Assembly (NCBI GenBank): GCA_021462855.1
Contig: JAJTXQ010000014.1
Coordinates: 230,042-294,041, forward strand
Direction: 5' to 3'
Source: Dehalococcoidia bacterium
GTDB lineage: Bacteria > Chloroflexota > Dehalococcoidia > DSTF01 > JACRBR01
Length of the DNA stretch: 64,000 bases
Both the position numbers and the translations under genes were made by a program. Position 1 is the stretch's first letter; every line of letters begins with the position of its first letter. Under the pieces are notes generated by a model, which was given only the letters and a program-made list of their open reading frames with translations, was not told the DNA's origin and made no database searches. Shown here piece after piece: positions 1 through 64,000 of this stretch.

Positions 1-1558
1 GCGGCTCCCACGCGGCGAGCACGACCGGCAGCCCCATGATGAAGGCCGCCGCGATGATCGCCAGCGCCAGCCGCGTGATCATGCGGTTCGTGCGCTCCAG
101 CGCCTCGTGCAGGTCGCGGTGGCGCAGCGCCACCTCGAACTCGCCGCGGTCGAGCCGCGCGGCGATGCGCCGCACCTGCCCGGGCAGGGATGCGCCGAGC
201 TCGACCGTGTCGCCTGCGGCGCGGATCGCGCGGCGGCCCCACTTCCGCGGGTTGAGCATCGCCGACGCCGCGCGCTCCACGAACGGCTCGGCGACGGCCG
301 CGGCATTGAACGAGGGATCGAGGTGGCGCCACAGCCCCTCGCTCATGCCGACGGTCTTGAGCACGAGCGCAAGCTCGGCCGGCAGCTGCAGGCGGTGGCG
401 ATGCACGATCGCCATCACATCATTGATGTACTCGGTGAGACTGAACTGGTCGACCGGCAGCCCGTAGTAGCGGTCGAGGACGTGCTGCACGTCGCGGCGC
501 ACCGCCTCGCGCGCGCCGGGTGATCGCAGGATGCCGAGCTGCTCCATCTCGTCGGTGATGGCGGTGGCGTCCCGGGCGATCGTCGCGACGAAGAGCGCGA
601 GGAGCGCGTGGCGCAGCTCGTCATTCATCAGCCCCGTCATGCCGAAGTCGAGCATGCCGATGCGGCCGTCGGCCAGGACGAGGAAGTTCCCGGCGTGCGG
701 GTCAGCGTGGTAGAAACCCTCCTCGAACACCTGCTTCATCAGCACCTCGGCCATCGTGCGGGCGAGCGCGCGGCGATCCACGCCGGCGGCATCGAGCGCG
801 GCGACATCGGCGATGCTGATGCCGTCGATGCGGTCCATCACCAGCACTGCGGGCGTCGTCACATCCCAGAAGACGCGCGGGATGAGCACGCGCGGTTCCT
901 CGGCGAGGATCGTGCGCAGGCGGTCGGCATTGCGCCCCTCGCGCACATAGTCGAGCTCCGCGCGCAGGGTCCAGGAGAACTCGTCCACGAGCGCGACGAT
1001 GTCGTATGCGGGGTCGAGCAGCTCGGTCTTCGCGGCGCGCCGGGCCAGGTCGGCGAGGATCGCGAGGTCGAGCGTCACCTGCTCCAGCACTCCGGGCTTG
1101 CGCACCTTCACGGCGACGCGGGTGCCGTCGGGCAGCGTCGCGGCGTGCACCTGGCCGATCGACGCTCCCGCCAGCGGTGTCTCATCGAACGTGGCGAAGA
1201 CCTCGGAGCACGGCCGCCCGAGCTCCGCTTCGATGATGGCGACGACCGCCGGTGTCTCGACCGGCGGCACGCGGTCGCGCAGCTTCTCGAGCTCGGCGAT
1301 GTACTCCGGCGGGACCAAGTCGGGACGGGTGCTGAGGATCTGGCCGAGCTTGATCGCCGCGGCGCCGAGCTCCTCGAGGGCGAGGCGCAGGTGGACCGCC
1401 GGCGTCGCCGCGCCGGCCGGCGAAGGGTCGCCGCGCCGCAGCGGGTTGATGCGGTCGAGCCCGAGCCGCGCGGCGATCGCGCCCATCCCGTGGCGGGTGA
1501 GCGTCGTCGCGACCTCGCGGTAGCGGTGGCGGCGGTCAGACGCGGGCAGGCCGATCAC
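1..1558 (-). CDS. UbiB/ABC1 (AarF) family atypical kinase, C-terminus cut by window edge
   Basis: Atypical protein-kinase-like ATPase of the ABC1/UbiB/ADCK family. Members are tied to isoprenoid quinone or lipid metabolism and usually sit at the membrane. The reading frame is open from a GTG at 1556-1558 to base 1, so at least 519 residues are present and the C-terminus is missing. Visible family motifs are AIKLGQ (the KxGQ motif, near residue 70), VAVKVRKPG (ATP-binding lysine), HADPHAGN (catalytic loop) and DFGMTG (metal-binding). The last visible part is hydrophobic, as expected for the C-terminal membrane segments. GGAGG lies 8 bases before the GTG. It is downstream of the ThyX-like gene on the same strand with a 52-base gap, so co-transcription is possible. 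Substrate is unknown. Confidence 0.93.
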   Translation of the reverse strand, partial: MIGLPASDRRHRYREVATTLTRHGMGAIAARLGLDRINPLRRGDPSPAGAATPAVHLRLALEELGAAAIKLGQILSTRPDLVPPEYIAELEKLRDRVPPVETPAVVAIIEAELGRPCSEVFATFDETPLAGASIGQVHAATLPDGTRVAVKVRKPGVLEQVTLDLAILADLARRAAKTELLDPAYDIVALVDEFSWTLRAELDYVREGRNADRLRTILAEEPRVLIPRVFWDVTTPAVLVMDRIDGISIADVAALDAAGVDRRALARTMAEVLMKQVFEEGFYHADPHAGNFLVLADGRIGMLDFGMTGLMNDELRHALLALFVATIARDATAITDEMEQLGILRSPGAREAVRRDVQHVLDRYYGLPVDQFSLTEYINDVMAIVHRHRLQLPAELALVLKTVGMSEGLWRHLDPSFNAAAVAEPFVERAASAMLNPRKWGRRAIRAAGDTVELGASLPGQVRRIAARLDRGEFEVALRHRDLHEALERTNRMITRLALAIIAAAFIMGLPVVLAAWEP

Positions 1559-1610
1559 GGGCGGCGCCTCCGCTGCCAGTATGGTGCGCCGTCCGCGGGA
1601 AGGGGTAGGG

Positions 1611-3227
1611 CTACCCCGACAGCGCGCGGCGCCTGGTTTCCTGCGCGCGTTCGGCGGCGAGACGCTCGAGCCCTTCCTGCTCGCCGCCGACGAACGTCAT
1701 CGCCGCGGCGATGGCATGGTGGCCGGCCTCGTCGGCGATCAGGCGGTGCATCTCCCGGCCAACCCAGCGATAGGCGGCGTGACCCTGGGGCGTCGTGCGC
1801 AGCTCGATGAGGTGCATCGCCTCGCGCGCGTTCATGTGCATGTAGAAGCGGATGCGGTGGGCCATCGGCACGGCGTACGGCGCGATCTCGCGCAGGCCGC
1901 CGCCGGCGAGCGCGCGGTACAGCGATGCGCCGCGCTCCATGACCTCGTCCCAGCGCGCCGCGCCGCCGCAGGCGGCCACTTCCTCCGGCACGTCGTAGCC
2001 GAGCCCGGGCGAGAGCGGCTGCCAGTCGAGCGTGAGCATGCGATGACGCTGCAGGTCGCGGAACGCGCCGTAGTCGGCCACCACGTCGAACCGGTACGCC
2101 GTGCGCTCGAACGCGCGGCCGGGCTTGTGCCGCCGGTTCCCGCGCTCGCCGATGCACGCCCGCAGGATCTCCGCGCGGCGTTCCGGCGCAAGCATCCGGA
2201 CCATGCCGGTGATCGCGGCGTCGGGCGCGGCGACGTGCGGATAGAGCGCGGCGGCGATGACGTTGAGTTCGCCCTCCGGGTCGAACTCCGTGAGCGAGAC
2301 GCTCGGACCGGCGGCAGGCGCCGCGGCGGCCGGCAGCGGCAGCGCGGCGGCCTGCGCGGCGAGCGCGTCGCGCGTCCCGGCGAGGTAGCGCGACCACGCG
2401 GTCCCGCGCTCGGGCACATCGACGCGGCGCATGAAGATCGGGATCACCTTCCGCAGCTCGGCCAGGATGCGCTCGCCGGCGGCGCGCGCCTCGGCGAGCG
2501 GGTGCGACTGCAGCCGCAGCAGCAGCGCCTCGAACGCCTGCGCTGTGCCAAACAGCCCGACATTCGACGTCGTGGCCGCCGGCAGCAGCCCGCGCAGGAT
2601 GTCGCACGCCTTCGCGCGGATGCTCTGGCGGTACACCGCCTTCGTGTCGGCTTCGTCCTTCGGGAAGCGATCGCGCAGGTGCGCCTGCAGCGGCTCGAAC
2701 AGGTCGTTGTACGCCTCGAAGCAGCCGTCCATCGTCTCGACGAAGGGGCGCTCGTGGGCCGTGCCGTGCAGCTCTGAGGGGACGTGGTAGCGCCAGCGGC
2801 CGCCGGGGCGGTCGTTGTACGGCACGTAGCGCGTTGACTGCTCGAGATAGTTCATGAGCCGTCCCCACTCGAGCACCTTCGTGAGGATGTTCGACGCGCC
2901 CTCGACGGCGATGTGTGCGCCGACGAGTTGGGCGACGGAGTCGTCGCCGTACTCGATGAGCATGCGCTCGTACAGCTCCTCGGCGCGGCCGAGGCCGAGC
3001 GCGTCGCCGGCGTCCGCGGCAGCGGACGATGCGCCGTCGCCAGGCCGGTAGAACTCGTCGAGGAAGAGCCGCTTGATGGACTTCGGCGAGCGGGAGTAGC
3101 GCGCGAAGAGCGCACCCTTCACGACATCCGGCATGTTGATGAGCGCGAACACGGAGCCATCGACATCCGTGACATGGCGCGAAAGGACCGCGCGTTCCTC
3201 GGCGGTGAATGCGTCGCCCGATTGCAT
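1611..3227 (-). CDS. Tandem-domain ThyX-like (FAD-dependent thymidylate synthase family) protein
   Basis: A 538-residue protein, about twice the length of classical ThyX (220-250 residues), apparently with two ThyX-like halves. ThyX makes dTMP from dUMP using FAD and methylene-tetrahydrofolate. The signature RHRx7S is split here. In the N-half, at the equivalent place, residues 121-134 read WGRLMNYLEQSTRY: the spacing to Ser131 is kept but RHR is replaced by WGR. The C-half keeps an intact RHR at 394-396 (QRHRMLTLDWQ) but lacks the normal serine spacing. ATG at 3225-3227 was chosen because homology begins there; a longer in-frame extension runs antisense to the molybdoenzyme genes and is not credible. 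It is divergent from the molybdoenzyme operon. It may be a true thymidylate synthase with a composite site or a paralogue with another role. Confidence 0.8.
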   Translation of the reverse strand: MQSGDAFTAEERAVLSRHVTDVDGSVFALINMPDVVKGALFARYSRSPKSIKRLFLDEFYRPGDGASSAAADAGDALGLGRAEELYERMLIEYGDDSVAQLVGAHIAVEGASNILTKVLEWGRLMNYLEQSTRYVPYNDRPGGRWRYHVPSELHGTAHERPFVETMDGCFEAYNDLFEPLQAHLRDRFPKDEADTKAVYRQSIRAKACDILRGLLPAATTSNVGLFGTAQAFEALLLRLQSHPLAEARAAGERILAELRKVIPIFMRRVDVPERGTAWSRYLAGTRDALAAQAAALPLPAAAAPAAGPSVSLTEFDPEGELNVIAAALYPHVAAPDAAITGMVRMLAPERRAEILRACIGERGNRRHKPGRAFERTAYRFDVVADYGAFRDLQRHRMLTLDWQPLSPGLGYDVPEEVAACGGAARWDEVMERGASLYRALAGGGLREIAPYAVPMAHRIRFYMHMNAREAMHLIELRTTPQGHAAYRWVGREMHRLIADEAGHHAIAAAMTFVGGEQEGLERLAAERAQETRRRALSG

Positions 3228-3348
3228 CTGTGGCGCCTCCGTGCTCGTCCTGCCGCCGGCGGCTGGATCATAGCATCGCACGGGGCGCGAGAGGGGCGGC
3301 GGGGGGCGGGGAATCGCCGCATCGCACGCGGGCGGGCGGGCGCCGCAA

Positions 3349-3435
3349 CATCGTACGATGCCATTTGGCCCTATTCCCGGGCGGCGACCGCGGCACACGA
3401 TCGCGGTGATCGAGACCGGGCGTTGCCACGCCCGG
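3349..3435 (+). promoter_or_regulatory. Cluster of palindromes upstream of the molybdoenzyme operon
   Basis: The 231-base gap between the divergent ThyX-like and molybdoenzyme genes holds three inverted repeats. They are a perfect 12-base palindrome CATCGTACGATG (3349-3360), CGATC-N5-GATCG (3398-3412), and a hairpin CCGGGCG-ttgcca-CGCCCGG (3416-3435) ending 23 bases before the beta-subunit ATG. The first two look like protein-binding sites and the third could form in the mRNA leader. No clear -35/-10 pair was recognised. The regulatory role is inferred. Confidence 0.35.
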
Positions 3436-3458
3436 GTACGCCGGAGCAGCGAACAGGA

Positions 3459-4544
3459 ATGGCCATGGTGGCGAAACAGGCGCAGACCAACGGCGCGAAG
3501 CCCGCGAGCCGGCAAATCGCGATGGTGTTCGACCTGAACAAATGCATCGGCTGCCAGACCTGCTCGGTCGCGTGCAAGATGCTCTGGACGCGCGATGATG
3601 ACCGCAGCGACGGCACCGACTACCAGTGGTGGTGCAGCGTGAACACCATGCCCGGCCGCGGCTACCCACGCGACTGGGAGCAGATGGGCGGCGGCTATCG
3701 CAACGGCAAGTTGCAGCTCGGCAAGCTGCCCAAGCGCGATGACTTCGGCGGCGGCTGGGACTTCAATTACGAGGAGGTGTTCTACGGCGGCAAGGGCACC
3801 GACGCGCACCTTGCGCCGACCGGCAAGCCGCCGGCCTGGGGCCCCAACTGGGACGAGGATCAGGGCGCCGGCGAGTGGCCGAACAGCTACTTCTTCTACT
3901 TGCCGCGACTGTGCAACCACTGCACACACCCGGCGTGCGTCGAGGCGTGTCCCACCGGGGCGATGTACAAGCGGCCGGACGACGGCATCGTCCTGCGTGA
4001 CGAGGCGAAGTGCGAGGGGCGCCAGGCCTGCGCCCGCGCCTGCCCGTACAAGAAGATCTTCTTCAACCACGCGCGCAACATCAGCCAGCAATGCATCATG
4101 TGCTTCCCGCGGCTCGAGCAGGGCGTGGCGCCGGCGTGCGCGCGGCAGTGCCCCGGCCGGCTGGTGTTCGTCGGCTATCTCGACGACCCGAAGGGGCCGA
4201 TCCATCAGCTCGTGCACACGTGGCGCGTCGCCCTTCCGCTCCACCCGGAGTACGGCACCGGCCCGAACGTGTTCTACGTGCCACCGCTCGCGCCGCCGCC
4301 GCTCGACAAGACCGGCGCGCCCGACGAGAGCAAGTCGCGCATCCCGATCTCGTACCTCGAGAGCCTGTTCGGCAACGGCGTGTCCCAGGCCCTCGCGACG
4401 CTCAAGGCAGAGATGGCGAAGACGCGCGCCGGCAAGAAGTCGCAGCTCATGGACCTGCTGACGGTGTACCACTGGAACGACCTGTTTGGGCCGTTCACAC
4501 GCGACCCCTCGACCATCCAGCTCACCGAAGTGGGGAGGAAGTAG
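3459..4544 (+). CDS. Type II DMSO reductase family iron-sulfur (beta) subunit, NarH/EbdB-like
   Basis: Electron-transfer subunit of a NarGH/ethylbenzene dehydrogenase-type molybdoenzyme, 361 residues. It has the four-cluster ferredoxin layout of this family. The N-terminal group is CIGCQTCSVAC (Cys29, 32, 35, 39). The three later groups are CNHCTHPACVEAC, CEGRQACARAC and CIMC with ACARQC. That is 15 cysteines, matching three [4Fe-4S] and one [3Fe-4S] cluster. The position that is Trp in E. coli NarH (CRGW) is Arg here. No signal peptide is visible. Two in-frame ATGs, at 3459 and 3465, are possible; the first is used, and its ribosome site is weak. The stop is 2 bases before the alpha-subunit ATG, so the two are one transcript. 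No heme gamma subunit and no TorD-like chaperone follow. Confidence 0.92.
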   Translation: MAMVAKQAQTNGAKPASRQIAMVFDLNKCIGCQTCSVACKMLWTRDDDRSDGTDYQWWCSVNTMPGRGYPRDWEQMGGGYRNGKLQLGKLPKRDDFGGGWDFNYEEVFYGGKGTDAHLAPTGKPPAWGPNWDEDQGAGEWPNSYFFYLPRLCNHCTHPACVEACPTGAMYKRPDDGIVLRDEAKCEGRQACARACPYKKIFFNHARNISQQCIMCFPRLEQGVAPACARQCPGRLVFVGYLDDPKGPIHQLVHTWRVALPLHPEYGTGPNVFYVPPLAPPPLDKTGAPDESKSRIPISYLESLFGNGVSQALATLKAEMAKTRAGKKSQLMDLLTVYHWNDLFGPFTRDPSTIQLTEVGRK

Positions 4545-4546
4545 CG

Positions 4547-7417
4547 ATGGCGGCGAAGACGACCACGCGACCCGCGGCGAAGAGCGCGCGGCCGCGCACA
4601 CCCAGGAGCGCCGAGGCGTACCGCAAGAAGTGGACGTGGGACAGCGTCGCGTGGGCGACCCACTGCGTCGACTGCTACCCCGGCAGCTGCATGTATCACA
4701 TCTATCTCAAGGACGGAAAAGTCGCGTTCGAGGAAGTCGCGGGCAGCGCGAAGAAGCTCTGGGCCGATGTCCCCGACAAGAACCCGATGGGCTGCCAGAA
4801 GGGCGCCGCGTGGAGCCGAATGCTGTACGGCCAGGAACGCGTGGCGTACCCACTGCGGCGCGTCGGTGAGCGCGGCGCAGGCACGTGGGAGCGCGTGTCG
4901 TGGGACGACGCACTCAGCGACATCGCGGACAAGATGCTCGACGCGATCCAGGAGTCTGGCCCGGAGACGATCATCCACGAGATGACGCCCGCCGAAGGCG
5001 GCACAATGGCGATCTGGCCGACGCAGCGTCTGCTCATCAACCTGCTCGGCGGCGTCGCCACCGATGTGAATGCGGTGATCAACGACTTCCAGCCGGGTCA
5101 CTACATCACCTGGGGCAAGTTCAACCCGGCGACCGGCGCCGGCGGAGAGATGCGCACGAGGCTCCGGCTCATCTGGCACTGCAACCCGGTGTATACGCAG
5201 ATCCCGAACTACCACGCCGTCGCCGAGGCCCGCTACCAGGGATGCGAGGTCGTCCACCTCGCGCCCGACGCGGGTCCGTCGAGCATCCACGCCGACTATT
5301 ACTACTCCGTGCGGCCGGGCACCGACGCCGCGCTCGCGCTCGCCATGTGCCGCACAATCATCGAGGAGAAGCTGCTCAACGAGCGCTTCGTGCGCGAGCA
5401 GACGGACCTGCCGCTGCTCGTGCGGGTGGACAGCGGCCGCTTCCTGCGCCAGTCCGATGTCGAAGCGGGGGGCTCCGACGAGCGGTTCTACGCGTGGGAT
5501 ACCGCGAAGAAGGCGCTCGCGCTCGCTCCGGCGAAGACGCTGCGATGGGGCAAGGTCACTCCCGCGCTCGACAGCCGGACCCGCAACGTGCGCCTCGCCG
5601 ACGGGTCGCGCGTGGCGGTCGTACCGGCGTTCGGCGTGTTGCGGACCATGCTGAACCGCGACTACACGCCGGAGCAGGCGTCGGCGATCTGCGGCGTGAA
5701 CGCGCGCGTGATCGAATCGCTTGCGCGCAAGGTGGCGACCCGGCCGACGGCGATCTACATGGGCATGAATCTGTGCAAGTACTATCACGGCGACCTGATG
5801 CAGCGGGCGATGCTGCTGCTGCTTGCGCTGAGCGGCAACTGGGGGCGCCTCGGCGCGGGGATCACGAGCTGGTCGCCGGGCAGCGGCCTCGAGGGGCAGG
5901 GGCTGTTCGGACAGAAGCAGCGCACGGGTCTCGCGGAGACGCGGCGCGTGCTGGAGGTGCGCGACCAGCTGCAGGCGATGGCCGATGCGGCGGCGGCCGG
6001 CGCCGACTCGAAGGAGATCGCGTCCATCGATGCGATGGTGAACGCGACGCGGCTCGGCCTCACGGGCATGATCCCGCCGGCGTTCTTCTGGTACTACCAC
6101 TGCGGCTATCGCGACCGCTGGAACAACAAGCAGTGGAACGATCCCGCGATGAAGCGGACGTTCGACGAGTATGTGAACGAGGCGGTCGACGCAGGCTGGT
6201 GGCAGGGCGTGCTCAAGCCGGCGCCGGACAGGCCGCCCCGCGTGCTGTTCGAGGTCGGCGGGAACATGCTGAGGCGTCAGCGCGGCGGGCGCAGCCACCT
6301 GCTCGAGCACCTCTGGCCCAAGCTCGACCTCGTTGTCAGCATCGACTGGCGCATGACAACGACGGGCCGATTCTCGGATTACGTGCTGCCCGCGGCGCAG
6401 CACTATGAGAAGCCGAACTTCCACACCGCCAGCGCGGCGCTCCTCGAGTTGAAGTTCTCGGACGGCGCGGCGAAGCCCGAAGGCGAGTCGCTGAGCGAAT
6501 GGGACATCTTCCGCAAGCTCGCGGGGAAGATCGAAGAACGCGCGAAGGCGCGCGGCTTCGCCGAGTACACCGACAGCGTCGGCCGCGTCCACCGGCTGGA
6601 GGACCTGTACGAGCGGATGACGCTCGGCGTCGAAGGCGTAGACGACCTCGTCGACGAGTGGGTGAAGGACACGGCGGCGGCCGGGATGCTCAAGAAGGGC
6701 CAGAGCTTGAAGACCATGCGAGAGCGTGGCAAGGCCGAGTTTACGCGCGTCGGCGAGAGCGTGTACACGCTCAACCAGGCGACCGACGCCGAGCCCGGGA
6801 AGCCGTACACGTCGTTGCAGCGCCACACGACGAAGGGCCAGCCGTACCCCACGCTCACGCGACGGGCGCAGTTCTACATCGACCACCCGTGGTTCCTCGA
6901 AGCGGGCGAGCAGTTGCCGGTGCACAAGGACAACCCGAAGATGGGCGGCGACTACCCCTTCGTCATGACGTCGGGGCACAACCGGTGGAGCGTGCACTCG
7001 ATGAACATCACGAACCGCATGCTGCTCCAGACGCACCGCGGACGCCCGCACCTCGTGATGAACACGAAGGACGCGCGCCGCCGCAAGATCGACGACGGCG
7101 AGGAAGTGCGCGTCTTCAACGACGTCGGCGAGTTCCTGGTGCCTGTGAAGCTCTCCGGCTCGGTCATGCCGGGGCAGGTCATCTGCTACAACGGCTGGGA
7201 CCCGTACCAGTTCCGCGACTGGCGTGGCCCGATGGACGTCGAGCCGGGCATGGTGAAGTGGTTGCACTTCGCCGGCGGCTACGGACACCTGCGCTACTGG
7301 CCGATCCAGTGGCAGCCGACGCCGGTGGACCGCGCGGGGCGCGTGGGCGTCGCGAAGGTCATGTCCGGCGCCAACGGTTCGGGCGGGCGGGGAAGGAGCC
7401 GAGCCGCGGAGCGCTGA
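4547..7417 (+). CDS. Type II DMSO reductase family molybdopterin catalytic (alpha) subunit
   Basis: A 956-residue catalytic subunit expected to bind Mo-bis-MGD. The N-terminal [4Fe-4S] motif is H39-x3-C43-x4-C48-x34-C83, with an extra Cys40. E. coli NarG has H-x3-C-x3-C-x34-C, so this is a type II relative with one inserted residue. Asp180 in AVINDFQPGHY sits where type II enzymes have the Asp ligand of molybdenum. The C-terminal MGD-binding domain is clear (TSGHNRWSVHSMNI, GQVICYNGWDPYQ). There is no twin-arginine signal or hydrophobic leader, so a cytoplasmic enzyme is likely, unlike EbdA or SerA. Relatives reduce nitrate, selenate or chlorate, or hydroxylate hydrocarbons and sterols without O2. 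The substrate here cannot be read from sequence. A clear paralogue lies at 13008-15803. Confidence 0.93.
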   Translation: MAAKTTTRPAAKSARPRTPRSAEAYRKKWTWDSVAWATHCVDCYPGSCMYHIYLKDGKVAFEEVAGSAKKLWADVPDKNPMGCQKGAAWSRMLYGQERVAYPLRRVGERGAGTWERVSWDDALSDIADKMLDAIQESGPETIIHEMTPAEGGTMAIWPTQRLLINLLGGVATDVNAVINDFQPGHYITWGKFNPATGAGGEMRTRLRLIWHCNPVYTQIPNYHAVAEARYQGCEVVHLAPDAGPSSIHADYYYSVRPGTDAALALAMCRTIIEEKLLNERFVREQTDLPLLVRVDSGRFLRQSDVEAGGSDERFYAWDTAKKALALAPAKTLRWGKVTPALDSRTRNVRLADGSRVAVVPAFGVLRTMLNRDYTPEQASAICGVNARVIESLARKVATRPTAIYMGMNLCKYYHGDLMQRAMLLLLALSGNWGRLGAGITSWSPGSGLEGQGLFGQKQRTGLAETRRVLEVRDQLQAMADAAAAGADSKEIASIDAMVNATRLGLTGMIPPAFFWYYHCGYRDRWNNKQWNDPAMKRTFDEYVNEAVDAGWWQGVLKPAPDRPPRVLFEVGGNMLRRQRGGRSHLLEHLWPKLDLVVSIDWRMTTTGRFSDYVLPAAQHYEKPNFHTASAALLELKFSDGAAKPEGESLSEWDIFRKLAGKIEERAKARGFAEYTDSVGRVHRLEDLYERMTLGVEGVDDLVDEWVKDTAAAGMLKKGQSLKTMRERGKAEFTRVGESVYTLNQATDAEPGKPYTSLQRHTTKGQPYPTLTRRAQFYIDHPWFLEAGEQLPVHKDNPKMGGDYPFVMTSGHNRWSVHSMNITNRMLLQTHRGRPHLVMNTKDARRRKIDDGEEVRVFNDVGEFLVPVKLSGSVMPGQVICYNGWDPYQFRDWRGPMDVEPGMVKWLHFAGGYGHLRYWPIQWQPTPVDRAGRVGVAKVMSGANGSGGRGRSRAAER

Positions 7418-7429
7418 TGCGAGCGGGGT

Positions 7430-8494
7430 TCAGCGCCCTGGCGAAGGTCGCGGCAGCCGTTCGCCAAGCGGCGGCAGCGGCGATGGGGACGCGTGCGGCT
7501 CGACCTGATACCAGTAGGCCGTGCTCGAGTAGTCGTTCGACAGGTCGTTGGCGTGTCCGTGCTCGATCGTCACCCGGATCGACTCGCGGAAGTGGATCGG
7601 ATCCTCGATGTGGAAGCGGTACATCGAGTTCTTGCCGGACCACGGCCAGAGGTCGCTGCCGGAGTACACCGTCAGGCCGTGGTACGGCGCCGAGAACGCC
7701 CGCGCCGGACAGAACGCCGTGCCGAAGTAGTCCTCGGTGCCGGTGCCGCGCAGCCTGAGCTCGCCATCGATCCAGATCATATCGTCGCCTTCGCCGTACC
7801 AGTCGTTCCACTGCCGCTCGAACACGTCGATGTTCAGGTTGCAGCCGACGTAGTGCCCGCGCCCGCGCGCTTCGAGGATCACGTAGTTGCCGGCGCCGTC
7901 GAGGTTCGGGCGCCGCCACGCGTCGGTTCGCTCGGCGGCGGTGTGCGACTCGCCCTTCTTGCCCCAGCCGTCGGTCGGGTGCTCGCGCCGCCACTGGGCG
8001 TGGAACCGCGCGACGCCGTCCTCGGGCGCGGCGTACGTCTCGTAATCGACGTAAAAGTAGAGCACGAGCGAACGCTCGCCCTGGTTCTCGACCTCGATGC
8101 GTGCGCCGGTCGCGAACGGCATGGGGAAGAAGCAATTGAAGCCACGCCCGTCGCGCGGGCTCATCGAAAGCGGCAGCGACGCGAACTCCGCCATCATCCC
8201 GTGGCCGACGCCGAAGAAGTCCCCGAGCGGCGCCTCGACGCAGGGCGTCGTCGCGCCATCCCAGTACATGCGCAGGACGACGCGCCGGAGATACGCCGGT
8301 TCTCGTGATGACGTCGTCATCCAGATGTGGCGCACGCAGCCGGCGCCGCCGATCTCGGCCAGTGTGCGCTGCTCACCGCCGCGGATGCGCCAGAAGTCCG
8401 CGTTGCCGCCAGTCTCGTCCCACGATGACGCACGGCCGTTCGTCGCATCGCGCAGCCGCGCGAGGTTCGTGAGCCCGCCGAGAATGGGTTCCAT
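7430..8494 (-). CDS. Glycoside hydrolase family 172 (DUF2961) protein
   Basis: A 354-residue protein of the DUF2961/GH172 family. Characterised members act on furanosides: difructose dianhydride/alpha-fructofuranosidase activity in bifidobacteria and exo-D-arabinofuranosidase activity on mycobacterial arabinan. The family start is visible (GLTNLARLRD, ASSWDETGGNADFWRI, GAGCVRHIWMT), and later LRGTGTEDYFG and YRFHIEDPIHFRES, which carry conserved acidic residues that are candidates for catalysis. No signal peptide is seen, so it may act on imported sugar. The ATG at 8492-8494 fits the family N-terminus; an in-frame upstream extension has no family features. It converges on the molybdoenzyme operon with a 12-base gap. 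A sugar importer lies about 11 kb away, but a functional link is only a guess. Confidence 0.88.
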   Translation of the reverse strand: MEPILGGLTNLARLRDATNGRASSWDETGGNADFWRIRGGEQRTLAEIGGAGCVRHIWMTTSSREPAYLRRVVLRMYWDGATTPCVEAPLGDFFGVGHGMMAEFASLPLSMSPRDGRGFNCFFPMPFATGARIEVENQGERSLVLYFYVDYETYAAPEDGVARFHAQWRREHPTDGWGKKGESHTAAERTDAWRRPNLDGAGNYVILEARGRGHYVGCNLNIDVFERQWNDWYGEGDDMIWIDGELRLRGTGTEDYFGTAFCPARAFSAPYHGLTVYSGSDLWPWSGKNSMYRFHIEDPIHFRESIRVTIEHGHANDLSNDYSSTAYWYQVEPHASPSPLPPLGERLPRPSPGR

Positions 8495-8757
8495 CGCGCA
8501 TGAGTGTGCGTGAGAAGGGTCGCGCGGGCAAGGGCCGCGCGACGCCGGCGACCCGGCATCTCGCCCGGAGGGCGATTTGGGGCGCCGGCGCTCCTGCTCT
8601 GGCGGCGGATCGAAGGTGCTCCTCCATTTTTCGCTGTCAAGTTGGCCCTCTCCGTGAAACCAGAACGCCGCTCGTCCGTTTGATCGTGGAGCGGACATCC
8701 CAACTCGGGCTCCGCGGTACCTGATCTGTTGTTAGCTGCAACGCCAAGGAATGCAGC

Positions 8758-10836
8758 GTGGGAGGATGGATGAAGCGTCAAGGAAGCAGGGACAACGGCA
8801 AGTCCGGCATCGGCTTCGCGCTGGTGCTGGCGCTGCTCGGGAGCGTGGCGTTGACCTCGGTCGTGCTGCACCCGCGTGATACGACGCGGGTGATGGCCCA
8901 GCAGGCGCCGGGCGCAGCGTGCACGCGGCCAGTCGACATCTCGCTCGTGATAGACCACACGGGCAGCATGGACGACGTCGCGGGCAAGATTGAGAACGCG
9001 AAGGTCGCGGCGACCGCGTTCGTCGACGCGTTCGCCGGCGGCCCCGGCGATAACGACCTGACGCCGCACACGATGGCGCTCACCGGGTTCGCCAACGGCA
9101 CCGCCAGCGTCGATGAGCCGCTGACGACGAACGCGGCGAACCTGCGCGCCGACATCGGCGGGGACTCGACCAACGGCTTCACACACATCGGCCGCGCGTT
9201 GTTCCTGGGCCAGTCGCAGCTCGTCCCGCCGGCCGACCCCGATGCCGCGCCCGACGGCAACGACTACATGGTGCTCCTGTCCGACGGCGCGGCGAACCGG
9301 CCCGAGGACGTCGACGACTCGGGCGTGGAGAACGACCTCTACCTCGACGTGAACGACAACGGCATCGTGGACTCCGGCGACGACCTGAGCGTCGACTTCC
9401 CTGGCGGCGACTCGACCGCCGACTTCGTCGTCGTCGACGGCCTGTGGCAGGTCGCCAGCGGCGCGCAGCGGCAGAACGCACTCGATGCGAACGAGAGTGG
9501 CGGACTGAGCAACTCCGACGACTACGACTTCGGCGCCGGTATCAACTTCCGCATCGTGAACGGCACGCTGTACCTCGACGCAAACGGCGACGGCTCGTTC
9601 TCGCTCGATGCCGACAACCTGTTCTCGGCGGGCCACACCGACGAGCTCGCCGTCCAGCAGGATGGCCAGATGTCCGTGAGCCAGGCCTACAGCGGCGACG
9701 GCGCCGACGTGTACGCGCACTACTGGGCGACGCAGCTCAAGGACGCCGGCACGTACCTCTACGTCATCGGCTACGCGCTGGGCCCGGAGCAGGACGGCGC
9801 CCTGCTGCAGGCGATGGCTTCGCCGGGCGGCTACTTCACCGCCGGCACCGAGGACATCAGCGACATCTTCGCGAGCATCGCCGAGGACATCTGCGATGTG
9901 ACGATCGACAAGGTGCTGACCAGCGAGAACCCGACGACCCAGGGGTCCAGCGTTGATTTCAGCATCACCGTCACGAACACCGAGGACGTCGACCTCACGA
10001 ACGTCGACCTCGTCGACGACTACGACCCGGCGTACCTCGACTTCGTGAGCGCCAACCCGGCCCCGACCACCGTCGATGAGGGCACGGGAGTGCTGACGTG
10101 GGACAACCTCCTGCCCAGCCCGGACGGCCCCTCTGTCGGCGTATGGGACGATGGCGAGAGCCGCACCGTCACGCTGACGTTCACCGCGATCCAGGGCACG
10201 CAGAGCACGGAGAACTGCGCCGACGTGACCGCTGACCCGGTCCCGGGCGGCCCGCAGCTGTCGCCGGACGAAGTGTGCGCGGACGTCACGATCGTCGCGA
10301 ACACGCCGACGAGCACGCCGACGAACACCGCGACCAACACGCCGACGAACACGGCCACCAACACGCCGACGAACACGGCCACCAGCACGCCGACGGAGAC
10401 GTCGACGCCAACCGAGATCCCGACTGAGACGCCGACGAACACGTCGACGCCGACGGAGACGTCGACGCCGACGGAGACGCCGACCGGGACGCCGCCGCCG
10501 ACGGAGACGCCGACAAACACGCCGACGAACACGCCGACGAACACGGCCACCAACACGCCGACGAACACGCCGACGCGCACCAAGACGCCGGACCGGCCGG
10601 ACAACACGCCGACGAATACGCCGACGGTCGAACCCACCCGCACTGTGATCGTGCTGCCGGCCACGGCCTCGCCAGCACCGCCGACGCGGACGCCGATCGT
10701 GGCGGAACTGCCCTCGGCCGGCAACGGGCCGGGCGGCGAGTCGCCCGCGGGAAGCATCGCGCTGGCGGCGCTGCTCGGGATGCTCGCGCTCGCCGCGACG
10801 GCGATGACCTGGCGGATCGCCCGCCGGGACCGGTAA
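8758..10836 (+). CDS. Secreted VWA-domain surface protein with DUF11 domain and Thr/Pro-rich stalk
   Basis: A 692-residue envelope protein. Order: signal or anchor helix (about 18-38); VWA domain starting at 61 with a metal-site variant DHTGS (66-70); calcium-loop-like inserts [13 protein letters not shown] and [13 protein letters not shown]; a DUF11-type beta-sandwich (about 380-510); a TPTNT repeat (about 516-630); and a C-terminal tail with LPSAG (651-655), a hydrophobic helix and a basic end, resembling a cell-wall sorting signal. The layout suggests adhesion or ligand binding at the surface, held out on a stalk. Start: GTG 8758 has AAGGA 7 bases upstream; in-frame ATG 8770 with GGAGG 4 bases upstream is the alternative. 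Such repeats are common in Chloroflexota. No sortase gene is in the window. Confidence 0.85.
10303..10644 (+). repeat. Degenerate hexanucleotide/18-mer tandem repeat coding TPTNT units
   Basis: A tandem repeat inside the VWA protein gene, built on ACGCCGACGAACAC-type units that encode TPT followed by NT, NTA, ETS or similar. It encodes about 110 residues of Thr/Pro-rich linker. Such low-complexity stretches can change in copy number by slippage. Confidence 0.9.
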
Positions 10837-10866
10837 CCGCCGAGGGCGGAAAGGCTAGCGCATAGC

Positions 10867-10894
10867 GAGGGGGAGGCACGGAAGCCTCCCCCTC
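10867..10894. terminator. Strong hairpin between convergent genes, probable bidirectional terminator
   Basis: A perfect 11-base stem GAGGGGGAGGC / GCCTCCCCCTC with a 6-base loop (ACGGAA). It lies 30 bases after the VWA gene stop and about 95 bases from the stop of the convergent acetoacetate decarboxylase-family gene. There is no T-run on the plus-strand side, so intrinsic termination is probable but not certain. Confidence 0.6.
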
Positions 10895-10989
10895 AGAAGT
10901 GCCCCCGGCGGCGTGCTGCGCGGTGAGCGCCCAGCGGAAGCGACCACGCTACGGCGGGCATCGCCCGTGCTGCGTTCGCCCGCCCCCCG

Positions 10990-11721
10990 CTATGCGACGA
11001 GCTCACCTCGTGTGATCCGCTTCACCACCGCGCCCGGCGGGATCGTGACGTCGCACGTCATGAGCACCATCGGCCCCTCGACGTCCGGGATCACGTCAGC
11101 GAGCGGGTCCAGGTCGGACGGGCCGCAGCGCAGGCGCGCTGTGCCGACGCGCTGCTCGCGCGGAGTGAGCGACACGGGGGTGCTGGTGATCTCCTCGATC
11201 TCGATGTCGCCGGCGGGGTCGGGGATCAGCTTGTAGTTGAACGTCGGCGCGCCGGCGGCCGCGGGCCGCGCGCCATCCGCCGGCAGCGGGCCCTGGACCG
11301 TGCCCTCGACGGTGAGCAGGGTCTTGTCCCAGCGTGAGACCGAGCCGCGCAGCGCGTCGCCCTCGACGTTCCACTCAACGCGCGCGATCTTCTTCGGAAA
11401 CCCCGCGATCTCGCGGCCCGCGATCAGCGCCTCGTCCGTTGTCACGTAGATGTGCGGCACGTAGTTCCCGACGACGCCCTCGACCCGCACCGGGACGAAC
11501 ACCACGAGCTCGTTGTACGGGTGGATCCCCTCCGTCTGCGGGTAGCTGATCAGCGTGATCAGCCCGGGCGCATCGACGCGCTCCATGCCCGGCGGCAGGA
11601 TGCGCTCAACCGCGCCTTCGCGCGGCGTGAACGGGAATGCCGCCATCCGCACTCCCTGCCACCGGTGCGGCGGCTTGCCGAACACGGGCGCCGACCACGG
11701 CATGCTGACCGGTTGCGTCAT
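10990..11721 (-). CDS. Acetoacetate decarboxylase (ADC) family protein
   Basis: A 243-residue ADC-superfamily protein. ADC uses a Schiff-base lysine to decarboxylate beta-keto acids; other members are aldolases, dehydratases or hydrolases. The lysine pair is present in EIAGFPKKIA (Lys110, Lys111), and the active-site glutamate equivalent is Glu71 in HPYNELV. Length matches the family. The ATG overlaps the stop of the upstream acyl-CoA dehydrogenase gene by four bases (ATGA), so it is translationally coupled as the last gene of the TetR-SDR-molybdoenzyme operon. Its position suggests action on a keto acid or related product of that pathway; the true reaction is unknown. Confidence 0.88.
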   Translation of the reverse strand: MTQPVSMPWSAPVFGKPPHRWQGVRMAAFPFTPREGAVERILPPGMERVDAPGLITLISYPQTEGIHPYNELVVFVPVRVEGVVGNYVPHIYVTTDEALIAGREIAGFPKKIARVEWNVEGDALRGSVSRWDKTLLTVEGTVQGPLPADGARPAAAGAPTFNYKLIPDPAGDIEIEEITSTPVSLTPREQRVGTARLRCGPSDLDPLADVIPDVEGPMVLMTCDVTIPPGAVVKRITRGELVA

Positions 11722-13007
11722 CGTGCGGCCTCCTTCTCGGGCGCTGCGTGCGCCATCGCTCCGTTCGTCGGGCTGCCGGCGAGCGGCTGCGAGAACAACT
11801 CGCGCGCGCCGGTCAGCGCCAGGATCTCGTTCTCGCCGTCCTCGATGATCGCGGCGCGCGCGTCGCGCACCAGCTGCTCGACGAGCACGCCGCGCACCAG
11901 GCCCATGCCGCCGTGCAGCTGCGCCGCCGCCGTGGCGACGTCGAACGCCGTCTGCGTGCAGTACACCTTCGCGGCGACGGAGTAGTGGATGGACGGCACG
12001 CCGTACTGCAGCCGCAGCGACGCCTTGCGTGACAGGGCGCGCGCCGCCTCGACACGCGTGAACATGTCGAACAGCTTGCGGTGCACCAGCTGGTGCCGCG
12101 CGATCGGCACGCCGCCCTGCACACGCTGCTCGCTGTACGCGAGCGCCTCCTCGAACGCCGCACGCGCCACGCCGACGAACGCCGTCGCCAGGCCCGCGTT
12201 GGTCGCCGCGAACAGCATCGGGTGGAACACCGGCATCACCTCCGGCGGCACCACCATGTAGTAACTCGGGACGCGCACGTCCTCGAAGAAGATCTCGCCC
12301 TGGTTCAGGTCGCGCTGCCCCGCCTTGTTCGTCGGCCTGCCGCGCGAGACGCCCGGCAGATCGAGCGGGACGATGATGAACGCGTTGCCCGACATGCCCC
12401 GCTCCGGGTGGACGCCGCACCACAGCAGCGCGTGGGTCGCGATCGTCCCGTTTGACACCCATGCCGACTTCTGGCCGTTGATCACCCACTCATCGCCGTC
12501 CTTCCGCGCGACGCAGTCCATGTGGATCTCCGGCCGCGCGAACTCGCCCGTCGCCCAGATGGTGTCGGAGCCGTGGTTCGGCTCGGTCCCCGGCCAGCAG
12601 CCGATGTACCGGCCCTGGCGGTCCTCCGCGAACGGCGTCACGATGTCGCGCACCAGGTCGGGGTTGCCGCTCCTGGCCGCGAACAGGAACGGCATCGCCG
12701 ACACGCTGAGCGCGATCGCGAGCCCGGCGCTGCCCCAGCCGAACTCCTCGCCGACGATGTGCGACTCGAGCGGCCCGAGCGCCGCGCCGCCGAGCTCCGG
12801 CGGCATGCCGCGCAGGTGGTAGCCCGCGCCGTATGCCTTCTTGAACACCGTCCACAACGGCGAGCCCGGCGCAATCGCGTCATCCGCCGTCATCGCGTCG
12901 ATCTCAACGCTCGCCGGGCGCAGCACCTCGGCCGCGAACCGGTGCGCTTCGTTCTTCAACGCGATCTGGTCGCTCGTCAGGTCCGAGGTGTCGGGCGCGT
13001 ACGGCAT
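11718..13007 (-). CDS. Acyl-CoA dehydrogenase family protein
   Basis: A 429-residue flavoprotein of the acyl-CoA dehydrogenase fold, which normally introduces an alpha-beta double bond into an acyl-CoA and passes electrons to ETF. Recognisable parts are the N-terminal helical domain, the FAD-contacting beta domain (GCWPGTEPNHGSD, INGQKSAWVSNG) and the C-terminal helical domain with LHGGMGLVRG. An IIEDGENEIL segment places Glu where medium-chain enzymes carry the catalytic base. It starts directly after the alpha-subunit stop (no gap) and overlaps the ADC-family start by four bases. The operon context implies that a substrate handled by the orphan molybdoenzyme alpha subunit or its product is, or becomes, an acyl thioester. 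Substrate chain type is not readable. Confidence 0.93.
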   Translation of the reverse strand: MPYAPDTSDLTSDQIALKNEAHRFAAEVLRPASVEIDAMTADDAIAPGSPLWTVFKKAYGAGYHLRGMPPELGGAALGPLESHIVGEEFGWGSAGLAIALSVSAMPFLFAARSGNPDLVRDIVTPFAEDRQGRYIGCWPGTEPNHGSDTIWATGEFARPEIHMDCVARKDGDEWVINGQKSAWVSNGTIATHALLWCGVHPERGMSGNAFIIVPLDLPGVSRGRPTNKAGQRDLNQGEIFFEDVRVPSYYMVVPPEVMPVFHPMLFAATNAGLATAFVGVARAAFEEALAYSEQRVQGGVPIARHQLVHRKLFDMFTRVEAARALSRKASLRLQYGVPSIHYSVAAKVYCTQTAFDVATAAAQLHGGMGLVRGVLVEQLVRDARAAIIEDGENEILALTGARELFSQPLAGSPTNGAMAHAAPEKEAAR

Positions 13008-15803
13008 CTATGCCTCCTTTTCCGTGCTGGCGCGACGCAGGTCGACGCGGACGCCGCGGTCGAAGGGCACGGGCTGCCACTGCAGCGGGCGGTACTTCAG
13101 GTGGCCGTAGCCGCCGGCGAAGTGCAGCCACTTCACCATCCCCGGCTCCAGGTCAGCGGCGGCATCCCACGACCGGTACTGGTACGGCTCCCAGCCGTTG
13201 TACGAGATCACCTGGCCGGGCCGCACCGACGGCGACACCTTCGCCGCCGCGACGAACGAGCCCATGTCGTTGCGCAACTCCGCATCCTCTCCGTCGGCGA
13301 TGCCGAGGCGCGCGGCGTCGGCGTCGTTGATGACGATGTGCGGCTCACCACGGTGCGTCTGCAAGAGCAGCCGGTCGGTGATGTTCATCGAGTGCACGCT
13401 CCAGCGGTTGTGGCCGCTCGTGAGCATGAACGGATAGTCGCCGCCCTGCGGCGGGTTCTCCTTGTGCACCGGCATCGCCTCGTCCGCTTCGAGGAACCAC
13501 GGGTGGTCGATGTAGAACTGGGCGCGCCGCGTCAGCGTCGGGTACGGCACCCTGTCCTCGGTATGCCAGCGCAGCGGGTTGTGGGTTTCATCCGGCTTGA
13601 TGTCTGACGACTGCGAGAAGGCGCCCGGGCCGCTGCCCCAGCTCGTGAACCGCACGTGGCCGCGCTCGCGCACGGTGTCGAGCGTCGTGCCCTCGGGCAG
13701 CGAACCCGTCGCCGCGCTGTCCTGCACCCAGTCGCGCGCGATCGCTTCTTCCTCGAGCCAGATCGTGCCGTTCGCCGTGTACTGTCCGAGGAAGTCGTCG
13801 AGCCGGCGCTCCGTGCCGCGCGAGTCGCGCGACGTGCGAAGCTCGCGCGCCAGCGCACGCTCCTGCACCTTCTCGGCGAGAAGCAGCGCCATTTCGACTT
13901 CGGGCCGGGTATCGCCCGCCGGCGCCACGATGCGGTCGCCGAGCGTCAGGTTCATCGTCCACGGGCTCGGGAACTGGAACGTGAGCTTCTCGAAGTGCTG
14001 AGCCGCCGGCAGCACGTAGTCCGAGGCGAGCGCCGTCGTCGACATGCGCCAGTCGACGGAGACGATGCAATTGAGCTGCGGCCACAGCGACCGCAGCAGG
14101 CGCTTGCGACCGCCGCGCGTCCGCCGCAGCGCGTTGCCGCCGACCTCGATGTATACGCGCGGCGGCACGCTCTCCCCTGGGTGCTCGACGCCGCGCCACC
14201 AGCCCTTGTCGAGTGACTCGCGCACGTAGTCATCGAACGGGCGCGCCATCGCCGGGTCGTTCCACTCGCGGCGGTTCCAGTCCTCGGCCATGCCCCAGTG
14301 GTAGTACCAGAGGAACGCGGGCGGATTGCCCGCGCCCGCGCCGCTCTCCGCGATGCGTTGCATGAATTCGATGTGCGCGAGTTCGTCGGTCATCGCCGGG
14401 TCCTGCTGTTTGATCGCGGCGCTCAGCATGTCGCGCATCTGCAGCACCTGGCGCGCGGCGTCGGCGCTGTCTCCCTGCTTCATGCCGTAGATGAACGGCC
14501 CGTCGAACCCCGCCGTCGACCACTCCGTCGTGCCGCAGCCCTGCTTGCCCCAGTTCCCCGTAAGGCCGAGCAGCAGCAGGTACGACCGCATCATCAGGTC
14601 GCCGTGGTAGTACTTCTGCGTGTTGGCGCCGGCATAGACCGTCGTCCGGCGTGTCGCGACCTTGCGCGCGAGCATCCGTACGATGTCCGGGTGGACCCCG
14701 GACATCTCCTGCGCGCGCTCGGGCGTGTACTCGGCATGCAACCGCCGCGCGATCACCTCGAACAGCGGCGTCACCGCGACCTCGGCGCCATCGCGGAGCC
14801 GGACGCGATGCTCTCCGGACAGCGCCGGCGCTACGCCATCGAGCGCGAGCGTCGCGCGCGGCGCCGGCGCCAGCGCATCGGTGCCGCTGTCCCACATGTA
14901 GAACTGGTCGTCGCGGCCGTCCTCGGCGAGGTCGCTCCCGCGCAGGAACCGCTGGTTGTCGAGCCGCATCAGCAACGGCAGGTCCGTCTGCTCGCACAGG
15001 AACGCCTCGTTGTACAGGCCCTCTTCGATGATCACCTGCGCCATCGCGAGCGCGAACGCCGCGTCGGCGCCGGCGCGGATCGGCACGAAGTAGTCAGCGT
15101 GCATGTGCGAAGGGCTGACGTCGGGCGCGACGAGCACGATCTCCGTGCCGCGATAGCGCGCTTCCGCGGACACGTGCGTGTACGGGATCATGGTGAACGC
15201 CGGGTTCGCGTGCGCGAAGATGAGCAACTCGGCGTGGTACGGGTCGTCGATGCTCATCACCGGGTCGAACTTGCCGTACGTCAGGTAGTGACCGGGCGAG
15301 TTGTCGTTGATCACGGCATTCACATCGGTGCGCGTCGCGCCGAGCAACGATGTCAGGCGCGTGAACGGCATCATCGACAGGAGGCCGCCCTCCGCCGGCG
15401 TGCCTTCGTGGATGATCGACTCCGGGCCGACCTCCTCGATCGCGTCGAGCAGGTGGTCGGCGATCTCGGTCAGCGCCTGCTCCCAGCTGATCTCCTGCCA
15501 CTTGCCGTCGCCGCGCTCGCCGGCGCGCTTGAGCGGCCGCAGCACCCGCTCCTGCCCCTTCAGGAACGTGTGCCAGGCAGCGCCCTTCTGGCAGCCCATC
15601 GGGTTAAGGTCGGGTATGCCGCGCTCGGTCGCCGGGAGCGCGCCGACCGGCTCCGAGCCAACGATTTCGCCGTCCTTTACAAAGACGTAGTACGGGCAGT
15701 TCCCCGGCATGCAGTCGACGCAGTGGGTCGCCCGCGCGAACCGGTCCCACGCCACTGCGCCGCGGTAACGCGCCTCGGTCGTTGAGCCTTTCGTCTGTGT
15801 CAT
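13008..15803 (-). CDS. Second type II DMSO reductase family molybdopterin alpha subunit, without adjacent beta
   Basis: A 931-residue paralogue of the alpha subunit at 4547-7417, with long near-identical blocks such as TLTRRAQFYIDHPWFLEA and TSGHNRWSVHSMNIT. The cluster motif is H27-x3-C31-x4-C36-x34-C71, again with an extra Cys (Cys28). The Mo-ligand Asp is Asp167 in AVINDNSPGHY. No Tat signal is present. Unlike the first copy it has no iron-sulfur beta subunit beside it. It sits instead between an SDR gene (20-base gap) and an acyl-CoA dehydrogenase gene (adjacent). It may borrow the beta subunit at 3459-4544, use another electron carrier, or work alone. The context of SDR, acyl-CoA dehydrogenase and ADC-family genes suggests catabolism or modification of an alicyclic, terpenoid or steroid-like compound; this is inference. 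Confidence 0.92.
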   Translation of the reverse strand: MTQTKGSTTEARYRGAVAWDRFARATHCVDCMPGNCPYYVFVKDGEIVGSEPVGALPATERGIPDLNPMGCQKGAAWHTFLKGQERVLRPLKRAGERGDGKWQEISWEQALTEIADHLLDAIEEVGPESIIHEGTPAEGGLLSMMPFTRLTSLLGATRTDVNAVINDNSPGHYLTYGKFDPVMSIDDPYHAELLIFAHANPAFTMIPYTHVSAEARYRGTEIVLVAPDVSPSHMHADYFVPIRAGADAAFALAMAQVIIEEGLYNEAFLCEQTDLPLLMRLDNQRFLRGSDLAEDGRDDQFYMWDSGTDALAPAPRATLALDGVAPALSGEHRVRLRDGAEVAVTPLFEVIARRLHAEYTPERAQEMSGVHPDIVRMLARKVATRRTTVYAGANTQKYYHGDLMMRSYLLLLGLTGNWGKQGCGTTEWSTAGFDGPFIYGMKQGDSADAARQVLQMRDMLSAAIKQQDPAMTDELAHIEFMQRIAESGAGAGNPPAFLWYYHWGMAEDWNRREWNDPAMARPFDDYVRESLDKGWWRGVEHPGESVPPRVYIEVGGNALRRTRGGRKRLLRSLWPQLNCIVSVDWRMSTTALASDYVLPAAQHFEKLTFQFPSPWTMNLTLGDRIVAPAGDTRPEVEMALLLAEKVQERALARELRTSRDSRGTERRLDDFLGQYTANGTIWLEEEAIARDWVQDSAATGSLPEGTTLDTVRERGHVRFTSWGSGPGAFSQSSDIKPDETHNPLRWHTEDRVPYPTLTRRAQFYIDHPWFLEADEAMPVHKENPPQGGDYPFMLTSGHNRWSVHSMNITDRLLLQTHRGEPHIVINDADAARLGIADGEDAELRNDMGSFVAAAKVSPSVRPGQVISYNGWEPYQYRSWDAAADLEPGMVKWLHFAGGYGHLKYRPLQWQPVPFDRGVRVDLRRASTEKEA

Positions 15804-15823
15804 GGCACCTCCGCGCCTGGTTG

Positions 15824-16594
15824 TCAGTCCAGCACGACCGCGGGCCCCGCCTGCCCGGCGAGCACACCGCCATCGACGAACTGGATCGACCCGGTGATGA
15901 AGTCCGACTCTTCCGACGCCAGGAACAGCGCCGCGTTGGCGACATCGAGCTCGGTGCCGAAGCGGCCCCACGGCGAGCCCGGCGAACCGGTCGCCTTGAT
16001 GAGATCGGCGAGCGGCTTCGCGAGCGGCGTCGTGTCGACGACACCCGGGCCGATCGCGTTGACGTTGATGTGGTGTGGCATCAACTCGAGCGCCATCACC
16101 TTTGCCATCTGCCGCACTGCCGCCTTCGATGCGGCATACGCGAGCATTCCCGGCGCGGCCCGCTCCGACGCGAGCGACGACATGATGATGATCTTGCCGG
16201 GCGCGCCTTGCTGCACCATCTGCTTCGCCGCGGCCTGGCACGACAGGAACACACCCTTCAGGTTCACCGCCATCAGCTCGTCCCACGTCGCTTCCGGCAT
16301 GTCCAGGATCGTGCCGCCTCGCGCAATGCCCGCGTTCGCCACGAAGATGTCGATCCGCCCCATCTGCTCTGCGGCGTCGCGCACCATCCGCTCGCACTGC
16401 GCGCGGTCACGCACATCCGCCTCGATGGCGATGCCGCGCTCCGCGACGCGGCGCGCGGTCTCCTCGGCGCCGGCGCGGTCGATGTCCGCCGCGGCGACGA
16501 ACGCGCCCTCTTCGGCGTACCGCACGCAGATCGCCCGGCCCAGGCCCGAGGCCCCGCCCGTGACGAGCGCTGTCTTCCCCTCAAGTCGCTTCAT
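15824..16594 (-). CDS. Short-chain dehydrogenase/reductase (SDR)
   Basis: A 256-residue classical SDR that would oxidise an alcohol or reduce a ketone with NAD(P). Visible are the cofactor loop TGGASGLG (12-19), Asp37 after the second strand (AAADID, which favours NAD), NAG (87-89), Asn111, Ser139/Ser140, and YAASK giving Tyr153 and Lys157. The C-terminus ends in a family-typical GSIQFVDGG. The ATG overlaps the TetR stop by four bases, and GGAGG lies 9 bases upstream. It is the first enzyme gene of the operon and fits oxidation of a hydroxyl group made or used by the molybdoenzyme next to it. Confidence 0.93.
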   Translation of the reverse strand: MKRLEGKTALVTGGASGLGRAICVRYAEEGAFVAAADIDRAGAEETARRVAERGIAIEADVRDRAQCERMVRDAAEQMGRIDIFVANAGIARGGTILDMPEATWDELMAVNLKGVFLSCQAAAKQMVQQGAPGKIIIMSSLASERAAPGMLAYAASKAAVRQMAKVMALELMPHHINVNAIGPGVVDTTPLAKPLADLIKATGSPGSPWGRFGTELDVANAALFLASEESDFITGSIQFVDGGVLAGQAGPAVVLD

Positions 16595-17259
16595 GCGTCA
16601 TCACCTCCATGGTGCGTGTCGCGGACGAAGGCGGCGAACCCCAGGCGCACCAGCGAGAACGCCCGCCGCAAGTCCGTCGTTTCCGGGTCGATCTGCGCGG
16701 CGATGAACGAGCCATCGAAGAACGCGAGGCTGCCGCGCGCGAGTTCCATCAGGTCCAGGCCGGGGCGGAGGTTGGCGGCGATCCCGCTCTCGATGAAGAA
16801 CTGCGCGAGGTCCTCGACGGCGCGCTGCCGCACGTTGCGGATCGCCTGCAATGATCGCGCGTCGACGTCGCGGCGCTCCAGCGCCAGCAGAAGGAGCAGC
16901 CGCAGGAACTCGGGGCGGGCGGCGAGCGCGTCGGCCAGCGCCTCGAGGAACGCGGTCAGGCGAGCTGGGCCATCCGCGGTGCACTCCGCATCGATGCGCC
17001 GCGCTTCGCTGAAGGCGTGTTCGTGCCAGCGCGTGGCGGCGTCCTCGAGCACCGCGGCGAGGATGCCTTCCTTGCTGCCGAACTCCCAGTAGATCGAGCT
17101 CGATCGCGTGCCCGAGGCTTCGCGGATCGCCGAGATGCTGGTGCCGGCGAACCCGCGCGCGGCAAACAGCTCGGCCGCCGCCCGTATGACGCGTGCGCGC
17201 GTGTCGGCAGGCGCGACCGCCGTGCCGCCGCCCAGTGTCTGCTGGAACGATCGTTCCAT
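16591..17259 (-). CDS. TetR/AcrR family transcriptional regulator
   Basis: A 222-residue one-component repressor. The N-terminal helix-turn-helix (about 20-66) has the TetR pattern RARVIRAAAELFAARGFAGT with SIYWEFGSKEGIL. The C-terminal ligand-binding domain is helical. The gene heads the operon SDR, molybdoenzyme alpha, acyl-CoA dehydrogenase, ADC-family protein, and overlaps the SDR start by four bases. Autoregulation of the whole operon by a pathway substrate or CoA thioester, as in KstR- or PaaR-like systems, is a reasonable inference. A short inverted repeat GGAC-AC-GTCC lies 45 bases upstream. Confidence 0.92.
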   Translation of the reverse strand: MERSFQQTLGGGTAVAPADTRARVIRAAAELFAARGFAGTSISAIREASGTRSSSIYWEFGSKEGILAAVLEDAATRWHEHAFSEARRIDAECTADGPARLTAFLEALADALAARPEFLRLLLLLALERRDVDARSLQAIRNVRQRAVEDLAQFFIESGIAANLRPGLDLMELARGSLAFFDGSFIAAQIDPETTDLRRAFSLVRLGFAAFVRDTHHGGDDA

Positions 17260-17286
17260 GCGGCGATGCTAGCCGCCGCCGCGCCA

Positions 17287-17315
17287 AGGCTACAGGGCCA
17301 TCCGGACACGTCCAA
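17287..17315 (-). promoter_or_regulatory. Possible promoter and operator for the TetR-led operon
   Basis: On the minus strand TTGGAC (17315-17310) and TAGCCT (17292-17287) are spaced by 17 bases. The inverted repeat GGAC-AC-GTCC (17304-17313) overlaps the -35-like hexamer. This is the layout expected for TetR autorepression, but the -10 match is poor. The site is in the 59-base gap after the glycoside hydrolase gene. Confidence 0.3.
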
Positions 17316-17318
17316 ATG

Positions 17319-19475
17319 TCAGTCGGTGAAGCGCAGCTCCAGGAGCTCAACGGGCGCGTCGCGTGTGGTGGTGATGTCGACATCGATTGCCGTCACGGCG
17401 CCCGCGACCACCGGCCACTCCACCGAGCCGCCACCGAACAGGTGCGCGACCGCCCGCACGGCGCCACCCCGCTGCAGCGTCACGCGCCCGCGCCCGAACG
17501 GCACGATGCCGACGGCCGGCGCATCGCCGATCGCACCGTCGCCGAGCGATGCGATGACAACATCGCACTCCGCGCGCGCGACGCCCGGCGCGGCTGCCGG
17601 TCGCTCCGGCGTGCCACGCAGCGCCGCCACGACGATGCCGCCGCCCTCCGTCCGCCCCCACGAACGTGCGACCGGACCGGCGGCCGCATCGTAGAGTTCG
17701 GCGTCGAAGAACACGACATCGAACAGCGGCGACCGCCGCGCGATGCGCGCGACGCCGTTGTAGCGGGCGGCGAGCGCCGGCGTCATCGTCTCCTTGAACT
17801 CATCGCCGATCAGCGGCGCGATGATCCCCGGGACGCCGATCACCGCCGTGTCGAGCCAGATGCCCGGGGTCGAGCGCCAGTCGTAGCCGCTGGAGCCGTA
17901 CGGGATCATCCCGAACGCGCCGCAGAGCGACGTGAGCAACGCGCGGCGCGCGAAGCCCGCGCCGTAGTCGCCGCGAGACATCCAGAGGTCGTCGACACCG
18001 CTCAGGTCGACGTATTCGCCCACGAGCGGCGTGATGCAGTAATAGAGGATCGCGATCCGCGGATCCTCCTCCTTGATCGCGCCACAGACAACGCGCAGGA
18101 ACTCGAAGAACAGCCGCTCGCCGCCGCGCGATGGGTCGGACGGCCCGGCGACGTCCGGGCGCGGGATCTCGTAGCCGAAATCGATCTTGACCATCGCCGG
18201 GCGGTACGCGCGGACGAGGTGCCGGGCGCGCTCGCGCAGGTGCGCCGCCGCGCGCTCGTCCGTCGGATCGAAGATGAACCACGCGCGCTCGCGCTCGCGC
18301 ACGACGTACGGCTCGCCGGCCGGCGTCTTCAGCACCGCGGCGGCATCGAGCCCGAGCGCCTCGTAGTCCTCGCAGCGGGGGAACGCCGTCCACAGCCCGA
18401 CCTCACGGCCATCGGCGCGGACCGCGTCGAGCGCGGCCACAAACGACGGGAAGCGCCCGGCGTCGTGCTCGAGCGACCCGTACACGCCCTCCCACTTGTC
18501 GTCGATCACGAATAGCCGCGCGGCGATGCCGGATGCGCGCACATCGGCGTGGATCTCGCGCAGCGCCTGCTCGTTGAACCGGTCGAGAAAGGCGCGGCGC
18601 AGGATCTGGTCACCCCACGTGTCGTACTGCGCCAGGAACGCCGCGTCCGGCACATCGTCGCTGCGCCTGCGGGCGTAGCCGTCGGCGACGAGCGCGTCGA
18701 AGTACGCGCGCGCGGCGCGGTACCAGTCGCCGCCCGGCGCGATCACCAGCGGGTCGTCGAACACGATCGGGCCGGGTCCGGCGCGATGGCCCCACAGGTC
18801 GCCGCGCACGTGGACCTCGTACGACAGCGCGCCACCATGCGTCGTCAGCAGCACGTTGCCGTCCGGCACGCCGGCCAGCCCGATGCACGCGGCGGCATGG
18901 CGCTCCGTCCACGCGCACACGAAGTAGTGCGGCAGCGCCCACTGCTGGTGATGCGTCCCCGCGTCGTTGCCAAAGCAGCCGACGGAGAAGCGCACCGGCT
19001 CGGGCGGGTCGAGCGGAAAGATCGCCTGTTCGGGATCCTGCTTCCCGCCCGGCACGGCGCACCATCGCGCCGCGCCCGCCGGCACGATGCGGCCGTCGCG
19101 CAGCGCCGCGAGCCATGCGTACCGCACAACGGCATGCGCCGTCGCGGGGGCATACGTCACACGTTCGAGCACGATGTGCGTCGCGGCGAACCGCACCGTC
19201 AGCTCGACCTCGGCGTCGCCATTCGCGCCGCGCCACGCCACGATCAGCCGTCCGCCATCGGTGGCATGGCGCGCATACGTCCCGGCAACCGCCGCCGGCG
19301 CGCGCGCGACCTCGAACGCCGGCTGCAGCGGGTGCCGGAGGATCAGCGTGCCCGTCGCGTCGCGCAGTTCGGCGATGTCGTCCGCCGGCGTCCAGCGCCA
19401 GCGGTACGCGGACGCATCGACCGTGACGGCGCCGTCGCGGTCGATGATTTGCAGGCGTGTGTTGGGCTCGGGCAT
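17319..19475 (-). CDS. Clan GH-D-like (alpha-galactosidase/GH36-type) glycoside hydrolase
   Basis: A 718-residue protein with an N-terminal beta-sandwich region (about 1-260), a TIM-barrel-like centre (about 270-570) and a C-terminal beta domain. The centre has the GH36/GH31-type pattern: FVIDDKWEG, EVGLWTAFP, then MVKIDFGYE with Asp432 as candidate nucleophile, and LWMSRGDYG with Asp503 as candidate acid/base. Such enzymes cleave alpha-galactosides or related alpha-glycosides. No signal peptide is visible, so it likely acts on imported oligosaccharide. It is divergently transcribed from the sugar ABC importer at 19642, which supports a joint uptake-and-hydrolysis role. The exact family and substrate are uncertain. 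Confidence 0.7.
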   Translation of the reverse strand: MPEPNTRLQIIDRDGAVTVDASAYRWRWTPADDIAELRDATGTLILRHPLQPAFEVARAPAAVAGTYARHATDGGRLIVAWRGANGDAEVELTVRFAATHIVLERVTYAPATAHAVVRYAWLAALRDGRIVPAGAARWCAVPGGKQDPEQAIFPLDPPEPVRFSVGCFGNDAGTHHQQWALPHYFVCAWTERHAAACIGLAGVPDGNVLLTTHGGALSYEVHVRGDLWGHRAGPGPIVFDDPLVIAPGGDWYRAARAYFDALVADGYARRRSDDVPDAAFLAQYDTWGDQILRRAFLDRFNEQALREIHADVRASGIAARLFVIDDKWEGVYGSLEHDAGRFPSFVAALDAVRADGREVGLWTAFPRCEDYEALGLDAAAVLKTPAGEPYVVRERERAWFIFDPTDERAAAHLRERARHLVRAYRPAMVKIDFGYEIPRPDVAGPSDPSRGGERLFFEFLRVVCGAIKEEDPRIAILYYCITPLVGEYVDLSGVDDLWMSRGDYGAGFARRALLTSLCGAFGMIPYGSSGYDWRSTPGIWLDTAVIGVPGIIAPLIGDEFKETMTPALAARYNGVARIARRSPLFDVVFFDAELYDAAAGPVARSWGRTEGGGIVVAALRGTPERPAAAPGVARAECDVVIASLGDGAIGDAPAVGIVPFGRGRVTLQRGGAVRAVAHLFGGGSVEWPVVAGAVTAIDVDITTTRDAPVELLELRFTD

Positions 19476-19496
19476 CGCGCGCTCGCTGGTCGGCGG

Positions 19497-19502
19497 ATTA
19501 TA
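19497..19502 (-). promoter_or_regulatory. Consensus -10 element for the GH-D-like hydrolase gene
   Basis: A perfect TATAAT on the minus strand, 22 bases before the start codon at 19475. No convincing -35 hexamer is found at 16-19 bases. Position and sequence fit a sigma70-type promoter with a short leader. Confidence 0.5.
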
Positions 19503-19641
19503 GCCTCCCGGGCGCGCTGGAGGGCGCCGGTGCCGGATGGCCTCATTGACTTGGGACGGAGCGCTGTGGCGGCCGGGCGCGGGATCGCATTAAATGCTGA
19601 AGCAACGGGGCGCGGCCCTGCCGGACGGGTGGAGCAAGCCA

Positions 19642-20724
19642 ATGAGCCGCATCGAGCTCCGGAACGTCAACAAGTTCTTCGGCGACGTCGTCGCCGTCCG
19701 CGACTTCAACCTGGAGATCGAGGACAAGGAGTTCCTCGTCCTGCTCGGGCCGTCGGGCTGCGGCAAGTCCACGGCGTTGCGCCTCATCGCCGGGCTCGAG
19801 GAGCCGACGTCCGGCGAGATCATCATCGGCGACGACGTGGTGAACGACGTCGAGGCGAAGAACCGCGACATCGCGATGGTGTTCCAGAGCTACGCGCTGT
19901 ATCCGCACATGACGGTGCGGCGGAACATCGAGGTTCCGCTCAAGACGCGCAAGATACCGAAGCGTGAGCGCGACGAGCTCATCGCGGAGGCGGCGCGGTG
20001 GCTGGACCTCGAGCCGCTGCTGAACCGGCGCCCGGCGGAGCTGTCTGGCGGCCAGCGACAGCGCGTCGCGCTGGCGCGCGCGATCGTGCGCCGGCCGCGC
20101 GCGTTCCTCATGGACGAGCCGCTGTCCAATCTCGATGCCAAACTGCGCGTGAAGACGCGCGCGGAGCTCGTGTCGATGCACCGCGAGCTGGCGCGGACGT
20201 TCGTGTACGTCACCCACGACCAGGTTGAGGCCATGACGATGGCGACGCGCATCGCCGTGATCAACGATGGCGCGCTGCAGCAGGTCGGCCCGCCGCAGAG
20301 CGTCTACGAACGCCCCGCGAACACGTTCGTCGCGCAGTTCATCGGCAGCCCGCCGATGAACGTCGTGCGCGGCACGCTCGTCCGCGACGGCGAGGCTTTC
20401 GCGATCGATGTCCCGGGCGGCCGCATCCCGCTGCCGCCATCGCTCGGCCCGACCGCCGCGGCGGCAAGCCGCGCCGACCTCCTCGTCGGCGTAAGGCCCG
20501 AGCATCTGTCGTTCGATGGCGGGCCCGTCCGGGCGCAGGTGCGCGTCGTCGAGTCGCTGGGGCATGAGCGCCACGTCATCTGCGACCTGTCGCCCGACGA
20601 GTTCGCGATCGTGCGTCTCGCTGCCGATGAGCCGGCGCCGTCCGTCGGCGACACCGTCGGCCTGACGGCGCACCCGGAGCACATCCACCTGTTCAACCCG
20701 GAGACGACGGAGCGGGTGAGCTGA
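19642..20724 (+). CDS. Sugar ABC transporter ATP-binding protein (UgpC/MsmK type)
   Basis: The ATPase of a CUT1-type carbohydrate importer, 360 residues. It has Walker A GPSGCGKST (36-44), signature LSGGQRQR, Walker B LMDEPLSNLD, the switch histidine in THDQ, and a C-terminal OB-fold regulatory domain (RPEHL segment). ATG 19642 is preferred: GGAG sits 7 bases upstream and homology starts at once. A 16-codon in-frame extension to 19594 is possible but has no ribosome site. The stop overlaps the first permease start by one base, so the importer is one operon: ATPase, two permeases, two binding proteins. Confidence 0.96.
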   Translation: MSRIELRNVNKFFGDVVAVRDFNLEIEDKEFLVLLGPSGCGKSTALRLIAGLEEPTSGEIIIGDDVVNDVEAKNRDIAMVFQSYALYPHMTVRRNIEVPLKTRKIPKRERDELIAEAARWLDLEPLLNRRPAELSGGQRQRVALARAIVRRPRAFLMDEPLSNLDAKLRVKTRAELVSMHRELARTFVYVTHDQVEAMTMATRIAVINDGALQQVGPPQSVYERPANTFVAQFIGSPPMNVVRGTLVRDGEAFAIDVPGGRIPLPPSLGPTAAAASRADLLVGVRPEHLSFDGGPVRAQVRVVESLGHERHVICDLSPDEFAIVRLAADEPAPSVGDTVGLTAHPEHIHLFNPETTERVS

Positions 20725-21668
20725 TGCGCGACGCAGGCCTGATCGGCGAGGCGTCGGCAACATCCTCGTTGCGGGTGCGGACGCGCCGGAACGCGCGTCT
20801 GCGCGAGGCGCTGTTCGCCCTCGTGCTCCTCGCGCCGTCGATCGCGCTGTTCTCGACGTTCGCGTTCTACCCGCTCATCAAGACGTTCTACCTGGGGTTC
20901 TTCCGCAGCGATCCGTTCGGGCTGAGCGCGTCGTACGTCGGGTTCGACCAGTACATCGACGTGCTGGGGTCTGACCGGTTCCACCGCAGCCTGTTCACCA
21001 CCGGGCTGTTCGCGCTGTTCACCGTGCCGACCGGGCTCGTGCTGGGCCTCGGCCTGGCGCTGCTCGCGCACCAGAAGCTGCGCGGGATGATCATCTACCG
21101 CACGATCTTCTCATCGACCGTCGCGACGTCGGTCGCCGTCGCCTCGGTGATGTGGCTGACGCTGCTGAACCCGAGCATTGGCATCATCAACTATGGCCTG
21201 AAGGAGACGGGGTTTGAGCCGATCAACTGGCTCGGCGACCCGGAGTGGGCGCTCCCCGCGGTGTCGCTGACGACGATCTGGCTCAACCTCGGATTCACGT
21301 TCATCGTCATCCTCGCCGGCCTGCAGACGATCCCCGAGGAGTTGCACGAAAGCGCGAAGGTCGACGGCGCGGGCGCGGTCTCGCGCCTGTTCAACGTCAC
21401 GCTGCCCATGCTGTCGCCGACGCTGCTCTTTTCGGTCGTCGTGCTGACCATCAACGCATTCCAGTCGTTCGGGCAGATCGACCTGCTGACGCAGGGCGGC
21501 CCGCTCGACCGCACGAACGTCATCGTGTACTCGATCTATACCGAGGGGTTCCGCAACTTCAACGAGGGCGTCGCGGCGGCGCAGGGCGTCGCGCTGTTCT
21601 TCATCGTCCTCACGCTGACGCTGATCCAATTCCGCTTCCTCGAACGGCGGGGGTTTTATGGCAACTAA
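20724..21668 (+). CDS. Sugar ABC transporter permease (UgpA/MalF type)
   Basis: A 314-residue inner-membrane permease with about six transmembrane helices. The EAA loop that docks to the ATPase reads ELHESAKVDGAGAVSRLFNVTLP. It would pair with the next gene to form the translocation channel. It overlaps the ATPase stop by one base and the second permease start by eleven, showing tight coupling. The cargo is probably a sugar or polyol; it is not identifiable more closely. Confidence 0.95.
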   Translation: MRDAGLIGEASATSSLRVRTRRNARLREALFALVLLAPSIALFSTFAFYPLIKTFYLGFFRSDPFGLSASYVGFDQYIDVLGSDRFHRSLFTTGLFALFTVPTGLVLGLGLALLAHQKLRGMIIYRTIFSSTVATSVAVASVMWLTLLNPSIGIINYGLKETGFEPINWLGDPEWALPAVSLTTIWLNLGFTFIVILAGLQTIPEELHESAKVDGAGAVSRLFNVTLPMLSPTLLFSVVVLTINAFQSFGQIDLLTQGGPLDRTNVIVYSIYTEGFRNFNEGVAAAQGVALFFIVLTLTLIQFRFLERRGFYGN

Positions 21669-22521
21669 TGTGCCCGCGCCGCGGCGGCGGCCGTTCCGCT
21701 GGCAACGCGTCGCGACCGAAGCCGCGCAGTACCTCGCGCTGACCGTCGCGGCGGCCGTCATCCTCGGCCCGGTGTACATCACCGTCATCTACTCGCTGCA
21801 GCCGGTCGAGAAGATCTTCTCGTACCCGCCGCAGCTGTACGTCACCGACCCGCAGTGGGATTCATACAAGCGTGCGTTCGAGACGGGTTCGCTCGGCCGG
21901 TACCTCATCAACAGCTTCGTCGTGTCGCTGGCGATCACCGCCGGGCAGGTGACGACGTCGGTGCTGGCGGCGTACGCGTTCGCGTTCCTGCGGTTCCCGT
22001 TCCGCAACCTGCTGTTCGTCGTGTTCCTCGCGACCTTGATGGTCCCGTGGGAGGTGACGATCATCCCGAACTACCAGACGATCTCGACGCTCGGCTGGCT
22101 CGACTCGTACCAGGGACTGATCGTGCCGTTCCTCGCCACGGCGTTCGGGACGTTCCTGCTGCGGCAGGCGTTCCTCACTGTGCCGCGCGACTTGCGCGAC
22201 GCGGCGGCGATGGACGGCTACGGGCACATCGGCTTCATGCTGCAGGTGGCGGTGCCGCTATCGCGGGCGGCCGTCGGCGCGCTGGCGGTATTCTCATTCC
22301 TGATGGCGTGGAACCAGTACCTGTGGCCACTGCTGATCACGAACGAGGACGAGCATCGCACGGTGCAGATCGGCCTGAAGGCGCTCGTCTCCGCGAACAT
22401 CGACGAGTTCAACCTCGTGATGGCCGGGACGGTGATCGCGGCTGCGCCCATCCTCGCGCTGCTCGTGCTGTTCCAGAAGCAGCTGATCCGCGGACTCACA
22501 TCGGGAGCGATCAAGGGATGA
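21658..22521 (+). CDS. Sugar ABC transporter permease (UgpE/MalG type)
   Basis: A 287-residue partner permease with about six helices and the EAA loop DLRDAAAMDGYGHIGFMLQV. The ATG lies inside the end of the first permease gene. Its stop overlaps the start of the first binding-protein gene (ATGA). Fold, size and order match CUT1 importers such as UgpAE or MalFG. Confidence 0.95.
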   Translation: MATNVPAPRRRPFRWQRVATEAAQYLALTVAAAVILGPVYITVIYSLQPVEKIFSYPPQLYVTDPQWDSYKRAFETGSLGRYLINSFVVSLAITAGQVTTSVLAAYAFAFLRFPFRNLLFVVFLATLMVPWEVTIIPNYQTISTLGWLDSYQGLIVPFLATAFGTFLLRQAFLTVPRDLRDAAAMDGYGHIGFMLQVAVPLSRAAVGALAVFSFLMAWNQYLWPLLITNEDEHRTVQIGLKALVSANIDEFNLVMAGTVIAAAPILALLVLFQKQLIRGLTSGAIKG

Positions 22522-23921
22522 AGACGCAACGCACGGCCGCCAGCATGACCGGCGCGCTCGCCGCGCTCAGCATCGCCGTCGCGGGCATCCTGTCGGCGTG
22601 CGGCGGCGACAGCGGCGGCTCGTTCTCCGCCACCTGCCCGCGGGGCGAGATCGACAAAGCCGGCGGCAAGGTGCAGGTGTTGTTCTGGCACGCCATGACC
22701 GCCGCCAACCGTGACACGATCGAGCGCATGGTGGGCGAGTTCAACGCCTCGCAGGACAAGGTCGAAGTGCAGGCGGTGTTCCAGGGGTCGTACGGCGACA
22801 ACGTCACCAAGTACTTCACCGCGCTCCGTGGCGGCGCCCTGCCCGACATCATCCAGGTCGAGGACACGTCGTCGCAGCGGATGGTCGACAGCCAGAGCGT
22901 CGCCCGCGCGCAGGACTGCATCGATGCGACGGGCTACGACCTGTCGGACCACCTCGAACGTGTCATCGCCTACTACAGCATCGAAGGCAAGATGTGGCCG
23001 TACCCGTTCAACGTGTCGAACCCGGTGCTGTACTACAACAAGCTCGCGTTCGAGAAGGCCGGCCTCGACCCGAACCAGCCGCCGAGGACGCTCGACGAGG
23101 TGCGCACGTACTCGCAAAAGATCGTCGACGCGGGCGCCGCCAACCACGGCATGTCAATCGAGCTCGGCGGCTGGTTCTTTGAGCAGTGGATGGCGAAGGC
23201 CGGCCAGACGTTTGTCGACAACGACAACGGCCGGTCGGCGCGGGCCACCTCGGTGCAGTTCGACAACGACACCGGCCGCCGCATCTTCGCGTGGCTCGAT
23301 GGCATGGTCGACGACGGCCTCGCCGTGAACGTCGGGCGCAACCCGAGCGGCGCCGACCACCTCCTGGCCATCGGCAGCAGCGACGCGGCGATGACGATCG
23401 GCACGTCGGCGGCGATGCGGACGGTGTACGGCGTGCTGGAGAGCGGCCAGTTCCCGCACGTGAAGGTCGGCGTGGCGCCGATGCCCGGGCTCGATGCGGC
23501 GGACGCCGGCGGCGTCGAGGTCGGCGGCGGCGCGCTGTTTATCGTCAACCGCGCGTCCGCGGCAAAGCAGGAGGGCGCGCGCATCTTCGCAGAGTGGCTG
23601 AACGCGCCGGAACAGCAGGCAGCATGGCACATCGGCAGCGGCTACATCCCCGTCAGGGAGTCGGCGTCGCAGTTGCCCGACGTGCAGGAGCTGTGGGCGG
23701 AGTTCCCCCAGTTCAAGGTGGCATACGACCAGCTGCTGTCGGGCGAGACGAACGCGGCGAGTGCGGGCACGGTGCTCGGGCCATACGCCGCCGTCCGCGA
23801 GGCGATGGTCGAGGCGATGGAACAGATGCTGCTGCAGGGCAAGGCGCCCGATGCCGCCCTCGCCGACGCGGCGAAGGCAGCGAATTCGGCGATCAAGGAA
23901 TACAACGACCGCATCCGGTGA
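22518..23921 (+). CDS. Extracellular sugar-binding lipoprotein (UgpB-like), copy 1
   Basis: A 467-residue solute-binding protein that captures the substrate outside and delivers it to the permeases. The signal peptide ends in a lipobox, GILSACGG, so it is lipid-anchored. The mature part has the family 1 binding-protein pattern: FWHAMTAANRDTIERMVGEF near the N-terminus, LPDIIQVED, MWPYPFNVSNPVLYYNK, and a C-terminal tail ending IKEYNDRIR. The ATG overlaps the preceding permease stop. A clear paralogue follows directly. Confidence 0.95.
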   Translation: MKTQRTAASMTGALAALSIAVAGILSACGGDSGGSFSATCPRGEIDKAGGKVQVLFWHAMTAANRDTIERMVGEFNASQDKVEVQAVFQGSYGDNVTKYFTALRGGALPDIIQVEDTSSQRMVDSQSVARAQDCIDATGYDLSDHLERVIAYYSIEGKMWPYPFNVSNPVLYYNKLAFEKAGLDPNQPPRTLDEVRTYSQKIVDAGAANHGMSIELGGWFFEQWMAKAGQTFVDNDNGRSARATSVQFDNDTGRRIFAWLDGMVDDGLAVNVGRNPSGADHLLAIGSSDAAMTIGTSAAMRTVYGVLESGQFPHVKVGVAPMPGLDAADAGGVEVGGGALFIVNRASAAKQEGARIFAEWLNAPEQQAAWHIGSGYIPVRESASQLPDVQELWAEFPQFKVAYDQLLSGETNAASAGTVLGPYAAVREAMVEAMEQMLLQGKAPDAALADAAKAANSAIKEYNDRIR

Positions 23922-23947
23922 CGCCGGCAGCACGAAGGGGGAGCACG

Positions 23948-25321
23948 ATGCGAGCGATGCGCGCGGCGATGGCGATGGCCATCGTGCTGGTGGCGGCGGC
24001 GCCCGCCTGCGGCGGCGACAGCGGCGGCCCTGCCCTCGGCGAATGCCCGACGGGGCTCGTCGAGAAGGCGTCCGGGCCGGTGGCCATCGACTTCTGGTTC
24101 GCGGAACAGGCTGCCAACCAGGACACGCTGCTGCGCATGGTGGACGAGTTCAACGCTTCGCAGCGGCAGGTGCGCGTCAACCCCGTCTTCCAGGGCAGCT
24201 ACGACGAGAGCACCGCCAAGTACCTCGCCGCGCTCCGGAGCGGCGCCCTCCCGGACATCGTGCAGGTGGTCGATTTCGAGACGCAGCGCGTCATCGACAG
24301 CCGCAGTGTCGCCCGCGCGCAGGACTGCATCGATGCGGAACGCACCGACCTGTCCGACTTCCTCCCGCGTGTGCTGGCGTACTGGAGCATCGGCGGCGAC
24401 CTGTGGTCGTACCCGTTCACCGCCGCCGCCGACGTGCTGTACTACAACGCGCGCGCGTTCGAGAAGGCGGGGCTCGACCCGCAGGATCCGCCGGCGTCGC
24501 TCGAAGAAGTGCGGCGGCAGTCGCAACAGCTGGTCGACTCGGGCGTCGCGCGACACGGCATCTCGGTGGAAATGCACGCGTGGTCGTTCGAGAACTGGCT
24601 CTCGACCTACGGGCAGACGCTCGTCAACAACGGCAACGGGCGCGACGGCCGCGCGACCGAGGCCGCTTTCGACAGCGACGCCGGCCGCGAGATCTTCGCA
24701 TGGCTCGACTCGATGGTCGACAGCGGCCTCGCGGTCAACGTCGGGCGCAACCTCAGCGGAGCCGACACGCTGCTGCCGATCGGCTCCGGCGACGTGGCGA
24801 TGACGCACGGCTCGTCGGCGGCGATGCGGTCGGTGTTCGGCGTGCTGGAGAGCGGCGAGTTCCCGGATGTGAAGGTCGGGGTCGCGCCGATGGCGGGCGG
24901 CGGCAAGGGCGTCGTCGTCGGCGGCGCGTCGCTGTTCATCGTCAACAAATCATCACCGGTCGAGCAGGAGGCGGCACGCATCTTCGTGCGCTGGCTGCAT
25001 GAGCCGGCGCAGCAGGCGGCGTGGCACATCGGCACCGGCTACATCCCCCTGAGGAAGTCGGCGGCCGACCAGCCCGCGCTCGCCGAGTTCTGGGGCGCCA
25101 ACCCGCAATTCCGCGTGGCCTACGACGTGCTGTCCGGCGCCGAGGTCACACCGGCGAACTCCGGCGCCGTCGTCGGCGCGTTCAGCGAAGTGCGCCGCGC
25201 GGTCGTGGAGGCGATGGAGCAGATGCTGCTGCAGGGCGCCGCCCCGGACAGCGCGCTATCCGCCGGCGCGCGCAACGCCACCAACGCGATCAAGAGCTAC
25301 AACGACCGCCTGCCAAAGTGA
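23948..25321 (+). CDS. Extracellular sugar-binding lipoprotein (UgpB-like), copy 2
   Basis: A 457-residue paralogue of the preceding binding protein. Shared blocks include SVARAQDCIDA, FNASQ, VFQGSY and YNDR at the end. The signal peptide ends near APACGG, a weaker lipobox. AGGGGGAG precedes the ATG at 23948; an in-frame ATG at 23957 is also possible. The substrate pocket differs in places: copy 1 reads WPYPFNVSNPVLYYNK where copy 2 reads WSYPFTAAADVLYYNA. The two proteins may therefore bind different ligands and feed one channel. It is the last gene of the importer operon, followed by a hairpin. Confidence 0.94.
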   Translation: MRAMRAAMAMAIVLVAAAPACGGDSGGPALGECPTGLVEKASGPVAIDFWFAEQAANQDTLLRMVDEFNASQRQVRVNPVFQGSYDESTAKYLAALRSGALPDIVQVVDFETQRVIDSRSVARAQDCIDAERTDLSDFLPRVLAYWSIGGDLWSYPFTAAADVLYYNARAFEKAGLDPQDPPASLEEVRRQSQQLVDSGVARHGISVEMHAWSFENWLSTYGQTLVNNGNGRDGRATEAAFDSDAGREIFAWLDSMVDSGLAVNVGRNLSGADTLLPIGSGDVAMTHGSSAAMRSVFGVLESGEFPDVKVGVAPMAGGGKGVVVGGASLFIVNKSSPVEQEAARIFVRWLHEPAQQAAWHIGTGYIPLRKSAADQPALAEFWGANPQFRVAYDVLSGAEVTPANSGAVVGAFSEVRRAVVEAMEQMLLQGAAPDSALSAGARNATNAIKSYNDRLPK

Positions 25322-25399
25322 GACGGCGCGTCCCGCCTGCCCCATCGCGGCCGCCGAAGACGTCGATTCCTGACTGACCGGCACGCCTCGATGGGCGGC

Positions 25400-25423
25400 G
25401 CGGGCCGGGTTCGCCCGGCCCGC
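25400..25423 (+). terminator. UUCG-loop hairpin after the ABC importer operon
   Basis: A perfect 10-base stem GCGGGCCGGG / CCCGGCCCGC closed by a TTCG tetraloop, 79 bases after the second binding-protein stop. A T-rich run (TTTCGGGGTTTTCTG) follows about 13 bases later. This suits transcription termination, although the T-run is not directly attached. Confidence 0.55.
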
Positions 25424-25536
25424 CCGCCCAGCAGCTTTCGGGGTTTTCTGCCGACGATCTTGCCGTACGCCCCATCGGGAGGCGCGCCTACGCTGCCGAT
25501 TCCGATACGAGCGTTCGCGCAACGATCGAGGTGGAC

Positions 25537-28311
25537 ATGCATTCGGAAGCTCTGCAATCGCTGGCGCGTATCTGCACGCGCCCGCTTCCCACGACGGCGG
25601 ATGTGCTCGACGCCTGCGCGCTGGTGCGCGACGCGCTCCGCGCCGAGGACGCGTACGTCATCCGCGCCGGCGACCCGTACTTCATCCGCATGGGATGCGA
25701 GTGCGAGCCCTCGACGTACGAGATCAAGCAGCGCGGCTACTGGATCATCTGGCGCGAGGGAGCCGCGAACCCGACCGTGCCCGCGGGGCTGTTCGATGTC
25801 GATGGCGGCATTGTCGCGGGCGGCAGGCCGCTGGCCGCAGGGGTGCCGGCGACACACGCCGGAGCGATCCTGCCGGGCGACGAGTCGAACTCCGAGATCC
25901 TGGTCGTGCGCGGCCCGTGGCCATCCGGATTGACGCGTGAGCACGTCCAGTTCATCGAGGCCGCGCGGCCCATCACCGCGCACCTTGTATCGAACGTGCT
26001 CGATGCGCAGCGGCGCGTCCGCCAGCGCGACCAGCTCACGTCGCTGGCCGACGTATCGAACGCGTTCAACAGCGCGGGGGCGATCGATGACGCGCTGGCG
26101 AACATCGCGACGGCCCTCGCCAAGAGCGCGAACGTCGACTGGGTGTCGATCATGACCTACAACGACGCCGGCGACGGCATCAGCGAACGGATCACGAACC
26201 GTGCCCGCCACTCCGAGACGGACACCGCCGCGCAGTTCCAGGGCACCACGAACCGGGCCGCGTCGCCGGTCGAGTTGCGACTCGGACATGAGCTCGCGAA
26301 GAGCGGCGGGGCGATCCTGATCTCCGACATGTTCGAACCCGACATCATGGAGCGTGCGGAGCTTGAGCTCCTGCGGCCGGAACTGCCGGCCCTGCGAGCG
26401 TACTTCCGGCGCGCGCACCTGATCTCGGTGGCAGTGTTCCCGCTCGTCTTCCAGGACCGGGCGCTCGGTTTCGTCTCCTTCACAACTTCGACATCGCATT
26501 CGTTCGGGGAGGCGGAGGTCGCGTTCCTGCGCGCGCTCGTCTCGCAGGCCGCGACGGCGATCATGGGCATCCGCCTGTATCGTGAGCTGCAGGAATCGCA
26601 GGCCGAGGTGAGCCGGCGCGAGGAGTGGTTCCGCTCGCTCGTGCTGAATACCTCGGACCTGATCACCGTGATCGACGCCGACACGACGGTGCGCTACCAG
26701 AGCCCCTCGATCGAACGCGTGCTCGGCCACCGCGCCGACGACCTCGCCGGCCACAAGCTCATCGACCACGTGCACCCGGACGACGCCGCCGGCTTCATCG
26801 CCGCGCTCCGCGATCTGATGACGGACCGTGAAGGCGTCGTCACCGGCGAGGGCCGCGTGCGCCACCGCGACGGTCAGTGGCGGCACCTCGAGTTCACCGG
26901 CACCGACCAGCACACGAACCCCGCCATCAACGGCCTCGTCCTGAACCTGCGCGACGTGACAGAGCGCAAGCTGCTCGAACAGCAGCTCCGCTACCAGGCG
27001 ACGCACGACCCGCTGACGGCGCTCGCGAACCGCTCGCGGCTGGCCGACCGGCTGCAGCACGCGCTCATCCGTTCCGAGCGGACGGGCACCCGCGTCGCGG
27101 TGCTGTTCATGGACCTCGATAACTTCAAGAGCGTCAACGACAGCCTCGGCCACTCGGCCGGCGACCGGCTCCTTACGCAGGTCGCCGAGCGGGTGCAGGG
27201 TTGCCTGCGCGCGGTCGACACGGTCGCGCGCCTCGGCGGCGACGAGTTCGTCATCCTGCTCGAAGACGTGACAGCCGAGGGCGAGGCGACGGAGGTCACC
27301 GGGCGCATCTTCGACGCGCTCGGTCCGCCGTTTGAGCTCGACGGCAAGGAGATCATCGTGCGTGCCAGCGTCGGCATCGCCGTCAGCGACGCGCAGCGGC
27401 ACCGCACCGATGGCGACGCGCTGCTGCGCGACGCCGACACGGCGATGTACGTCGCGAAGGCGCACGGCAAGGGTCGCTTCGAAGTGTTCGAGCCCAGCAT
27501 GCAGGTCGCCTTGCTCGACCGGCTCGAGTTGCTCGCCGACCTGCAGCACGCCGTCGATGCGGGCGAGTTCGTGCTGCAGTACCAGCCGATGATCTCGCTC
27601 GCCAGCGGCCAGCTGTTCGGCGTCGAGGCGCTCGTCCGCTGGCATCACCCGCGGCGCGGCATCATCGCGCCGTCGTCGTTCATCTCGCTCGCAGAGGACT
27701 CCGGCACCATCATCCCGCTCGGCCGCTGGGTGCTCGAAGAAGCGTGCCAGCAGGCGGCGGCGTGGGAACGCGCCTACCCCGCGGCGACCGCATGGACGAT
27801 GAGCGTCAACGTGTCGGCCAGGCAACTGCAGCACCCGGGCTTTGCGGACGAGGTGGCGCATGCGCTCGAGCAGAGCGGCCTGCGACCGCAGCGGCTGATC
27901 CTCGAGATCACCGAGAGCGTGATGATGCAGGATGTGACGATGATGATGGGCCGTCTCCACGAGCTCAAGGCGCTCGGCGTGCGGCTCGCGATCGACGACT
28001 TCGGCACCGGGTATTCGTCGCTGAGCTACCTGCGCCAGTTCCCCTTCGACCTGCTCAAGATCGACAAGTCGTTCATCGACGACGTCGCCTCGGTGCCGCA
28101 GCAGAAGGAACTCACCCGGGCGATCATCGAGCTGGGCAAGACGCTCGACCTGGAGATGGTCGCCGAGGGCATCGAAAGCAACGAGCAGCTGGTGCGGCTG
28201 CAGACGCTTGACTGTGACCTGGGCCAGGGGTTCTACTTCGCGCGCCCGCTCGACCACCAGTCCATCGCGGAGCTGCTCGCCGGCGCCGAACCGAAGCACG
28301 ACGCCGCATAG
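25537..28311 (+). CDS. GAF-PAS-GGDEF-EAL cyclic-di-GMP signalling protein
   Basis: A 924-residue cytoplasmic protein with sensor and output domains for cyclic-di-GMP turnover. Order: an uncharacterised N-terminal domain (about 1-155), GAF (about 165-350), PAS (about 365-480), GGDEF (about 490-655) and EAL (about 665-915). The cyclase motif is intact (RLGGDEFVIL, near 567). The phosphodiesterase motif is intact as well (VEALVRW near 697; DDFGTGYSSLSYL later). Both activities are therefore possible, with one perhaps dominant. No transmembrane segment is seen. The ATG at 25537 has GAGGT just upstream; GTG 25531 is an alternative. It stands alone between the ABC operon and a two-component system. 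Confidence 0.94.
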   Translation: MHSEALQSLARICTRPLPTTADVLDACALVRDALRAEDAYVIRAGDPYFIRMGCECEPSTYEIKQRGYWIIWREGAANPTVPAGLFDVDGGIVAGGRPLAAGVPATHAGAILPGDESNSEILVVRGPWPSGLTREHVQFIEAARPITAHLVSNVLDAQRRVRQRDQLTSLADVSNAFNSAGAIDDALANIATALAKSANVDWVSIMTYNDAGDGISERITNRARHSETDTAAQFQGTTNRAASPVELRLGHELAKSGGAILISDMFEPDIMERAELELLRPELPALRAYFRRAHLISVAVFPLVFQDRALGFVSFTTSTSHSFGEAEVAFLRALVSQAATAIMGIRLYRELQESQAEVSRREEWFRSLVLNTSDLITVIDADTTVRYQSPSIERVLGHRADDLAGHKLIDHVHPDDAAGFIAALRDLMTDREGVVTGEGRVRHRDGQWRHLEFTGTDQHTNPAINGLVLNLRDVTERKLLEQQLRYQATHDPLTALANRSRLADRLQHALIRSERTGTRVAVLFMDLDNFKSVNDSLGHSAGDRLLTQVAERVQGCLRAVDTVARLGGDEFVILLEDVTAEGEATEVTGRIFDALGPPFELDGKEIIVRASVGIAVSDAQRHRTDGDALLRDADTAMYVAKAHGKGRFEVFEPSMQVALLDRLELLADLQHAVDAGEFVLQYQPMISLASGQLFGVEALVRWHHPRRGIIAPSSFISLAEDSGTIIPLGRWVLEEACQQAAAWERAYPAATAWTMSVNVSARQLQHPGFADEVAHALEQSGLRPQRLILEITESVMMQDVTMMMGRLHELKALGVRLAIDDFGTGYSSLSYLRQFPFDLLKIDKSFIDDVASVPQQKELTRAIIELGKTLDLEMVAEGIESNEQLVRLQTLDCDLGQGFYFARPLDHQSIAELLAGAEPKHDAA

Positions 28312-28516
28312 GGCGCCCCGCCGGCCCACCCCGACGCCCTGGCGCCCGCATGACGCCGGGCGAGCCTCCCCGCGTCCCGCCGCACGTGCATGTGAAGACC
28401 GGTACATATGACCCGGCATATTCGGGGCGATCGACACTGAGCGGACCATCGCGTATATGCATACGTAGAGGTGCCAGCACGGACCATGCCGCCGTCCTGG
28501 CGAAGGAGCGGTCGCC

Positions 28517-30295
28517 ATGACCGTGCGGAATCTGCGATGGGTCGCAATCGCCCTCCCGGTCGTGTGGGTGATGTTCCTGCACGTGACAACGGGAATCCTT
28601 GACGTCGACCCGTTCGGCGTGATCCTCGGCGAGGTCATCTTCTTCCTCGCGCTGGCTCTCGGGGCGGCGCTGTTCGCCACGCTCGTCTTTGGCTGGGTCG
28701 ACCGCAGCCAGCAGGCGAGCGAGGCGCGGGCCGCCGAGCTGCAGGCGCTCAACGAGCTCGGCAACGCCCTCGCCGGCCCGCTCACCGATGAAGCCATCGT
28801 GGCGCGGACGCTCGAATCGGCCAGCGCCGTCCTGCCGGCGCGCGCCGTCGGCATCGCCCTCAGCCGTCCGGGCGGGCGGCTGTGGAGCGCCATCGGCGAG
28901 CAGCGAGACGCGCTCGCGGAGTCGGCGACTTCCCATCTCGATGCCGGACAACACCGGGCGGCTACGCTGATCAGTGGCGCCGGCAGCGGCGACGGTGTGC
29001 TCGTCGCCTCGCCGCTCGATGCTGCCGGCACGCTCTACGCCCTGCTCGACAGCGAGCAGGCGGGCGCCCTGACATCGACGCGCCGCCTGCTCGACGGACT
29101 CGCCACGCACGCTGCTGCCGCGCTCCAGCGGTATCGTCTGCTCGAGGATGTGCGCCGCAGCGAGCGGGCGATGCGCGCGCTGTACGCCGTCGGCATCGAG
29201 ATCGCGTCGTCGCAAGACGTGACGCGCGTGCTCCAGCAGGTCACCGCCGACGCCTGCCGGCTCGTCGGGGGCCGCGCGGCAGCGCTGTGCCTCGTGAACG
29301 AGCACGACGGCACGCTGAGCCTGGCCCAGACAGCCGGCGACACGACGGCGCTCGGTCCCTTCTCCCTCGCCAACCCTGCGGTCCATGCGGGTTCGCGCGT
29401 GCGGATCATCGGCAACTCACCGCCGGGCTGCGACCTGGGCGCGACGACGCCCGGCGCGCTGCGCTCGCAACTGAGCTTCGGCAACAGCATCCTCGGCGAG
29501 TTGTGCGTCGCGCCCACCGATGGCGCCGCCTTCAGCGACAGCGACCGCGAACTGCTCGGGGGGCTCGCCGACATGGCGGCGATCGCCATCCACAACTCGC
29601 GCCTGCTCGACCACGAGCGCCGGGTCGCGGTCCTCGAGGAGCGGGACCACATCGCCCGCGAAATGCACGACACGCTGGCACAGGTGCTCGGCTACCTGCA
29701 CCTGAAGGCCGCGACGACGCGCAAGCGGCTCCAGTCCGGCGACCTCGAGCGCGCAGGCGACGAGCTGGAGGAAATGCAGGACCTCGCGAACGAGGCGTAC
29801 GTCGACGTGCGCGAGGCGATCCTCGGGTTGCGCGAGACGGTCGCGCCTGCGGGCGGATTCATCGGCGGACTGCGCCAGTACCTGCAGAAGTTCTCGCGCC
29901 AGTCCGGCGTCGATGTGCGGCTTGATCTGCCGCCAGACGCGGCGACAAGCCTGGCGCCCGAGGGCGAGATCCAGCTGCTGCGCGTGGTGCAGGAGGCGCT
30001 CACCAACGTCCGCAAGCACGCCGCCGCGCGCAACGCCACGGTCCGCATCGACAACGATGGATCGCACCTGCGCGTCACGATCGAGGACGACGGCCGGGGC
30101 TTCGACGCCGGCCGCCTCGAACGCGAGGAGGGGCGCAGTTACGGGATGCGGTCGATGCGGGAGCGCGTGGAACGCGCGGGCGGGCAGCTCACCGTCGAAT
30201 CGGCGCCGGGCGCCGGCACGCGCATACTCGTACTGCTGCCGCTGAGCGATCCAGGAGGAGGGTCCCATGTCGCGTTTGAAGGTACTGCTCGTTGA
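28517..30295 (+). CDS. NarL-type (HisKA_3) sensor histidine kinase with GAF domains
   Basis: A 592-residue membrane kinase. Two N-terminal transmembrane helices (about 8-28 and 35-60) are followed by two GAF-like regions (about 75-215 and 225-365). A HisKA_3 dimerisation domain carries His384 in IAREMHDTLAQVLGYL, and an HATPase domain has LLRVVQEALTNVRKHA (N box) and DDGRGFD (G box). AAGGAG lies 8 bases before the ATG. The response-regulator gene begins inside its last codons (29-base overlap), so the two form a coupled pair. The signal is unknown; neighbouring heme genes hint at oxygen, redox or heme status, but this is only positional. Confidence 0.95.
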   Translation: MTVRNLRWVAIALPVVWVMFLHVTTGILDVDPFGVILGEVIFFLALALGAALFATLVFGWVDRSQQASEARAAELQALNELGNALAGPLTDEAIVARTLESASAVLPARAVGIALSRPGGRLWSAIGEQRDALAESATSHLDAGQHRAATLISGAGSGDGVLVASPLDAAGTLYALLDSEQAGALTSTRRLLDGLATHAAAALQRYRLLEDVRRSERAMRALYAVGIEIASSQDVTRVLQQVTADACRLVGGRAAALCLVNEHDGTLSLAQTAGDTTALGPFSLANPAVHAGSRVRIIGNSPPGCDLGATTPGALRSQLSFGNSILGELCVAPTDGAAFSDSDRELLGGLADMAAIAIHNSRLLDHERRVAVLEERDHIAREMHDTLAQVLGYLHLKAATTRKRLQSGDLERAGDELEEMQDLANEAYVDVREAILGLRETVAPAGGFIGGLRQYLQKFSRQSGVDVRLDLPPDAATSLAPEGEIQLLRVVQEALTNVRKHAAARNATVRIDNDGSHLRVTIEDDGRGFDAGRLEREEGRSYGMRSMRERVERAGGQLTVESAPGAGTRILVLLPLSDPGGGSHVAFEGTAR

Positions 30296-30932
30296 TGACC
30301 AGGTGCTGTTCCGCAAGGGCGTGCGCGCGCTGCTCGAGGCGGAAGACGACCTGGAGGTCGTGAGCGAGGCATCGAACGGGAACGAGGCGATCGACAAGGT
30401 CAAGGCATTCCAGCCAGATGTCGTGCTGATGGACATCCACATGCCGGAATGCGACGGCATCCAGGCGACGCGCGTGATCAAGGCCAATCACCCGGAGGTG
30501 AAGGTCGTGATCCTCACCGTGTCGGATGACGACGACGACCTCTTCGAGGCGATCAAGACCGGCGCCGAGGGCTACCTCCTCAAGAACCTGCGCCCGGAGG
30601 AGCTCACGCAGATGCTTCGCAGTGTGATGGCGAACGAGGCGCCCGTCTCACCGTCCATCGCCTCCAAGCTGCTCGGTGAGTTCCGCCGCCGTCCGCGCGA
30701 AGAGCAGGGCCAGCCGGGCGCACCCGAGCTCACATCGCGCGAGCGCGAGGTGCTGCGGCTCGTCGCCGAAGGCATGAGCAACGCCGAAATCGGCCTGAAG
30801 CTCTGCGTGGTCGAGGGCACGGTGAAGAACCACCTGCACAACATCCTCGAAAAGCTGCACCTGCAAAACCGCGTGCAGGCCGCCGCCTACGCAATGCGCG
30901 CCGGGATCGTGCCGATGCCGCCACGCGAGTAG
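30267..30932 (+). CDS. NarL/LuxR family response regulator
   Basis: A 221-residue regulator. The receiver domain has the acidic pair Asp10/Asp11, phosphoacceptor Asp56 in VVLMDIHMPE and the conserved lysine in YLLKNL. The C-terminal LuxR-type helix-turn-helix is typical (LTSREREVLRLVAEGMSNAE, GTVKNHLHNILEKL). The gene overlaps the histidine kinase by 29 bases and is its obvious partner. Targets may include the downstream receiver-like gene and heme genes, which lie on the same strand. Confidence 0.96.
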   Translation: MSRLKVLLVDDQVLFRKGVRALLEAEDDLEVVSEASNGNEAIDKVKAFQPDVVLMDIHMPECDGIQATRVIKANHPEVKVVILTVSDDDDDLFEAIKTGAEGYLLKNLRPEELTQMLRSVMANEAPVSPSIASKLLGEFRRRPREEQGQPGAPELTSREREVLRLVAEGMSNAEIGLKLCVVEGTVKNHLHNILEKLHLQNRVQAAAYAMRAGIVPMPPRE

Positions 30933-31071
30933 CGGCGAAGCGCCGGTGTACCGGGCGATACACGGCAACTTCATTCCCACGATCTACCGCCGCGCCCGTG
31001 TCAGGCGCAGCCGCAACGCAGAGGATGGCATCGGGCGCGGCGGATCGAGTCACCCGCGCCGGGAGTGCCGT

Positions 31072-31446
31072 ATGCGGCAGAAGCGCGTCGTCGTCCTGTT
31101 CCAGCACCGCCTGTTCGGAGAGGCCATCGCGAAGGCGCTCGGCGCTTCGGCCGCGGTCGACGTTGCGGCGTTGCCGCTGGCCGAGGTGTCGCCCGAGCGG
31201 CTCGCGGAGCTGGCTCCCGACGCCATCGTCATCGAGGATCCGCCCGTGGCCGCCGGCACGCGCCGCTGCCTGGTCGATGCCGGGCCCGCGCTGACCATCG
31301 TCGTCGGGCCGGAGGAGAACACCGCCGCGGTGTACCAGCGCCACGAGATCATCGGCGCGACCGCCGACGAGATCGTCGCGCGCATCACCCGCGAGGGCAC
31401 CCGCGACCGCCGCGCGAACCGGGCGCGCCGCGACCTGCCGGCTTAG
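31072..31446 (+). CDS. Small pseudo-receiver-like protein, no output domain
   Basis: A 124-residue protein resembling a NarL-type receiver: VVVLFQHRLFGEAIAKAL matches the first helix region, and APDAIVIEDPP matches the phosphorylation strand. The Asp pair at the N-terminus is lost and the phosphoacceptor position appears to be Glu instead of Asp, so normal phosphorylation is unlikely. ATG 31072 is chosen because GGGAG lies 6 bases upstream and similarity starts there; an in-frame GTG at 30946 would add 42 residues without features. It sits between the response regulator and the AhbC gene, and could be an adaptor or sensor for either. The function is unknown. Confidence 0.7.
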   Translation: MRQKRVVVLFQHRLFGEAIAKALGASAAVDVAALPLAEVSPERLAELAPDAIVIEDPPVAAGTRRCLVDAGPALTIVVGPEENTAAVYQRHEIIGATADEIVARITREGTRDRRANRARRDLPA

Positions 31447-31675
31447 CGGCGCATCCCGGTAGCAAGCTCGGTGGCAGCGTCCATCAGGCCCTCACAGCGC
31501 GTCGCCAGCGCGTCCTCGTTGCGCCTGGCCGTCCGAATGCAGCGATTGACCCAGCTTCGCGCCTCTGCGGGTCGATCGGCTCTGGCGGAAGGGCCATGCG
31601 CTTCCCGAGACTGAACCCGCACACGGCCGCCCGCCGCCGGGATCGCACACCGGGCGCTGTGTCCGGAGGTGGAGG

Positions 31676-32875
31676 ATGCTGAGCCTTTCCCGACTGCTCA
31701 CCGGGACCGTCAGCGAAGGCGACGCGCTGCGCTATCAGCGTCGCTCTGCCGCCCTGCCCTCGCACCTGCTGCACTTCTCCGAGGACAAGAAGCCGGTCGT
31801 GGTCTGGAACATCACCCGCACCTGCAACCTGCACTGCGTGCACTGCTACGCATCGGCCGCGGACCGGCCGTTCGAAGGCGAGTTGACCACCGAGGAAGGC
31901 CTGCGCGTCATCGACGACCTGGCGGCGTTCGGCTCGCCGGTCGTGCTGTTCTCGGGCGGTGAGCCGCTGTCGCGGCCCGACCTGTTCACCCTCTCGCGCC
32001 ACGCCCGCGAGCGCGGCATGCGCGCGGTGCTCTCGACCAACGGCACGCTGATCACGCCGGAGGTCGCGCGCGAAGCGAAGGAGCAGGGCTTCGCATACGT
32101 CGGGGTCAGCCTCGACGGCCTGCGGGACATCCACGATCGCTTCCGCGGCAAGCGCGGCGCGTTCGACGCGTCGATCGCCGGCATCCGCGCCTGCCGCGAG
32201 GCAGGCGTCCGCGTGGGCGTGCGGTTCACGATCACAAGGCGGAACCAGCACGAACTCCCCGCCATCCTCGACCTGCTCGAGGAGGAGGACATCCCGCGGT
32301 TCTGCATGTACCACCTGGCGTACAGCGGCCGCGGCGCGAAGATCTCGGCCGACGCGCTCGATGCCGGCGAGACGCGCGCCGCCATCGACCTGCTGTGCGA
32401 CCGCGTGCTGGAGTGGCATCAGCGCGGCATCGACAAGGAAGTGCTCACCGTCGACAACCACGCCGACGCGGCGTACCTGTACCTGCGCATCAAGCGCACA
32501 CAGCCCGAGCGGGCGGAGGAAGTGCTGCGGCTGATGCGCTGGAACGGCGGCAACAGCTCCGGCACGGGCATCGGCTGCATCGACTATCTCGGCAACGTGC
32601 ACCCGGACCAGTTCTCCTGGCACCTGACGCTGGGAAACGTGCGCGAGCGCCCGTTCAGCGAGATCTGGACGGACCTCTCGATCCCGTTGCTGCGCGGGCT
32701 GCGCAACCGGCGCGAACTGATCCGTGGCCGCTGCGCGGGCTGCCGGTTCTACGACATCTGCAACGGCAACCTTCGCGTCCGCGCCGAGGCGGCGACCGGC
32801 GACCTCTGGGGCCACGACCCCGCGTGCTACCTGGCCGATGACGAGATCCACCGGCCCGAACTGGTGGGCGCCTGA
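31676..32875 (+). CDS. ahbC: Radical SAM/SPASM protein, 12,18-didecarboxysiroheme deacetylase (AhbC/NirJ-like)
   Basis: A 399-residue radical SAM enzyme of the siroheme-dependent heme pathway. AhbC removes two acetate side chains from 12,18-didecarboxysiroheme to give Fe-coproporphyrin III; NirJ is the heme d1 relative. The N-terminus has the family hallmark LPSHLLHFSEDKKPVVVWN. The radical SAM cluster is Cys50-x3-Cys54-x2-Cys57. A C-terminal SPASM-type region has further cysteines (GCID, CAGCRFYDIC, DPACYL). A strong GGAGGT lies 6 bases before the ATG. The stop overlaps the AhbD start (TGATG). AhbC is preferred to NirJ because AhbD-like and AhbAB-like proteins are adjacent and no cytochrome cd1 gene is seen. 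Confidence 0.85.
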   Translation: MLSLSRLLTGTVSEGDALRYQRRSAALPSHLLHFSEDKKPVVVWNITRTCNLHCVHCYASAADRPFEGELTTEEGLRVIDDLAAFGSPVVLFSGGEPLSRPDLFTLSRHARERGMRAVLSTNGTLITPEVAREAKEQGFAYVGVSLDGLRDIHDRFRGKRGAFDASIAGIRACREAGVRVGVRFTITRRNQHELPAILDLLEEEDIPRFCMYHLAYSGRGAKISADALDAGETRAAIDLLCDRVLEWHQRGIDKEVLTVDNHADAAYLYLRIKRTQPERAEEVLRLMRWNGGNSSGTGIGCIDYLGNVHPDQFSWHLTLGNVRERPFSEIWTDLSIPLLRGLRNRRELIRGRCAGCRFYDICNGNLRVRAEAATGDLWGHDPACYLADDEIHRPELVGA

Positions 32876-34026
32876 TGGCGAGCGAAGCGCGACCCGGCGC
32901 ACCGGCAGCGCGCCCGCAGGGCCGGCCGCCGTTCCTCGATGTCGACTTCGACAAGTCGCCCTTCACGCTGGCGTGGGAGATCACGCGCTCGTGCGCGCTC
33001 GCCTGCGTGCACTGCCGCGCCGAGGCGATCCCGCAGCGCGACCCGCGCGAACTGACGACCGACGAGGCGTTTCGCGTGCTCGACCAGGTCGTCGAACTGG
33101 GGAAGCCGATCCTCGTCGTCACCGGCGGCGACCCGATGATGCGCCGCGATGTGTTCCAGATCCTCGAAGGCGCGGTCGAGCGCGGGCTGAAGGTGGGGTT
33201 CTCGCCAAGCGCGACGCAGCTCGTCACCCGCGCCGCGATCGAGCGTGTGCGCGACACCGGCGTCGACATGGTGCACATCAGCCTCGACGGCTCCGGCCCG
33301 CGCGTGCACGACGCGTTCCGCGGCGTCGACGGCGCGTTCCAGCGCACGACCGAGATCATCCACGACGTGGTCGATGTCGGTCTGCCCCTGCAAATCGGCA
33401 CCACGGTCAGCCGCCGCAACATCGATGACCTGCCGGCGACCTTCGACCTGGTGACGCGGCTCGGCGCCACCGTGTGGAACGTCTTCTTCCTCGTCCCGAC
33501 GGGCCGCGCGCAACTCGACGCCATGCTGACGCCGGACGAGCACGAGCGCGCACTGACCTGGCTCGCCGAGATCTCGGAGGGGGCGCCGTTTCGCGTGCGG
33601 ACGACCGCCGCGCAGCACTACCGCCGCGTGCTCATCCAGCGGATGCGCGCGAAGGCGGCGGCCGGCGGCGCGCAATCGTTCGAGCTCACCGGCGCGGGCT
33701 ACGCATTCCGCGAGGGCAAGGCGCCCGCGGAGAAGGGCGTGAACGACGGCAAGGGGTTCTGCTTCATCTCGCATGTCGGCGATGTGTTCCCGAGCGGGTT
33801 TCTGCAGGTCTGCGCCGGCAATGTGCGAGAGACGCCGCTGGCGGAGATCTACCGCAACTCCGGGATCTTCCGCTCGCTGCGAGACTCGTCGCTGCTCAAG
33901 GGCAAGTGCGGACGCTGCGACTTCAAGGACGTGTGCGGCGGCTCGCGGGCGCGCGCATGGGCCGTGACCGGCGACTATCTCGCCGAAGAGCCGTGCTGCG
34001 TGTACGTCCCGGGACAGACGCCCTAG
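32875..34026 (+). CDS. ahbD: Radical SAM/SPASM protein, AhbD-like heme synthase
   Basis: A 383-residue radical SAM protein. AhbD oxidatively decarboxylates two propionates of Fe-coproporphyrin III to form heme b, the last step of the alternative route. The radical SAM motif is Cys40-x3-Cys44-x2-Cys47 (EITRSCALACVHC). The C-terminal auxiliary cluster region is KGKCGRCDFKDVCGGSRARA with EEPCC. It is coupled to ahbC by a one-base overlap. It meets the convergent ahbA-ahbB fusion tail to tail; both stop codons lie on one CTAG (34023-34026). A general SPASM-family peptide-modifying role is the alternative, but the neighbours argue for heme synthesis. Confidence 0.82.
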   Translation: MASEARPGAPAARPQGRPPFLDVDFDKSPFTLAWEITRSCALACVHCRAEAIPQRDPRELTTDEAFRVLDQVVELGKPILVVTGGDPMMRRDVFQILEGAVERGLKVGFSPSATQLVTRAAIERVRDTGVDMVHISLDGSGPRVHDAFRGVDGAFQRTTEIIHDVVDVGLPLQIGTTVSRRNIDDLPATFDLVTRLGATVWNVFFLVPTGRAQLDAMLTPDEHERALTWLAEISEGAPFRVRTTAAQHYRRVLIQRMRAKAAAGGAQSFELTGAGYAFREGKAPAEKGVNDGKGFCFISHVGDVFPSGFLQVCAGNVRETPLAEIYRNSGIFRSLRDSSLLKGKCGRCDFKDVCGGSRARAWAVTGDYLAEEPCCVYVPGQTP

Positions 34027-35087
34027 CGCAGCCCGTTCTCCGCCTCCCAGATCTCAATCGCCGGCGAGAAGTACACCGGCCGGACTTTCTTGTACTCAAC
34101 GGTGCTGTACAGCGTCACGTGGTCGGTGATGCCGCTCGTTGCCTCGAGTTCGGCGACGAACGCGTCGCACTCCTCGGACGTGCGCGCATGGATCATCGTG
34201 AACAGGCTGTACGGCCACTCGGGAAAGCGCGGGCGCTCGTAACAGTGGCTGATCGCCGAAAACGACGCCATCGCGCGGCCCACATCGGCGACGCGCTCCG
34301 GCGGCACGTCCCACACCACCATGCCGTTGGCGCCGAACCCCGCGTCGCGATGGCGAAGGATGCCGGCGACGCGTCGCAGCGCGCCACGTTCGCGCAGCCG
34401 CTCAAGGCCCGCAACGACGTCCGCATCGCTCACGCCGAGCGCGACGGCCGCGTCGTGGAACGGGTCGCGGCGCAATGGCAGGCTGCCCTGTACGGCGCGA
34501 ATGAGCGCGACCTCGGCATCGCCTGGCGGCTCGACGGGGCCAGTCCGCTTGTGATGGCGCGGCGCGGCTGGCTGCGCCGACTTGTGCGTCATGCTCCGGC
34601 TGCCGCTTATGTCGAGCGAGACGCCGATCTTGAACCGCCGCACCGTCGGCAGCGGCAGCGTAGCCTCCGACCCCGCGAGCTCGTGCAGCCGGTCGATGTG
34701 CGCGCGCAGGTCCGACCCGGGCGGCACGTTGATCGTGAACCACAGGTTGAACGCGTGCTCGCGCCTGTAGTTGTGCGTCACACCCGGGTGTCCGCTGATC
34801 ACCCCGGCGGCGGCGTCCAGGCGCTCCGGCGCAATGCGCATCGCCACGAGGCTGCTCGTGTAGCCGAGCGCAGCGGCCTCGAAGATCGGCGTGATCTGCC
34901 GCAGCACGCCCGCGTCCTGCAGCGCGATGACGCGCGCGAGCACGTCCGCCGCCGGCACGCCGAGCCGCTCGCCGAGCACATCGAACGGCCGGGCATCGAG
35001 CGGGAACCGCTCCTGCAGCTCGATGAGCAGAGGAGCGTCGATCGCGTCCCCGGCCGTCGCCGGCTCGTTCGGGCTTGAGTTCGTCAC
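34023..35087 (-). CDS. ahbAB: Fused siroheme decarboxylase AhbA-AhbB (Lrp/AsnC-like)
   Basis: A 354-residue fusion of two Lrp/AsnC-like halves. In most organisms AhbA and AhbB are separate proteins that form a heterodimer decarboxylating siroheme at C12 and C18, the entry to the alternative heme pathway. The N-half (about 20-170) has the AhbA-type segment THNYRREHAFNLWFT; the C-half (about 190-345) has the AhbB-type segment SHCYERPRFPEWPYSLFTM. Each half begins with a winged-helix region. A GTG at 35085-35087 is chosen because AAAGG lies 6-7 bases upstream. It is on the strand opposite ahbC and ahbD and ends on the same CTAG as ahbD. Fusion fixes the two halves at equal amounts. Confidence 0.87.
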   Translation of the reverse strand: MTNSSPNEPATAGDAIDAPLLIELQERFPLDARPFDVLGERLGVPAADVLARVIALQDAGVLRQITPIFEAAALGYTSSLVAMRIAPERLDAAAGVISGHPGVTHNYRREHAFNLWFTINVPPGSDLRAHIDRLHELAGSEATLPLPTVRRFKIGVSLDISGSRSMTHKSAQPAAPRHHKRTGPVEPPGDAEVALIRAVQGSLPLRRDPFHDAAVALGVSDADVVAGLERLRERGALRRVAGILRHRDAGFGANGMVVWDVPPERVADVGRAMASFSAISHCYERPRFPEWPYSLFTMIHARTSEECDAFVAELEATSGITDHVTLYSTVEYKKVRPVYFSPAIEIWEAENGLR

Positions 35088-35445
35088 AGGCACACCTTTC
35101 GGGTCATCGTAGGCGAACGGGCGGCGCGCCGTTATGCCGCTCCGGACGTTCCTCGGGGGCCATTTGGCCGCAATCCGGTCGCTGCCAGCAGCGCGGCAGG
35201 CGCGCACCCGCGCGCCTGCATGAGCACGACCCTGCCTACCGCACCAGCGCGTCGACGGATCACGCCGGAGAGCCGAGCGCGGTGTGGAGCGCGGATTCCG
35301 CCGCGAGCGCGCGGTCCCGTGCGCGATCGGCCGTCATGCCCGTGATTCTGATTGACCGGCGACCGCCGCGCCAACCGGCTACAATGCCTTCGGACGGGGC
35401 TGATCGGGCGATCAGCCCCCAGTCGCGTTGTCCACCGGAGTCCGC
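35088..35445 (+). promoter_or_regulatory. 358-base gap with possible mfd promoter and 5' leader hairpin
   Basis: No gene is seen here. On the plus strand TACAAT (35380-35385) is a good -10 element; TTGACC (35352-35357) lies upstream but with 22 bases between, too long for a standard promoter. Just after it is a perfect 10-base hairpin GGGGCTGATC-GGGC-GATCAGCCCC (35396-35419), 26 bases before the mfd ATG. It could be an operator or an mRNA leader structure. The left part serves as upstream region for the minus-strand ahbA-ahbB gene; no clear promoter was recognised for it. Confidence 0.45.
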
Positions 35446-38400
35446 ATGGACCTGTCCGCGCTGTTGCCCGTGATCGACGAGACGGTGGAGCTCGCGCGCC
35501 TCCGCGAACGCATCGGCGCGGGACAGCCGCTCGTGCTCGGCGTGAGCGACGGCGCGAAGGCCGCCGCGCTCGCGGCGTTGGCGCGCGACGCAACGCGCCC
35601 GATCGTCGTCGTCACGCCGCGGCCGCACCACGCCGACGCGCTCGCCGACGAACTCGCGGCATGGCTCGGCGGACACGCGTCACATCGCGTGCTCGTATTC
35701 CCCGAGCGAGACGCGCTGCCCTACGAACGGCTCGCGCCCGACGCGGACGACGTCCGCGGCCGGCTCGACGCACTCGACGCGCTCGCCGCGTCGCCGGTCA
35801 TCGCGCCGGTGATCGTGACCTGCGCCGCCGCGCTCGCCCAGCGCACAATCTCCCCGGACGAGCTCCGCCGGGCGACGGTCGCCGTCGTGCGCGGCGAACG
35901 CACGTCGCTCGATGCGCTGATACGCGCGCTCGACGCCGCCGGGTTCCGCATCGAGCCGCAGGTCACCGCGCCAGGCGAAGCGAGCCGCCGCGGCGGCATC
36001 GTCGACGTCTGGCCGCCGGCCGAAGAGCGCCCGCTGCGCATCGAGCTGTTCGGTGACGAGGTGGAGAGCATCCGCGACTTCGACCCCGCGACGCAGCGTT
36101 CTACCGCCCTGCGCGAAACGCTCCGCATTGGCCCGGCGCGCGAGTTCATGGCTGACCCGGCGCGCATGGCGGGCCTCGCAGCGCGCATGCAGCTCGCGCA
36201 CCTCCGCGGGGACGCGCGCGAGCGCATCGAGCACGACCGAAACGCGCTCGCGGCGGGCGAGGGGTTCGAGGACATCGATGCGTACACGCCGTTCCTCGCG
36301 ACGGGCACGCTGCTCGACCACCTGCCCGAGGGCGCGCTCCTCGTTGTCGATGAGCCGGCGGACGTGAACGCGGTCGAGCAGGAACGCGACGACCAGGCGC
36401 GGGACGCGCGCCGCGACCTCGAAGCGCGCGGCGAGCTGGCGCACGGCATGCCCGAGCCGCATGCGCCGTGGGAGGACGTGCGTGCGGCCATCGAGCGGTG
36501 GGATACCCGCATGAGCCTGTCGCGCTGGGCGACCGGCGAGGCGCTCACCGGCTCGCCGGAGGGCGCGGTGCGCTTGCCATTCGGCCCGGCGGCGGCGTAC
36601 GGCGGCCGCCTCCGTGTGCTCGCCGATGAGCTGACGTCGACGCTGCGGCGGGGCCAGCAGGTCGTCATCGTATCCACGCAAGCGAAGCGGCTCGTCGAAC
36701 TGCTCGAGGAGCACGATGTCTATGCGCGCTTCGCCGACGCGATGGCGGCGCCGCAGCTCGGGCGGGGCGCGCTCACGCTCATCAACGGCGCGCTGCCGCA
36801 CGGCTGGTCCGTCGGCGGCGACGGCGCCGGACTCACGTTGCTTACCGATGCGGAAGTCTTCGGGTTTACGAAGCAGCGGCGTGCGCCGCCGCGCCGCGGC
36901 GCCTCGCGCGAGGCGTTCGTCGCCGAGCTCACGCCGGGCGAGTACGTCGTCCACATCGAGCACGGCATCGCGAAGTTCGCCGGCCTCGTCCGGCGCGACG
37001 TCGACGGACGCGAGCGCGAGTACCTGGAGCTGCAGTACGCCGACGGCGATCGCCTCTTCGTGCCCACCGAGCAGGTCGCCCGCGTCAGCCGGTACATCGG
37101 GCCGGGTGAGCACCGGCCGTCGCTCACGCGGCTCGGCTCGCAGGAGTGGCCGCGCGCGAAGGCCCGCGTGCGCCGCGCCGTGCAGGAGCTCGCCAGCGAG
37201 TTGCTCAAGCTGTACGCGGCGCGCGAGGTGTCGGCCGGGCACGCGTTTCCGCCGGATACGGCGTGGCAGGCCGAGCTCGAAGCATCGTTCCCGTACGTCG
37301 AAACGCACGACCAGGTGGCGGTGATCCGCGACGTGAAGCAGGACATGGAGCGCGACCGACCGATGGACCGCCTCGTCTGCGGCGACGTCGGCTACGGCAA
37401 GACGGAGATCGCGATACGCGCGGCATTCAAAGCGGTGATGGACGGGACGCAGGTCGCCGTGCTCGTGCCAACGACGGTCCTCGCGCAGCAGCACTACAAC
37501 ACGTTCCGCCAGCGGCTCGCCGGCTTTCCCGTGCGTGTCGAGATGCTGTCGCGTTTCCGCAGCGACAAGGACCAGCGCCGCATCGTCGCCGATGCCGCCG
37601 CCGGCGGCGTCGACATCGTCATCGGCACGCACCGTTTGCTGCAGCGCGACGTGACGTTCAAGGATCTCGGGCTCGTGGTGATCGACGAGGAGCAGCGCTT
37701 CGGCGTAGCGCACAAGGAACGGCTGAAGCAGATGCGCGCCGAAGTCGACGTGCTCACGCTCACGGCGACACCGATCCCGCGCACCCTCAATATGGCGCTG
37801 AGCGGCATCCGCGACATGTCGACGATCGAGACGCCGCCCGAGGAGCGCCTGCCGATCAAGACCTACGTCACGGAGTTCGATGACCACCTCGTGCGCGAAG
37901 CGATCGTGCGCGAGATGGAGCGCGGCGGGCAGGTGTACCTCGTCCACAACCGCGTGCACAACATCGAGCTCGTCGCGCGCAAGATCCGCGACCTCGTGCC
38001 GGAGGCCGAGGTGCTGATCGGCCACGGGCAGATGCACGAGGACATGCTCGAGAAGGTGATGCTCGACTTCACCGACGGCAAGGCCGACGTGCTCGTCTGC
38101 ACGACGATCATCGAGTCGGGGCTCGACATCCCGAACGTGAACACGATCATCATCAACAACGCCGACAAGTTCGGGCTGGCGCAGCTCTACCAGCTGCGCG
38201 GGCGCGTCGGGCGCGGCGCCGCGCGCGCGTACGCCTACCTGCTCTACGAGAAGCACGTCGCGCTGAGCGAGGTTGCGCAGAAGCGGCTCCAGACGATCTT
38301 CGAGGCGACAGAGCTCGGCGCCGGGTTCCAGATCGCGCTGCGCGACCTGGAGATCCGCGGCGCGGGCAACCTGCTGGGTGCGGAGCAGAGCGGGCAGATC

Positions 38401-38985
38401 GGCGCCGTCGGCTTCGACCTGTACGTGCGGCTGCTCGCCGACGCCGTCGAGGGGCTGAAGGCGCTCGCCCGCGGCGAGCCGCCGCCGCCCTCGAAGATCG
38501 AGGCGCCGATCACGATCGACGTGCCCCTGGCGGCATACATCCCCGAGAGTTACGTCGGCGACCTCAATCTCCGGCTCTCGCTGTACCAGCGCATGGCCGC
38601 CGCCGGGTCCCCCGGCGCCTCAGCGGACCTCGACCGCGAGCTCCACGACCGGTTCGGCGCGCCGCCGGCATCGGTCCGCAACCTGCTGTTCATCGTCGAC
38701 GTTCGCGTGCGGGCGAAGCGCGCGGGCGTCATCTCCGTCGCTCGCGAGGAGACGGGAGGCCGCCCGATCCTGGCCCTTCGCACGGCTGACCACGACGACA
38801 TCCGCGGGCGCATCGGCATGCGCGAGCGGCGGGCGCTCGAGCAGACGGGCGCCGTGAGCGTCGGGCGCACGCAAGTCCGTCTCGACCTCGAGGCGCTCGG
38901 CAACGATTGGCGCGACACGCTGATCGCCGCGCTCGAAGCGCTCACGCGCGCCGGGGAGCCCGCAGCCGCCGCCGCGGCGCCATAG
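35446..38985 (+). CDS. mfd: Transcription-repair coupling factor Mfd
   Basis: A 1179-residue ATP-dependent DNA translocase that removes RNA polymerase stalled at lesions and recruits UvrA. Length is normal. The order is as in E. coli Mfd: UvrB-like N-terminal domains; a CarD-like RNAP-interacting domain (EYVVHIEHGIAKFAG, LELQYADGDRLFVPTEQ); helicase motifs with Walker A GDVGYGKTE, DEEQ box (VVIDEEQRFGV) and TATPIPRTL; motif VI (QLRGRVGRG); and the C-terminal TRCF domain. ATG 35446 has GGAG 5 bases upstream; TTG 35428 would add six residues. It appears monocistronic or leads the next two membrane genes. Confidence 0.98.
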   Translation: MDLSALLPVIDETVELARLRERIGAGQPLVLGVSDGAKAAALAALARDATRPIVVVTPRPHHADALADELAAWLGGHASHRVLVFPERDALPYERLAPDADDVRGRLDALDALAASPVIAPVIVTCAAALAQRTISPDELRRATVAVVRGERTSLDALIRALDAAGFRIEPQVTAPGEASRRGGIVDVWPPAEERPLRIELFGDEVESIRDFDPATQRSTALRETLRIGPAREFMADPARMAGLAARMQLAHLRGDARERIEHDRNALAAGEGFEDIDAYTPFLATGTLLDHLPEGALLVVDEPADVNAVEQERDDQARDARRDLEARGELAHGMPEPHAPWEDVRAAIERWDTRMSLSRWATGEALTGSPEGAVRLPFGPAAAYGGRLRVLADELTSTLRRGQQVVIVSTQAKRLVELLEEHDVYARFADAMAAPQLGRGALTLINGALPHGWSVGGDGAGLTLLTDAEVFGFTKQRRAPPRRGASREAFVAELTPGEYVVHIEHGIAKFAGLVRRDVDGREREYLELQYADGDRLFVPTEQVARVSRYIGPGEHRPSLTRLGSQEWPRAKARVRRAVQELASELLKLYAAREVSAGHAFPPDTAWQAELEASFPYVETHDQVAVIRDVKQDMERDRPMDRLVCGDVGYGKTEIAIRAAFKAVMDGTQVAVLVPTTVLAQQHYNTFRQRLAGFPVRVEMLSRFRSDKDQRRIVADAAAGGVDIVIGTHRLLQRDVTFKDLGLVVIDEEQRFGVAHKERLKQMRAEVDVLTLTATPIPRTLNMALSGIRDMSTIETPPEERLPIKTYVTEFDDHLVREAIVREMERGGQVYLVHNRVHNIELVARKIRDLVPEAEVLIGHGQMHEDMLEKVMLDFTDGKADVLVCTTIIESGLDIPNVNTIIINNADKFGLAQLYQLRGRVGRGAARAYAYLLYEKHVALSEVAQKRLQTIFEATELGAGFQIALRDLEIRGAGNLLGAEQSGQIGAVGFDLYVRLLADAVEGLKALARGEPPPPSKIEAPITIDVPLAAYIPESYVGDLNLRLSLYQRMAAAGSPGASADLDRELHDRFGAPPASVRNLLFIVDVRVRAKRAGVISVAREETGGRPILALRTADHDDIRGRIGMRERRALEQTGAVSVGRTQVRLDLEALGNDWRDTLIAALEALTRAGEPAAAAAAP

Positions 38986-39056
38986 TCCATACGGACTACC
39001 GTCAACGGTGCATCGCGCCCTCGTGCGCGGGCAACGGCATGCCCGATACTGCACGC

Positions 39057-40283
39057 ATGGATGAGGGTGAGTACCGGGAACGGATGGCGCGCGACCTCGC
39101 GCGTTGGCGCAGCGAGCGCCTGATCACCGTGCAGCAGGAGCATGCGATCCTCGCGCGCGAGGGCGCGGGCGCCGGACGCGCGGTCAACGCGCTCCGCCTC
39201 GGCTGGCTCGTCACGGCCGTGTCGATCATCGGCGCGCTGGTGCTCGGCGGCGGTATCGTGCTGCTGTTCGCCGCCAACTGGGAAGAGATGGCCGACTGGT
39301 TCCGCACGGCGGTCGTGTTCGCCGGCGTCGCCGCGGCGTACGCGATCGGGTACGCGCTGATCTACCGGTACGACCAGCAGCGCATCGGCAGCGCGTTCTT
39401 CCTCCTCGGCTACGTGCTCTACGTCGCGGGGATCTTCCTGTTGGCTCAGATCTACAACATGCCGAACCTGCCGGAGTTGTGGCTGCTCGCGGCGGCCGGC
39501 GGGTTCGCGCTCGCATACGCGTTCGAATCGCGGATCGTGCTGCTGATCAGCATCGGGTTCTCGCTGGCGTTCGTGTTCAGCTCGATCTTCGAGCGCTACC
39601 CCGACCCGCCGGAGTCCGCCGCCACGCTGATCGTCATCGGCGCGTTCGGCGTGGCCGTGTATGCCATCGGGCGGCTGCACGCGCTGCGCGGCGAACTCGA
39701 CCGCTACGGCGACGTGTACATCTTCGCCGGCCTGCTGATGCTCGTCGGGCTCATCTACGCGTTCACCTTCGACGAGATCTGGGACGAGATCATCGATGCG
39801 GATGTGGAGTCGTACGCGGCGCCAACGGTCGTGTACGTCTCCCTCGCGATCGCGGCCGCGTTTACCGCAGCGCAATGGTGGCTCCGCGCGCGACGCATCG
39901 AGGAGCACATCGAGGGCGCGCTGTTGATCGCGATACTGGCGGTGGCGGCCGTCGTTGCGACGTGGCCCGCATGGGCGGGCTACGCGATCCTCTTCAACGC
40001 GCTGTTCTTCGCGGTCGCGCTCGGCCTGGTCGCGCGCGGGTACGTGCACGGCGACGAGCGGTACGTGAACCTCGGGCTGGCGCTGGTGGCCGCGGGCCTC
40101 GTGACGCGTTACATCGACGTCTTCTGGAGCCTGCTGGCCGGTTCCGCGTTCTTCATCATCGGCGGCGTGCTGCTGATCGGCGCCGCGTTCCTGCTGGAGC
40201 GCATCCGGCGAAACGTCCTCGCGGCGATGGAGCCGGGCGATGACGCGCGCGGAAGCGCGCGTGGCGGGGAGGCGCCGGCATGA
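39057..40283 (+). CDS. DUF2157 family polytopic membrane protein
   Basis: A 408-residue integral membrane protein with about eleven predicted helices after a short cytoplasmic N-terminus. The first part (ARWRSERLITVQQEHAILA, then LGWLVTAVSIIGALVLGGG and LLFAANWEEM) is characteristic of DUF2157. Function is unknown. It pairs with the following GDYXXLXY-domain gene, whose ATG overlaps its stop by four bases; this pairing recurs in many bacteria. The start is uncertain: ATG 39057 is used, and ATG 39039 (six residues longer) is equally placed. No good ribosome site precedes either. Confidence 0.85.
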   Translation: MDEGEYRERMARDLARWRSERLITVQQEHAILAREGAGAGRAVNALRLGWLVTAVSIIGALVLGGGIVLLFAANWEEMADWFRTAVVFAGVAAAYAIGYALIYRYDQQRIGSAFFLLGYVLYVAGIFLLAQIYNMPNLPELWLLAAAGGFALAYAFESRIVLLISIGFSLAFVFSSIFERYPDPPESAATLIVIGAFGVAVYAIGRLHALRGELDRYGDVYIFAGLLMLVGLIYAFTFDEIWDEIIDADVESYAAPTVVYVSLAIAAAFTAAQWWLRARRIEEHIEGALLIAILAVAAVVATWPAWAGYAILFNALFFAVALGLVARGYVHGDERYVNLGLALVAAGLVTRYIDVFWSLLAGSAFFIIGGVLLIGAAFLLERIRRNVLAAMEPGDDARGSARGGEAPA

Positions 40284-40840
40284 GCACCCCCCTGCGCAGG
40301 CTCATGCTCGTCGTCGCGCTGCAGTTCCTGGTGCTGCTCGGGCTCCTCGGGTTCAAGCAGTACACCGTCTGGACCGGCGAGACGGTGCTCCTGGCGGTGC
40401 AGCCGGTCGACCCGCGCGACCTGATCCGCGGCGACTTCGTCGAGCTCGAGTACGAGATCTCGACGATCGACACGCGCGAACTCGAAGGCGACGACGAACT
40501 GGAAGATCCGACGATTTACGTCGAACTGCGCGAGGGCGAAGACGGGATCTGGCGCGCCGTCGCCGTGCACAACCGCCGCGAGTCGTCGTTCGGCGACACG
40601 GCGTTGATCAGGGGCACGTACAGCTTCGACTCCAGCCACGCATTCGACTCGCCACAGCCGGATGTCTTCCGCGTGCGTTACGGCATCGAGAGCGTGTTCA
40701 TCCCGGAGGGCAGCGGCGGCGACCTCCCGTTCGGCGGCGACCACACCGTCGCGGTCGAAGTGAAAGTCGACCGGTTCGGCAACTCCGTACCGCGCCGCTT
40801 CTTCGTCGACGGCGAGCCGTTCGAGCTCAAGCGGCGCTAA
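40280..40840 (+). CDS. GDYXXLXY domain membrane-anchored protein
   Basis: A 186-residue protein with one N-terminal transmembrane helix and an outside-facing beta-rich domain. The name-giving motif is GDFVELEYEIS, preceded by PVDPRDLIRG, the same context as in the Pfam family GDYXXLXY. It is translated from an ATGA overlap with the DUF2157 gene and probably forms a membrane complex with that protein. No biochemical role is known for the family. Confidence 0.87.
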   Translation: MSTPLRRLMLVVALQFLVLLGLLGFKQYTVWTGETVLLAVQPVDPRDLIRGDFVELEYEISTIDTRELEGDDELEDPTIYVELREGEDGIWRAVAVHNRRESSFGDTALIRGTYSFDSSHAFDSPQPDVFRVRYGIESVFIPEGSGGDLPFGGDHTVAVEVKVDRFGNSVPRRFFVDGEPFELKRR

Positions 40841-41007
40841 CGCCAGCGGTCGCAGTGGCGGCGGCCGCGCGGCGGCTGGCTGGCTTCGCCCCCGTCACGC
40901 ATCCGCAGTTCACGCGCGGGGAAGCACCCTCGCGCACGGGTGGCCCTTGGCCGAGAGTTACACTGGATGAAAACTCCTGCTTCCCGCAGACCAGGAGGTG
41001 CCCCGCG

Positions 41008-42489
41008 ATGACGCTGGAATACCGCAACTACATCGGCGGCAAGTGGCTGGACGCCCGCTCCGGCCGCCGGTTCGAGCGAGAGAACCCCGCCACCCGCGAG
41101 ATCACCGGCTCGTACCCCCTCTCCGGACCCGAGGATGTGCAGGACGCCGCGTGCGCCGCCGCCGAGGCGCAGCGCGCATGGCGCCGCATACCCGCGCCGC
41201 GCCGCGGCGAGATCCTCTTCCGCGCCGGCGAGATCCTCGTGCGCGAGAAGGAGCGGTTCGCCCGCGATCTCACGTCCGAGATGGGCAAGGTGCTCAAGGA
41301 GGCGCGCGGCGACGTCCAGGAAGCCATCGATATGACGTACTACATGGCGGGCGAGGGCCGGCGCATGTTCGGCCAGACCACGCCATCGGAGCTGCCCGAC
41401 AAGTTCGCGATGTCCGTGCGCGCGCCCGTCGGCGTCGTCGGCTTGATCACGCCGTGGAACTTCCCGATGGCGATCCCGTCGTGGAAGATCATGCCCGCGC
41501 TCGTCACGGGCAACACCGTCGTCTTCAAGCCGTCGCAGTTCGCGCCGAAGAGCTCGCACAACCTCATCGCCGCGCTCGAGGAGGCGGGCCTGCCGCCAGG
41601 CGTCATCAATCTCGTCCACGGCGAGGGATCGAGCGTCGGCCAGGCGATCATCGAGCATCCGTCCGTCGCGCTTGTTTCGTTCACGGGGTCGAACGCCGTC
41701 GGCAAGCAGATCGCGGTCCGCTGCGCCGAGCTCGGCAAGCCCGTGTCGCTCGAGATGGGCGGCAAGAACGCCATCACCATCCTCGACGACGCGGACATCC
41801 CGCTGGCGATCGATGGCGTGGTGTGGAGCGCGTTCGGCACGACGGGCCAGCGCTGCACCGCCGCCAGCCGCGTGCTCGTGCAGTCCGGCGTGTACGACGA
41901 CGTGGCGACGCGCCTCGTCGACCGCGCGCTCAAGCTGCGCCTCGGCGACGGACTCGAGGAGGCGACGGATGTCGGTCCGGTCGTGAACCCGCCGGCGCTC
42001 GAGAAGATCGCGTCGTACATCCCCGTCGGGCACAGCGAGGGGGCGAAGCTCGCGTGCGGCGGCGAGCGCGCCCATCCGACGGGCCTCGAACGCGGCTACT
42101 TCTTCCAACCGACGGTCTTCACCGGCGTCATGCCTTCGATGCGCATCGCTCAGGAGGAGATCTTTGGCCCGGTCACCGCGCTGATTCGGGTCGAGAGCCT
42201 GGACGAGGCGATCGAGGTGAATAACGGGGTGATGTACGGGCTCAGTTCGTCGATATATACGCGGGACGTGAACCGGGCGTTCCGGGCCGTCGAGGGGCTC
42301 GATACCGGGCTGGTGTATGTGAACGCGGGCACGATCGGCGCCGAGGTGCACCTGCCGTTCGGCGGGACGCGCGGCACCGGCAACGGCCACCGCGAGGCGG
42401 GCATCGCCGCGCTGGAGACGTTCACGGAGTGGAAGTCGGTGTATGTCGACTACAGCGGCAAACTGCAGAAGGCGCAGATCGACGTCTAG
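41008..42489 (+). CDS. NAD(P)-dependent aldehyde dehydrogenase
   Basis: A 493-residue aldehyde dehydrogenase that oxidises an aldehyde to its acid. The oxyanion Asn151 (TPWNFPMA), general base Glu249 (LEMGGKNA) and nucleophile Cys283 (GTTGQRCTAAS) are all present. The C-terminal block (HLPFGGTRGTGNGHREAG) resembles ALDH7-like and gamma-aminobutyraldehyde-type enzymes, but the exact subfamily is open. AGGAGGTG lies 7 bases before the ATG. The agmatinase-family gene follows after 18 bases on the same strand. Together they could convert 4-guanidinobutyraldehyde to 4-guanidinobutyrate and then to 4-aminobutyrate, which is inferred. Confidence 0.93.
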   Translation: MTLEYRNYIGGKWLDARSGRRFERENPATREITGSYPLSGPEDVQDAACAAAEAQRAWRRIPAPRRGEILFRAGEILVREKERFARDLTSEMGKVLKEARGDVQEAIDMTYYMAGEGRRMFGQTTPSELPDKFAMSVRAPVGVVGLITPWNFPMAIPSWKIMPALVTGNTVVFKPSQFAPKSSHNLIAALEEAGLPPGVINLVHGEGSSVGQAIIEHPSVALVSFTGSNAVGKQIAVRCAELGKPVSLEMGGKNAITILDDADIPLAIDGVVWSAFGTTGQRCTAASRVLVQSGVYDDVATRLVDRALKLRLGDGLEEATDVGPVVNPPALEKIASYIPVGHSEGAKLACGGERAHPTGLERGYFFQPTVFTGVMPSMRIAQEEIFGPVTALIRVESLDEAIEVNNGVMYGLSSSIYTRDVNRAFRAVEGLDTGLVYVNAGTIGAEVHLPFGGTRGTGNGHREAGIAALETFTEWKSVYVDYSGKLQKAQIDV

Positions 42490-42507
42490 CGCCACCGGGG
42501 CGGCGCG

Positions 42508-43476
42508 ATGACCGCGCCCGTCTTCCGCGCGCCGTCGACCGCGGCGGCGCCGAGCAACGCGCACGGCGTGCTGCGCCACGGCTTCGCATCGTTCTTCCGC
42601 GCGCCGGTCGTCGAGGACGCGGCGACGTGGCACGCCGACATCGGCTTCGTCGGCGTGCCATTCGACGGCGCGACGAATGACCGGCCGGGCGCGCGCTTCG
42701 GCCCCGCGGCGATCCGCGACGCGTCCACGCGCTACGAACCGCAGCGCGAGTGGACGGGCTGGATCGACGCCGAGCGCGGCTCGCGCATCCTCGAAGGCGT
42801 ATCGATGGCCGACGTCGGCGACGTGGACATCCGCACGGTCGACCTGCTCGAGAACTTCGCGATCATCACCGATGCCGCGCGGATCGCCCGCCGAAACTGC
42901 CGTGTGCCGGTGTTCGTAGGCGGCGACCACGCGATCACGTTCCCCATCGTCCGCGCGTTCGACGGCGCGCCGATCACCGTCGTCCAGTTCGACGCGCACC
43001 AGGACTACACCGACGAGAAGCACGGCGTGCGATACTCGCACGACAACCACATGCGGCGGGTGAGCGAGTTATCGCACGTCCGGCAGATCGTGCAGGTCGG
43101 CCTGCGCGGCGTGCTCGAGCGCTTCGAGCCGTGGGAAGCGGCGCAACGCGACGGCGTCGTCATCGTGCCGTCGGAGCGGATCGTGCGCGAGGGCGTGCCC
43201 GCCGCGCTGGCGGCGCTGCCCGCCGGCGGCCCGGCGTACGTGACGATCGACATCGACGTGCTTGACCCGGGCGGCGCACCCGGCACGGGTTACCCGGAGC
43301 CGGGCGGGCTCACCTACTACCAGTTGAAGGATGCGCTGCTCGCCGTCGCCGCGCGGTACGAGGTGGCGGGGTTCGACATCGCCGAGGTCGACCCGATCTA
43401 CGACGCGGCGGGCGTCACCGCGCGTATCGCGGCGAAGCTGATCCTCGACTTCCTCGGCGGGATCTTCGCGAAGTAG
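42508..43476 (+). CDS. Agmatinase/guanidinobutyrase family ureohydrolase
   Basis: A 322-residue binuclear-manganese ureohydrolase that cleaves a guanidino group to urea and an amine. Metal ligands are visible: His141 in VGGDHAIT, Asp162, His164 and Asp166 in FDAHQDY, and the two Asp of TIDIDVLDPGGAPGT. Length and order match SpeB-like agmatinases. The family also holds guanidinobutyrase, guanidinopropionase and proclavaminate hydrolase, so the substrate is not fixed. It is 18 bases after the aldehyde dehydrogenase gene and ends 3 bases from the convergent DUF6285 gene. Confidence 0.92.
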   Translation: MTAPVFRAPSTAAAPSNAHGVLRHGFASFFRAPVVEDAATWHADIGFVGVPFDGATNDRPGARFGPAAIRDASTRYEPQREWTGWIDAERGSRILEGVSMADVGDVDIRTVDLLENFAIITDAARIARRNCRVPVFVGGDHAITFPIVRAFDGAPITVVQFDAHQDYTDEKHGVRYSHDNHMRRVSELSHVRQIVQVGLRGVLERFEPWEAAQRDGVVIVPSERIVREGVPAALAALPAGGPAYVTIDIDVLDPGGAPGTGYPEPGGLTYYQLKDALLAVAARYEVAGFDIAEVDPIYDAAGVTARIAAKLILDFLGGIFAK

Positions 43477-43479
43477 GCT

Positions 43480-43869
43480 TCAGCCCTCGAGCCAGCCGGG
43501 GTTCGCCACTTCGAGCTTGGCGTGCACGGTGTCGCGCACGTGCGCGAGCACGAGGCGCCGGAAATCGCCGGCGTCGGCGTCACCGTCGCGGATGCGCTGC
43601 GCCAGCTCCTCGTTCCGCGCGCGGATAGCCTCGCGCAGCGCCGCCGGCGCCGCCGGCCGCGCCGCCGCGCCGAGCACGATGTCGAGGCCGCGCCACTCCT
43701 CGTCGGCCTGGCGCTCGTAGTGCTGCAGCTCGCGCCGCGCGATCTTGATGACGTTCGATGCAACGCGCGCGTTGTACTTGCGCGCGCCCTCGAGCGCCGG
43801 CACCAACTGCTCGTCGAGCAGCGCCTCCACCGCGCGCAGCAACTCGTCGACGGTCGGACGGTCGTGCAT
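43480..43869 (-). CDS. DUF6285 family protein
   Basis: A 129-residue all-helical small protein (RPTVDELLRAVEALLDEQLV, KYNARVASNVIKIARRE, DFRRLVLAHVRDTVHAKLEV). DUF6285 proteins are usually encoded directly beside an ACAD10/11-type phosphotransferase, as here, where the gap is one base. A role as partner or stabiliser of that kinase is inferred from this linkage. It is the last gene of a minus-strand set of three. Confidence 0.8.
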   Translation of the reverse strand: MHDRPTVDELLRAVEALLDEQLVPALEGARKYNARVASNVIKIARRELQHYERQADEEWRGLDIVLGAAARPAAPAALREAIRARNEELAQRIRDGDADAGDFRRLVLAHVRDTVHAKLEVANPGWLEG

Positions 43870-43870
43870 C

Positions 43871-44905
43871 TCAGCCCTCCGCCTCGATCAGATTCAGCAG
43901 TTCCCACTCCGTCTCCGCCGTGCGCCGGCCAATGCTGGCGAGTTCGACGCTGTTCGAGCGGCCGTCGAGATAGGTGCGCGCCTGACCGAGGCAGATCACG
44001 CCCCAGCGCAGATTGCCGAACACCTCCCAGAAGTGCACGCGCGCGCGGTCGACCGGCGCGCCCCCCGCGGCCTCGTATGCGGCGAAAACCGTCTCGCGGT
44101 CGCCGATCCCGCCGACCGGGCAGTCGCCGCCGAAGCGCCACGAGCGCACGCTCACCCACGCCAGGTCCTCGCTCGGGTCGCCGGTGTGCGCGAGCTCCCA
44201 GTCGAGAAGCGCGCGCGCGCCCTCCGGGCCAAACAGCACGTTGCCCATGCGGAAGTCGCCGTGCACCAGCGTGCGACGCTCGCCGGCCGCCGGTGGCAGG
44301 TGCAAGCGCAACCAGCGGAACGCCAGCTCGAATGCCGGGTGCGGCTCCACCGCGATGCCACGGAACACCGCCTCGTATCGGTCGAGCTCCGACGCGACGG
44401 CGGATGCGGCGCCGGGCGGCGGCCCGGGCAGGTCGGCGAGCCCGTCGAGCGGGATCGCGTGCACGGCGGCGAGGATCGCGCCGAGTTGCGGCGTCAGCGC
44501 GGCGCGGGCGCCGGCGTACTCGTCGTCTCGCAGCAGGCGGCGCGGCAGCGTCTCGCCTTCGATGCGGCGGACGAGGAAGAACGGGGCGCCGAGCGAGTCG
44601 TCTCCCATGAACAGCGGCTCGGGCGCGGGCACGCCGGCGTCGAACGCCGCGCGCAGCAGGCGGAATTCGAGCGCGCGCGGCAGCGATGTCAGCGTGCCAC
44701 GGGTGTCGCGCTGCAGGATGAGCGGCAGCGCTTCCGCCACGGCGCCACGATCGATCGCGGCGTCGCACGACCACGTCTCGCGCGAGGCGCCGCCGGTGAG
44801 GCGCCGCATGCCGGTGATGCGCACGGAGGCCGCGCCGGACTCGCGCTGGATGAATGATGCGAGCGCCTCGCCAAGCGCGTCCGGGTCGCGGAGCTGTTCG
44901 CTCAC
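43871..44905 (-). CDS. Phosphotransferase family protein (APH/choline kinase fold, ACAD10/11-type)
   Basis: A 344-residue aminoglycoside-phosphotransferase-fold kinase. Visible are MRRLTGGASRETW (nucleotide loop), LVHGDFRMGNVLF (Brenner catalytic motif) and ALLDWELAHTGDPSEDLAW (metal-binding DxE region). ACAD10/11-type relatives phosphorylate 4-hydroxyacyl-CoAs so that they can enter beta-oxidation, which would suit the acyl-CoA genes in this window. The start is GTG at 44903-44905, directly following the stop of the AttH-like gene, so the three genes are one transcript. Confidence 0.87.
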   Translation of the reverse strand: MSEQLRDPDALGEALASFIQRESGAASVRITGMRRLTGGASRETWSCDAAIDRGAVAEALPLILQRDTRGTLTSLPRALEFRLLRAAFDAGVPAPEPLFMGDDSLGAPFFLVRRIEGETLPRRLLRDDEYAGARAALTPQLGAILAAVHAIPLDGLADLPGPPPGAASAVASELDRYEAVFRGIAVEPHPAFELAFRWLRLHLPPAAGERRTLVHGDFRMGNVLFGPEGARALLDWELAHTGDPSEDLAWVSVRSWRFGGDCPVGGIGDRETVFAAYEAAGGAPVDRARVHFWEVFGNLRWGVICLGQARTYLDGRSNSVELASIGRRTAETEWELLNLIEAEG

Positions 44906-45877
44906 CTATGTCACCTGGTCGAGGTACTCCGACAGGCCGTAGCCGACGGCTTCGCCGCAGCGGAACTCCGTCATCCCCTCGCCGACGTGCGTGGTCATGC
45001 CCTCGCGCCGGTTGCGCAGCGGGATGAACGACATCACCTTGCCGCTGACGTCGATGCGCTCCCCGCCGTCGAGCGTCAGGTGCGCCACGAGACTGCGGTG
45101 GTACAGGTCGTTGCTTTCGAACTCCGTGTCGATGTCCACGCCGGTGATGCGCTTCATCTGCCCACCGCGGACGACGACGCCGCCCTGCGTGCGTTCCTCG
45201 GGCGTGCGCCAGATCGTCGAGACCATCATCCCGTAGTCCGGCGCAAAGTTGATCGTGAGCCAGCGATACGAGTGAATCGCCTGCCAGTAGCGCGGGCCCC
45301 ACGAGTGGTCGCGCAGCCCGAGTCCGTCGACGGGGAACGACTCGCCGTCGATGTCCATCGTGCCGCGCACGATCATGTGCTGCTCGTAGTGCGCCTTCGC
45401 GAACTCCTGCTCGGGATCGACGACCTTGTGGTTGCGGCCGCTCGTGCCGTACGCCGGCCCCCCCGCCTCGTGCGCAAGGTCGAGCTTCACCTTCTTGAAC
45501 GGGTTGTTCTTGAACGCGGTCGCCGGGTCGGCCATCTGCGCCGGCTCCTTCAGGTGCACGGCCGAGCCGTCGTATGTCGTGCGGAGGCGGACCATCGGCT
45601 CGGTCACCTCGAAGCGCATGCCGCCGGCGTCCATCGCGTCGTTGTGCGTGATCTCCGGGCGCTTGTACTGGAACAGCACGCTGCCATCGGGCAGGTACAG
45701 CGTCAGCGTCATCTCGGCGTAGCCCTCGTTCGCCCGGTTGCCGAGCCGCAGGAAGCCGCCGCAGTTGCGCGCGCGGTCGAAGAAGTTGAAGTACATACTC
45801 TCGTTGAAGTTCTTCTCCGGCCCGAGCGGGTGCGTGTAGTCGTCGTCGAGGGCGATGTCACCGAGCAGAGCGACCAT
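44906..45877 (-). CDS. AttH/CrtC-like (lipocalin-related, DUF7064/7065-type) protein
   Basis: A 323-residue beta-rich protein. The internal segment GLGLRDHSWGPRYWQAIHSY resembles the conserved core of AttH/CrtC-like carotenoid-hydratase-fold proteins and of DUF7064/7065 proteins found in lipid and steroid gene sets of actinobacteria. No signal peptide is seen. AGGAGG lies 7 bases before the ATG. It leads the operon with the phosphotransferase and DUF6285, which suggests a role in handling a hydrophobic acyl or terpenoid molecule. The enzymatic activity is unknown, and the family call is from memory of motifs. Confidence 0.55.
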   Translation of the reverse strand: MVALLGDIALDDDYTHPLGPEKNFNESMYFNFFDRARNCGGFLRLGNRANEGYAEMTLTLYLPDGSVLFQYKRPEITHNDAMDAGGMRFEVTEPMVRLRTTYDGSAVHLKEPAQMADPATAFKNNPFKKVKLDLAHEAGGPAYGTSGRNHKVVDPEQEFAKAHYEQHMIVRGTMDIDGESFPVDGLGLRDHSWGPRYWQAIHSYRWLTINFAPDYGMMVSTIWRTPEERTQGGVVVRGGQMKRITGVDIDTEFESNDLYHRSLVAHLTLDGGERIDVSGKVMSFIPLRNRREGMTTHVGEGMTEFRCGEAVGYGLSEYLDQVT

Positions 45878-45952
45878 GATGATGCCTCCTTCGCGGCGGA
45901 AGGCGCCGCGCGATCGAGTGTACGGCAGCGCGGGGGATGGCGGTATCGCCGG

Positions 45953-46650
45953 TCAGTCCGACCAGGCGACCTCGAAGATGCGCTCTTTGCGGCTGAACCC
46001 CTTGAGCTCGAACCACCCGCGCGCGGCGATGTGCAGTCCCGTCGTCGGCGCGAGCAGCGCGCGGCTCACCTCCGACAGGAAGATCTCGCCGCCGCCGGCC
46101 AGCGACATCACCCGCGCCGCCTTGTTCACCGCCAGGCCAATGAAGTCGTCGCCGTGCTTCACCGCTTCGCCGGAGTTGATGCCGACACGCACCGGCGGGC
46201 CCGCCTCCGTCAGTTCCGCGAACGAACGCTGGATGCCGATCGCCGCATCGACGGCCGCGCCGACGGTCTTGAAGCTCGCGGCGATGCCATCGCCTTCGCT
46301 CTTGAACGCGCGGCCGCCATGGTCCGCTACCGCCGCCTGCATGACGGCGACGCGCGCGCTGATCACGCGGTAGGCTGCGTCGGAGCCGAGCGCCTCGAAG
46401 ATCGGCGTATGGCCGACGAGATCCGCGAACAGGAACGTGACCGTCTCGTGCGTCGCATCGGCCGGGCGGGAGATCGTGCGCGTCGCGAGGTCAGGCGCCG
46501 AGTAGACGAACTCCACGTCGCCGAGGCGGACCGTGTCGCCGTCGGACAGCGACGCCTGGCCCTCGATGCGGCGGTCGTTGACCCAGGTGCCGTTCTTGCT
46601 TTCACACCCTCGAAATAATTGTTGCCCGCTGGCCGATTCAGGTTTAGCCG
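45953..46650 (-). pseudogene. 5'-truncated FHA-domain class III adenylate/guanylate cyclase
   Basis: The reading frame encodes the last part of an FHA domain (CESKNGTWVNDRRIEG) followed by a complete class III cyclase domain: VTFLFADLVGHT (first metal Asp), FKSEGDGIAASF (second metal Asp), FIGLAVNKAARVM and a C-terminal beta hairpin. The front half of the FHA domain is missing. Upstream the frame runs into the 3' end of the nhaA gene with no ATG, GTG or TTG between about 46655 and the FHA remnant; the first in-frame GTG lies just before the catalytic domain. The join is unusually AT-rich (about 46607-46620). It is either a deletion relic or a cyclase translated from an internal start. The catalytic residues themselves look intact. 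Confidence 0.65.
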
Positions 46651-46653
46651 ACG

Positions 46654-47844
46654 CTAATGCGCCTTCGCGCGCGCCGCCAGCGCCAGCGCGGAGACACCGC
46701 CCGCGGCGGAGAGCGCCGACCCGCCGAGGATGCCGATCTTCGCCTGTCCGGCCGTCGCGGGGCCGGCGAATGCCAGTCCGGCGATGAAGATCGACACCGT
46801 GAACCCGATCCCGGCAATCATCGCCACGCCGGCGAACGCCGCCCACGAGGCGTCGCGCGGCAGCGTCGCGGCGCGCGCCACGACCGCGATCGCCGAGAAC
46901 AGCAGGATCCCCGCCGGCTTCCCCACGACCAGCCCGAGCGCGATGCCGAGCGCCACGCGCGAATCAAGCGCGTCGCGGACCGCGTCGCCGCCGAGCGGGA
47001 CGCCGGCGTTCGCGAGCGCGAACAGCGGCACGACGGCGTAGCTGCTCCACGGGTGCAGCAGATGTTCGAGCCGATCGAGCGCGGTGGCGCCCACGCCGCC
47101 TGCATCGTGACCGGTCGGGATCAGCAAGGCCATCGCGACGCCGGCGATCGTCGCGTGCACGCCCGACTCGTGCATTGCGAACCACGCGACGAGCGCGAGC
47201 GCGGCGTACGCCGCGAGCGAGCGGACACCCGCGGATGACAGAGCGGCCGTGACTGCGAACGTGCCGACGGCCGCCGCGAGCCATCCAAGGCTGAGGCCGT
47301 CCGTATAGAACAGCGCAATGACCGCGATCGCGCCGATGTCATCGACGATCGCCAGCGCGATCACGAACACCTTGAGCGATGCCGGCACGCGCCGCCCCAG
47401 CAGCGCCATCGCACCGGCGACGAACGCGATGTCGGTCGCCATCGGCACGCCCCCCCCGCGCGTCGCGCCTCCGCCCGCGTTGACGGCGAGATACAGCAGC
47501 GCCGGGACGGCCATCCCGCCGAGGGCGGCGATCGCCGGAAGCGCGGCCCGCCGCGCCCCTCGAAGCTCACCGCGCAGCAGCTCGCGCCTGATCTCGAGCC
47601 CGACGACGAAGAAGAACAGCGTCATCAGCGCGTCGTTGATCCACGCGTGCACGGTCATGCGATCGAGCGAACCGATGGCGACGCCGGCGCCGCGCGACCA
47701 GGCATCGTCGTAGCTGTCGCCGTCGATGTTCGCCCAGGCGAGCGCGGCGGCGGTCGCGGCAAGCAGCAGCACGCCGCCTGCCGCCTCGGTGGCGAGGAAC
47801 CGCGTCAAGGGGCGCACGACGCGCCGGACCACCGGCGGCGTCAT
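46654..47844 (-). CDS. nhaA: Na+/H+ antiporter NhaA
   Basis: A 396-residue integral membrane antiporter exchanging Na+ for H+ in pH and sodium homeostasis; size matches E. coli NhaA (388). The ion-binding aspartate pair is Asp168-Asp169 in VIALAIVDDIGAIAV. Other family blocks are FFFVVGLEIRREL near the N-terminus, PMATDIAFVAG, and GFTVSIFIAGLAF near the C-terminus. About twelve helices are expected. Its stop abuts the truncated cyclase remnant. No regulatory signal was recognised upstream. Confidence 0.97.
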   Translation of the reverse strand: MTPPVVRRVVRPLTRFLATEAAGGVLLLAATAAALAWANIDGDSYDDAWSRGAGVAIGSLDRMTVHAWINDALMTLFFFVVGLEIRRELLRGELRGARRAALPAIAALGGMAVPALLYLAVNAGGGATRGGGVPMATDIAFVAGAMALLGRRVPASLKVFVIALAIVDDIGAIAVIALFYTDGLSLGWLAAAVGTFAVTAALSSAGVRSLAAYAALALVAWFAMHESGVHATIAGVAMALLIPTGHDAGGVGATALDRLEHLLHPWSSYAVVPLFALANAGVPLGGDAVRDALDSRVALGIALGLVVGKPAGILLFSAIAVVARAATLPRDASWAAFAGVAMIAGIGFTVSIFIAGLAFAGPATAGQAKIGILGGSALSAAGGVSALALAARAKAH

Positions 47845-47895
47845 CGGCGGCTCACGCCGGGAGGGCGCGTTGTCGCGACCGGACGCTACCGCGCG

Positions 47896-48477
47896 TCACG
47901 GTGGCGTCGTTGGCTTCGCGCCGCCGTCCGGGTTCGGGATCGTCTCCTGGGACGCCTGCGCCAGGGCGCTGCCGTCCCAGGCGTACGTGGTGACGCGCAG
48001 CTGCGAAGGGCAGCACTCCGGGTCGTCGGGGCCCGGCACCGGTTCGGTCACGACCAGGTCCTCGCCCTCCACTGCGACGGCGAGCCCGCCCGTGCCGGAC
48101 GGGCGCTCGCGCAGCAACGTGCGCGTGGCGTCGTCGCCCTCCGCCGCGAGCACGATGAAGGCCACAGCCCCGAGCGTGCCGCCGGCCGAGATCGGCACGA
48201 CCGCCTCGTCGGCGCCGTCGCCCGTCAGGTCGGCGTAGATCACATCCTGCTGCGCGAACTGCCCGCTCGTCTCGCCGACGAGCGACTGCACGTCGGCGAC
48301 CTCGTCGAGCGCGACGGCGCGGATGTCGCCCGTGGGCGTCCCGCTGGCCGACGGCGTGGGTGTCGCTGCCGGCGTGCGTGTGAGCGTGTCGCCGGGATCA
48401 TCGTCGCCGCCGCACGCGCCAAGCACGAAGGCCGCGACGGCAAAGAGGAGCGTGGCTGCGATGGCGGGACGCCGCAT
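47896..48477 (-). CDS. Hypothetical lipoprotein
   Basis: A 193-residue exported protein. The signal peptide ends in a lipobox (FVLGACGG), followed by an acidic and then a Thr/Pro-rich linker (RTPAATPTPSASGTPT) and a globular domain with YADLTGDGADEAVVPI, which resembles an FG-GAP/calcium-loop strand of the kind seen in LppP/LprE-like or repeat-containing lipoproteins. Four acidic residues and two adjacent cysteines (ECCPSQL) are notable. It is 51 bases upstream of nhaA on the same strand. The function is unknown. Confidence 0.75.
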   Translation of the reverse strand: MRRPAIAATLLFAVAAFVLGACGGDDDPGDTLTRTPAATPTPSASGTPTGDIRAVALDEVADVQSLVGETSGQFAQQDVIYADLTGDGADEAVVPISAGGTLGAVAFIVLAAEGDDATRTLLRERPSGTGGLAVAVEGEDLVVTEPVPGPDDPECCPSQLRVTTYAWDGSALAQASQETIPNPDGGAKPTTPP

Positions 48478-48529
48478 CGAAGCCAGTGTACGGCGCGCGC
48501 GATCGGGCCATCAAGCTGCGGGGCGTGGG

Positions 48530-48605
48530 TGGTGGGCGGTACAGGACTTGAACCTGTGACCTCTTCCGTGTGAAGGAAGCGCTCTTCCAGCTGAGCTAAC
48601 CGCCC
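48530..48605 (-). tRNA. tRNA-Val (anticodon CAC)
   Basis: A complete cloverleaf on the minus strand: acceptor GGGCGGT pairs with ACCGCCC; D-arm TAGCTCAGCTGGAAGAGC; anticodon stem CTTCC/GGAAG with loop TTCACAC, giving anticodon CAC at 48570-48572; T-arm with GGTTCAAGTCC. Discriminator A is followed by an encoded CCA (48530-48532). It would read the Val codon GUG, frequent in this GC-rich DNA. It stands between the pdh operon and the lipoprotein gene. Confidence 0.96.
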
Positions 48606-48638
48606 GTGGAGCGCCCCATTGTAGCAACCGGCGCGCGG

Positions 48639-49942
<1,304 letters not shown>

Positions 49943-49946
<4 letters not shown>

Positions 49947-50926
49947 GCGCGGCCCCCGACGATGCGCTTCGCCAGGCTGATGATGCCGTCCTCCTGCGGG
50001 AGCGCCGCCTGCTCGAGCGCCGCCGCATACGGCATCGGCACGTCGGACCCGCTGCAGCGCATCACCGGTGCGTCGAGGTCATCGAACGCCTGCTCCTGGA
50101 TGATCGCGGCGATCTCGCCGGCGAACCCGCCGAACTTCCAGTCATCCTCGATCACGACCGCGCGGTGCGTCTTGCGGACCGACGCGAGGATGCCGTCGAC
50201 GTCGAGCGGCCGCAGCGTGCGCAGGTTCAGCACCTCCGCCTCGATGCCCTCCTGCGCCATTCGCTCGGCCGCGCGGAACGCCTGGTGCAGGCTGCCGGAG
50301 TAGCCGATCAACGTCACATCGGCGCCGGGGCGGAATACCTGCAGCTTGCCGAACGGCACGCGGTATCCGTCCTCCGGCACTTCGCCCTTCGACGCGTACA
50401 GCGCCGTGTGCTCGATGAAGATCACCGTGTTCTCGTCGTCGAACGCGGTCATCAACAGGCCCTTCGCGTCATACGGCGTCGACGGCACCACGACCTTGAT
50501 GCCGGGCACGTGCGCGTACCAGCTCTCGAGGCTGTGCGAGTGCTGGGCGCCGAGCTGGCTTCCCGCGCCGCCCGCCATGCGGATGACCAGCGGCACGTTA
50601 ATCTGCCCGTTCGACATGTAGTACAGCTTCGACGCGTTGTTCACGATCTGGTCGATCGCCAGCAGGCTGAAGTTGATCGTCATCAGCTCGACCATCGGCT
50701 TCAGGCCAGCCATCGCCGCGCCGATGCCCGCGCCGACCACGACGGACTCGGCGATCGGCGTGTCCTTCACGCGATGCTCGCCGAACTCGTCGAGGAACCC
50801 CTTCGTCACGGCGTACGACCCGCCATACGCGCCGATGTCCTCGCCCATCAGGAACACGCGCTCGTCGTTCTGCAGCTGGTAGCGCAGCGCCTGCCGGATC
50901 GCTTCCCGGTAGGTAATCTCAGGCAT
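49943..50926 (-). CDS. pdhB: 2-oxoacid dehydrogenase E1 beta subunit
   Basis: A 327-residue E1-beta subunit forming with E1-alpha the thiamine-diphosphate enzyme that decarboxylates pyruvate and acylates E2. Family blocks are clear: MPEITYREAIRQAL, VFLMGEDIGAYGGSY, RVKDTPIAESVVVGAGIGAA, GAGSQLGAQHSHSLE and VVIEDDWKFGG. The ATG at 50926 lies inside the E1-alpha gene end (8-base overlap) and the stop overlaps the E2 start. Length is normal for the separate alpha/beta type of Gram-positives, mitochondria and Chloroflexota. Confidence 0.96.
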
Positions 50927-51926
50927 CGCTGCGCTCCTTGTAGACGAAGTCGTGGAGCGTCGAGATCTCGGGCGGCGGGCTCGCGTCGGCGAACCGCACC
51001 GCCTCACCGGCGATCGCGTCGGCTTCGTGCTGCAACTCGGCGAACCGCGCGTCATCGAGCTCGCCCGCGTCGAACATGCGCGCGCGCAACTGCTCGATCG
51101 GGTCGAGCACGCGCCAGCGTTGCACCTCGTCCTTGTGCCGGTAGAACTCCGGGTCGGACATCGAGTGACCGCGGAAGCGGTAGCAGATCGCCTCGAGGAA
51201 CACGGGGCCTTCGCCGCGGCGCACGCGTTCCGCCAGCCGGTGCGTTGCCTCGTACATCGCTTCCACGTCCATGCCGTCGACCTGCTCGGCGTGGATGCCG
51301 TACGCCTCCGCGCGCTTGTACACCTCGATCACCGCCGACACGCGGCGCACGTCGGTGCCCATGCCGTAGAAGTTGTTCTCGCAGATGAACAGCACGGGCA
51401 GCTTCCACACCGCGGCCAGATTAAGCGACTCGTGGAACTCGCCCTCGTTCACCGCGCCATCGCCGATGAAGTTAAGCGCGATGCGCTGCGTGCCCTTGTA
51501 CTGCTCCGCGAGCCCGAGCCCGCAGGCGAGCGGCATGTGCCCCGCGACGATCGCATAGCCGCCCATGAACGACTTGCTCGCATCGAACAGGTGCATCGCC
51601 CCGCCGCGCCCGCCCGATACGCCGCCCGACCGCCCGAACAGCTCCGCCATCACGGCGCCGGGGTCGAGTCCGCGGGCGAGCGCGTGCCCGTGCTCGCGGT
51701 AGTGCGAGACGATGTAATCATCCGGCCGTGCCGCCGCCACGGCGCCCGTCGCCACAGCCTCCTGCCCGATGTACAGGTGCAGAAACCCGTGGATCTTGCC
51801 CTTGGCGTACATCTCCGCCGCCTTCTCCTCGAACCGGCGGATGAGCAGCATCGTCCGCAGCAGCGACCGGCGGTCGGGCTGCGATGGCGGGCGGGCGGCG
51901 GGCGGCGTCTCGGTCATACGTGCCAT
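50919..51926 (-). CDS. pdhA: 2-oxoacid dehydrogenase E1 alpha subunit
   Basis: A 335-residue E1-alpha subunit. The thiamine-diphosphate motif starts at GDGAVNEGEFHESLNLA and ends with ENNFYGMGT. SHYREHGHALARG, GGRGGAMHLFD and YRFRGHSMSDP (which includes the phosphorylation-loop region of mitochondrial homologues) are also present. ATG 51924 is used; in-frame ATG 51915 is possible. The gene starts 2 bases after the dihydrolipoyl dehydrogenase stop and overlaps pdhB by 8 bases. Confidence 0.96.
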   Translation of the reverse strand: MARMTETPPAARPPSQPDRRSLLRTMLLIRRFEEKAAEMYAKGKIHGFLHLYIGQEAVATGAVAAARPDDYIVSHYREHGHALARGLDPGAVMAELFGRSGGVSGGRGGAMHLFDASKSFMGGYAIVAGHMPLACGLGLAEQYKGTQRIALNFIGDGAVNEGEFHESLNLAAVWKLPVLFICENNFYGMGTDVRRVSAVIEVYKRAEAYGIHAEQVDGMDVEAMYEATHRLAERVRRGEGPVFLEAICYRFRGHSMSDPEFYRHKDEVQRWRVLDPIEQLRARMFDAGELDDARFAELQHEADAIAGEAVRFADASPPPEISTLHDFVYKERSDA

Positions 51927-51928
51927 CG

Positions 51929-53314
51929 CTACTCCGTGATGAAGTGGATCGCCTCGCCGTTCACCGCGAGGGCTGCTTCCTTGACCGTCTCCCCGAGCGT
52001 CGGGTGCGCCGCGACGCTCCAGCCGAGTTCGCGCGGCGTCGCCTCGAGCGTCATCGCCAGCGCCGTCTCGGCCAGCGTCTCCGACGCCATCGGCCCGATG
52101 ATGTGGATGCCGAGCGTCTCTCCGTCCCTGGCGTCGGCGACGATCTTCACCATGCCGTCGAGCGCGTCGATCGCCTTTGCCCGGCCGTTTGCCCGCGCGG
52201 GGAATTTGCCGACCTTGATCTCGCGCCCGAGCTCGCGCGCCTCACGCTCGGTATAGCCCACGCTCGCGACCTCCGGCTGACAGAACGTCGCGCGTGGCAG
52301 CCGCTTGTAGTCGAGCGGCGGCGACTCCATGCCGGCGAGCCGCTCCACGACCATCACACCCTGCGCCGAGGCCACGTGCGCGAGATTCATGACCCCCGTC
52401 GCGTCGCCGATCGCGTACACGCCCCGCGCCGCCGTCTGCAGGCTGCCGTCGGTCTTGATGTACCCGCGTTCGACTTGCACGCCGATGCGGTCGAGCCCAA
52501 GCGACGCGACGTTCGCCTCGAAGCCGATGCCCACGAGCACTTTGTCGGCGGCCAGCGTCTGCTCGGCGCCCTCCGCCGTGAACCGCACGCTTGCGCCACC
52601 TTCGTTCGCGGAGGCGTCCGCGACCTGCGCCCCGGTGATGAACTTGATGCCCTGCTTCTTGTATGCCCGCTCGAGCTGCGCGCTGATCTCCTCGTCCTCG
52701 AGCGGCAGCAGCCGGTCCAACGCTTCGAGGATCGTCACCTCGACGCCGTATGCGCTCCAGAACTGCGCGAACTCCACGCCGATCGGACCGCCGCCGACGA
52801 TGATCGCCTTCGCCGGCTGCTCGCGCAGCGCCAGCGCCTCGCGGCTACCGATGATCGTCTTGCCGTCGGTCGCCAGTCCGGGCAGTTGCCGCGGCCGCGC
52901 GCCCGTCGCGATGATCACGTTCTTCGCATCGACCGTCAGGTCGCCCGCACGGAGCTGCGACGGCGACTGGAACCGCGCCTCGCCCTGCACCGTGTCGACG
53001 CCGTGCTTCTTCAGCAGGAACTCGACGCCCTTCACCATCTGGTCGACGATCTGCCGGCTGCGGTCGATCGCCTTGCCCATATCGAAGCGCGCGTTATCGA
53101 TCTCGATGCCATACTTCGCCGCGTCGCGCACCAGGCGCACGACCTCGGCGTTCCAGAGCAGCGCCTTGCTGGGGATGCAGCCCCAGTTCAGGCACAACCC
53201 GCCGACGCGCTCCTTCTCGACGAGCGCGACGCGCTTGCCGAGCTGCGCGGCGCGGATCGCCGCGACATAGCCGCCCGGCCCGCCGCCGATGATCGCGACG
53301 TCGTACTCAGCCAC
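51929..53314 (-). CDS. lpdA: Dihydrolipoyl dehydrogenase (E3)
   Basis: A 461-residue FAD enzyme that reoxidises dihydrolipoamide on E2 and makes NADH. It has the FAD-binding [10 protein letters not shown] at the N-terminus, redox-active disulfide [16 protein letters not shown]-binding [11 protein letters not shown], and the C-terminal AAHPTLGET with the active-site His-Glu pair. The start is GTG (53312-53314), overlapping the lipA stop by eight bases. Placement in the operon supports service to the adjacent pyruvate dehydrogenase complex. Confidence 0.97.
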
Positions 53315-54227
53315 TGCGCACCTGCAGCGGGATCACGCCGCCGCCGCGCGCTGCCGGCGCCGCCTGCTTCTCCGCGTGATACGACGAGCGCACCAGCGGA
53401 CCCGCTTCGACGTGCTTCAGCCCGATCTCCCGGCCGTAGGCGCGGAACTCCTCGTACTCCGCCGGGTCGTAGTAGCGCTCGACCGGCAGGTGGCGCAGCG
53501 TCGGGCGCAAGTACTGGCCGATCGTGACGATGTCGCAGCCGTGGTCGCGCAGGTCGCGCATGACCTCCAGCAGCTCCCGCTTCGTCTCGCCCAGCCCGAC
53601 CATGAAGCCGGACTTCGTCAGCATGCCGGGCGCCATCTCCTTCGCGCGGCGGATCAGGTCGAGCGAGCGCTCGTAGCGCGCCTGCGGACGGACCCGCGGG
53701 TACAGCCGCGGCGCTGTCTCGACGTTGTGGTTCAACACGAACGGGCGCGCGCGGACGACCATCGCCAGCGCGTCGCGGTTACCCTTGAAGTCCGGGATCA
53801 GCACCTCGACGCGCACGCCGGCGTCGTCCCGCCGGATGGCGCGGATGCACGCGGCGAACCCCTCCGCGCCGCCGCTCTCGACCTCGTCGCGGTTCACCGA
53901 GGTGATGACGACGTAGTCGAGCCCGAGCGAACGCACGGCGCTGGCGACGCGCAGCGGCTCGAGCAGGTCGAGTCCGTCGGCCGGCCGGCCCGTCTTCACG
54001 TTGCAGAAGCCGCACGAGCGCGTGCAGGTGTCGCCCAGGATCATGAAGGTCGCCGTGCCCGCGTTCCAGCACTCGCCGATGTTCGGGCAGCGCGCCTCCT
54101 CGCACACGGTGTGCAGGCCCTCGCCGCGCATCAGCTGCTGCAGGCGCTGGTATCGCTCCCCGGCCGGGAAGCGCACTTTCAGCCACTCGGGCTTCGCGGG
54201 TAGCGGGCGCGCGCGGTCAACTGCCAA
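53307..54227 (-). CDS. lipA: Lipoyl synthase LipA
   Basis: A 306-residue radical SAM enzyme that inserts two sulfurs into protein-bound octanoate to make lipoate. Both iron-sulfur motifs are complete: auxiliary cluster Cys42-x4-Cys47-x5-Cys53 and radical SAM cluster Cys68-x3-Cys72-x2-Cys75. The C-terminal RSSYHAEK carries the conserved serine ligand of the auxiliary cluster. The only sensible start is TTG at 54225-54227, inside the end of lipB (11-base overlap), so translation is coupled to LipB. Its product modifies Lys43 of the E2 encoded three genes downstream. Confidence 0.96.
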
Positions 54228-54891
54228 CGCCGGCTCCCGTTTCCGTCACGACGAGCTCCGCATCGAACACGCGCGCGAACGAGCGTGCCAGCGCGTCCTG
54301 CACGTCGCCGGCGCCGTACGTCACGCCGGCCTGCTCGCGCATCGACGTCACGCGCACGCCGGCGAGGCCGCACGGCACGATTCGGTCGAACCACGAGAGG
54401 TCGACATCGACGTTCAGCGCGAACCCGTGCATCGTCACGCCACGCGCGACGCGCACCCCGATGGCGCCGATCTTCGCGTCGCCGCACCAGGCGCCGGGCC
54501 GCCCCGCACTGCGATCCGCCGCGATGCCGAACTCCGCCAGCGCGCCGAGCATCACCTGCTCGAGGCGCCGCACGTGCGCCGCGGGCCCCTCGCCGCGCGC
54601 GCGCAGGTTGATGATTGGATAGCCGACGACCTGGCCCGGCCCGTGGAACGTGATATCGCCGCCGCGGTCACTCTGGACCACCTCGGCGCCCGCGGCGCGG
54701 AGCAGGCCCTCGGGCGTGGTCATGCTGCCGGTGTCGCCGCGCGAGCCGAGCGTGTACACGGGCGGGTGTTCGAGGAGGATCAGCGTGCCCGGCGCGCCGC
54801 CGCGCACTTCATCGGCGATGCGCTGCTGCATGCGCCACGCGTCGCGGTATGCGACGCGGCCGGGCCGGAGCAGGGTGATGCGGGTTCCCAC
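54217..54891 (-). CDS. lipB: Octanoyl-ACP:protein N-octanoyltransferase LipB
   Basis: A 224-residue transferase that moves octanoate from acyl carrier protein to lipoyl domains. Motifs: [51 protein letters not shown] (conserved Lys) and [13 protein letters not shown] (catalytic Cys). A GTG start (54889-54891) has AAGGA upstream. It is the first gene of the operon that runs lipB-lipA-lpd-pdhA-pdhB-pdhC. A CATAAT on the minus strand at 54924-54919 could be its -10 element, though no -35 was recognised. Confidence 0.95.
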
Positions 54892-55055
54892 GGCCTGTCC
54901 TTCGCGATGCGGTGCCAGATTATGAGCTTATCACACACCCTCGCGGCCCTCGGGCGGTATCGGCGAAACCCGCATAAGGCCGCGCGTTCAGCAACACAGC
55001 GTCCATCGATCCGAAGGTACGCCCACGCACGCGCGACGTCGATTGATGCGGTCGA

Positions 55056-55661
55056 CTACGATGCGCGGCGGTAGGCCGGCGGCCGCAGCCAGGGATGCTT
55101 GCGGCGCCGCAGCGCGTCGATCGCCTCGCGGTCACGCGGGTAGCCGAGCACGGCGGTGCGCCCGCGCTCCGGCTCGATGTTCATCCCCTCCGCCTCGATG
55201 TCCGGCAACAGCACGCCGGCAAGGTGTTCCCGAAGCCGCGCGACCACGTCGCACGGGAGCAGCTCCTGCCCGTGCGCGCGGAGCGCCTCCGTCGCGAACT
55301 CCGTTGCGAGCGGCCAGTCGACCGGCGCCAAATCGAACAACACGACGACGAATTGCCGCCCGCCGAGGTCCGCGCGCATCGCTTCGTTGTCGAGCCGCGC
55401 GAAGAACGCCTCGGCATCGCGGTACTCCGGGTTGCGCGGCGGGCCGCCGTGCTGCTGCCCGTCGTCGTCGCCATCGACGAAGGCCTCGCCAGCGCCACCA
55501 CCGCCGGTGTTCTTGCTGCGTGCCCGCAGCCACGCGCGCACGTCGTCGAACCGGCCCGGCAGCTCGATGGCCATGACGCCCGGGGGCAACGCCTCATCGA
55601 GCGAGGTCACGACGTCGATGATCTCGCCGGTGTGCGACTCGACGAGCGCGAAGAACGCCAT
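55056..55661 (-). CDS. Hypothetical protein
   Basis: A 201-residue soluble protein not recognised with confidence. It has an acidic, Gly-rich linker (about 50-75) and a C-terminal region CDVVARLREHLAGVLLPD. That region is vaguely like the strand-loop of a GGDEF domain with the GGDEF box lost, so a decayed signalling domain is one possibility. AGGAGG lies 6 bases before the ATG, which supports a real gene. It follows the glycosyltransferase-DUF3179 gene by 48 bases on the same strand. Residues 160-185 are rich in Arg and Glu. Confidence 0.6.
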   Translation of the reverse strand: MAFFALVESHTGEIIDVVTSLDEALPPGVMAIELPGRFDDVRAWLRARSKNTGGGGAGEAFVDGDDDGQQHGGPPRNPEYRDAEAFFARLDNEAMRADLGGRQFVVVLFDLAPVDWPLATEFATEALRAHGQELLPCDVVARLREHLAGVLLPDIEAEGMNIEPERGRTAVLGYPRDREAIDALRRRKHPWLRPPAYRRAS

Positions 55662-55709
55662 CGCGCACCTCCTGCCAGGATCATCGGCTCGGCGCGGACG
55701 GCTCCGCTG

Positions 55710-58700
55710 CTACGGGAGCGGCTCGGGGATGATGAGTTCGGCATCCGGGTACAGCGCGGCGATGCTGAACCAAAAGCCCTGCACCGCCACGACCGGTTCG
55801 AGCCGCTGGCCGGCGTCCGGCCCCTCGAGCGCGGCGCCGAAGAAGTCCCAGCGCGAAGATGTCGCGTCGTCGATGAACCCCTCCGGGACGTTCGCCGGGT
55901 TATCGAAGGCCCGGCCGCCATCCCGTGTACCGGCGAACGCGACTGCGCTGCCGACCATGCGCGAGTCCCACGGGCGCGCGCGCTCCAGCATCGACCGCAC
56001 GTTCCAGTCGAAGAACACGACGAGCGAGCGCCCGCCTGATTCGACTTCGAACGCGCGCAGACGCTTGTCCTTCGGGTCGGGGAACGGCACCGCGACCGGC
56101 CGCCCGCCACCCTCGATCAGCAGCACGCGCTGCATCGCCGGCAGGCGACCGTCGATGGCGGCGCGCGTGAACAGCGCCTTGCCGCCCGGCGTGTCGTAGC
56201 CGAGGTACGGGTTGCGGTCGTAGCGGCTGTCGGTGGTGAGCGCGCGCCCCTGCGGATACGACGAACGGAACGCCGCCCACGAGCTCACGGTGAACGTCGC
56301 CGGCGCGAGCCGCTGGCCGTTCAGCTCGCCGGCGATCGCCTCGCCGGTGGCCTGCTGCCACCATGTCTCGGTTTCGCGGTCGTAGATGATGGCGTTGCCG
56401 TGCCGCAGCAGCCCGCTCACCCCGAGCGTCAGCGTCCGCCCGCCGGGGTCGCGGCGGAACACGCGCGGCGTCGAGCCGATCGTGTCGTAGGACACCGCAA
56501 CCGGCACACCCGCGATGACGTCGTTGACCACGCCGTTCCACATCAGCACGCGCAGCGGATACGCGCGCCCGCCCTCCCCGTCATCGATCACCACGACGGG
56601 CTCGAAGTCCGACACGTCCGTCGCCGTGACCGGTGCGAACGTCGGGCTATCGATCGGTGCGAAGGCGTCTTTCGTCTGCCCCTGCACCACCTCGCCCAGG
56701 ACGGCGGCGTCCGGGTTCGTGCGCCAGTCGCCGGCGACGTCCTCCGGCCGCAGCCCGCGCGGCGTGTCGGTCGCAGGCACGAACGCGACCTTCGTCCCGC
56801 CGCTCTCGTCCACGGCGTAGCGGAAGTCGCTGCCATCGCCCGTCGCGCCGAGCTCCATCCGCTTCGAGATGGGCATCATCTCCGGCGACAGCGCCTCGCC
56901 GACGGCCACGCACCCGACGCCGCCGGTGAGCGGGTACGGCTGGTAGGCCATCGGCCCTTCCGCGCGCGAGATCTGCACCGGCTTCTCACTGCCCATGCCG
57001 AAGAACTTCCACAGTCCGTCGATCACTGGCTCCGGCGCCTGCGTGTACGTGATCGCGCGCAGCGGCGCCTCGCGACACGCCGGCCGCGTCAGCTCGCGCA
57101 CGATCACCGTCTCCGGCGTTGTCGGGCTGTGTTCCGCCGAGTACCCGAAGAACCGCTGCCCGTTGATGATGAACACGATCACGCCGAGCGCGACGGCGCC
57201 GCCGATCGTCAACGCCCACTCGGCCCGTTGCGCGCGTATCACGCGCCCGAGCGACGCCATCAGCCGGTCCGCCGCGATGCCCGCGAACGCCGCCATCGGC
57301 GGTAGCGCATAGTGCATGCGCGAGATCGACACGAAGTCGTACTCCGACATCAACCCGGCAACGGTCCCCGCGATGATCAGCCAGGCGATGAGCACGCGCG
57401 AGCCATACTCGTTGAGCCGCGCGAACGCGTATACCAGTCCCGCCATGGCGAACGTCACGCTGATGCCGTCCATGAGCGGGCCCGCGGTGTAATGGATGTT
57501 CGCCGGATTGAAGTTAAAGGAGAGGAAGGTGCGTCCCAGGCTTTCGTACATCCGCTCCATCAGCGGATCCTTCGTGACGGTGGCCGACCGGTTGAACATC
57601 TCGTCGATCACGAGCCAGCGGTCCGTAGCGAAGATCGGCAGCGCGAACATCACGAAGCCCGCGCCGACGACGGCGTAAGCGTCGAGCCGGAAATGGCGCC
57701 GTCCCATGAACAGCATCGCCAGCCCGACGATGCCGATCGCCGCGCGCGACGAGTAATACGTATAGAACCCCATGCCCGCGAACAGCCCGGCGGCGAAGAG
57801 CAGCGTGTAGTTCCCGCGCCGCATGCCCGCAACAGCGCACGCGAGCGCTGCGACCGTCGGGAAGAGCGTGAAGATGTTGTCGTAGCCCGTATGGGCGTAC
57901 GCAAACAGGTAGTGCGAGGCGGCGAGGAACAGTGTGCCGAAGATAGCGACGCGCGCACCCGACATCTCGCGCAGAAGCCAGTAGAACACCGGCAGCGTCA
58001 GCACGACCGCCACGACGGACGCCATCTTCCAGCCGAACAGGCTGTCGCCGAACACCCTCAACGACAGCGCCTGGTACGCCGAACTGAGGATCGGGTGCTG
58101 GTCGTACGGCCCCCGCTGGCTGAACCAGTTCAGCGGCTGCCCGTGGAGCACGCGCGAGGCGAAGTCATAGAACGCGCCCTCATCGCCGATCGCCGCGTAC
58201 CGCCACGTGTCGAGGTCGCGCGCGTTGATGCCGATGAAGATGCCGGCGAGCGCCAGCACGTACAGCGCCTCGAACGGCGCTGCCCGCGAGAAGCGCGGCA
58301 TCGCCAGCCGCCCGCGCCCGCGGTCGATGGCGAGAAACGCCGCCAGCGCGAGGGCGATCGAAAGGAAGAAGATCCAGCGATATGAGCCCTCGTAGTGGTC
58401 GTTGTAGAGGCGCAGGTTGAGCCAGCCCCACAGCACGAGCGGCACGCCGAGCAAGGCGTACAGCCGCCATGCCGCGCCCTTCGCGCCGAGATCGCGCCAC
58501 TGGCGGATCGACCAGGCGGCAGACGGCGGCACAACACGGGCGAGGATCAGCCCGCCGGCGACGAACAGCGGCAGCGCGAACTCCAGGCTGTTCCGCGCGC
58601 GGAACGTCCGGTCGAAGTAGCCGCCGAGGCGGCCGGTGAACGGGATGTCGAACGGCGCCGTCACCGCGTCCGCGTGGTACTGCGCGTACCCGACGACGGC

Positions 58701-58802
58701 GATCCCGGCGACGGCGAAGAGGAGCGCGCCCACGTGCGTCACGAAGGCGGGCAGCGCCGGCGCGCGGACCGCGAGGCGCTCCCGCAACTTCAGAACGGTC
58801 AT
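55710..58802 (-). CDS. Fusion: membrane glycosyltransferase (GT39/ArnT-like) with C-terminal DUF3179 domain
   Basis: A 1030-residue protein. The first part (about 1-620) is a polytopic GT-C-type glycosyltransferase: several N-terminal helices, then the acidic loop motif IGDEGAFYDFA (about 205-215) typical of polyprenol-sugar-dependent enzymes, and further helices. After an extracytoplasmic stretch comes a DUF3179 domain (about 700-1030): GRAYPLRVLMWNGVVNDV, VSGLLRHGNAIIYDRETETW, QQATGEAIAG, DRNPYLGYDT and a closing AFDNPANVPEGF/RLEPVVAVQGFWFS. Most DUF3179 proteins have a YCPLC motif after the GVPV strand; here it reads SYDTIGST, so the cysteines are lost. The ATG at 58802 is chosen from the first hydrophobic segment. 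A role in cell-surface glycosylation is likely; the DUF3179 role is unknown. Confidence 0.85.
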   Translation of the reverse strand: MTVLKLRERLAVRAPALPAFVTHVGALLFAVAGIAVVGYAQYHADAVTAPFDIPFTGRLGGYFDRTFRARNSLEFALPLFVAGGLILARVVPPSAAWSIRQWRDLGAKGAAWRLYALLGVPLVLWGWLNLRLYNDHYEGSYRWIFFLSIALALAAFLAIDRGRGRLAMPRFSRAAPFEALYVLALAGIFIGINARDLDTWRYAAIGDEGAFYDFASRVLHGQPLNWFSQRGPYDQHPILSSAYQALSLRVFGDSLFGWKMASVVAVVLTLPVFYWLLREMSGARVAIFGTLFLAASHYLFAYAHTGYDNIFTLFPTVAALACAVAGMRRGNYTLLFAAGLFAGMGFYTYYSSRAAIGIVGLAMLFMGRRHFRLDAYAVVGAGFVMFALPIFATDRWLVIDEMFNRSATVTKDPLMERMYESLGRTFLSFNFNPANIHYTAGPLMDGISVTFAMAGLVYAFARLNEYGSRVLIAWLIIAGTVAGLMSEYDFVSISRMHYALPPMAAFAGIAADRLMASLGRVIRAQRAEWALTIGGAVALGVIVFIINGQRFFGYSAEHSPTTPETVIVRELTRPACREAPLRAITYTQAPEPVIDGLWKFFGMGSEKPVQISRAEGPMAYQPYPLTGGVGCVAVGEALSPEMMPISKRMELGATGDGSDFRYAVDESGGTKVAFVPATDTPRGLRPEDVAGDWRTNPDAAVLGEVVQGQTKDAFAPIDSPTFAPVTATDVSDFEPVVVIDDGEGGRAYPLRVLMWNGVVNDVIAGVPVAVSYDTIGSTPRVFRRDPGGRTLTLGVSGLLRHGNAIIYDRETETWWQQATGEAIAGELNGQRLAPATFTVSSWAAFRSSYPQGRALTTDSRYDRNPYLGYDTPGGKALFTRAAIDGRLPAMQRVLLIEGGGRPVAVPFPDPKDKRLRAFEVESGGRSLVVFFDWNVRSMLERARPWDSRMVGSAVAFAGTRDGGRAFDNPANVPEGFIDDATSSRWDFFGAALEGPDAGQRLEPVVAVQGFWFSIAALYPDAELIIPEPLP

Positions 58803-58993
58803 GCGCTCGCCTCGCGGCGGATGCTTGACGCCTGCATGGTCAGGTCCAGCCCCTTCCCGGCCTCCCGCCGGAATGACGACGCGAATCATACCAGCAACGC
58901 CCCGCCGCGCCCGTTCGTTTCGCTTCCGCGGGTTCACTCGATTGAAAGCAACCTGCGCGACCATCTATCCTCGGCGCGAGGCGGAGGGCCGAC

Positions 58994-60649
58994 ATGTCGA
59001 CAGCGCCGCGTACCAGCGCACTCCAGCGCCTCGCCGACCGCGCCGCGCGCGTCTCGCCCCTGGTCTACGAGGCGGCGTTCGTGCTCGCTGTCACCGCGGC
59101 CGCGCTGCTCCTTCGCACGTGGGACCTGGCGAACTATCCACCGGGATTCCACGGCGACGAGGGCCTGATGGGCCTCGACGCCCAGCGCGTCCTGAAGGAA
59201 GGGTGGATCGGGCCGTGGTTGCCGGCCACGGCGCTCGGTGTCCCGGCCGGCCCGGCGTACTGGACGGCGGCCGTCGTCCGGGCGCTCGGCGACACGCCGG
59301 AGAACGTGCGCTTCGCGCTCGCGCTGCTCGGGACCGCGACCGTGCCCATCGCGTACTTCGCGTTCCGCGCCATGTTCGGGCCGCGCGCGGCTGCGCTCGC
59401 CGCGATCTTCCTCGCCTTCTCGGCGTGGCACATCCACTTCAGCCGCATCGCCTACATCACCGGCTCGCTGCCGCTGATCGTGGTGGCGACGACGCTCGCG
59501 CTGTTCCTGGCGATCAAGCACGGGCGGTGGTGGCTCTTTCTCGTCGCCGGCATCTTCGCGGGACTGAGCGCGTACACATACCAGGCGTACCCGGTGTTCG
59601 TCGCGGCGCTCGGGGTGTTCGCCGCGTGGCTCGGCATCGCCCATTACTTCCCGCGACGGCTGCACCACTACGTGCGCGACATGGCCGCGGCGTTCGGCGG
59701 CTTCTACTTTGCTGCGCTGTCGATGATCAACTACGTGCGCGATCACGAGAACTTCCTCGACACGACGCAACGGCGCAACTCGCTGCGCGAGACGCCGCAG
59801 TGGAAGGAGGCCGACGGCGTCGGCGACAAGTACCGCGTGATCCGCGACCGCGCGCAAGACGCCTTCGGCGCGCTCACGGACACGCCGCGCCTGGACGGCG
59901 TCGACGCCACCGGCGTGGGGCACATGTTCGGCGAGATCACGCTGCTGCTGCTCGCGGTCGGCGTCCTCATCGCGCTATGGAACGTGCGGCGGCTGCCGTA
60001 CGCGTACCTGTTGATCATGCTCGCCGTCCTTCCCGCCGCGGCGGTCATCACCGTCACCGGCGAGTTTCGGCGGATGATCGCGTTCTCGCCGTTCCTCGCC
60101 GTGTTCATGGCGCTGCCGCTCGAGCGCGCGTGGCGCGCCGGCGACGCGCGCACCGGCTGGGGGCGCGCCGCGACGTACGCCGCGATCGCCGCCATCGTCG
60201 CGTGGGTCGGCTGGCGCAATGTCGACTACTACTTCAGCGAGCTCACCACGTCGCAGGAGGCGGACTATGTCTTTGCGACGGAGCTTGCGAGCGCGTCGCG
60301 GTTCATCGATGAGCGGCAGCCGGACAAGGTGGTGCTGTTCTCCGCGCGGTGGGACTACGGCTACCCGACGCGCCTGTACCTCGCGCCCGGCATCCCCGGC
60401 GAGGATCGCTCGCGCGAGCACCGCCGGCGCCCTGATGCGAACACGCCGCCCGACCCGGGCGCGCCGTACGGGCCGCCCGACCCGTTGGCCGCCGATCCGG
60501 CGCAGGACACCCTGTTCGTGTTCATCGGCGCGAACTACATGGCGTTGGCGCCGCTCGTGCAGGCACGCTACCAGGGGACCACGGTGTACATCGGCGAACG
60601 CCACGGCCGCACGCTGTTCAGCGCGGCGCTGGTGCCGCGGCAGCGCTGA
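58994..60649 (+). CDS. Membrane glycosyltransferase (GT39/GT83, ArnT-like)
   Basis: A 551-residue polytopic GT-C glycosyltransferase. After the first helix comes the motif YPPGFHGDEGLMGLDAQRV, whose acidic residues are the expected catalytic and metal site in the first outside loop. About ten more helices follow, then a soluble C-terminal domain. The acceptor could be a protein, lipid or glycan. GGAGG lies 7 bases before the ATG. It is divergent from the glycosyltransferase-DUF3179 fusion with a 191-base gap, and ends one base from the convergent AAA ATPase gene. Confidence 0.88.
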   Translation: MSTAPRTSALQRLADRAARVSPLVYEAAFVLAVTAAALLLRTWDLANYPPGFHGDEGLMGLDAQRVLKEGWIGPWLPATALGVPAGPAYWTAAVVRALGDTPENVRFALALLGTATVPIAYFAFRAMFGPRAAALAAIFLAFSAWHIHFSRIAYITGSLPLIVVATTLALFLAIKHGRWWLFLVAGIFAGLSAYTYQAYPVFVAALGVFAAWLGIAHYFPRRLHHYVRDMAAAFGGFYFAALSMINYVRDHENFLDTTQRRNSLRETPQWKEADGVGDKYRVIRDRAQDAFGALTDTPRLDGVDATGVGHMFGEITLLLLAVGVLIALWNVRRLPYAYLLIMLAVLPAAAVITVTGEFRRMIAFSPFLAVFMALPLERAWRAGDARTGWGRAATYAAIAAIVAWVGWRNVDYYFSELTTSQEADYVFATELASASRFIDERQPDKVVLFSARWDYGYPTRLYLAPGIPGEDRSREHRRRPDANTPPDPGAPYGPPDPLAADPAQDTLFVFIGANYMALAPLVQARYQGTTVYIGERHGRTLFSAALVPRQR

Positions 60650-60650
60650 C

Positions 60651-62003
60651 TTACGCGGCCCGCTCCGTGTCTTCGGCGACCTGGCCATCGCCGAGGTACA
60701 GCGAACACGCCGTATCGATCGATTCGAAGTCGAGCACCGGATCGCGGCCCTGGAACTCCGCTTCATCGATCACCGTGGTGATGATGTCCCGCGCGAAGCA
60801 CCCGTGCGGCGGCGAGACGCCCGGGCGGTACAGCTTGTCCATCAGGTACTCGATCGCGTCCTCCGAGTAGGGCATGGACTTCCGGGCGCAGAATCGGCGC
60901 GTGATCTCGGCGAGCTGGTCGCGGTCAGGATCGGGGATCGCGATCTTGTACGCGATGCGGCGAAGGTACGCCTCGTCCATCAAGTCGCGCAGCGTGAGGT
61001 TGGTCGAGAACACGAGCGTGACATCGAGCGGCAGGCGCACGATCTCGCTCGAGCTGAGCGCGAACGAATCGTAGCCCTGCTCCATCATCAGCACCCAGCG
61101 GTTGAGGATCTCCTTCGGCGATACCTTCTGGCGGCCGAGGTCGTCGATCACGAGCACGCCGCCCTGGGCGACGACCGACAGCGGCGCCTGGTGCACGCCT
61201 TGCGTCGCGTCGTAGCTCATCTCCAGCGCGTCGGCGCCCATGTCGCCTCCGACGATCACGTGCGGGCGGCTCACGGGCAGCCAGCGGCGGTCATGACGGA
61301 GCGCCGTGTCAGCGAACAGCCCCTCGCTCTTCTCCTCGTGCTCCACCTGTGACTTGTGCACGTCCGGGTCGAACACGCGGATCAGCTGCCCGTGGCCGTA
61401 CAGCGCGTGCGGGATGATCACCGTGCCGGCGACGATGCGCGCAATCGATGTGACGATGTCAGTCTTGCCGTTGCCGGACGGGCCGTAGATCATCAGCGCC
61501 CGCCGCGAGAAGAACGCCTGGCCGATCACTTCGATCAGCCGTTCCGACAGGACGATGTGTTCGAGCGCGACGCGGATCTCGTCGAGCGGCGGACGCTTGA
61601 AGCGCCGCACCTGCTCGGCGACTACTTCGTTGTACGTGTGCACCGGCACCGGCGCGACGCCGACGTAGCGGCTGCGCTCGAGCGCCTCGTGCGCGGCGTT
61701 CCGGCCGCGGTCGGTCAGCCGGTAGCGGAACCCGACGCCGCCAGCCGAACCGGAGTCCACGTCGCACAGGTTCTCGCGGTTCAGGCCCGTCACCAACTCA
61801 TCGACGACGCGCGCGTGCAGGCCGGTGACCGTCGAGATCGTGCCGAGCGACGGCATATCGTGCGCCCAGATCGTCTTCAGCACCAGTTCGCGCAGGAACG
61901 CTTCCGGGATGCCCGTTTCCTTGATCGTCACCGGCACGGGCGGCACAAACGCCCACGGGCTCGTGCGCGGCTCTGCAGCTTCGGACTCGGCTTGATGCTG
62001 CAT
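60651..62003 (-). CDS. AAA-family ATPase with N-terminal winged-helix-like domain
   Basis: A 450-residue ATPase. Residues about 35-110 look like a winged helix (ELVLKTIWAHDMPSLGTIS, FRYRLTDRGRNAAHEALERS). The ATPase domain has Walker A GPSGNGKT (174-181), Walker B LVIDD (284-288), a sensor 1-like TLVFSTNLT, and a C-terminal lid with DAIEYLMDKLYRP. No transmembrane part is seen. The specific function is unknown; MoxR-like or transport-associated regulators are possible. It lies back to back with a GGDEF-HD-GYP gene, hinting at a link with cyclic-di-GMP-controlled surface behaviour, but only by position. Confidence 0.78.
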   Translation of the reverse strand: MQHQAESEAAEPRTSPWAFVPPVPVTIKETGIPEAFLRELVLKTIWAHDMPSLGTISTVTGLHARVVDELVTGLNRENLCDVDSGSAGGVGFRYRLTDRGRNAAHEALERSRYVGVAPVPVHTYNEVVAEQVRRFKRPPLDEIRVALEHIVLSERLIEVIGQAFFSRRALMIYGPSGNGKTDIVTSIARIVAGTVIIPHALYGHGQLIRVFDPDVHKSQVEHEEKSEGLFADTALRHDRRWLPVSRPHVIVGGDMGADALEMSYDATQGVHQAPLSVVAQGGVLVIDDLGRQKVSPKEILNRWVLMMEQGYDSFALSSSEIVRLPLDVTLVFSTNLTLRDLMDEAYLRRIAYKIAIPDPDRDQLAEITRRFCARKSMPYSEDAIEYLMDKLYRPGVSPPHGCFARDIITTVIDEAEFQGRDPVLDFESIDTACSLYLGDGQVAEDTERAA

Positions 62004-62148
62004 GTCATTCCACTCCTGACCAGATGTTCGGCGAACGCCCGAAGCCGCCCGATAGGGGAATCACGTAGGGCGGGCACGACGTTCGCGCCGGCCACCGCGC
62101 CTTACGAACGTCCGCGGCCCGGCCGATACTTCGCAGGAGGTTGCCCGA

Positions 62149-63993
62149 GTGACCAACCAATCCCTGCCGGCGCTCGCCAAGCTCGCGCTGGGCGCCACCC
62201 AGCACTCGCCCGCCGCGGACACGCTCGTCCGCAGCCTGGAACTGATCCGCGGGCAGACGGGCGCAGTCGCCGCGCTCATCTTCTACGGCGGAGGCGACGG
62301 GTTCGCCGGCTGCGGCGCCGGCGACGACCCCACGCGCTACCCGCACGACGCGCTCAGCTATCTGCAGCAGCGTCTCATCCAGCTGCGCGTGCCGCTCGCA
62401 TTCAACATCGCCGATGGCGAAGTGCGGTTCATCACGCGCGCGGCCAACAAGCAGCGCCGCGACTTCATCGCGTGGCACATCCCCACCGCGGACAGCTGGA
62501 CCGAGATGCTGGTGCTGCGCGGCTCGTGGCCGGCGGGCGCCGTCGAGCAGCTCATCGAATTCGTCGACTCGGCGATGCCGGCGCTGACGATCATGCTCGA
62601 GCGGTTCGTCGGCGTCGGGCGCAATCAGCGGCTCGAACGACAGATCGCGACGATCTCGAGCAACGTCGAGCTGCTCGGCCGAAGCGCCGAGCTCATCGGC
62701 TCCGTCGCCGCCGCGATGCCGGCGCTGCACGGACTGCCCGACGACCAGGCGGCGATCCTCCGCGCGCTCTCCGAAGAAGCGACGCGCGCGCTGGAGGAGG
62801 TGCGCGTGAACCGCGACCTGATGCAGTCCCACCTGCGCCTCCAGGAGTACACGTCGAGGCTCGAACGCGCCGTGCAGGTCGAACGCCAGCACGCGAGCAC
62901 CGATGCCCTCACCGGGCTGATGAACCACCGTGGCGCGCTGCACTTGCTCGACGCCGCGTTCGCCTCGGCAGCGGCTGACGGCGCGCCGCTCTCGCTGCTG
63001 ATGGGCGATATCGACGGCTTCAAGCTGTTCAACGACACGTACGGCCACGTCATGGGCGACAACGTGCTGAAGCTCGTCGCCGACGTCGCGCGGAAGGCCG
63101 CCGAGCCGCGCGGCACGGTGTGCCGCTACGGCGGCGATGAGTTCATCATCATCCTCCCCGGCGTCGGCAGGGCCGGCGCGGCCGCGATCGCGCACGACCT
63201 CACCGAGCGGCTTGGCAAGACGGAGTTCCGCGCCGACGACAACGCGCCGGTGCCCGTCGGCATGTCGCTCGGCGTCGCAAGCTTCCCGGAGGACACCGAC
63301 TCGCCGTCCAAGCTCGTCGCCCTCGCCGACGCCGCGATGTACGCCGCAAAGCGGACGTGGCAGTCCGCCGATGGCAAGGCCGTCTCAGGGATCGAGGACA
63401 CGACGTTCGGCGTCCTCGATAGCCTGGTGCAGGCGGTCGACGCGAAAGACAGCTACACGAAGGTGCACTGCGACATCGTCGCCGAGTACGCCGTGAAACT
63501 CGCCGAGCGGATGAGCCTGTCCGAGGAATCGAAGCGCGCACTGCGCATCGCCGGGCTGCTGCACGACATCGGCAAGCTGGCGGTCCCCGACGAGATCCTG
63601 AAGAAGCCCGGGCCGCTCACGGAGGACGAGTACAGCGTGATGCAGCGCCACGTCGTGATCGGCGAGGTGCTGATCCGCGAGGTGCCGCAGCTGAAGGAAG
63701 TGATCCAGGCCGTCGCCTGCCACCACGAGCGTTACGACGGCACCGGCTACCCGCGCGGCCTCAAGGGCGATGACATCCCGCTGATCGGCCGCATCATCAC
63801 CATCGCCGACGCGTATTCGGCGATGTGCCTCGACCGCCCATATCGCAAAGGCATGAGCCACGATCGCGTGCTCAACGAGCTCGTCGCCGCCGCCGGCATC
63901 CAGTTCGACCCGCAGATCACGCAGGTGTTCGTCGAGCTGCTGCTCGAAGAGCAGCTCGAGCGCCAGCGCCGCGACGCGCGCTCCGTCGCGTAG
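62149..63993 (+). CDS. GGDEF-HD-GYP cyclic-di-GMP signalling protein
   Basis: A 614-residue soluble protein. The N-terminal part (about 1-240) is a GAF-like sensor followed by a coiled helix. A GGDEF domain (about 250-400) has an intact CRYGGDEFIIILPG. The C-terminal HD-GYP domain (about 415-600) has LLHDIGKL and HHERYDGTGYP, the full set for a cyclic-di-GMP phosphodiesterase. It could make and break the messenger. The start is GTG 62149, with CAGGAGGT 7 bases upstream. It is the second cyclic-di-GMP protein in the window, besides the GGDEF-EAL protein at 25537. Confidence 0.95.
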   Translation: MTNQSLPALAKLALGATQHSPAADTLVRSLELIRGQTGAVAALIFYGGGDGFAGCGAGDDPTRYPHDALSYLQQRLIQLRVPLAFNIADGEVRFITRAANKQRRDFIAWHIPTADSWTEMLVLRGSWPAGAVEQLIEFVDSAMPALTIMLERFVGVGRNQRLERQIATISSNVELLGRSAELIGSVAAAMPALHGLPDDQAAILRALSEEATRALEEVRVNRDLMQSHLRLQEYTSRLERAVQVERQHASTDALTGLMNHRGALHLLDAAFASAAADGAPLSLLMGDIDGFKLFNDTYGHVMGDNVLKLVADVARKAAEPRGTVCRYGGDEFIIILPGVGRAGAAAIAHDLTERLGKTEFRADDNAPVPVGMSLGVASFPEDTDSPSKLVALADAAMYAAKRTWQSADGKAVSGIEDTTFGVLDSLVQAVDAKDSYTKVHCDIVAEYAVKLAERMSLSEESKRALRIAGLLHDIGKLAVPDEILKKPGPLTEDEYSVMQRHVVIGEVLIREVPQLKEVIQAVACHHERYDGTGYPRGLKGDDIPLIGRIITIADAYSAMCLDRPYRKGMSHDRVLNELVAAAGIQFDPQITQVFVELLLEEQLERQRRDARSVA

Positions 63994-64000
63994 CCGCCGC

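Follow-up and report, generated by a model that had tools for sequence, protein, structure and literature searches.

A GT-C glycosyltransferase joined to a DUF3179 domain without its His and CxxC residues in two genera of Dehalococcoidia

The fusion gene, its parts and its occurrence

The window, the whole 64,000-nucleotide stretch of a Dehalococcoidia genome that was analyzed, carries on its reverse strand one uninterrupted open reading frame of 1030 codons (55710–58802(-); ATG at 58802, stop at 55710), and its start codon follows GAGG at a distance of a few bases. Pfam analysis of the 1030-aa product identified PMT_2 (PF13231) at residues 235–386 (E 1.4e-11; 45.3 bits against a gathering cut-off of 26.1) and DUF3179 (PF11376) at residues 711–1020 (E 6e-65; 220 bits against a cut-off of 27), the latter match spanning positions 1–291 of the 292 in the profile. 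A complete GT-C (PMT_2) glycosyltransferase and a complete DUF3179 are therefore confirmed to be joined in one protein, as the original prediction had claimed. The glycosyltransferase part (56760–58802(-), residues about 1–681) was delimited by PMT_2, the end point of unfused homologs, and hydropathy; it is followed by a linker (56673–56759(-), residues about 682–710) and by the DUF3179 domain (55743–56672(-), residues 711–1020), which consists of two repeats and was delimited by Pfam, its internal duplication, and a structural model. Across the junction, GC at codon positions 1, 2, and 3 was 0.72, 0.49, and 0.93, and the coding signature was unchanged on either side. The domain is the sole DUF3179 of its 3.0 Mb genome. 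In the window, the fusion gene adjoins lipA/lipB and another GT-C gene (a second PMT_2 glycosyltransferase, 58994–60649(+), in divergent orientation).

Nine hydrophobic peaks were found in the fusion protein, and its glycosyltransferase part comprises a transmembrane region extending to about residue 550 and then a small soluble tail. The motif G206-D207-E208 (GDE) is present, and all nine aligned homologs have GDE or GDD; in the first large extracytoplasmic loop, D207/E208 presumably occupy the place where GT-C enzymes usually have their catalytic acidic motif. Since this motif is kept, the glycosyltransferase part is probably active. Unfused homologs in three genomes (G137, G180, and G222), with 35–37% identity over about 650 residues, stop at about window residue 681, just before the linker and DUF3179, so a whole DUF3179 has been added behind a whole glycosyltransferase. 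In another genome (G021), a related glycosyltransferase has NHL repeats at the same C-terminal end and a neighboring one has PA14 and NHL, suggesting that C-terminal accessory domains are more widespread among such enzymes. Both belong to a run of three neighboring GT-C genes at this locus (L121, 2877–12248). A sequence search against solved structures returned no match for either the glycosyltransferase or the DUF3179 part.

Among 18 genomes of the order, one from another genus of the same family (G051) was found to encode a matching two-domain protein (L116, 7620–10817, 1065 aa), in which Pfam likewise identified PMT_2 and DUF3179. The two proteins share 46% identity over residues 18–1027 in a single frame, linker included (34% identity over the linker), and the domain search proposed with the original prediction thus yielded a second case of the architecture. 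When the full fusion protein was used as the query (E 1e-30) against 393 genomes of the class and 400 of the phylum, the full-length matches were the window and G051 proteins only, with the rest matching the glycosyltransferase or the DUF3179 part; the combination of GT-C and DUF3179 appears rare. It is absent from the other genomes of the family, one of which (G191) has a separate canonical DUF3179. No conserved gene neighborhood was found for the fusion gene in the window or the G051 genome, the flanking genes in G051 being unrelated to those in the window. Long-frame DUF3179 proteins were also considered as hidden fusions and were rejected: in 20 regions, mostly those with the longest frames, no DUF3179 frame showed more than two hydrophobic peaks, and no further polytopic fusion was seen. 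The literature searched, whose coverage was partial, contained no account of this fusion. Both parts belong to known families, and the fusion is not a new kind of system.

The duplicated DUF3179 domain and its lost site

With the fusion proteins left out, a profile of the N-terminal half of DUF3179 aligned with one of the C-terminal half at a probability of 99.9% (E 2.3e-30), and by this profile comparison the domain is an internal duplication. In the window protein, repeat 1 spans 56223–56672(-) (residues about 711–860) and repeat 2 spans 55737–56165(-) (residues about 880–1022). Across 98 DUF3179 domains from other genomes, a site formed by His and CxxC or UxxC occurs in repeat 1 only. Repeat 2 naturally lacks it in every case, and its matching stretch is often YDxxSxS-like; repeat 1 of the fusion, reading YDTIGST, is thus similar to this non-catalytic form.

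Site residues were counted in the 97 other domains that have residues at these positions, revealing His756 in 96, Cys or Sec at 773 in 95 (Cys in 90, an in-frame TGA (Sec) in 5), and Cys776 in 95. In the window protein, YDTIG (residues 772–776) lies at the (Y/F)CPLC position of relatives, with DTIG (residues 773–776, 56475–56486(-)) replacing C/U-P-L-C, and WNG (residues 755–757) stands in place of WHE, with Asn at residue 756 (56535–56537(-)). Residues 756, 773, and 776 are thus N, D, and G in the window protein, and they are R, D, and A in the G051 fusion. The predicted loss of both cysteines of the CPLC motif is correct, but His756, also lost, had been missed, as had the two-repeat build with the site in repeat 1 only; the further claim that any redox or metal role would be gone is well supported by this conservation pattern at the level of sequence. 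The 98 other domains share 31 columns with a conservation of 90% or more. The window protein retains 25 of these and the G051 protein 23, with 22 retained by the two alike; only five are altered in both fusion proteins, three of them being His756, Cys773, and Cys776 (chance about 0.002, for a comparison picked after the fact). In the fused DUF3179, fold residues are retained and the likely active residues are gone.

DUF3179 has been listed among the selenoprotein families, its motif being UxxC/T (PMC9312934, PMC13188914), which points to a redox role for the canonical site. Five loci of the same class (L031, L086, L125, L126, and L131) have TGA, in frame, where the first Cys codon of CxxC would stand and likely encode selenoproteins. 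Outside the fusion, loss of the site is rare, and the many cysteine-free DUF3179 proteins that would have spoken against the original prediction were not found: there is one clear standalone case in which His and both Cys have been lost independently (L135, 1462–2742, G248), together with scattered partial losses, including a fragmentary domain from which both cysteines are absent (L146, G361) and a few further domains with one or two site changes. An Anaerolineales genome carries three consecutive DUF3179 genes (L033, 5836–10057).

In a DUF3179 tree built without the site columns, the fused domains of the window and G051 were sisters (SH-aLRT 99) nested within canonical DUF3179 domains, and their nearest neighbor was the Sec-containing standalone protein of L086 (YUPLC), so that loss of the site is the derived state.

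Predicted fold and comparison with Rieske domains

AlphaFold2, run with 19 sequences, modeled the window DUF3179 domain with a pLDDT of 85.9 and a pTM of 0.88, and a canonical repeat 1 alone with a pLDDT of 88.8 and a pTM of 0.86. Structure prediction, suggested earlier as a check, thus returned a folded domain, and its matches to Rieske-type structures were weak. In VIA-align, all 50 rows among the matches listed were Rieske-type for both models, with best Z values of 8.2 (window domain) and 7.9 (canonical repeat 1), where the tool cautions that Z below 8 may indicate a common arrangement; the superposition took in almost the entire Rieske domain (92 of about 103 residues), with rmsd 2.5–3.5. 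Foldseek comparison with Rieske-type structures gave E-values of 0.04–0.07 for both models. On these models a Rieske-like fold of the DUF3179 repeats is likely, with both repeats predicted to adopt it and residues 742–842 forming the Rieske-like portion of repeat 1. Together, the duplication and the Rieske-like model would constitute a first structural hypothesis for DUF3179. The modeled domain also resembled two uncharacterized giant-virus proteins in BFVD, A0A1V0SD44 of Indivirus ILV1 (Foldseek E 1.6e-8) and A0A1V0SF28 of Hokovirus HKV1 (E 0.012).

The C-x-H and C-x-x-H loops of the Rieske cluster are absent from the window and canonical DUF3179 domains. The canonical site has the spacing His-x16-Cys-x2-Cys, and the Rieske motif of 2qpz contains His-x16-Cys-x2-His. 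Despite this equal spacing, identity of the two sites was rejected: with model residues 45–145 aligned on 2qpz 1–96, the canonical His/CxxC falls near residues 16–36 of 2qpz, away from its cluster loops, and aligning the Rieske set to repeat 2 by profile also puts the sites apart. The repeat 1 profile gave no significant alignment to the Rieske set (probability 0.5%), and nothing relevant to a link between Rieske domains and selenoproteins was found in the literature searched.

Proposed role and relation to known systems

We lean toward the view that the fusion is an intact GT-C enzyme with an extracytoplasmic, non-redox DUF3179 accessory module, which most likely binds or positions a glycan or acceptor. 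The enzyme would be a putative polyprenyl-phosphate-sugar-dependent GT-C glycosyltransferase of the cytoplasmic membrane, which gained a whole DUF3179 at its presumably extracytoplasmic C-terminus. Canonical DUF3179 is normally a stand-alone protein that is exported, in many cases as a lipoprotein, and has His and CxxC (or Sec-xx-C) in its first repeat; in the fusion, the site has been lost and the fold kept, which would leave a non-catalytic module that binds or positions the glycan or acceptor near the glycosyltransferase active site, as the MIR domain does in eukaryotic protein O-mannosyltransferases (PMTs). A lipobox-like N-terminus occurs in 44 of 107 other DUF3179 proteins, indicating that the domain belongs outside, and soluble C-terminal parts of GT-C enzymes lie outside; hydropathy and this analogy suggest that the C-terminus of the fusion is also outside the membrane. 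The retained GDE motif, the lipobox pattern, and the equal conservation of the two parts between the window and G051 (46% identity for DUF3179, 49% for the glycosyltransferase core) favor a non-redox accessory module. The MIR domains of PMTs bind mannosylated peptide and influence processivity (PMC7759382); judged by this analogy, binding of a glycan or acceptor would be the most economical role, and the binding role on the cell surface suggested in the original prediction would be of this kind. In a bolder version, to which we give rather little credence, DUF3179 would be a tandem-duplicated Rieske-like fold whose His and Cys/Sec-xx-Cys site has been relocated; in this lineage a glycosyltransferase would have taken it up, the site would have been removed, and what was a redox domain would now recognize glycans or acceptors as an acceptor-binding module. 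Counting against binding, Rieske-like folds are not, to our knowledge, carbohydrate-binding modules, and neither genome shows a conserved neighborhood around the gene.

The main rival to glycan or acceptor binding, a serious if unlikely one, is that the fused DUF3179 is mainly a structural or protein-protein docking element, for example one that ties the glycosyltransferase to a partner or the wall, and takes no part in acceptor choice. The combination of kept fold residues and lost active residues fits docking equally well, nothing specific speaks against it, and both readings accord with the presence of surface-type domains at the C-terminus of related glycosyltransferases. Continued enzymatic activity or metal binding through other residues of the domain is improbable: Asp773, common to both fusion proteins, would be a candidate, but all three normal site residues are missing in both, the other two replacements differ between them (N/R and G/A), and Asp is also common at the matching place of the site-less repeat 2, so that it may simply be the repeat's non-catalytic form. 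Less probable again is a relic, in which a neutral fusion left the second domain to decay. The lost site and the fused branches of 0.6 and 1.0, longer than most relatives (median 0.3), would agree with decay, but two genera retain the whole domain at 46% identity with intact fold residues, the window domain is modeled with high confidence, and pN (0.38) is well below pS (0.60), although with pS near saturation the selection argument rests mostly on the protein identity. Judged from this coding-sequence comparison, the DUF3179 part is shown to be under purifying selection. An assembly or frame error joining two genes, conceivable in a genome fragmented into 76 contigs and considered by the original prediction for the region 56600–56900, is excluded because the independently assembled G051 genome has the same single-frame fusion with a conserved linker.

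The fusion is a clear natural example of a presumed redox domain that has given up its site but not its fold in union with a membrane glycosyltransferase. It also provides a lead on where the uncharacterized family DUF3179 works: the place would be outside the membrane and, in this lineage if not elsewhere, close to glycan assembly.

Among known systems, the protein resembles GT-C/PMT_2 (PF13231) enzymes in its identity to the unfused homologs, its GDE/GDD motif, and the shared end of the glycosyltransferase, whereas those homologs end there or carry NHL repeats and the fusion continues into DUF3179. Compared with DUF3179 (PF11376), it has the full two-repeat domain at 37–43% identity and far above the Pfam cut-off, but it is joined to a GT-C enzyme and its repeat 1 lacks His and both Cys/Sec; at the sequence level, the fused domain is a member of the family by homology and not by the presumed redox or metal activity. 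A likeness to Rieske [2Fe-2S] domains would lie in the predicted repeat fold (Z about 8); DUF3179 differs from these domains in having no cluster loops and in placing the canonical His/CxxC elsewhere in chain order. Like eukaryotic PMTs with a luminal MIR domain, the fusion would pair its GT-C part with a beta-rich accessory domain on the extracytoplasmic side; MIR, however, is a beta-trefoil within a loop, whereas DUF3179 is C-terminal and of another fold.
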